A DNA stretch of 23,531 nt, from positions 1-23,531 of the IMG/VR virus record IMGVR_UViG_3300040807_000319; one strand, 5' to 3'. The position numbers and the translations under genes are program-made. The notes under the pieces are model-generated. The model saw only the letters and a list, made by a program, of their open reading frames with translations, did no database searches and was not told the DNA's origin. The stretch comes from a virus. Below are positions 1-23,531 of the stretch, piece by piece; position 1 is the stretch's first letter, and each line of letters starts with the position of its first letter.

Positions 1-2
1 GC

Positions 3-1865
3 TTAATGCGCGTATTCATGTCAACTGCTCGGCCTGTTGAGTTCATCCCCAAAGGCCCAGAGGATGTGGCTTTTGCCGAGCAGGCGACAGACTATATGCA
101 CTATGTGTTCAATCAGAATGACGGCTTTCGCGTTCTAAACGATGCATTCCATGACGCTCTGGTTAAAAAGCAAGGGATCGTGAAAGTCTATTGGGACACT
201 CGATACCGCACAGAAACTTACAGCTACACAGACCTAACGCAAGAAGAGCGTGATTACATCCTGTCTGACATGGGCATCTCAGTCATTGAAGAAACAATGA
301 CCATGACAGTTGAGATGGATCAGATGGGCATGGAAGTTGAGCTGCCAAGCTACTCGCTAAAAGTCAGCCGATCCATTCCAGAGGGCAAGCTGCGCATTGA
401 GAGCGTACCGCCAGAGGAGTTTTTCGTAAACTCGCAGGCTCGGACGCTAGAAGATGCTTACGTTGTCTGTCACCGCTCTGAGGTTCGTGTAGGTGAGCTT
501 GTAGAGATGGGCTACCCATTTGAGGAAGTCTATGATCTAGACAGCCTGTACGGCGCGTCAGACATATCTGAAGCAGAAGACATTGAGCGTCGTGGCTACT
601 CACAAGACGACTACGAGGATCAGTCAGGCGATCCAGCAATGCGCAACGTAGCCATTACTGAAGCCTATATGCGTTTGGACGTAGAAGGCACAGGCGTTCC
701 AGTTCTACACCGCTTTATCTGCGGTGGGTCAAACTACAAGCTGCTGGACTTTGATCGAGTAGACGAAGTGCCGTTTGCTGTGTTTGAGGTCGATCCAGAG
801 CCGCACACAATGTATGGCCGCTCACTTGCTGAGCTGATTATGGACGATCAAGACGCAGCTACATCAATCATTCGTGGCGTGCTTGATAACGTCGCCATGA
901 CAAACAACCCACGCATTGGGATCGTCGACGGCGCTGTCAATATTGACGATGTACTTAACAACGAAATTGGAGCCGTTGTGCGTATGCGTCAGGCTGGGGC
1001 AGTTCAAGACCTAGCAGTGCCATTCACAGCAGGGCAGACGCTGAGCGCATTGCAGTACATGGATGCGCTGGTTGAGCAGAAAACTGGAGTGACACAGAAT
1101 GTCGCACTAAATCCAGATGCCATGCAGTCAACCACTGCGGCAGGAGTTCAGGCAACAGTTGATGCAGCGGCTGCGCAGGTTGAGGTTATGGTTCGCAATC
1201 TGTCAGAGGGCATGCGTCGTATGTTCGGCCTACTACTGCGTCTGCATGTTAAGCACACAGACGAAGAACAACTGATGCGCATGAATGGACAGTTCGTGCC
1301 TGTTGATCCGCGTGTCTGGAACGCAGACATGGATGTGCAGGTGAATGTTGGCTTAGGCACTGGCAGAGAACAAGAAAAAGCTGCCGCGCTGCAAGGCGTC
1401 TTGCAAATCCAGCAACAAGTATATCAGAACTACGGCCCAATGAATGGGTTGGTTTCGCTGACAAACATTCGTAACACTCTGGCAGACGTTCTAGCCGCGT
1501 CAGGTGTTCGTAATGCAGAACGCTACTTTGCACCGATCACACCTGAGATTGAACAGCAGATGTTGATGTTGCAGCAGCAACAGCAGGCGCAGATGGCGCA
1601 GGGTCAGCCCGATCCGAATGCAGCATTCTTGCAGGCTGAGCAAATCAAGGCGCAAGCTAAGATGCAGTCTGATGCAATGAAAATGCAGTTGGATGCTCAG
1701 AAAGCTGCGGCAGAAGATGACCGCAAGCGTGACCAAATGGCCCAAGACCTTTTGGTTGATGCGGCTAAAATTTATGGTCAGTATGGCACAAACGTAGATG
1801 TTGCGCGGATCAAAGCCGAGCAAGACAAAGTGCGCCAAGTTGCAAACATTGCTAGAGGTCGGTGA
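3..1865 (+). CDS. Portal protein, P22/SU10-type, 5' truncated by window edge
   Basis: This is the portal that forms the dodecameric ring at the capsid vertex, through which DNA is packaged and ejected. The frame is open to the left edge (an in-frame Leu codon precedes the first ATG at 6). The first visible residues, MRVFMSTARPVEFIPKGPED followed by a segment containing AEQATDY and GIVKVYWD, match what I remember as roughly residues 70-130 of SU10/P22-type podophage portals. I infer that about 70 N-terminal residues lie outside the window and that the ATG at 6 is not the true start. The last 110 residues are Gln/Ala/Met-rich and helical with a poly-Gln run, as expected for the portal barrel. 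Scaffold and capsid genes follow directly, the standard head-module order. The family call is secure; the exact subfamily is not. Confidence 0.9.
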   Translation, partial: LMRVFMSTARPVEFIPKGPEDVAFAEQATDYMHYVFNQNDGFRVLNDAFHDALVKKQGIVKVYWDTRYRTETYSYTDLTQEERDYILSDMGISVIEETMTMTVEMDQMGMEVELPSYSLKVSRSIPEGKLRIESVPPEEFFVNSQARTLEDAYVVCHRSEVRVGELVEMGYPFEEVYDLDSLYGASDISEAEDIERRGYSQDDYEDQSGDPAMRNVAITEAYMRLDVEGTGVPVLHRFICGGSNYKLLDFDRVDEVPFAVFEVDPEPHTMYGRSLAELIMDDQDAATSIIRGVLDNVAMTNNPRIGIVDGAVNIDDVLNNEIGAVVRMRQAGAVQDLAVPFTAGQTLSALQYMDALVEQKTGVTQNVALNPDAMQSTTAAGVQATVDAAAAQVEVMVRNLSEGMRRMFGLLLRLHVKHTDEEQLMRMNGQFVPVDPRVWNADMDVQVNVGLGTGREQEKAAALQGVLQIQQQVYQNYGPMNGLVSLTNIRNTLADVLAASGVRNAERYFAPITPEIEQQMLMLQQQQQAQMAQGQPDPNAAFLQAEQIKAQAKMQSDAMKMQLDAQKAAAEDDRKRDQMAQDLLVDAAKIYGQYGTNVDVARIKAEQDKVRQVANIARGR

Positions 1866-2104
1866 GCGTGAGTACAGACATACGCATAAAGGCTGATGAG
1901 GCCAAAAGATTAAAGAACGACACTGCTTTCGGGCAGTTCGTTCAAGAGGTTCGTGAAAGCCAGATGATGGTTTTTGCAAACAGCGCAGCTCACGAAGTTG
2001 AGCGGCGTGAAGAGGCGCACGCAATCATTCGTGCGCTAAACCTGATCGAAGTGAACCTTGACGCCGCGATTGCGGCAGAGACACTTTTAGATCGTAAAAA
2101 ATAA
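1862..2104 (+). CDS. Small conserved head-module protein, function unknown
   Basis: An 80-residue, charged, mostly helical protein with no recognisable domain, Cys or membrane segment. It starts with GTG at 1862, overlapping the portal stop in a GTGA arrangement, so translation is probably coupled. A second GTG at 1868 could also serve, and AGAGG just upstream is a plausible ribosome site for either. It sits between portal and scaffold, a slot where podophages often carry a small protein of unknown role. I infer a structural or assembly function from position only. Confidence 0.75.
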   Translation: MSVSTDIRIKADEAKRLKNDTAFGQFVQEVRESQMMVFANSAAHEVERREEAHAIIRALNLIEVNLDAAIAAETLLDRKK

Positions 2105-2116
2105 GGAAGTAGCACC

Positions 2117-3088
2117 GTGGAAAATGCGACTACTATTGAGGAAGCAGTAAGCCTAATTACTGAACCGACTGAAGCCCCAGAAGCCGAGGCACCTGTTGAG
2201 CAGGCAGCCGAAGCAGAAGAGGTTGAGGTTATTGATGAACCAACTGAAGCAGAAGAGCCAACTCAAGAGTTTGAGAGCGATGATGACGATGTTGATTTAG
2301 ATGACGTTGAATTAGATACCACTCCAGAGATTGAAGCGACTGAGGAAACCAATTTCATCCCCGTTAAAGTAAACGGCAAAGAAGAAATGTGGACACTGGA
2401 TCAGTTGAAACAGTCGGCTGCGGGTCAGGGTTACATCAATCAACGCATGCAAGAAGTTGCGCAACTTGAAAAGCAAAACAAGGCACAAGCGCAACAATTA
2501 GCTGAGCAGCGACAGCAATTCCTGCAGCTGCAACAGACGACACAACAAATTGGTATGACGCCACCAAAACCTCCATCTAAGGAAATGTTCGATAGTGACC
2601 CCATTGGTTATATGGAAGCTAAAATGAACTATGATGAGCAAGTAGGGCAGTATAACCAACGTGTTGCACAAATAAAGCAACTACAGCAGCAGCAAAATGC
2701 AGCAGCTCAACAGCAGCGGGAAACCTACCTGCAAGAGCAAGCTAAACTTTTGCAGCAGCACATCCCTGAGATTGCCGATCCTGAAAAGGGCGACAAGCTC
2801 AAGGCTGACTTGATAAAAACTGGGTCACATTACGGATTTACTGAACAAGAAATTCAAGGTGTGACTGATGCGCGTTATGTGCGTGCATTGAACGATGCAA
2901 TGAAATGGCGTCGTTTGCAGGACAAGAAGTTGCAAGCAACCAAGGGCGAAGCCCCTAAGACTGTTGTGAAGGCTGGCGCTAAGCGTCGTGCAGGAGATGG
3001 TGAAGCTGCGGCTCGCAAGAAGCAGCAAGCTAAGCTGCGTAAATCTGGTCGGATTGAGGACGCCCTCAGTCTAATGATGAAGCCTTAA
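2117..3088 (+). CDS. Capsid scaffolding protein
   Basis: A 323-residue protein with the composition of a scaffold. It has a very acidic N-terminal 75 residues (runs of E and D with A/P). A short globular piece follows around residues 80-100 (FIPVKVNGKEEMWTLDQLK). Then come about 100 residues of Gln-rich coiled coil and a strongly basic C-terminus (residues about 275-323, K/R/A), which in P22-like scaffolds binds the coat. It starts with GTG at 2117, preceded by AAGGAAG at a good distance, and lies immediately upstream of the major capsid gene. It should line the procapsid and leave during maturation. The call rests on composition and gene order. Confidence 0.85.
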   Translation: MENATTIEEAVSLITEPTEAPEAEAPVEQAAEAEEVEVIDEPTEAEEPTQEFESDDDDVDLDDVELDTTPEIEATEETNFIPVKVNGKEEMWTLDQLKQSAAGQGYINQRMQEVAQLEKQNKAQAQQLAEQRQQFLQLQQTTQQIGMTPPKPPSKEMFDSDPIGYMEAKMNYDEQVGQYNQRVAQIKQLQQQQNAAAQQQRETYLQEQAKLLQQHIPEIADPEKGDKLKADLIKTGSHYGFTEQEIQGVTDARYVRALNDAMKWRRLQDKKLQATKGEAPKTVVKAGAKRRAGDGEAAARKKQQAKLRKSGRIEDALSLMMKP

Positions 3089-3104
3089 ACTGGAGTAAGA
3101 AACC

Positions 3105-4061
3105 ATGGCACAACCAACCAACACATTTGACAGCTACGATGCTGTCGGCATCCGTGAGGATTTGAGTGATATCATCACCAACATCTCACCAGAAGAAACA
3201 CCGTTCTACACTAAGTGTCGCAAAACATCTGCGTCAAACACTTTGGTTGAATGGCAAACTGATGCGTTACGCAGTTCTGCGGCCAATGCGCATATCGAAG
3301 GTGACGATACAGTTGCAGATGCGGCAACAGCTACATCTCGTCTGAACAACCGCACACAAATCTTCAAAAACGCTGTAACTGTTCCAGATACAGATGAAGG
3401 TTTGGACAAAGCGGGTCGTGCGCAAGAAATTGCGTATCAGACACTGAAGATCGCCAAAGAGCAAAAGTTGGACATCGAGAAAGCTCTTTTCGACAACAAC
3501 GCAAAAGTTGCGGGTTCTGCAACTGTTGCGCGTGAGCTTGCTGGTGCGCCTGCATGGTTGACATCAAACACAGACTTTGGTGCTAACGAAGGTGCAGACC
3601 CAACTGGTGACGGCACAGACGCTCGTACAGACGAAACAACAACATTGATCGCGTTCTCACAAGCACGCTTTGATGGTGTTATGCAGTCTATCTGGGAAAA
3701 CGGTGGCAACCCTGACACTGTATATCTATCAGCGTTCCAAATGAACGTTGCTCTAGGTTTCACAGGTAACAACAACCAGCGTTCATCAGTACAAGCTGGC
3801 GACGAGCGTGTTGTTAAGTCACTTGCAGTGTATGTAACTCCTTGGGGAACTATTGAGTTCATGCCTTCTCGTGAGAACCGTTCTCGTGACGTCTTCATCA
3901 TGCAAGACGACATGTGGGAAGTTGCAACACTTCGCCCAACTAAAAACATCGAGTTGGCGAAAACTGGCGATGCAACAAAGCGTCAGGTTGTAACTGAACT
4001 TACATTGTGCGCGAAGAACGAAGCTGCAAACGGCGGCGTGTTCGACAACACAACATCATAA
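3105..4061 (+). CDS. Major capsid protein, SU10-like (DUF5309) family
   Basis: A 318-residue protein that builds the icosahedral shell. The N-terminal pattern DLSDIITNISPEETPFYT, followed by a region on Trp/Thr residues for the E-loop, is typical of the HK97-fold coat family I know as DUF5309/SU10 major capsid protein. The middle (residues about 60-150) carries the long helix, and the C-terminal part has the usual short basic/aromatic strands (residues about 240-285). The start ATG at 3105 follows GGAGTAAG. A strong terminator lies 15 bases after the stop, so this gene can accumulate as the end of a transcript, as expected for the most abundant virion protein. Confidence 0.92.
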   Translation: MAQPTNTFDSYDAVGIREDLSDIITNISPEETPFYTKCRKTSASNTLVEWQTDALRSSAANAHIEGDDTVADAATATSRLNNRTQIFKNAVTVPDTDEGLDKAGRAQEIAYQTLKIAKEQKLDIEKALFDNNAKVAGSATVARELAGAPAWLTSNTDFGANEGADPTGDGTDARTDETTTLIAFSQARFDGVMQSIWENGGNPDTVYLSAFQMNVALGFTGNNNQRSSVQAGDERVVKSLAVYVTPWGTIEFMPSRENRSRDVFIMQDDMWEVATLRPTKNIELAKTGDATKRQVVTELTLCAKNEAANGGVFDNTTS

Positions 4062-4076
4062 CGTCATAACGTTATT

Positions 4077-4102
4077 AGAGGGGCTTAGCGGCCCCTCTTT
4101 TT
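4077..4102 (+). terminator. Rho-independent terminator after capsid gene
   Basis: A perfect 8-bp stem (AGAGGGGC with GCCCCTCT) closes a 6-base loop and is followed by a run of T (4098-4102). It lies directly after the major capsid stop and before the ribosome site of the next gene, so it separates the head transcript from the downstream small genes, probably partially. Confidence 0.93.
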
Positions 4103-4115
4103 AAAGGAGATTGCA

Positions 4116-4409
4116 ATGAGAGTTTTAGTTAAGTACCGCAGCATGTCCACATGTGCGGGTCGTGTTAAAAACGGTGATATTGTTGATCTGCCAGAAGCAG
4201 AAATAAAACGCATTTTAACAACTAAGCCAAATGCACTTGAAATTTTGCCAGAATTACCGACTGAAAAGCCTACGCCTAAAAAGCCTGTAGCAAAGAAAGC
4301 ACCAGCGAAGCGCAAGCGTGCGCGTAAGGCAGACGGTACGCTAAAGGCTGATGATCCATCCACACCAGATATCAATGAGGCATGGGAAGATGGCAAACAC
4401 CTCAACTAA
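4116..4409 (+). CDS. Small Lys-rich-linker protein, function unknown
   Basis: A 97-residue protein with a compact N-terminal 50 residues (VLVKYRSMSTCAGRVKNGDI, a small beta-type fold). A Lys/Pro/Ala linker follows (residues about 50-75), then an acidic tail with PSTPDINEAWEDGKH. The start ATG at 4116 follows AAAGGAG, just after the terminator. The next gene starts inside its 3' end (20-base overlap). Position after the capsid suggests a head-completion or decoration role, but I do not recognise a named family. Confidence 0.75.
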   Translation: MRVLVKYRSMSTCAGRVKNGDIVDLPEAEIKRILTTKPNALEILPELPTEKPTPKKPVAKKAPAKRKRARKADGTLKADDPSTPDINEAWEDGKHLN

Positions 4410-4692
4410 AATCAAAGAAAAAATATACGTTGATGGCGATCAAATCATTGTTAAGAAGACGCATGACGCAACAGTAGCTCTAAAAGACGCCGAGTATGCT
4501 CGGCAACGCACAGAGAACTCGTTTGCTTCCGATTACAAGCATGTCGGCAACGTGGACATGGCTATGCTAAATATTTGGCTAAAAGAGGCTGGAGTAGCAT
4601 GGACAGATACACAAGCAGTGAAAGATGTGATAAAAAGGAAGTTAATGAGTAACGAGTTCAAAAGCCTGCGCGTGTGGGAAGGTAGCTACTGA
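4390..4692 (+). CDS. Conserved small phage protein, head-to-tail region
   Basis: A 100-residue protein starting at the ATG at 4390 (MANTSTKIKEK). A longer reading from 4351 is possible but lacks a ribosome site, whereas GGGAAG precedes 4390. The second half (GNVDMAMLNIWLKEAGVAW and the following basic helix ending KSLRVWEGSY) has a pattern I remember from proteins of marine and alphaproteobacterial podophages. No function is known to me. Its stop overlaps the next start (TGATG), indicating translational coupling to the membrane-protein run that follows. Confidence 0.8.
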   Translation: MANTSTKIKEKIYVDGDQIIVKKTHDATVALKDAEYARQRTENSFASDYKHVGNVDMAMLNIWLKEAGVAWTDTQAVKDVIKRKLMSNEFKSLRVWEGSY

Positions 4693-4928
4693 TGGAAGTG
4701 AACTTTGAGATGATAAATGCTGTGATGCAATGGATCGTTTTGCCGATTGCTGGAGTTGTTGTTTATATGTTCAACAAGCAGAACAATCATCACACTGACA
4801 TAGCAGTTCTCAAGTCACTTCAAGAGGCCACTAAGACCTCACATGATCGTGAGATGAAAGAGATGAAAACAACTATCGCCGCAATATTCACCAAGCTCGA
4901 CAATATCGAGCAGGCTTTGCGCAAATAA
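4692..4928 (+). CDS. Single-pass membrane protein with coiled coil
   Basis: A 78-residue protein with one N-terminal membrane segment (residues about 10-27, VMQWIVLPIAGVVVYMF). A long charged amphipathic helix follows (residues about 35-78), ending LDNIEQALRK. This architecture resembles small XhlA- or antiholin-like proteins of phage lysis modules. Its place at the head of a run of membrane proteins leading to a holin and endolysin supports a lysis-related role, which remains an inference. It overlaps the upstream stop by one base. Confidence 0.78.
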   Translation: MEVNFEMINAVMQWIVLPIAGVVVYMFNKQNNHHTDIAVLKSLQEATKTSHDREMKEMKTTIAAIFTKLDNIEQALRK

Positions 4929-4940
4929 ATACGCAAACAG

Positions 4941-5081
4941 ATGGATCAAAAAGCAATCATATCAGTGCTTTTTGCAGCGGTCATGGGCCTAATAGGGTGG
5001 AACATTAAGACCACTAACGAATTACAATTATCAGTGCAAAGGCTGGAGATTATTCTGCTGAATGATGCTCTTGTGAAATGA
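4941..5081 (+). CDS. 46-residue membrane microprotein
   Basis: A 46-codon frame starting at ATG 4941 and ending TGA 5079-5081: a hydrophobic N-terminus (ISVLFAAVMGLIGWNI, residues about 7-22) followed by a short amphipathic helix (LQLSVQRLEIILLNDALVK). It ends two bases before the next start, so the three genes 4692-5550 form a tight series. Its layout mirrors the preceding protein (membrane segment, then heptad-like helix). It may pair with that protein or act as an antiholin or spanin component. The ribosome site is weak (no GGAG), so coupling to the upstream gene is likely. Confidence 0.65.
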   Translation: MDQKAIISVLFAAVMGLIGWNIKTTNELQLSVQRLEIILLNDALVK

Positions 5082-5082
5082 C

Positions 5083-5550
5083 ATGGCTATACTTGAGAGC
5101 ATTGCCGCTGCGAACGCCGCTTATTCGGTTATCAAAACTGCTCTTGGTAATGGTAAAGAGACTGCGGGCCTTATCGGCGCAGTGGGTAAGTTTCTTTCTG
5201 CGGAAGAAGATGTAAAAGAAGCCGTACAGAAAAAGAAGAACAGTCCACTTACTGCAATCGCTGGTGGCGCAGAGGGCGATTGGGAAGAGTTCCAAGCATT
5301 AGAACAAATACGCCAGAAACGCGCTGAACTCGAAAGCTATGTAAGACTATACTGCGAGCCAGGCACATGGCAACGCTGGCAGCAGTGGCAGCTAGAAGCT
5401 CGCAAGCAAAGGCAAGCTGCAAAGAGGGCTGCGCATGAGGCTCATCAGAAAAAGATGGAAATTATCGGTTATGCTGTTGCTGGGCTAGTCGCCTTTGGTG
5501 GCGTAATTTTGGCAATTTACTATTTAGGTGTATACATGGGGAAGTGGTAA
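5083..5550 (+). CDS. C-terminally membrane-anchored lysis-module protein
   Basis: A 155-residue protein. It has a small-residue-rich amphipathic N-terminus (residues 1-40). A polar helical middle follows (about 45-125) with a Trp/Gln segment (GTWQRWQQWQLEARKQRQAA). It ends in one strong C-terminal membrane segment (about 126-150, IIGYAVAGLVAFGGVILAIYY). Similar proteins occur between structural and lysin genes of marine phages, with no assigned role. Tail-anchor topology with a coiled coil would suit a lysis regulator or a membrane-piercing component; this is an inference. Confidence 0.75.
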   Translation: MAILESIAAANAAYSVIKTALGNGKETAGLIGAVGKFLSAEEDVKEAVQKKKNSPLTAIAGGAEGDWEEFQALEQIRQKRAELESYVRLYCEPGTWQRWQQWQLEARKQRQAAKRAAHEAHQKKMEIIGYAVAGLVAFGGVILAIYYLGVYMGKW

Positions 5551-5642
5551 ACAAGTACGTGGTGTATGACAGAGATGGAAAGGTCGTCATAATCACCAGC
5601 AATAAGAGGATTGCAGAACACTATGCCAGCAACAATAATTGA
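5544..5642 (+). CDS. Possible 32-residue microprotein
   Basis: A short frame beginning with GTG at 5544 (or GTG 5559) and ending TGA 5640-5642, reading through KYVVYDRDGKVVIITSNKRI. It overlaps the end of the previous gene and the start of the next. The peptide alternates strand-forming and charged residues like a small beta-hairpin protein and does not look random, and it fills an otherwise empty 70-base gap. No convincing ribosome site is positioned for 5544; GGGGAAG is about 14 bases from 5559. Low confidence. Confidence 0.35.
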   Translation: MVNKYVVYDRDGKVVIITSNKRIAEHYASNNN

Positions 5643-5823
5643 TGATTATAAAATATTCCCACGACTGATGATGTTAGTCGTGACGATCTTAACCTACCAA
5701 AGCGTCCACTGGTACATGTCCTTGCCTGACCCTACGAATGGCCAAGCGGGGCTTGTTAGCGTCTGTATGGGCGCTCTCACAGGCTGCTTTGGTATCTGGA
5801 TGAATAAGGAGGCCGCAAAATGA
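5623..5823 (+). CDS. Two-segment membrane protein, holin-like
   Basis: A 66-residue protein with two hydrophobic segments (residues about 13-30, LMMLVVTILTYQSVHW, and about 42-60, GLVSVCMGALTGCFGIWM) joined by a short polar turn, typical of small class II holins. The ATG at 5623 is preferred over a TTG at 5611 because AGAGGA (5605-5610) sits 12 bases ahead of the ATG but abuts the TTG. The stop overlaps the start of the GTA-type holin (ATGA), so the two may be a holin/antiholin pair. Confidence 0.75.
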   Translation: MPATIIDDYKIFPRLMMLVVTILTYQSVHWYMSLPDPTNGQAGLVSVCMGALTGCFGIWMNKEAAK

Positions 5824-6209
5824 TACAGGCTCTCATAGGCCCACTGACAGAGCTGGCAGGCGGTTGGCTAAAGGGCAAAGCAGATGCGCAAGCTGCGGCT
5901 GCTAATCTGAAGCTCGTTGAGGCAGAAGCCAAGGCGACAATAATGAAGTCGGCAGCTACGTCAGAGGCCGAATGGGAAAAGATTATGGCGCAGGGCAGTC
6001 AGTCGTCATGGAAAGACGAATGGCTGACTATACTGTTCTCTGTGCCGCTTGTGCTGTGTTTTACAGGCGAGTGGGGCCGTCAGACAGTCTCAGATGGCTT
6101 TGCCGCGCTAGAAAGTATGCCTGAGTGGTATCAGTACACGTTGGGCGTGATCGTAGCTGCCTCGTTTGGTGTACGATCAGCAACTAAGTTTTTCGGAGGG
6201 AAAAAATGA
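5820..6209 (+). CDS. Holin, GTA-type three-membrane-segment family
   Basis: A 129-residue protein matching, from memory, the 'holin of 3TMs, for gene-transfer release' family. It has an amphipathic N-terminus (ALIGPLTELAGGWLKGKADA) and an Ala/Glu-rich helix (residues about 25-60). A WKDEW motif then leads into a hydrophobic segment (LTILFSVPLVLCF). A second segment near the C-terminus (YTLGVIVAASFGVRSATKFF) is followed by Lys residues. Holins permeabilise the inner membrane so that the endolysin encoded by the next gene reaches peptidoglycan. It overlaps both neighbours by four bases, consistent with one lysis operon. Confidence 0.82.
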   Translation: MIQALIGPLTELAGGWLKGKADAQAAAANLKLVEAEAKATIMKSAATSEAEWEKIMAQGSQSSWKDEWLTILFSVPLVLCFTGEWGRQTVSDGFAALESMPEWYQYTLGVIVAASFGVRSATKFFGGKK

Positions 6210-6823
6210 GCGAAGCAATGAAAACGCTGCAAGCAAAGTGCGGAGCAACGCCAGACGGCGCATTCGGCCCCAACACTGCCAAAGCGATTATGAAGCACTA
6301 TGACTTTACCCCACTACGAGCTGCCCACATTCTGGGGCAGTGTTCGCACGAAAGTGCGGGGTTTAAGCGTACTAAAGAAAGTCTTTATTATAGTACTCCT
6401 GAGCGTATTCAAGCGGTCTGGCCGTCGCGCTTCCCGACAGTTGAGGATGCTGTGCCGTATATCAAGAATACCGCGAAGCTGGCAGGCAAGGTCTATGCTG
6501 GGCGCATGGGCAATGCCACAGAACAAGAAGCGGCAAAATTTTTGGGCAGAGGATTTGTCCAGCTCACCGGGCATAGCAACTATAAATCGTTTGCCACAGA
6601 CATGCGCCTTCCAGAAGTGCTGCAAGACCCATCACTGGTTGAGAATGAATACGCATTTGAAAGCGCGATCTGGTTCTTTGACAAAAACAAGCTGTGGGAC
6701 ATTGCCGACAAAGGCACAGATGTTGGAGTGATTGAGGATTTGACCAAGAGGATCAATGGCGGCAATCACGGTCTGTATGATCGGATTGAGCAGACGCAAA
6801 AGATTTACGGCTGGCTGTCTTAA
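6206..6823 (+). CDS. Endolysin, glycoside hydrolase family 19 (chitinase-like)
   Basis: A 205-residue peptidoglycan hydrolase. Residues 1-30 resemble a minimal peptidoglycan-binding repeat (GATPDGAFGPNTAKAI). From about residue 35 the GH19 domain follows. CSHESAGF contains the likely catalytic acid Glu49, and Glu58 in KESLYYS is the candidate second acid. GRGFVQLTG lies at 114-122 and the substrate-groove motif RINGGNHGL at 182-190. There is no signal peptide, so export depends on the holin encoded just upstream (4-base overlap). Its stop codon shares a TTAA with the convergent gene on the other strand. Confidence 0.93.
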   Translation: MSEAMKTLQAKCGATPDGAFGPNTAKAIMKHYDFTPLRAAHILGQCSHESAGFKRTKESLYYSTPERIQAVWPSRFPTVEDAVPYIKNTAKLAGKVYAGRMGNATEQEAAKFLGRGFVQLTGHSNYKSFATDMRLPEVLQDPSLVENEYAFESAIWFFDKNKLWDIADKGTDVGVIEDLTKRINGGNHGLYDRIEQTQKIYGWLS

Positions 6824-7020
6824 TCAATATCCATTGCGTCTGATCCGCGTTGGATCATGTCGGCATGCATATTTGAGCAGATGTTTAATAATGCAATGTA
6901 GGCACGAACAAGTGCCTCTTGCTCTTTGTCGCCTCTCATCCAACGATCTTGCGGCAAGCCGCGCTCTGCTCGTTCAACAATCTTGGCTGCGATTGTAAAA
7001 TACTCTGGTATGTCACTCAT
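6820..7020 (-). CDS. Small hypothetical protein, last gene of the leftward operon
   Basis: A 66-residue, helical, soluble protein (MSDIPEYFTIAAKIVERAER... ending GSDAMDID). The ATG at 7020 is chosen because GAGGGAG lies upstream at a proper distance on the minus strand; longer readings lack this. It overlaps the HNH gene by eight bases. Its stop overlaps that of the endolysin on the opposite strand within TTAA. I do not recognise a family. Confidence 0.7.
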   Translation of the reverse strand: MSDIPEYFTIAAKIVERAERGLPQDRWMRGDKEQEALVRAYIALLNICSNMHADMIQRGSDAMDID

Positions 7021-7366
7021 CTTTTTCTCCCTCTCTTTCAGTCCAATGATAGATGCGATGGCAGTTGGCGCAAAGCGGAATGCATTTTTCGGCCTCTTCA
7101 TATGCTTTCTTAATGCTCCCTCGCTGTAACAATTCACTAACCTTCTTATCGCCTGATGCGTCTGGGTGGTGGAAGTCTATAACTGCTGGGTGCTGTATTC
7201 CACAAAAAAAGCAGGCCAAGCCTGCTTTGTATTCTTGAAACTTATCGCGCTGCTCTTTCTTTCGCTTTTTCGTGCGCTCAAGAGTTTTCTCACGGTTCCG
7301 CTGATACCATTCAGCGCCGTACTCTTTCGCATGTTGTGCGCGCTTATCCTTGTCCTTGTAGGGCAA
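7013..7366 (-). CDS. HNH endonuclease, free-standing
   Basis: A 117-residue nuclease. Residues 1-45 are very basic and helical (DNA contact). Then CFFC (about residues 52-55) and CANCH near the C-terminus supply zinc ligands around the HNH core, whose catalytic part is IDFHHPDAS. It starts with TTG at 7366, which is supported by GAGGAG six to seven bases upstream. Possible roles are phage DNA packaging or recombination, or a selfish nicking enzyme; its small size and operon position do not decide between them. Confidence 0.85.
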   Translation of the reverse strand: MPYKDKDKRAQHAKEYGAEWYQRNREKTLERTKKRKKEQRDKFQEYKAGLACFFCGIQHPAVIDFHHPDASGDKKVSELLQRGSIKKAYEEAEKCIPLCANCHRIYHWTEREGEKDE

Positions 7367-7411
7367 GGGCGGCTCCTCTTGTATTGGCTAATTAAGAGCA
7401 TACCACAAAAG

Positions 7412-7630
7412 TCACTGGTTAGGGCGTAGCTTGGGCCGTATAGACTGCGACAATTTGTCAGTCCTGATGCACCACATATTAACGTCACCGTCTGCGTACA
7501 TGTATTCCGACATGTCCTCATTGTCGCGGATCATAACCTGACATGCCTCATAAGAGGGCAGCAGTATATACGACTGTATATCCATGCCTCTCACTGCGTA
7601 TTCAATGTAGAATGCTGTGAAAAACTCCAT
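7412..7630 (-). CDS. Small hypothetical protein
   Basis: A 72-residue acidic/aromatic protein (MEFFTAFYIEYAVRGMDIQS at the N-terminus, MWCIRTDKL near the end) that looks like a small beta-sheet fold. The start at 7630 is fixed by AGGGAG upstream on the minus strand. It is the fifth gene of the leftward operon. No family is recognised. Confidence 0.7.
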   Translation of the reverse strand: MEFFTAFYIEYAVRGMDIQSYILLPSYEACQVMIRDNEDMSEYMYADGDVNMWCIRTDKLSQSIRPKLRPNQ

Positions 7631-7663
7631 TGTACTCACTCCCTGTTTTGGTAAATTGTCGCG

Positions 7664-7743
7664 GTGGGCCGTGGTGCGCAATCAATTCGGTTTTGTTGGT
7701 TGCTACCTTTCCGCTTGTATCCCGACACTACAGCACGGCCCAC
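7664..7743. repeat. 10-bp inverted repeat bounding a non-coding spacer
   Basis: GTGGGCCGTG (7664-7673) and CACGGCCCAC (7734-7743) are perfect complements separated by 60 bases, filling most of the gap between two leftward genes (7631-7748). Folded, they would close an 80-base domain with a GC-rich stem. There is no poly-T after either arm, so this is not a classic terminator. It could be an mRNA-processing or stability structure, a small structured RNA or a protein-binding site. Confidence 0.5.
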
Positions 7744-7748
7744 ACGAC

Positions 7749-8174
7749 TTAATTCCTAACCTTCTGATGAAACACCAGATCGGTCACTGGGCGAGGCAGC
7801 TTGAACCGCTCGATTGTCGCGGAAACTTGCACCTCTGTGAGCTGCAACACATCCATGATCTGCTCGGCAGTCAGGCCGTAGTTCAGCATCTTGTTGATCT
7901 GAATGCCACGCGGCGTACACTTCACCTTGTCTTTCAAGGCTTTGTTTGCTCGGGCGATTGCAAGCTCTTGGCTGATCTTGCTGCGCTGCATCAAGTTTCC
8001 AGTGTTGCTCGTATTGATTTGGCGCTCTTGCTTTAACGCCTTTAGTTTCATCATCATTGCTATTTCATCTTGCGTTGGGTCACGCTCAAATGCCTTTCTA
8101 AAGTTGTCTAGGCTTATGTCTACGTTATCCATGTTAATGCTATTGCGTCTATTCACACTAACTGTGTTCACCAT
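7749..8174 (-). CDS. Probable DNA-binding protein with C-terminal HTH-like segment
   Basis: A 141-residue, charged, helical protein. Around residues 100-130 the segment GLTAEQIMDVLQLTEVQVSA has the spacing of a helix-turn-helix, and basic residues follow (ERFKLPRPV). The first half contains a Thr-Gln-Asp-Glu 'PTQDEIAMMMKLKAL' helix. AGGAG lies upstream of the ATG at 8174, which overlaps the previous stop (TAATG). It may be a regulator of the phage operons; no target or named family can be given. Confidence 0.68.
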   Translation of the reverse strand: MVNTVSVNRRNSINMDNVDISLDNFRKAFERDPTQDEIAMMMKLKALKQERQINTSNTGNLMQRSKISQELAIARANKALKDKVKCTPRGIQINKMLNYGLTAEQIMDVLQLTEVQVSATIERFKLPRPVTDLVFHQKVRN

Positions 8175-8347
8175 TAGATCGGCGCTCCTGTCACGTCTGC
8201 TCGTTCTCTTTTCATCGTATCAACGATATGCTCTGCGGATGCTTGTATTGCATCAATATGCACTGCTGAAGCTGTTGGGTTTACTCTTGCGGCTTTGCAG
8301 TGCTTTACGATTTGCTCCAAATACTTTGCGATTTGGTTGTCTGTCAT
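8174..8347 (-). CDS. 57-residue hypothetical protein
   Basis: A small soluble protein with two probable helices (MTDNQIAKYLEQIVKHCKAA, then HIDAIQASAEHIVDTMKRER). AGGAG eight bases before the ATG at 8347 fixes the start; a longer frame reaching 8428 has no such signal and would overwrite the membrane peptide gene upstream. It is coupled on both sides by one- to three-base overlaps. Confidence 0.68.
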   Translation of the reverse strand: MTDNQIAKYLEQIVKHCKAARVNPTASAVHIDAIQASAEHIVDTMKRERADVTGAPI

Positions 8348-8439
8348 TACCAAACTCCTAATACGACACCAATGATCCAACCTAATACGGCAATGCCTGT
8401 GCCGCAAATTATAACGTAATCCTGCCAATCAGTTTTCAT
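8347..8439 (-). CDS. 30-residue single-pass membrane microprotein
   Basis: A frame of 30 codons whose product is a short polar N-terminus (MKTDWQDY) followed by an uninterrupted membrane segment (VIICGTGIAVLGWIIGVVLG). The ATG at 8439 is preceded on the minus strand by GAGGAG at eight bases, an excellent site. The stop overlaps the next start (TAATG), and its beginning overlaps the previous gene by 11 bases. The ribosome site and tight packing argue that it is translated. Candidate roles are superinfection exclusion or host membrane modulation; both are inferences. Confidence 0.68.
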   Translation of the reverse strand: MKTDWQDYVIICGTGIAVLGWIIGVVLGVW

Positions 8440-8644
8440 TTTCTAGCTCCTCAATTTTCTTTTCATGCTCTGCGATGCGGTCTTGCGCGTTGAATATAAT
8501 GAGGTCAAATGCGGCCAGATCGGCGCTGATGCTACTCGATCTGACGCCGCTGTTCTGTGTGCGCATGCGATCCTGTGCTGCGCGTTGCTTGTTTATGAAC
8601 GCTTGTTCAGTTGCGATCTGAAATTCTAATTCTTCTTTGGTCAT
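8429..8644 (-). CDS. Coiled-coil hypothetical protein, first gene of leftward operon
   Basis: A 71-residue, very helical, charged protein with heptad-like Leu/Ile/Ala spacing, ending HEKKIEELENEN. There are two candidate ATGs, 8650 and 8644. AAAGGA is too close to the first and seven bases from the second, so 8644 is preferred. As the promoter-proximal gene it faces the TTGCTAGCAA operator cluster. It may be a small dimeric accessory protein; no function is recognised. Confidence 0.68.
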   Translation of the reverse strand: MTKEELEFQIATEQAFINKQRAAQDRMRTQNSGVRSSSISADLAAFDLIIFNAQDRIAEHEKKIEELENEN

Positions 8645-8679
8645 GTCCATTTCCTTTCTGATGCATCATTGCTAGCAAA

Positions 8680-8709
8680 CTTAAATCAGAATTGCTAGCA
8701 AAAAATTAA
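8680..8709 (-). promoter_or_regulatory. Candidate leftward promoter
   Basis: On the minus strand TTAATT (8709-8704) and TTTAAG (8685-8680) are separated by 18 bases and enclose operator 2. The hexamers are weak (3 and 4 of 6). The call leans on the mirror symmetry with the rightward promoter and on the need for a start point upstream of the gene at 8644. Confidence 0.4.
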
Positions 8710-8712
8710 CTA

Positions 8713-8741
8713 TTGCAATAAAAAGTTGCTAGCACTATTAC
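8713..8741 (+). promoter_or_regulatory. Rightward sigma70-type promoter
   Basis: TTGCAA (8713-8718) and TATTAC (8736-8741) are separated by exactly 17 bases; each matches the consensus at 4 of 6. The spacer contains operator 3, ending just before the -10 box, and the expected start point (about 8748) touches operator 4. It would drive the regulator and the DNA-metabolism operon. Confidence 0.72.
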
Positions 8742-8771
8742 TAGGTAGAAGCTAGCAACACTGGGGTAACC

Positions 8772-8942
8772 ATGAAAGAGCAAAAAGAACAGTGGAACCA
8801 TCGGATCAAAGTCGAACTGGCTGATGGTATGCGTGAAGTCCAACGCAAGAGAAACGAAGAAAGCACAATGCGTGAGCTGACAGAAGAAGCCATTGCGCTG
8901 TTCTGTAAGGTCAACGGCGTGAAAGTTAAGGAAGCCGCATGA
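8772..8942 (+). CDS. 56-residue probable ribbon-helix-helix repressor
   Basis: A short product in the size range of Arc/CopG-type regulators. A basic N-terminus leads to a possible strand (HRIKVELADG, residues about 10-19). Helix 1 follows (MREVQRKRNEES, 20-31), then a turn and helix 2 (MRELTEEAIALFCKVNG, 33-49), and a short basic tail. In this family the N-terminal strands of a dimer insert in the major groove at short palindromes, which fits the four TTGCTAGCAA sites immediately upstream. TGGGGT lies about five bases before the ATG. Its stop overlaps the resolvase start (ATGA). I infer autoregulation and control of the leftward operon. The fold assignment is from pattern only. Confidence 0.7.
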   Translation: MKEQKEQWNHRIKVELADGMREVQRKRNEESTMRELTEEAIALFCKVNGVKVKEAA

Positions 8943-9409
8943 CTGTCATCGTAGGCATAGACCCTGGCTTTTCAGGAGCAGTCGCATTTCTCTGGCCCAA
9001 CATGAAGCTAGAAATACACGACATGCCTGTGCTGAAGAACGCCAAGGGCAAGACTGAGCTTAATCTGCACATACTGCACGAGCTGCTCACGCCAGAAGGT
9101 GACGAACCGCACATGGCGTTCATTGAGCAAGTGGCAGCAATGCGCGGTCAAGGCGTGTCGTCTATGTTTCGTTTCGGTGAGACATACGGCGCAACGCAGA
9201 TGGCAGTCGCGGCTCACAAAATCCCAATACAGTACGTCACGCCTGCAAAGTGGAAAGGTCACTTTAGACTAAACCGCGACAAAGGTGTGTCGCGCGGTCT
9301 GGCAACGCAGCGCTTTCCAGACTGCGCAAAGATGTTCGAGCGCGTCAAAGACGACGGCAGGGCAGAAGCAGCGCTAATTGCGCTATATGGAAGTGAGGTA
9401 ACAAAATGA
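8939..9409 (+). CDS. RuvC-like Holliday junction resolvase
   Basis: A 156-residue RNase H-fold nuclease. The first strand carries GIDPG with the metal-binding Asp8. FIEQV places the second acid at Glu63, before a Gly/Met-rich segment (AAMRGQGVSSMFRFGETYGA) typical of phage RuvC homologues. VTPAKWKGHF (about residues 100-109) and the C-terminal DDGRAEAALIA (Asp138/Asp139 and Glu143) complete the active site. Resolvases of this kind resolve branched DNA before packaging. It overlaps both neighbours by four bases (ATGA). Confidence 0.92.
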   Translation: MTVIVGIDPGFSGAVAFLWPNMKLEIHDMPVLKNAKGKTELNLHILHELLTPEGDEPHMAFIEQVAAMRGQGVSSMFRFGETYGATQMAVAAHKIPIQYVTPAKWKGHFRLNRDKGVSRGLATQRFPDCAKMFERVKDDGRAEAALIALYGSEVTK

Positions 9410-9903
9410 CAACCAAAGAAACATATGAGGTCAGTGATGGCCCAGCTGATTTGCAGTGGCGAGTGCATTTCAAAGAAAATTTTCCATCATGGTCAAATCA
9501 CGGTTGGGACGTTCTTTCTAAAATTTCGTTTGACGCGGAAGAGACTAATCGTGATTGGGAAGGTGGTGTGGAATTTGAATGCGACTGCTGTGATGTAGGC
9601 AAGGCACTGCACGAAGCAATCGTTCCGATCATTCAAAAAACAAGAAAAGAATGCAGCGATTATGGATTACAACTCGGATACCTAGAGGCAATGACTGACC
9701 TGCATATTAAATTTGACCTCAGAGGCGATGGTAAAACAGCTAGAGTTAGCGTGCAGTGCGAAAACGAAGTTTTAGAAATTATCAGCGATCACAACTCGTT
9801 TTACATTACTGACGATCACGATGAAATGCTCTGCTTTGGCAACCCAGAAATTGTTGAGGATACTGACGATTACGTCATTCTTAAATTTCCCAAGGAGTAT
9901 TGA
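9406..9903 (+). CDS. Acidic hypothetical protein of the DNA-metabolism operon
   Basis: A 165-residue, strongly acidic protein with several Trp in the N-terminal half. CDCCD near residues 64-68 could bind metal. The C-terminal half is strand-rich, containing SDHNSFYITDDHDEMLCFGN and DTDDYVILKFP. The acidity would suit a DNA mimic or a nuclease inhibitor, but nothing in the sequence shows that. The start at 9406 overlaps the resolvase stop, and AAGGAG for the next gene lies within its last codons. Confidence 0.78.
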   Translation: MTTKETYEVSDGPADLQWRVHFKENFPSWSNHGWDVLSKISFDAEETNRDWEGGVEFECDCCDVGKALHEAIVPIIQKTRKECSDYGLQLGYLEAMTDLHIKFDLRGDGKTARVSVQCENEVLEIISDHNSFYITDDHDEMLCFGNPEIVEDTDDYVILKFPKEY

Positions 9904-9904
9904 G

Positions 9905-10657
9905 ATGTCAAACGGCTTTGAAAAACACAGCATCAAGCACCTGTCAGCCTCATCCATTAACCTCTGGACGAACGCACCTGACGTTTGGGTCGCGCAGTAT
10001 CTATTCGGCCTACGCACGCCAATGGGAGCGGCTGCTATGAGAGGCATTTGCACTGAGGATGCTGTGGTAGCCCATCTGACAGGCAAAAGCGACTGTGAGG
10101 CGGCTCTGAAGGCCGCTCTGGACAAGTTTGACAAGACCTTTCCCATTGCAGACGAAAAAACAACCAAAGAACGCGCGATGATTGAGCCTTGCATGACCCT
10201 CGCGCTAGAAGCACTGGCAGACTACGGCACACCAGAGTTTCCAGAGGAAGGTCAGGAAAAGATCAGCATAACAGCCAAGACAGACGACTACGAAATACCT
10301 GTGATTGGCTTCCTTGACCTCGTATTTCCAGAGGCAGGTTTGGTCATTGACCTAAAGACGACTGGCAGATGCCCAAGCACAATGTCGGCAGAGCATCAGC
10401 TTCAACGCGCAATCTACCAGAAAGCCAAAGGCAATCAGGCGGTTAAGTTCCTATACGTCACGCCAAAGAAAACAGCACTTTTAGAGGACGGCGATCCGAA
10501 TGAATTACTTAGCAAGGCAAAGACGCAAATTACACGCATGGAGCGTTTCCTTAGATCAGGAACTAAACACGACATTGCAGGCGTTATCCCAGTTAATCCA
10601 AGCACGTTCTACTGGAACGGCGCAGAAGCAATCAGGGAGCAACTTTATGGACTATGA
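9905..10657 (+). CDS. PD-(D/E)XK nuclease, RecB/Cas4-like
   Basis: A 250-residue nuclease. HLSASSINLW (residues 12-21) is the opening of RecB-type nuclease domains, with an acid at Glu51 (RGICTEDAV). The core is GFLDLVF with Asp138, then LVIDLKTT with Asp149 and Lys151, and the QLQRAIYQ helix (Gln165 to Tyr171), matching motif II, motif III and the QxxxY motif. No Cys cluster for an iron-sulphur centre is visible, unlike Cas4. AAGGAG precedes the ATG at 9905; an extension to 9821 is a shadow. It should act as an exonuclease in recombination or host DNA breakdown, beside the resolvase and SSB-like gene. Confidence 0.88.
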   Translation: MSNGFEKHSIKHLSASSINLWTNAPDVWVAQYLFGLRTPMGAAAMRGICTEDAVVAHLTGKSDCEAALKAALDKFDKTFPIADEKTTKERAMIEPCMTLALEALADYGTPEFPEEGQEKISITAKTDDYEIPVIGFLDLVFPEAGLVIDLKTTGRCPSTMSAEHQLQRAIYQKAKGNQAVKFLYVTPKKTALLEDGDPNELLSKAKTQITRMERFLRSGTKHDIAGVIPVNPSTFYWNGAEAIREQLYGL

Positions 10658-11015
10658 TTTTCACAAATCACACGCATGGAAGTCAGACCCAGACGATCTA
10701 TTTATGGATAACGTCTACGCCTTCCGCGACATCGTAAATCTTTACAGTCACGGCATAGACTTCTACTTTCCGAACTACCGCGATGCGCCTTGGCAGGTAC
10801 AGGCAGAAATCAGCGGCGAAAAGGTCAACTTCTGGCCGCACAAAATGAAGGCGCATGTGGAATACACAGCAGGCGGGGCAGTAGAAGGCCGCTATCGGAT
10901 CATAAACCTCATCAACGAACAGATCGCAAAAGACCCAGAAAGCGCGTCAGGCAAGTCAGATGACTGGACACTGGCAGACGGCTGGGATGACGATGAGTTT
11001 GATCTGTTTGAATGA
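10647..11015 (+). CDS. Hypothetical protein with SSB-like acidic tail
   Basis: A 122-residue protein with an aromatic-rich body (YSHGIDFYFPNYRDAPWQVQ, VNFWPHKMKAHVEY). It ends in an acidic-aromatic tail (WDDDEFDLFE) like those by which single-strand-binding and phage replication proteins contact partners. AGGGAG eight bases before the ATG at 10647 fixes the start, and it overlaps the nuclease gene by 11 bases. I do not recognise the body; a replication accessory role is inferred from tail and context. Confidence 0.75.
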   Translation: MDYDFHKSHAWKSDPDDLFMDNVYAFRDIVNLYSHGIDFYFPNYRDAPWQVQAEISGEKVNFWPHKMKAHVEYTAGGAVEGRYRIINLINEQIAKDPESASGKSDDWTLADGWDDDEFDLFE

Positions 11016-12028
11016 TGCGGCATGTGGACATATGCAGCGGCATCGGCGGCTTTGCCCTCGGTTTTGAGTGGGCAGAACTCAGCAGCCCAGTGCTGTTCTG
11101 CGATATTGAGCCGTGGAGCCGAAAGATACTTGCAAAGCACTGGCCTGACGTGCCGATAGCAGAAGACGTTAAGGAGTTAGCCAATGACCCAGATGGACTT
11201 ATTCCAGACTGCGACATCCTCACAGCAGGATACCCCTGCCAGCCCTTTTCACTTGCCGGGGAGCGCAGAGGCACAGAAGATGACAGACATATCTGGCCAT
11301 ACATATTTTCCATTATTCAAAGAAAAAGACCCTCTTGGTGCGTTTTCGAAAATGTTTATGGGCATGTCTCTATGGGCCTCGACGAGGTGTTATCTGACTT
11401 GGAAAGGGAAGGCTACGCCGCAAGGCCGTTTATTGTTCCAGCTTGTGCCGCTGACGCGCCTCACAGACGAGACAGAGTTTGGATCATCGCCAAATACATG
11501 GCCCACGCCGAGGGCAACCAGCGGCATGACCGCCACGACGACAAGCGCAATGAAGCGAGTGCAGAAGAGGGGGTACGAGGCGAAGCTAGAGCAAGCTGTA
11601 GCAATGTGGCCCACGCCTCGCGCCTGCACAGCAATGGCAGCAGAGAACATTCACAACAGAGTGAACGACAAGTTCCCGAACTTGGAGACAGTCGTGGCTC
11701 GGACAATGTGGCCGACACCGAACGCAAGCGACAACAGAGATCGAGGCCACAAGGGAATGCCAGCAATCAAGAGGCGAATGGAGAAGGGCAAGCAGCTCAA
11801 CCTGTCAATGGTGGTTTCAGAGACTTCTGGCTCCCTGAACCCGCAGTGGGTCGAGTGGCTAATGGGATACCCAGAAGGGTGGACAGACTTAGAGGATTAG
11901 GAAATGCTATCGTGCCGCAGATTGCTATGCGCATAGGCCAAACAATCAAGGCGGTACATGACATCCCAGCGCAGGGTTACGCGCACAACAACGTCAACAA
12001 CTCAAACACAGGAGAAAACAATGTTTGA
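11012..12028 (+). CDS. C5-cytosine DNA methyltransferase
   Basis: A 338-residue Dcm-type enzyme that transfers methyl from S-adenosylmethionine to cytosine C5. Motif I is DICSGIGGF (residues 6-14). Motif IV is GYPCQPFS with catalytic Cys76, motif VI is ENV (113-115), motif VIII is APHRRDRVW (149-157) and motif X is GLGNAIVPQ (about 293-301). Where the target-recognition region should lie (about 165-260) the chain is instead a low-hydrophobicity, Arg/Ser/Asn/Gln-rich stretch with repeats of VAHA/VADT, an odd composition that coincides with a second reading frame on the same bases. It probably protects phage DNA or blocks host restriction. It overlaps the genes on both sides. Confidence 0.92.
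   Translation: MMRHVDICSGIGGFALGFEWAELSSPVLFCDIEPWSRKILAKHWPDVPIAEDVKELANDPDGLIPDCDILTAGYPCQPFSLAGERRGTEDDRHIWPYIFSIIQRKRPSWCVFENVYGHVSMGLDEVLSDLEREGYAARPFIVPACAADAPHRRDRVWIIAKYMAHAEGNQRHDRHDDKRNEASAEEGVRGEARASCSNVAHASRLHSNGSREHSQQSERQVPELGDSRGSDNVADTERKRQQRSRPQGNASNQEANGEGQAAQPVNGGFRDFWLPEPAVGRVANGIPRRVDRLRGLGNAIVPQIAMRIGQTIKAVHDIPAQGYAHNNVNNSNTGENNV
11184..11900 (+). CDS. Gene nested in the methyltransferase, +1 frame, WPTP-repeat protein
   Basis: A 238-codon frame wholly inside the methyltransferase gene. It starts at ATG 11184 with a perfect AAGGAG (11171-11176) seven bases upstream, itself within the methyltransferase codons. The product has a hydrophobic/aromatic N-terminal half (MGMSLWASTRCYLTWKGKAT, then RLLFQLVPLTRLTDETEFG). 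Three WPTPRA/WPTPNA repeats follow near residues 106, 142 and 175. The C-terminus is GSLNPQWVEWLMGYPEGWTD. I remember these motifs as recurring in phage proteins labelled methyltransferase or hypothetical. The function is unknown; alternatives are an independent small protein or a frameshifted C-terminal form of the enzyme. Confidence reflects the ribosome site and natural-looking sequence. Confidence 0.7.
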   Translation: MTQMDLFQTATSSQQDTPASPFHLPGSAEAQKMTDISGHTYFPLFKEKDPLGAFSKMFMGMSLWASTRCYLTWKGKATPQGRLLFQLVPLTRLTDETEFGSSPNTWPTPRATSGMTATTTSAMKRVQKRGYEAKLEQAVAMWPTPRACTAMAAENIHNRVNDKFPNLETVVARTMWPTPNASDNRDRGHKGMPAIKRRMEKGKQLNLSMVVSETSGSLNPQWVEWLMGYPEGWTDLED

Positions 12029-12632
12029 AATAGACTTAGGAAACACAGGTTCCGACATCAGCACATTCTTGGGATGGTCAGCACGAGGCACGCAGGACGG
12101 CACAATCAGAGCAAGGCAGTTCTATCTGCGTGACGGCGCGGCAAAGGACGAATATCCAACAGCCCAGACAAACGGCATGGTCTTAGACCTCGACAGCCTC
12201 AAGACAGGTTGGCAGAAGTCGGAAGGCATCGCAGGTGTTGCCCCAGAATGGAAGTGGAACCCCTCAACAAACCAAATGATGCCAAAGCCAGGCGATGACT
12301 ACAAAAAGGGCATCAGCGTAAAGGTGGCAATAGGTGGTGGAAAGGTCGCAGTTTGGGAACAAGCAGGCGCGGCAATCTGGTCTGCCATCACTGATTTAGC
12401 GCCGAAGCTGAAAGAGCAGCCAAGCGCTGGGCAGATGCCACTGGTCAAAATGATCGAAGCCAAAGAACTCAAATTCACAAAAGGCTCAACATGCTATCCT
12501 GTCTTTGAAGTCGTCAAATGGGTGGACAAGCCCGACTGCCTCAAGGAAGGTGCTGCGGCAGGTATTGCAGACGAGCCTGCACCAGCACCACAGGCAGCTC
12601 CAGCAGCCGTTGAGGAAGATATGGAGTTCTAA
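12021..12632 (+). CDS. Single-strand DNA-binding-like protein
   Basis: A 203-residue protein with a beta-rich, aromatic body (ISTFLGWSARGTQDGTIRAR, a Trp/Tyr-rich core, GISVKVAIGGGKVAVWEQAG). An Ala/Pro linker follows (about residues 180-195) and an acidic tail ending EEDMEF. The linker plus acidic C-terminus with terminal Phe is the hallmark of T7 gp2.5-like and bacterial SSB proteins. AGGAG precedes the ATG at 12021, which overlaps the methyltransferase stop by eight bases. It sits between the nuclease/methyltransferase and primase-helicase genes, as expected for a replication SSB. The OB fold is inferred. Confidence 0.75.
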   Translation: MFEIDLGNTGSDISTFLGWSARGTQDGTIRARQFYLRDGAAKDEYPTAQTNGMVLDLDSLKTGWQKSEGIAGVAPEWKWNPSTNQMMPKPGDDYKKGISVKVAIGGGKVAVWEQAGAAIWSAITDLAPKLKEQPSAGQMPLVKMIEAKELKFTKGSTCYPVFEVVKWVDKPDCLKEGAAAGIADEPAPAPQAAPAAVEEDMEF

Positions 12633-12633
12633 G

Positions 12634-12816
12634 ATGTACACAATAGAGATTGCAAACTACGGCCCTTTTAACAGCACACACAGACATCAGTTTGAAACGC
12701 TGAAAGAGGCACGACTGTGGGCAAGGGTCTATCGTATGCAAGAGGACATACCTTTTAAGGACATGTCATTGTACAACCCCAATGGCGATCAACTAAAGTT
12801 TCGCTGGGAATTTTAA
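12634..12816 (+). CDS. Small hypothetical protein
   Basis: A 60-residue protein (MYTIEIANYGPFNSTHRHQF...) with a strand-helix-strand pattern: an opening strand, a helix (TLKEARLWARVYRM) and a closing strand ending KFRWEF. It begins one base after the SSB-like stop, so translation is probably coupled. Similar tiny domains occur in phage replication operons, but I recognise no specific family. Confidence 0.72.
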   Translation: MYTIEIANYGPFNSTHRHQFETLKEARLWARVYRMQEDIPFKDMSLYNPNGDQLKFRWEF

Positions 12817-12821
12817 GCTAA

Positions 12822-12853
12822 AATGCCGTGGCGGTATGGATCGCCACGGCATT
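12822..12853. promoter_or_regulatory. 12-bp perfect hairpin in the primase-helicase leader
   Basis: AATGCCGTGGCG (12822-12833) and CGCCACGGCATT (12842-12853) pair perfectly around an 8-base loop. No T-run follows on the plus strand, and the ribosome site AGGGAGGG of the next gene begins five bases later. It could be an attenuator or mRNA-stability element that lowers or tunes primase-helicase expression, or a weak terminator. Confidence 0.75.
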
Positions 12854-12869
12854 CACAGGGAGGGTAGAA

Positions 12870-15077
12870 ATGAAACAGGAAATGGAAAACAAAATGGAAA
12901 TGGCTCCCAAGTCCGACATCATTAAGCAGTTTATAGCACAGATCACAAAGAATTGGAATGAGGTTGGGCAACCTTTATTAGAGATACGATCAATCTCAGC
13001 AAGTGGATCAACAAACGCCGCAAGATTTAGATTAAATCAAATAGACGAAGCCGTTGAGCATGCCGAGGCCATGAACAAAGCCAAGGCAAACATCTACATG
13101 TGCATCAATGCCATTGATCCAATCCTAGCCGAAAACATTCCAGCAGGCAAAGCCGCCAAAGACACAGACATCATGGCAGCCTTCTACTGCTTTGCAGACG
13201 CAGACACAAAAGGCGCAATGGAAAACATTATGTCATTTGCTGGCCCGAAATTCACAATGTCAGTCAAGACAGGAACGACGCCATTCGCCAGAGGCCATGC
13301 ATATTGGGAACTGGAAGAGCCTTGCCAGAACATGCAAGCATGGAAAGAAATACAGAAATCCATCGCCGCCAGCCTGCAAACAGACGCGGCAGTCATAAAT
13401 CCAAGCAGGATCATGCGCGTGGCAGGCACAGTCTCATGGCCGAACAAAAAGAAGCAGGACAAAGGCTACGTCCCTGAACTCGTCACAATGCGTACAGAAT
13501 TTAGTACGGATCGAGACCCGCAGCCAATCGAGCGGCTCATGCGGGCATTTCCGAAGGCAAATGACGTATTAAATTCAACAGGTCATTCAGGACTAGAAAT
13601 AGACCTCGGCCAGCAAGCAATGGATCGGCAGCTCACAGCGCAGAGCATCCTGGCAGGCGACGATTGGCACAACAACATCATCAGACTTGTCGCCTCATAC
13701 GTCAGCAAAGGGCTGGCAGACGAGGAAATACACGCCATAACAGACAGCTTCACAATGTCAGGCTATTCAGTAGACGACACAAGGCAAGAAGTGCAGCAGG
13801 CAATCGACGGCGCAAGAGAAAAAGGATGGACGCCACCACCTGATCCAGCCGTTGAGCGGATGCAAAAGCAAAACGAAGCTCTAAACATAGCCTCAGAGCC
13901 GTCACAAAGCCCCACAGACGCAGAAGACGAGCAAAACTGGCCAACACCCTACGAAATGTTTGATGCGCTCACGCTGCCGCGTAGGGAGTGGATATATGGA
14001 TACGACTACATCAAGAAGTACATCAGCGTCACAGCCTCGGCAGGTGGTATTGGTAAAACAAGTGCAATCATTGTGGAAGCTCTGGCGATTGCGACAGGTA
14101 AGCCGCTCCTCGGCACGGCAGTCAAGCAGCAGGAAAACGTCTGGATCATCAACCTTGAAGACCCAATCAGTGAAATGCAGATGCGTACAATCGCAGCTAT
14201 GCAGCATTACGGACTAACGCCAGACGACATTAAAGGACGACTGTTCATGGACGGCGAGGACACCATGCAGCTCACGCTGGCGGCAGAAGGCAGGGACGGA
14301 CTGATTACAAATGACGACATGCTCGCGCATATCACACGCAAGGTAAAACAAAACAACATTGGTGCAGTCATTCTCGATCCGTTTGTCTCAGCACACCTTG
14401 TCAACGAAAACAACAATGGATCAATCCAAGCAGTCGTAGCAATGCTCAGAAAACTCGCAAGAGACACAAACAGCTCAGTCCAGCTCGTGCATCACATCAG
14501 AAAGACAAACGGGGACGATGCAACGATTGACAGTGTCAGAGGTGCAGGATCACTCATCGGGGCAGCCCGAGCAGCCAGAGTAATCAACCGAATAACACCA
14601 GAGGACGCCATAGCGCTCGGTGTAGACGAACACGAAGCTCTCGGCATCTTTCGTGTAGACGACGGCAAAGCAAACCTGGCACCGCCATCGGACAAGGCAG
14701 TCTACAGACGAATGCAAAGCGTCGAAATAGCCAACGGAGAACACATCGGGGTTGCCACGGAGTTTAAGCTGCCAGACCTGTTCGACGGCGTGACAACAAA
14801 GAACCTCTACAATGTGCAGCGCACAATCGGCAAGGCAGAGGAAGCAGACAATGCATACCGAGCCAATGTGCAGGCAGACAACTGGGTTGGGAAAGCTGTC
14901 GCAGAGGAATTAAACCTTGATCTAGGCAAGCCGAACCAGAAGGCAAAGGCCAAGGCAATTATTAAGCAGTGGGTCAGCTCTGGCAGTCTTCAGGTTGTTA
15001 AGCTGCCGAACAAGAGAAAAGGTGGCGATACGCCTTGCGTGATCGTCGGTGAATGGGTGAACCATGACGAGCTGTAA
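12870..15077 (+). CDS. Primase-helicase (RepB-like primase plus RepA/AAA ATPase)
   Basis: A 735-residue replication protein. The N-terminal 230 residues resemble RepB-family primases: an acidic motif FADADTKGA near residue 107, then KTGTTPFARGHAYWEL and NPSRIMRVAGTVSWPNKKK. A helical linker leads to a RecA-like hexameric helicase domain with Walker A GGIGKTS near residue 395, LEDP near 430 and Walker B AVILDPF near 500. A LVHHIRK motif and an arginine-finger-like GAARAARV follow. The C-terminus has a winged-helix-like piece. The ATG at 12870 follows AGGGAGGG; an extension to 12828 would run through the hairpin. It should unwind and prime at the adjacent GTGTGG-repeat origin. No DNA polymerase is in view. 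Confidence 0.88.
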   Translation: MKQEMENKMEMAPKSDIIKQFIAQITKNWNEVGQPLLEIRSISASGSTNAARFRLNQIDEAVEHAEAMNKAKANIYMCINAIDPILAENIPAGKAAKDTDIMAAFYCFADADTKGAMENIMSFAGPKFTMSVKTGTTPFARGHAYWELEEPCQNMQAWKEIQKSIAASLQTDAAVINPSRIMRVAGTVSWPNKKKQDKGYVPELVTMRTEFSTDRDPQPIERLMRAFPKANDVLNSTGHSGLEIDLGQQAMDRQLTAQSILAGDDWHNNIIRLVASYVSKGLADEEIHAITDSFTMSGYSVDDTRQEVQQAIDGAREKGWTPPPDPAVERMQKQNEALNIASEPSQSPTDAEDEQNWPTPYEMFDALTLPRREWIYGYDYIKKYISVTASAGGIGKTSAIIVEALAIATGKPLLGTAVKQQENVWIINLEDPISEMQMRTIAAMQHYGLTPDDIKGRLFMDGEDTMQLTLAAEGRDGLITNDDMLAHITRKVKQNNIGAVILDPFVSAHLVNENNNGSIQAVVAMLRKLARDTNSSVQLVHHIRKTNGDDATIDSVRGAGSLIGAARAARVINRITPEDAIALGVDEHEALGIFRVDDGKANLAPPSDKAVYRRMQSVEIANGEHIGVATEFKLPDLFDGVTTKNLYNVQRTIGKAEEADNAYRANVQADNWVGKAVAEELNLDLGKPNQKAKAKAIIKQWVSSGSLQVVKLPNKRKGGDTPCVIVGEWVNHDEL

Positions 15078-15079
15078 AC

Positions 15080-15089
15080 TTGCTAGCCA
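15080..15089. promoter_or_regulatory. Isolated TTGCTAGC operator copy before the repeat region
   Basis: TTGCTAGCCA matches the divergent-region operator at 9 of 10 bases and lies three bases after the primase-helicase stop, abutting the GTGTGG repeats. No promoter hexamers surround it, so it may serve replication control rather than transcription. Confidence 0.5.
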
Positions 15090-15250
15090 CACTTCCACAC
15101 CTTGTTTTTACGAAGTGTGGATGAAGTGTGGAGGTGTGGAAGAAAAGCCACTAAATACCCTTCCACACCACCTGCATATATATATGCAAGGTGTGGTGGG
15201 GTGGTGGTTTGGGTAAAGTGGGGTGTGGTGGCAAGGTGTGGAAGGTGTGG
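15087..15250. repeat. GTGTGG iteron cluster, candidate replication origin
   Basis: Ten copies of GTGTGG or its complement occur in 164 bases. Seven are in plus orientation (15115, 15126, 15134, 15191, 15223, 15236, 15245) and three in minus (15087, 15095, 15163). In the middle is a perfect 16-bp AT-rich palindrome TGCATATATATATGCA (15173-15188), flanked by CCACACC and GGTGTGG in inverted orientation, which would melt or extrude easily. The region carries no convincing gene and lies directly after the primase-helicase, so I infer an origin with iterons. Regulatory or packaging roles are alternatives. Confidence 0.7.
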
Positions 15251-15279
15251 AAGATTTGGTAGGAAAAGAGGTGAAGCAG

Positions 15280-15846
15280 ATGAAACAGAATAAAAGACAA
15301 AAGAAGTCGGATCGCATATTGCATGGCAGTCAGTCCAAAGATGCAATCATGTGTGACTATGCTCTGGCTCCAGTTGACAGGCTGGCAATCCAGATGGACG
15401 AGAAGTGGGGAATTGATGTGCTGCCAGAATTGGTCAGTGTCTCGATGTCGCAAAAGTATGGCAGTGCGGTGGCCAAGATGAATGCGGCAGTTGAGGCGGG
15501 CGATGTAGAGGAATGCAGGAAACGCTGTGAGGTTGTGATCAGAGGTCTGCAAGCGATGGATGCAGAGGCAGAACGTATAGGCGCACAGAGAGCCTCAACG
15601 GATGTGTGGGAGGTTGAGATAGATGGCAAGCTGTTTGGCGTTATGAAGGACGGCAGATCGTGGCGCACGATAAAGAAGCAGCGGCCTGAGTTGGAGCTGC
15701 TGACGCTGCGAGAGGTCGGACTTGCTTACTCTTGGTTTCGTGACAACTGGGCAGGCGAGTTAGAGAAGTCGGCCAAGAAATCATTCCCTGGCGCAGAGAT
15801 TGTGGATATAAAAGGGAAACTATTTGACGATCCAATACCATTCTGA
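15280..15846 (+). CDS. Hypothetical protein with SSB-like C-terminal tail
   Basis: A 188-residue protein: a basic N-terminus (MKQNKRQKKSDR), a helical middle with LELLTLREVGLAYSWFRDNW, and the last residues FDDPIPF, strikingly like the partner-binding tip of bacterial SSB. AAGAGG eight bases before the ATG at 15280 is the reason for this start; longer readings would cross the repeat region. It closes the replication operon and is followed by a terminator. Its closeness to the presumed origin suggests a replication accessory factor, but I recognise no family. Confidence 0.75.
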   Translation: MKQNKRQKKSDRILHGSQSKDAIMCDYALAPVDRLAIQMDEKWGIDVLPELVSVSMSQKYGSAVAKMNAAVEAGDVEECRKRCEVVIRGLQAMDAEAERIGAQRASTDVWEVEIDGKLFGVMKDGRSWRTIKKQRPELELLTLREVGLAYSWFRDNWAGELEKSAKKSFPGAEIVDIKGKLFDDPIPF

Positions 15847-15914
15847 GATAGTGACGGCACTTGATGGTGCAGAGCTTTACCCATTTCCTTCTGCACAATC
15901 TGCCTCACTGAACT

Positions 15915-15941
15915 CGCCCAGCATTGCGCTGGGCGTTTTTT
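15915..15941 (+). terminator. Rho-independent terminator ending the replication operon
   Basis: A perfect 8-bp GC-rich stem (CGCCCAGC with GCTGGGCG) has a 5-base loop and is followed by six T. It lies about 70 bases after the preceding stop and insulates the replication operon from the terminase region. Confidence 0.95.
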
Positions 15942-15958
15942 GTTTGTAGCATCTAAGC

Positions 15959-16150
15959 ATGAATACATTTGTTGTAGAATACGATCCTGACATGGATGAG
16001 GATGAGATCGACGCAGAGGTCGCTGAGATGCTGTGGCTTATCAATGAACGTATCCTTGGCGGTAGTTGCAAGAAGGTTATGGCAGTGGCTCTGAGCTTTG
16101 CTATGAAAGAATACCTAGAGAACAGCGAAGCATTCGGCATCCATCATTAG
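15959..16150 (+). CDS. Small acidic hypothetical protein
   Basis: A 63-residue protein with a very acidic N-terminal third (YDPDMDEDEIDAEVAEM) and a helical remainder (SCKKVMAVALSFAMKEYLEN). It starts 17 bases after a terminator with no clear ribosome site and no evident promoter, so expression is uncertain. The sequence looks natural (balanced residues, helical periodicity), which keeps it on the list. Function unknown. Confidence 0.5.
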   Translation: MNTFVVEYDPDMDEDEIDAEVAEMLWLINERILGGSCKKVMAVALSFAMKEYLENSEAFGIHH

Positions 16151-16598
16151 CGCGTTAGAACACACAGCGACGGCAAGGCGCGGAGGCGCGTGCGCGTAAC
16201 TGAACGCTCGTTCATATTCAAGCGTCAACTACTACATATTGTGCCATTGCAGTATTCGCATAGCTCAAACTGCTGGGTCTGTGCGCAAAGACCTTATTTA
16301 TATATCGCATGCCAATATTGGAATTTAACATAATCGACATTATCGGAGTGACCTATGCATTCTCTGCAACTCAGGCCGAATGCACCCCCCCCAACGCGGC
16401 GAAAGAGGGGGCATGTGTGTGTAGAAAAACGCAGACACCTGTGCTACAAATACGCCAAGACTGCCACGCTTCCTCAAATGCGCGACGCCTCGTCTCTCCC
16501 TTACGCTGTGTCAGCGCCGTGGCAGTCTACCCCCCCCATACCCCTATTGCCAGAACTGCTAGCATCGTCTAAAATTTTAAAAAATTGGAGGATCAGCT
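16151..16598. other. Non-coding region upstream of the terminase
   Basis: About 450 bases without a convincing gene. Visible signals are GC-rich alternating sequence at 16178-16197, an inverted repeat TGAACG-CT-CGTTCA (16201-16214), and two runs of eight C (16385-16392 and 16530-16537). There is also an 11-bp inverted repeat AGACTGCCACG/CGTGGCAGTCT (16458-16468 and 16518-16528), and a promoter with operator at its right end. Small-terminase recognition sites (pac or cos) often lie in or just before the small-terminase gene, so this is the natural place to look for one; no site is identified here. Two open frames inside it look non-biological. Confidence 0.6.
16547..16575 (+). promoter_or_regulatory. 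Late-type promoter for terminase with TGCTAGCA operator in spacer
   Basis: TTGCCA (16547-16552, 5 of 6) and TAAAAT (16570-16575, 5 of 6) are separated by exactly 17 bases. This is the best sigma70-type promoter seen in the window. The spacer contains TGCTAGCA (16557-16564), the same core as the operators at 8669-8758, again between the two hexamers. It would drive the terminase and following genes and place them under the same regulator. Confidence 0.82.
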
Positions 16599-17081
16599 TT
16601 GGCGGGAAAGCAGTTAAGGAAAAAGATACTTGCAGACATTGAGGCGAAGGGCGGTGCTGAGTACGTCATGGAAAAGGCGTCGTCCATGACGCTGAAGGCC
16701 TGGGCTGCCGAGGAGTGGGAGTGCAGTCGTAATTATTTAAGCGAGACTGTTCGGGGTGTTCCTGAGTATGCTCGTGCGTTGGAAAAGGCGCAGCCTGTTT
16801 TAGCGGATGCTATGATGGAGGAAAATGTTGAGATTGCCGACAGTATTTCTAAAGATGCGACGAATGCACAGATTGCGAAGGTTCGTGAGCAGATGCAGGC
16901 GAGGAAAATGCTGGCGGCTGGGCTGAATAGGGATCGGTACGGTAGTGGGCCTCGTGCTGAGATTACGCTTAACCTTGGGGATTTGCACTTGGATGCGCTG
17001 CGGAAGATCAGCGCAGACCGCCAGGCATTGATGGCAGAGGATCGTGATCGGGAAATGAAGGTTATTGAGCATGACGACTGA
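16599..17081 (+). CDS. Terminase small subunit
   Basis: A 160-residue protein that recognises phage DNA for packaging. It has a basic N-terminus, an HTH-like segment (SMTLKAWAAEEWECSRNYLS, residues about 28-47), a central helical region (residues about 60-115) and a C-terminal tail of charged residues. It starts with TTG at 16599, strongly supported by GGAGG seven bases upstream (16587-16591). It overlaps the large-subunit gene by 11 bases. The assignment rests on size, domain pattern and neighbour. Confidence 0.85.
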   Translation: MAGKQLRKKILADIEAKGGAEYVMEKASSMTLKAWAAEEWECSRNYLSETVRGVPEYARALEKAQPVLADAMMEENVEIADSISKDATNAQIAKVREQMQARKMLAAGLNRDRYGSGPRAEITLNLGDLHLDALRKISADRQALMAEDRDREMKVIEHDD

Positions 17082-18474
17082 AGCCAATCCTTTTGAGGAT
17101 TTTACGTTACAGTATATGGATGACCCTGTTTTGTTCGTCAGGGAGGTTTTGGGTGCTGAGCCATTGCCGTATCAGGCAGAGTTTTTGGAGGCTATATCAA
17201 GCGGTGAGCGTCGTATTAGTATTCGTAGCGGCCACGGCACAGGAAAGTCCACATCGGCCTCGTGGGCGATGCTGTGGTATTTGCTGATGCGGTTTCCCAA
17301 TAAGGTTGTCGTGACAGCCCCGACATCTGGCCAGCTTTTCGATGCTTTGTTTGCGGAGCTAAAGCGGTGGATTGGTGAGCTGCCCAAGCCAGTACAGGAC
17401 TTGCTGACTGTTAAGAGTGATCGTGTTGAGCTGTCGGCTGCGCCGTCTGAGATGTTTATATCTGCGCGTACAAGCCGTGCAGAAACCCCAGAAGCCTTGG
17501 CGGGTGTACACAGCGATAATGTTTTGTTGGTCGTTGACGAGGCGTCTGGTGTGCCTGAGAAGGTGTTTGAGGCGGCGGCTGGTTCAATGTCAGGCCATAA
17601 CGCCACGACAATCTTGCTCAGCAACCCGACACGCTCGACTGGTACGTTTTATGAGAGCCAGACGCGGATGAGCGGGACTTGGTGGACGCGGCGGTGGAGC
17701 TGCGTTGACAGTCCATTGGTGTCGGATGAGTTTGTTGACGAGATGCGTGAGCGGTATGGCGAAGAGAGCAATGCGTTTCGTATTCGTGTGTTGGGTGAGT
17801 TTCCGTTAGCTGATGACGATACGATCATACCGTTTCACTTAGTTGATGCGGCGATGAATAGGGACATCGAGATTGACAAGGATCGTCGTCCTGTCTGGGC
17901 TGTCGATCCTGCAAGGTTTGGCAGTGATAGGACGGCATTTTGCAAGCGTGTTGGTTCGGTGATTACTGAAATTAAGTCGTGGCGCGGGTTGGACTTGATG
18001 CAGACAGTTGGCCGTGTGATGGCAGAATATGAGGCTTTGAACCCGAGCAGCAGACCGTCAGAGATATTGGTTGACAGCATTGGCGTCGGCTCTGGCGTTG
18101 TTGATCGTTTGAGGGAGCTGGGAGCGCCTGTGAGGGGCGTGAATGTAGCTGAAAGTCCGAGCATGGGCGAAACTTACAACAATTTGAGAACTGAGCTGTG
18201 GTTTAAGACAAAGGCTTGGCTTGAGGATCGGTCGTGCAAAATACCGCAAGACGATGAGCTTTTGGCTGATCTGACAGGCATACGGTATTCATTTACCTCA
18301 TCTGGCAAGATGGCGGCTGAGAGCAAGGATCAGATGAGGCGGCGTGGGCTGCGCTCTCCTGACTTGGCAGATGCTGTTTGCCTGACAATGGCATCAGACG
18401 CGGCGATGGCGCTGTCTGGGCCTATGACATCGTGGCGGGGCGAACTTAGAAGGAATTTGCGCGGTATTGCGTAG
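17071..18474 (+). CDS. Terminase large subunit
   Basis: A 467-residue packaging motor. The ATPase half has Walker A RSGHGTGKS near residue 55, Walker B LLVVDEAS near 155 and the coupling motif LLSNPTR near 180. The nuclease half has AVDPARFGSD (first metal Asp, about 277), EILVDSIGVGSG (about 330) and DLADAV (about 430), giving the RNase H-type active site. The ATG at 17071 is preferred over a TTG at 17065 because AAGG lies nine bases before the former and only three before the latter. A complete set of motifs indicates a functional enzyme. Confidence 0.95.
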   Translation: MTTEANPFEDFTLQYMDDPVLFVREVLGAEPLPYQAEFLEAISSGERRISIRSGHGTGKSTSASWAMLWYLLMRFPNKVVVTAPTSGQLFDALFAELKRWIGELPKPVQDLLTVKSDRVELSAAPSEMFISARTSRAETPEALAGVHSDNVLLVVDEASGVPEKVFEAAAGSMSGHNATTILLSNPTRSTGTFYESQTRMSGTWWTRRWSCVDSPLVSDEFVDEMRERYGEESNAFRIRVLGEFPLADDDTIIPFHLVDAAMNRDIEIDKDRRPVWAVDPARFGSDRTAFCKRVGSVITEIKSWRGLDLMQTVGRVMAEYEALNPSSRPSEILVDSIGVGSGVVDRLRELGAPVRGVNVAESPSMGETYNNLRTELWFKTKAWLEDRSCKIPQDDELLADLTGIRYSFTSSGKMAAESKDQMRRRGLRSPDLADAVCLTMASDAAMALSGPMTSWRGELRRNLRGIA

Positions 18475-18508
18475 TGTGATATGGTCGGTGCAACATAGGA
18501 GGTCGTTA

Positions 18509-18622
18509 ATGGCATATGATAAAAAGATGGGCGCTGCCCCTAAGTTTAAGCCTTGCAAGGGCTGCCCGACGCCGATGGCGTGCGCTCGTAAGGGCAAGTG
18601 CATGGCGAAAGCGAAAAAGTAA
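18509..18622 (+). CDS. 37-residue four-cysteine microprotein
   Basis: A 37-codon gene with a consensus AGGAGG six bases before its ATG, the best ribosome site in the window. The product is basic with four Cys (16, 19, 25, 31) in the pattern C-x2-C-x5-C-x5-C, within KPCKGCPTPMACARKGKC, suggesting a zinc knuckle. Similar peptides recur next to terminase genes of marine phages, as far as I remember. Its stop overlaps the next start by one base (TAATG). It could be a virion or packaging accessory protein. Confidence 0.75.
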   Translation: MAYDKKMGAAPKFKPCKGCPTPMACARKGKCMAKAKK

Positions 18623-18786
18623 TGCCTGGAGCTAAAAAGGGATTATACGCCAACATTCAGGCAAAGCGTAAGCGCATTGCTGCTGGCTCTGGCGAGAAGA
18701 TGCGGAAGCCAGGCAGCAAGGGAGCGCCGACTGCTAAAGCGTTTAAGGCGGCTGCTAAGACAGCTAAGAAGAAAGTAAAGAAGTGA
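18622..18786 (+). CDS. 54-residue basic protein common in marine phages
   Basis: A Lys/Arg/Ala-rich protein containing KKGLYANIQAKRKRIAAGSG followed by EKMRKPGSKGAPT, a pattern I recall from many marine phages, where no function is assigned. The high positive charge suggests binding DNA or the capsid interior. The ATG at 18622 is shared with the previous stop; an upstream start at 18598 is less likely. It is the second gene of the translationally linked cassette. Confidence 0.8.
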   Translation: MPGAKKGLYANIQAKRKRIAAGSGEKMRKPGSKGAPTAKAFKAAAKTAKKKVKK

Positions 18787-18790
18787 TGTA

Positions 18791-18982
18791 ATGTTTACCG
18801 CGTTTGTTCTTTTGTGCGCTCAGAATTACTGCTTTGCAGTCGGTGGGCCTGCGTATGTTGATGAGAATGAATGCATTGCTGATTTTATGCAGAACGGAGT
18901 TCCATCTTTGCAGATGAAATATCCAACGTATACAATCATGCAGGTTAAGTGTTATGAATGGGAAAAGCAGGTGAAGTCCTAA
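18791..18982 (+). CDS. Small protein with signal-peptide-like N-terminus
   Basis: A 63-residue protein. The first 16 residues are hydrophobic and end in Ala-Val-Gly-Gly (MFTAFVLLCAQNYCFAVGGP), like a signal peptide, though without an initial Lys/Arg. The remainder is polar with Cys at 28 and 54 that could form a disulphide. It is not preceded by a strong ribosome site. The stop overlaps the next start. It may act in the periplasm or membrane (for example in exclusion); no family is known to me. Confidence 0.68.
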   Translation: MFTAFVLLCAQNYCFAVGGPAYVDENECIADFMQNGVPSLQMKYPTYTIMQVKCYEWEKQVKS

Positions 18983-19107
18983 TGCCGTATTCTAAGTATA
19001 GCCCGAAGCAAAAGAAACTGGCGGCGATGGCTGGTGATCGTAAGAAGATTACGGCTGCTGACTTGAAGGCGGTTGCGAAGGCCAAGGCTAAGAAGAAGAA
19101 AAAGTAA
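18982..19107 (+). CDS. 41-residue lysine-rich microprotein
   Basis: A frame of 41 codons between two one-base overlaps (TAATG at each end). The product MPYSKYSPKQKKLAAMAGDR... ends in alternating Ala/Lys and five Lys. The Pro-Tyr-Ser start and the Lys/Ala tail resemble the neighbouring 54- and 86-residue proteins, so these may be functionally related DNA- or capsid-binding peptides. The coupling at both ends supports it being a true gene. Confidence 0.72.
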   Translation: MPYSKYSPKQKKLAAMAGDRKKITAADLKAVAKAKAKKKKK

Positions 19108-19367
19108 TGGCGAAAGACCCTAGACTGAGCCGTATTGGTGTATCGGGCTATAATAAGCCGAAGAGGACGCCGAGCCATCCGACGAAAAGCCATGTTGTCG
19201 TGGCGAAAGAGGGCGACAAGGTGAAGACGATACGGTTTGGTCAGCAGGGCAAGACAGGCGACAAGACGATGACGAAGCGTGCGAAATCGTTTAAAGCGCG
19301 TCATGCAAAGAACATTGCCAAAGGCAAGATGTCTGCGGCGTTTTGGGCTGATAAGGTTAAGTGGTAG
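19107..19367 (+). CDS. 86-residue basic conserved protein (DUF5872-like)
   Basis: A strongly conserved small phage protein by my recollection: the N-terminus MAKDPRLSRIGVSGYNKPKR, a middle with HVVVAKEGDKVKTIRFGQQG, and the C-terminus KSFKARHAKNIAKGKMSAAF ending in WADKVKW. I associate this with DUF5872, without certainty. It is rich in Lys/Arg and lacks Cys. Homologues are usually found beside terminase, portal and other virion genes, suggesting a virion or packaging role that has not been described. It directly precedes the large ejected-type protein. Confidence 0.82.
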   Translation: MAKDPRLSRIGVSGYNKPKRTPSHPTKSHVVVAKEGDKVKTIRFGQQGKTGDKTMTKRAKSFKARHAKNIAKGKMSAAFWADKVKW

Positions 19368-21095
19368 ATGGAACAGTTGATGAGGTTCTTCTCGCCTGAA
19401 GCTGGGCAACGTAGACGTACAGCTCTTGAGCAGCTTGTTTCTGGTGTTGAGCAGTTTGTTCCACCCAATTTGCGTCCAGCAGCCGAGGCTGTTGTGCAGA
19501 TGAACCCTGTGCAGGGTATATCTGATGCAATGAGCGCAAGCGGTGTTGTGTTTGATCCAGAGCAAACAGCCGAGGCGCGTAGACGCGCGGCAGTTGATAT
19601 GGGCGTAGAGATGGCTATGACATTAGCCCCTGCTGCTTTGGTTCGTATGGGGTACTTGGCAGCGCCTGCTGGACTAATGGAAACGTTTGCTACGCCGTCA
19701 GTTGATGCGGCAGTTGATATGGGTCGGAACGCTTTATCTGATGCGCAATATGCAGTTCGTTCTGTTGCGCAAGGCGATCCGCGCGGCGTGATTGATGCCA
19801 TTCGTCCAAGCGGTCAGCCGCAGTCTTTGAGTGCTGCTGCACCTAAATCTAGGCCAACTTTTGAAGAGGCTCCTATGATTGTGCAGCACAACATATCGCC
19901 AGAAGGTTTGGCTATATCAGATCAAATTGGTGGCATTCCCATGCCTTCCATTGGGATTGCAGGCGCAAAAGCTCCATTGGAAAACTTTGGCGACATTACG
20001 TTGCTGCTTGATCCGCAGAAGATAGCTCCTCGCCGTGATTTGCCAGTTTACCCAGCGGATGCATATACTGGTCGCCAACCGCGAGCATTTAGAGAGTTTG
20101 TAAATGAAAATGCAGCGGAAAAAGCCATAGCAAACGATAAAAATTTTAAGCATATGAAAGACGCAAATTATTGGATGATGAGTTATGACAACTTTGAAGA
20201 CAATGATCGCATGATGCGAATTGCTCAGTATGGCATGAAGCATAAAATTGCTAACCCGAAAGATTATGACCGATTTGACGATTATGTTCGTGACGTAGAA
20301 AGAAAAATGGGAGGCTTTATAGACAGTGATGAATTGCTGACTGTAAACGGTTTGCGCGATTATGGTGAAACAGAATTGAAAATTGCCCCATCTGAACTTT
20401 TCACGCCATCAGGAAATAGGCGTGATCCAAAACCCTACACCGTGGAAGAAGCATTTAAGCGCATGAACAAAGACAAAGCGTTTGCTGCTGGAGCAGAAAT
20501 GCATCATGGAGCAGGTCAAATTCGCGCAGTTTTGTTGGATAAGTTTAAAAACCTAGATGATATAAAGTCAAAGCGCGGATTGTTGATGCCATCAGGTAAC
20601 GAGATGGAAGACATCAAAGGCAGTTTTGATACGATGGCATATGACGAAATTAACGACATTGCAGAAAAATATTTCGGTGGTCGTCATCGTGCAGCGGAAG
20701 ATTATGTTACCGATATTGCGATGGGTCAAAGTGTTTCCTGGGCCGATGCGCCAGAAGGGGCGAAGCAGGCAGCTAACGAAGCGCTGACCCGTCTAAAAAA
20801 TGTAGTTAAAGATATGCCGACAGAGTACTTTGAAGCAAAGCCTCGATCTGTCGCACAGATTGGTGACTTTGACGCGGCTGTTGTGCCTGAAGGCAACCAA
20901 GAGGCTTTAGAGATTTTGCGTCGGGCTGGCGTTTCAGACATTCGCACTTATGGCGAACAGCCAGGTCAAACTCGTGCGGATGTTATCAGACAGTTTAAAG
21001 ACCTTATGTTCGCTGTGCCTGCTGGTGGATTGTTGGGCTATAATATGTTACCACAACAGCAAGCGTCACCTAACGATCAAGGATTATTGTACTGA
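19368..21095 (+). CDS. Large virion/polyvalent-type protein, likely ejected
   Basis: A 575-residue protein. Residues about 1-130 are helical and Ala/Met-rich with a hydrophobic stretch (MAMTLAPAALVRMGYLAAPA). From about 165 comes HNISPEGLAISDQIGGIPMP, then GAKAPLENFGDITLLLDPQK and PVYPADAYTGRQPRAF, a pattern I recall from polyvalent proteins of phages and conjugative elements. The middle (residues about 240-440) is more charged and visibly AT-richer. The C-terminus has AEKYFGGRHRAAEDYV and a hydrophobic end (LMFAVPAGGLLGYNMLPQQQ). I infer a protein ejected with the DNA that may counter host defences. The enzymatic activity, if any, is unknown. Confidence 0.65.
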   Translation: MEQLMRFFSPEAGQRRRTALEQLVSGVEQFVPPNLRPAAEAVVQMNPVQGISDAMSASGVVFDPEQTAEARRRAAVDMGVEMAMTLAPAALVRMGYLAAPAGLMETFATPSVDAAVDMGRNALSDAQYAVRSVAQGDPRGVIDAIRPSGQPQSLSAAAPKSRPTFEEAPMIVQHNISPEGLAISDQIGGIPMPSIGIAGAKAPLENFGDITLLLDPQKIAPRRDLPVYPADAYTGRQPRAFREFVNENAAEKAIANDKNFKHMKDANYWMMSYDNFEDNDRMMRIAQYGMKHKIANPKDYDRFDDYVRDVERKMGGFIDSDELLTVNGLRDYGETELKIAPSELFTPSGNRRDPKPYTVEEAFKRMNKDKAFAAGAEMHHGAGQIRAVLLDKFKNLDDIKSKRGLLMPSGNEMEDIKGSFDTMAYDEINDIAEKYFGGRHRAAEDYVTDIAMGQSVSWADAPEGAKQAANEALTRLKNVVKDMPTEYFEAKPRSVAQIGDFDAAVVPEGNQEALEILRRAGVSDIRTYGEQPGQTRADVIRQFKDLMFAVPAGGLLGYNMLPQQQASPNDQGLLY

Positions 21096-21715
21096 TGGCA
21101 CTTACAACATACGCAGAACTAAAGACGAGCATCGCAGACTTTCTGAACCGCGATGATTTAACCTCTGCCATACCTGATTTCATCACATTGGCTGAAGCTG
21201 ATATGCAGCGCCGCGTAAAGCATTGGCGTCAAGAAAAGCGCAGCACGGCTGAGCTAGACACGCAGTACAGCGCGATACCTGCTGACTTTCTTGAGGCAAT
21301 ACGCTTTTATATTACCTCAAATGACAGCTCACCGCTAGAATTGATTAGCCAAAGCGAGATGGTAGATCGTCGGTATCGCAATGCGAACGCCTCTGGCAAG
21401 CCGCATTACTATGCAATTACTGCTGGCGAGATCGAGGTTTACCCCACGCCTGACGGAACGTATGACGCAGAGCTTTATTACTACTCACGCATTCCCGCGC
21501 TGTCCGACAGTAATACGTCAAACTGGGTTTTGGAGTATTTCCCTGATGCGTATTTGTATGGCGCTTTGGTTCACTCAGCACCGTACTTGAAAGACGATGT
21601 GCGCACCCAAGTTTGGGCTGCTTTGTATCAGAGCGCGATTGATGGTATAAATGCGGAAAGCGAAAGCAGCAAATTCGGAGGTTCGGGAAAAAGGCTTAAA
21701 ATCCGCAGCTATTAA
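21095..21715 (+). CDS. Head-tail adaptor (P22 gp4-like)
   Basis: A 206-residue adaptor that binds the portal and forms the upper neck ring. The N-terminal segment TYAELKTSIADFLNRDDL, then DFITLAEADMQRRVKHWRQE and LPADF-like SAIPADFLEAIRFY, is the family signature, followed by a beta domain with YAITAGEIEVYPTPDGTYDA. The end (VWAALYQSAIDGINAESESS) is helical. The ATG overlaps the preceding stop (TGATG). Its stop shares TTAA with the convergent homing endonuclease. Confidence 0.9.
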   Translation: MALTTYAELKTSIADFLNRDDLTSAIPDFITLAEADMQRRVKHWRQEKRSTAELDTQYSAIPADFLEAIRFYITSNDSSPLELISQSEMVDRRYRNANASGKPHYYAITAGEIEVYPTPDGTYDAELYYYSRIPALSDSNTSNWVLEYFPDAYLYGALVHSAPYLKDDVRTQVWAALYQSAIDGINAESESSKFGGSGKRLKIRSY

Positions 21716-22275
21716 CGCCTGCCATGATTAGGGTGGAAGCCGTATTTGGCTTCTGCCTCTTTTCTTGCGGCGGCTGCATCTTCTTTATCTAAAAACCTTT
21801 TATATAAAACTCTTTCTTTATTTATGTTTAATTCAGCTACCCATTTTTCTCTATGAGTATCAAACCAGACACCCATAACATTAGACTTATTGTTGCTTGG
21901 TGTTTTTCTATTTATATTATTTTCTGAAATAGTTACGTCTCTTAAATTAATTATCCGATTATCAATTCTATCACCATTTATGTGATCTATATGGCGCTCT
22001 GGCCAATTGCCAAAGTGCAAGGCCCACGCTGCTCTATGTGCGCGAATATCTGTACCCATAATTGACCCCTTAAAATAACCGCAAGATGTTTTTGTGGTAA
22101 AAGCCTCTTTGTGGGCGTGGCGGCTATTCCATTTTGAGCAAGTATGTTCCCCTGAATGTTTACCGTCATCAAACATATCTGGAGTTCGCTCCCGCCAATA
22201 CAGCTTTCCTGTATCTGGCTCATAGCGAAGCAGTTGACGCAATAACTCTGGTGATGGTAATTCTTTCTTAGACAT
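21712..22275 (-). CDS. HNH homing endonuclease with AP2 domain, antisense insertion
   Basis: A 187-residue homing-type nuclease. The N-terminal region has LLRYEPDTGKLYWRERTP. The HNH core follows around residues 95-130 (RAAWALHFGNWPERHIDHIN then DRIDNRIINLRDVTISENNI). An AP2-like DNA-binding domain is C-terminal (about 130-187, GVWFDTHREKWVAELNINKE). The minus-strand start at 22275 has AAGGAGG upstream. It is the only leftward gene among the right-hand structural genes and is AT-richer than its neighbours, both signs of recent acquisition. It lies between adaptor and tail gene without interrupting either. Confidence 0.93.
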   Translation of the reverse strand: MSKKELPSPELLRQLLRYEPDTGKLYWRERTPDMFDDGKHSGEHTCSKWNSRHAHKEAFTTKTSCGYFKGSIMGTDIRAHRAAWALHFGNWPERHIDHINGDRIDNRIINLRDVTISENNINRKTPSNNKSNVMGVWFDTHREKWVAELNINKERVLYKRFLDKEDAAAARKEAEAKYGFHPNHGRR

Positions 22276-22306
22276 TTCGGCCTCCTTATTAGGCTGTCTT
22301 GGTTAG

Positions 22307-22338
22307 AAACTCGCCAGTGTTGCTGCATTGGCGGGTTT
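22307..22338. terminator. Candidate terminator hairpin between adaptor and tail genes
   Basis: AAACTCGCCAGTG (22307-22319) pairs with CATTGGCGGGTTT (22326-22338) over 13 positions, two of them G-U, around a 6-base loop, with three T closing the right arm. It lies upstream of the tail gene and would have ended the adaptor transcript before the homing gene arrived. The short T-run makes it a weak terminator. Confidence 0.6.
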
Positions 22339-22348
22339 CGTATATAGT
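22320..22348 (+). promoter_or_regulatory. Candidate promoter for tail genes
   Basis: TTGCTG (22320-22325, 3 of 6) and TATAGT (22343-22348, 5 of 6) are separated by exactly 17 bases, and the -35 box lies in the loop of the hairpin. It would supply tail-gene transcripts that the antisense nuclease gene or the hairpin otherwise interrupts. Confidence 0.5.
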
Positions 22349-22383
22349 GGCATAGAACGTTCACAATTTCAATGGAGGCGGCG

Positions 22384-22770
22384 TTGTCCCTATCCAATAC
22401 CTTCGAAACACGCGTTTTAACGTGGCTATTTACTGGAGATGCCGTTACGCGCCCATCGGCATTTTACATTGCGCTGTTTACAAGCAATCCTGCTGAAGAT
22501 GCCAGCGGCACTGAAGTCAGCACATCTGGCACAGCCTACGCGCGGCAGAGCGCAACCTTCACTGTGTCTGGCAATGAAGCGACAAACTCAGCCGCGATTG
22601 AGTTTCCCACAGCGACTGCCTCGTATGGCACAGTGAGCCACATTGGCGTGTTTGATGCTGCCTCTGCTGGCAACCTGATTGCCTATGCAGCGCTGACAAC
22701 AAGCAAGGCGATTGACACAGGCGATGTTTTACGTTTGCCAGCCAACGAGCTTGACATAACGATGGATTAA
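22384..22770 (+). CDS. Tail fibre-type structural protein
   Basis: A 128-residue protein starting with TTG at 22384. GGAGG (22374-22378) lies five bases upstream, while the in-frame ATG at 22372 overlaps that site; the family, as I remember it, also starts near MSLSNTFE. The pattern FYIALFTSNPAEDASGTEVS, YARQSATF, then FPTATASYGTVSHIGVFDAA and the closing DVLRLPANELDITMD fits the phage tail-fibre/gp80-like family that forms small beta domains in tails. It is followed four bases later by the repeat-built tail protein. Confidence 0.85.
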   Translation: MSLSNTFETRVLTWLFTGDAVTRPSAFYIALFTSNPAEDASGTEVSTSGTAYARQSATFTVSGNEATNSAAIEFPTATASYGTVSHIGVFDAASAGNLIAYAALTTSKAIDTGDVLRLPANELDITMD

Positions 22771-22774
22771 AACA

Positions 22775-23500
22775 ATGGCTGACGTAACGTACCGCAGCGC
22801 TTACGGCAAAGGCTTATATGGCGTTGAGGCGTATGGCGTCAGCGGTGCTTTTAAAGAAGGCGAAGCCATTGTCATTGGCGTTACCTCAACAGCATCTGCT
22901 GTTGTGCGTGTGCGCCTTGCTGCGTCTATCGTTGCGTCTAGCTCAAGCAATGCCTCTGCCGCGCAACGTGTGCGTGAAGTCAGCGCAACGTCAAGCATTG
23001 CCGCGTCTGCTACAAGCGCAGCCCAGCGCGTGCGTGAGGGTGAAGCTACGGTTGTTGCAAGCGCAACTGGTACAACTACAGCAGAACGTGTACGCGAACA
23101 AAGCGCGGCTGTTAGCATTGCCGCAAGCAATACATGCGCCGCAACTAGAGTTAGAGAAATCGCAGCTACGGTAACGCCAAGTGCAGGCGTTGCAGCAAAT
23201 GCTGTGACAGTCGTAAGCATTACCCCAACTGTGGCTGTCGTTACAACAAATGTTGCAACGGTAAATCGCGTGCAGTTCAGCAGCGCTGCTATTGGTACTA
23301 TTTGCAGTACGGTTTGCAATGCGATTGAGAAGTGGGAGCCGCTTGCTGGCACGGTTGAAGTTTGGACAGAGGTTGATCCTGCAAGCGAAATATGGCAAGA
23401 TGCGTCAAGCGTGACCGATAGCTGGTCTGCCATTCCCCCTACATCGGAAACATGGACAGATGCTTCGGCTGCAAGCGAAACTTGGGCTGATGCCGCATAG
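22775..23500 (+). CDS. Repeat-built tail/fibre protein
   Basis: A 241-residue protein with two repeat systems. Residues about 23-182 consist of about eight 20-residue units, four with a clear RVRE or RVR opening at exact spacing (RVR at 45, 65, 85, 105 and 125) followed by Ala/Ser/Thr/Val strands. This would form an elongated beta fibre. Residues about 192-241 consist of 10-residue units with Trp at fixed positions (EVWTEVDPAS, EIWQDASSVT, DSWSAIPPTS, ETWTDASAAS, ETWADAA). The N-terminus (YRSAYGKGLYGVEAYGVSGA) is the Gly/Tyr-rich start of such proteins. It probably forms part of a tail fibre or spike; receptor binding is unproven. Confidence 0.8.
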   Translation: MADVTYRSAYGKGLYGVEAYGVSGAFKEGEAIVIGVTSTASAVVRVRLAASIVASSSSNASAAQRVREVSATSSIAASATSAAQRVREGEATVVASATGTTTAERVREQSAAVSIAASNTCAATRVREIAATVTPSAGVAANAVTVVSITPTVAVVTTNVATVNRVQFSSAAIGTICSTVCNAIEKWEPLAGTVEVWTEVDPASEIWQDASSVTDSWSAIPPTSETWTDASAASETWADAA

Positions 23501-23509
23501 GAGATAGAT

Positions 23510-23531
23510 ATGCCAACAACAACCACAACGT
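23510..23531 (+). CDS. Start of a further tail gene, cut by window edge
   Basis: An ATG at 23510 with AGGAG six bases ahead (23499-23503) opens a frame whose first residues are Met-Pro and Thr repeats. Too short to identify; its place after the repeat tail protein suggests another structural gene. Confidence 0.6.

Follow-up and report, generated by a model that had tools for sequence, protein, structure and literature searches.

A putative Arc-like regulator with candidate operators in the early region and terminase promoter of an uncultured phage

The same short site, TGCTAGCA, lies between the hexamers of an early promoter and of the terminase promoter in an uncultured phage, which raises the question of whether one regulator acts on both. 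The stretch of DNA analysed here (the window) is the complete virus record IMGVR_UViG_3300040807_000319 of 23,531 bases and is probably a fragment of a genome, so the counting of TGCTAGCA was moved to longer relatives. The phage is tailed and probably infects marine alphaproteobacteria. The initial annotation had placed the core TGCTAGC at six positions only, four in the divergent region, one at the terminase promoter and one at a putative origin; counting confirmed these six (8670, 8693, 8727, 8751 on the minus strand, 15081 and 16557), and all of them are noncoding in a window whose noncoding fraction is 7.7% by our own gene calls. The 8-mer TGCTAGCA occurs four times (8670, 8693, 8727 and 16557), compared with 0.95 copies expected from shuffles of the window. 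No published account of this operator was found in a literature search.

The early cluster spans positions 8670–8757 and adjoins the gene of a 56-residue protein, REG (8772–8942, plus strand), which heads the early rightward operon. It consists of operators O1 (8670–8677), O2 (8693–8700, 23 bp from O1) and O3 (8727–8734), each with the sequence TGCTAGCA, and operator O4 (AGCTAGCA, 8750–8757, about 23 bp from O3), with a weak CTAG site, TTACTAGGTA, between O3 and O4 at about 8738–8747. The early rightward promoter (TTGCAA-17-TATTAC, 8713–8741, plus strand) had also been said to carry the core between its hexamers, and it does: O3 lies at positions 9–16 of the spacer, the third site occupies the 17-base spacer in nearly all relatives with the array and this architecture is conserved across clades. 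On the other side, the first site lies within the spacer of the leftward early promoter (positions 4–11) in most relatives; the leftward hexamers of the window itself are poor. The layout of four CTAG-centred sites approximately 23, 33 and 23 bp apart is kept together with REG proteins of 55–100% identity while the flanking sequence and neighbouring genes outside the array differ among those relatives, which amounts to strong phylogenetic footprinting evidence for a divergent control region under autoregulation. The early array is therefore confidently predicted to be the operator array of the adjoining REG. The sites, the promoter positions, their conservation and the co-occurrence of regulator and operator were all read directly from the sequences.

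Relatives were found at 47 loci. Downstream of REG the early operon contains a primase/helicase gene (profile match) and genes that appear from their translations to be ruvC-like and exonuclease-like. REG is a putative ribbon-helix-helix autoregulator. Its QWNHRI segment (including Q7, N9 and R11), unchanged across 13 relatives, can be aligned to QFNLRW in Arc of P22, with weak statistical support (hhalign probability 2.4%); in Arc this segment forms the strand that contacts DNA. A search of REG against Pfam gave zero matches at E ≤ 1, the family of 13 members gave no match to Arc in NCBIfam, profile searches of PHROG and the PDB recognised no family and no match to REG was found among 50,697 phage records. 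The AlphaFold monomer (pTM 0.38) has two helices, a helical N-terminus and no strand, and zero matches were obtained with this model in Foldseek. It is thus by its layout that REG is considered a putative Arc-like protein, and membership of the Arc family remains unsupported by profile matches.

REG resembles Arc of the Salmonella phage P22 in size (56 versus 53 residues), in the Q-x-N-x-R pattern found, by the weak alignment, at the place of the DNA-contacting strand, and in having candidate operators within the −35/−10 spacer of its own promoter. Arc represses its own operon, and in the P22 record its operator (14798–14818) lies inside the promoter that it represses (14793–14821). REG differs from Arc in lacking significant sequence homology to it and in its operators, which are TTGCTAGCAA palindromes in four-site arrays with a candidate extra site at the terminase promoter. 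Autoregulated small ribbon-helix-helix regulators such as Mnt, CopG and antitoxins of the ParD/MazE type are likewise encoded by the first gene of an operon and have repeated palindromes overlapping their own promoter, as seen for REG; unlike these, REG has no recognised toxin or partition partner and its neighbours are replication and recombination genes.

In some relatives both the make-up of the protein and its operators have changed. In genome G008 (contig L241, 9581–10171) and in contig L274 (9354–9947) REG forms the C-terminal part of an RHH-T5orf172-REG fusion, the N-terminal segment of which is read here as a putative second ribbon-helix-helix (a model of the fusion predicted from its single sequence was unusable, with a pLDDT of 38). 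The operator region of these two consists mostly of TGTGCAA direct repeats, with one GCTAGC left on the leftward side. REG is connected to T5orf172 (GIY-YIG type) regulators through these fusions; in the window, REG lacks both the T5orf172 domain and the additional putative ribbon-helix-helix, and its early region is free of TGTGCAA repeats. G009 and L273 (REG 53%) also have four CTAG sites, but these are degenerate and arranged in pairs 12 bases apart. The type of operator thus shifts whenever the domain composition of REG does, an indication that REG is the protein that binds. That the palindrome is instead bound by a host factor or by another phage protein is very unlikely given this joint shift and given that CTAG-type operators adjoin REG in every relative read, including phages that differ in their structural and terminase genes, even though the binding of REG is itself a prediction and REG matches no curated DNA-binding family.

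The terminase promoter (16547–16575, plus strand) consists of TTGCCA (16547–16552), the 17-bp spacer GAACTGCTAGCATCGTC and TAAAAT (16570–16575) and lies about 23 bases ahead of the gene for the terminase small subunit (Sf6 type, 16599–17081, plus strand), which overlaps that for the large subunit (17065–18474, plus strand). The operator core reported between its hexamers (5/6, 17 bp, 5/6) was found as TGCTAGCA at 16557–16564, positions 5–12 of the spacer, and is a candidate for a single weaker REG operator; it stands alone, without the 23-bp partner seen in the early array. The promoter had also been called the strongest in the window, which holds as a tie, since two more 5/6-17-5/6 matches are present on the minus strand; a further three matches have 16- or 18-bp spacers. 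An operator matrix was trained on the early operators of relatives only, with the lineage of the window excluded. Its top six positions in the window are exactly the six TGCTAGC sites and the same six were obtained in G001, while in G009, the array of which was in the training set, they are made up of the four early sites plus those of the origin region and the terminase promoter. The terminase site scores 12.6 and ranks sixth in the window, compared with 9.3 for the next position and up to 19.7 for the early sites. The chance of finding two sites of at least the quality of the terminase site in noncoding DNA outside the array is p ≈ 0.0015.

For comparison, 38 upstream regions of terminase relatives, the window included, were collected. 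Both TTGCCA and TAAAAT are conserved in 38/38; TGCTAGCA is present in 28 of the 38 and missing in ten (L182–L191). An exact scan for TGCTAGCATNNTCTAAAAT gave 34 contigs, 28 of which are terminase relatives; the remaining six had none of the genes of the window in the stretches examined, fit chance and were rejected as relatives. Between the window and L177 the fourfold sites are identical at only 41% in the small-subunit gene and 49% in that of the large subunit, whereas the promoter agrees at 30/32 bases and neither of its changes (upstream GAAC to CATC) falls within the operator, which indicates that the spacer is constrained in that clade. Conservation of the terminase site is that of one clade and so possibly reflects one event and, as the whole promoter block is conserved, the constraint may stem from something else. 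REG might then act on the early region only; RNA polymerase or some other factor would read the conserved promoter block to which the terminase TGCTAGCA belongs, and the resemblance of this TGCTAGCA to the operator would be a coincidence preserved by descent. This explanation is tentative and is considered the less likely one, but it accounts for the conservation of the entire block CTATTGCCARAACTGC...TAAAATTT, for the AACTGC half that stays in L182–L191 without the palindrome and for the uncoupling of the terminase site from the canonical early array; moreover, chance alone would give about one TGCTAGCA per window, and relatives have coding copies. It is at odds with the low chance expectation (∼0.06 copies) for the 1,700 noncoding bases that lie beyond the early array, which is lower still for a given spacer, with L177, where the operator and the downstream part are unchanged next to the altered upstream bases, and with the fact that the spacer sequence of typical sigma-70 promoters is not conserved. 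Judged from these sequence comparisons, it is moderately probable that REG also acts at the terminase promoter in the clade of the window through the single weaker candidate site.

Lying between the −35 and −10 hexamers, this site would be expected to act in repression, through polymerase exclusion. Binding of REG as an activator, giving a positive late switch, appears quite improbable: binding at such a position normally blocks polymerase (compare the P22 Arc operator), the terminase promoter already matches at 5/6 in both hexamers and the same geometry is found at the self-controlled early promoters. An activator would follow a design common in phages, in which a late promoter is driven by an early-made protein. 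Ribbon-helix-helix proteins can also work both ways, AmrZ being both an activator and a repressor (PMC3325190).

The annotation had further held that the same operator links early and late control. As a fixed feature this link was not borne out: G002 (REG 79%) and G022 (REG 75%) have REG, the full array and the terminase promoter, from which the operator is missing, and the L242, L245 and L274 phages, among them a clade that also keeps the array, have REG together with a different terminase, the promoter of which has no site. Conversely, G008, G009 and L273 keep the terminase site with early operators that are degenerate (G009 and L273) or replaced (G008), and among contigs showing both regions the terminase site and a canonical array were not associated. 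The terminase branch is lineage-specific, occurring in one clade that includes the window phage, and is not a fixed property of REG. The proposed phage-wide regulon is sound in that the six best sites of the window phage are all noncoding and lie in control regions, but is too strong because the terminase site is not fixed among relatives. Extension of the count to longer relatives revealed two copies of TGCTAGCA within the primase gene of the L242 clade, which tells in part against such a regulon. These copies are 65 bases apart (L242, 12824–12897) and are probably an effect of codon usage; L010 and L274 have near-copies at the corresponding position. Among the matches listed in a search of viral contigs, paired TGCTAGCA was not a specific pattern.

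Taken as a whole, the reading that an Arc-like REG represses the early region and, in the clade of the window, the terminase promoter is held with slightly better than even confidence. We infer the fold of REG, its binding to DNA and the direction and timing of its effect as follows. REG, a small Arc-like repressor, would bind TTGCTAGCAA palindromes; through the four early sites, two of which lie in promoter spacers, it would shut both early operons including its own gene, and at the fifth, single and weaker site in the terminase spacer it would exclude RNA polymerase. The packaging genes would be off while REG is plentiful and on when replication titrates REG or when its synthesis drops; for a self-limiting repressor that has several strong sites in the early region and a single weak late one, the terminase promoter would be freed as genome copies increase. 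If active, the terminase site would couple early repression to packaging without a dedicated late activator. The uncultured phage group thereby gains concrete regulator and operator candidates, and operators that were gained, lost or swapped while one putative DNA-contact motif stayed invariant offer a natural series for studying the rewiring of a small-repressor regulon.

The remaining TGCTAGC (15081–15087, plus strand) follows the primase gene beside strongly folding inverted repeats in an origin-like region. In G008 it is mutated; G002, G003, G005, G010 and G022, which have another repeat type, lack it. The inverted repeats (15083–15215) surround a TGCATATATATATGCA palindrome and fold with a z score of −7.3. 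In relatives the repeat unit changes on both arms together (CCACAC/GTGTGG to CCTCAC/GTGAGG); pairing is thus conserved and the region is likely to be an origin or a structured RNA.

A conserved dif-like site, TTTAACATAATCGACATTATCGGA (TTAACATAAT-N-ATTATCGG), is located at 16324–16347, some 200 bases ahead of the terminase promoter, and is also present at L177:5772, L187:8533, L242:15845 and L274:16045, in two terminase backgrounds. It has five mismatches from an E. coli-like dif core, which we take as the reference. The pattern TTAACATAATN4-8TTAT is found at the dif-like position across the phage group, including phages with another terminase. A looser 14-base dif pattern was found in 19 of 61 genomes from the bacterial family of a Rhodobacteraceae bin, mostly once, and in none with the reversed control. 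The tailless Rhodobacter phage Jorvik is reported to have a dif-like attP and to lack a predicted integrase (PMC10589892). The dif-like sites of the group suggest integrase-less tailed phages that insert at the host dif by XerCD. A genome scan with the terminase alignment found nothing and one with a single terminase protein found distant or binned relatives only, so that there is no confirmed prophage or host and, no integrated copy having been found, XerCD insertion is treated as a lead only. A reading in which REG alone serves as master repressor for a family of tailed phages that lack an integrase and insert at the host dif with XerCD, with one palindrome controlling the early region, the replication origin and packaging and with packaging freed by titration during genome replication, has a low probability.

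A hairpin guessed upstream of the terminase promoter was discarded, since in the window it does no better than shuffled sequence (z −0.7). The stretch that separates the terminase promoter from the dif-like site contains GTGTGTAGAAAAACGCAGACAC, a conserved element with runs of G and of C, both in the window (16380–16450) and in L182–L191; it is weakly foldable and is perhaps a packaging or terminator element.
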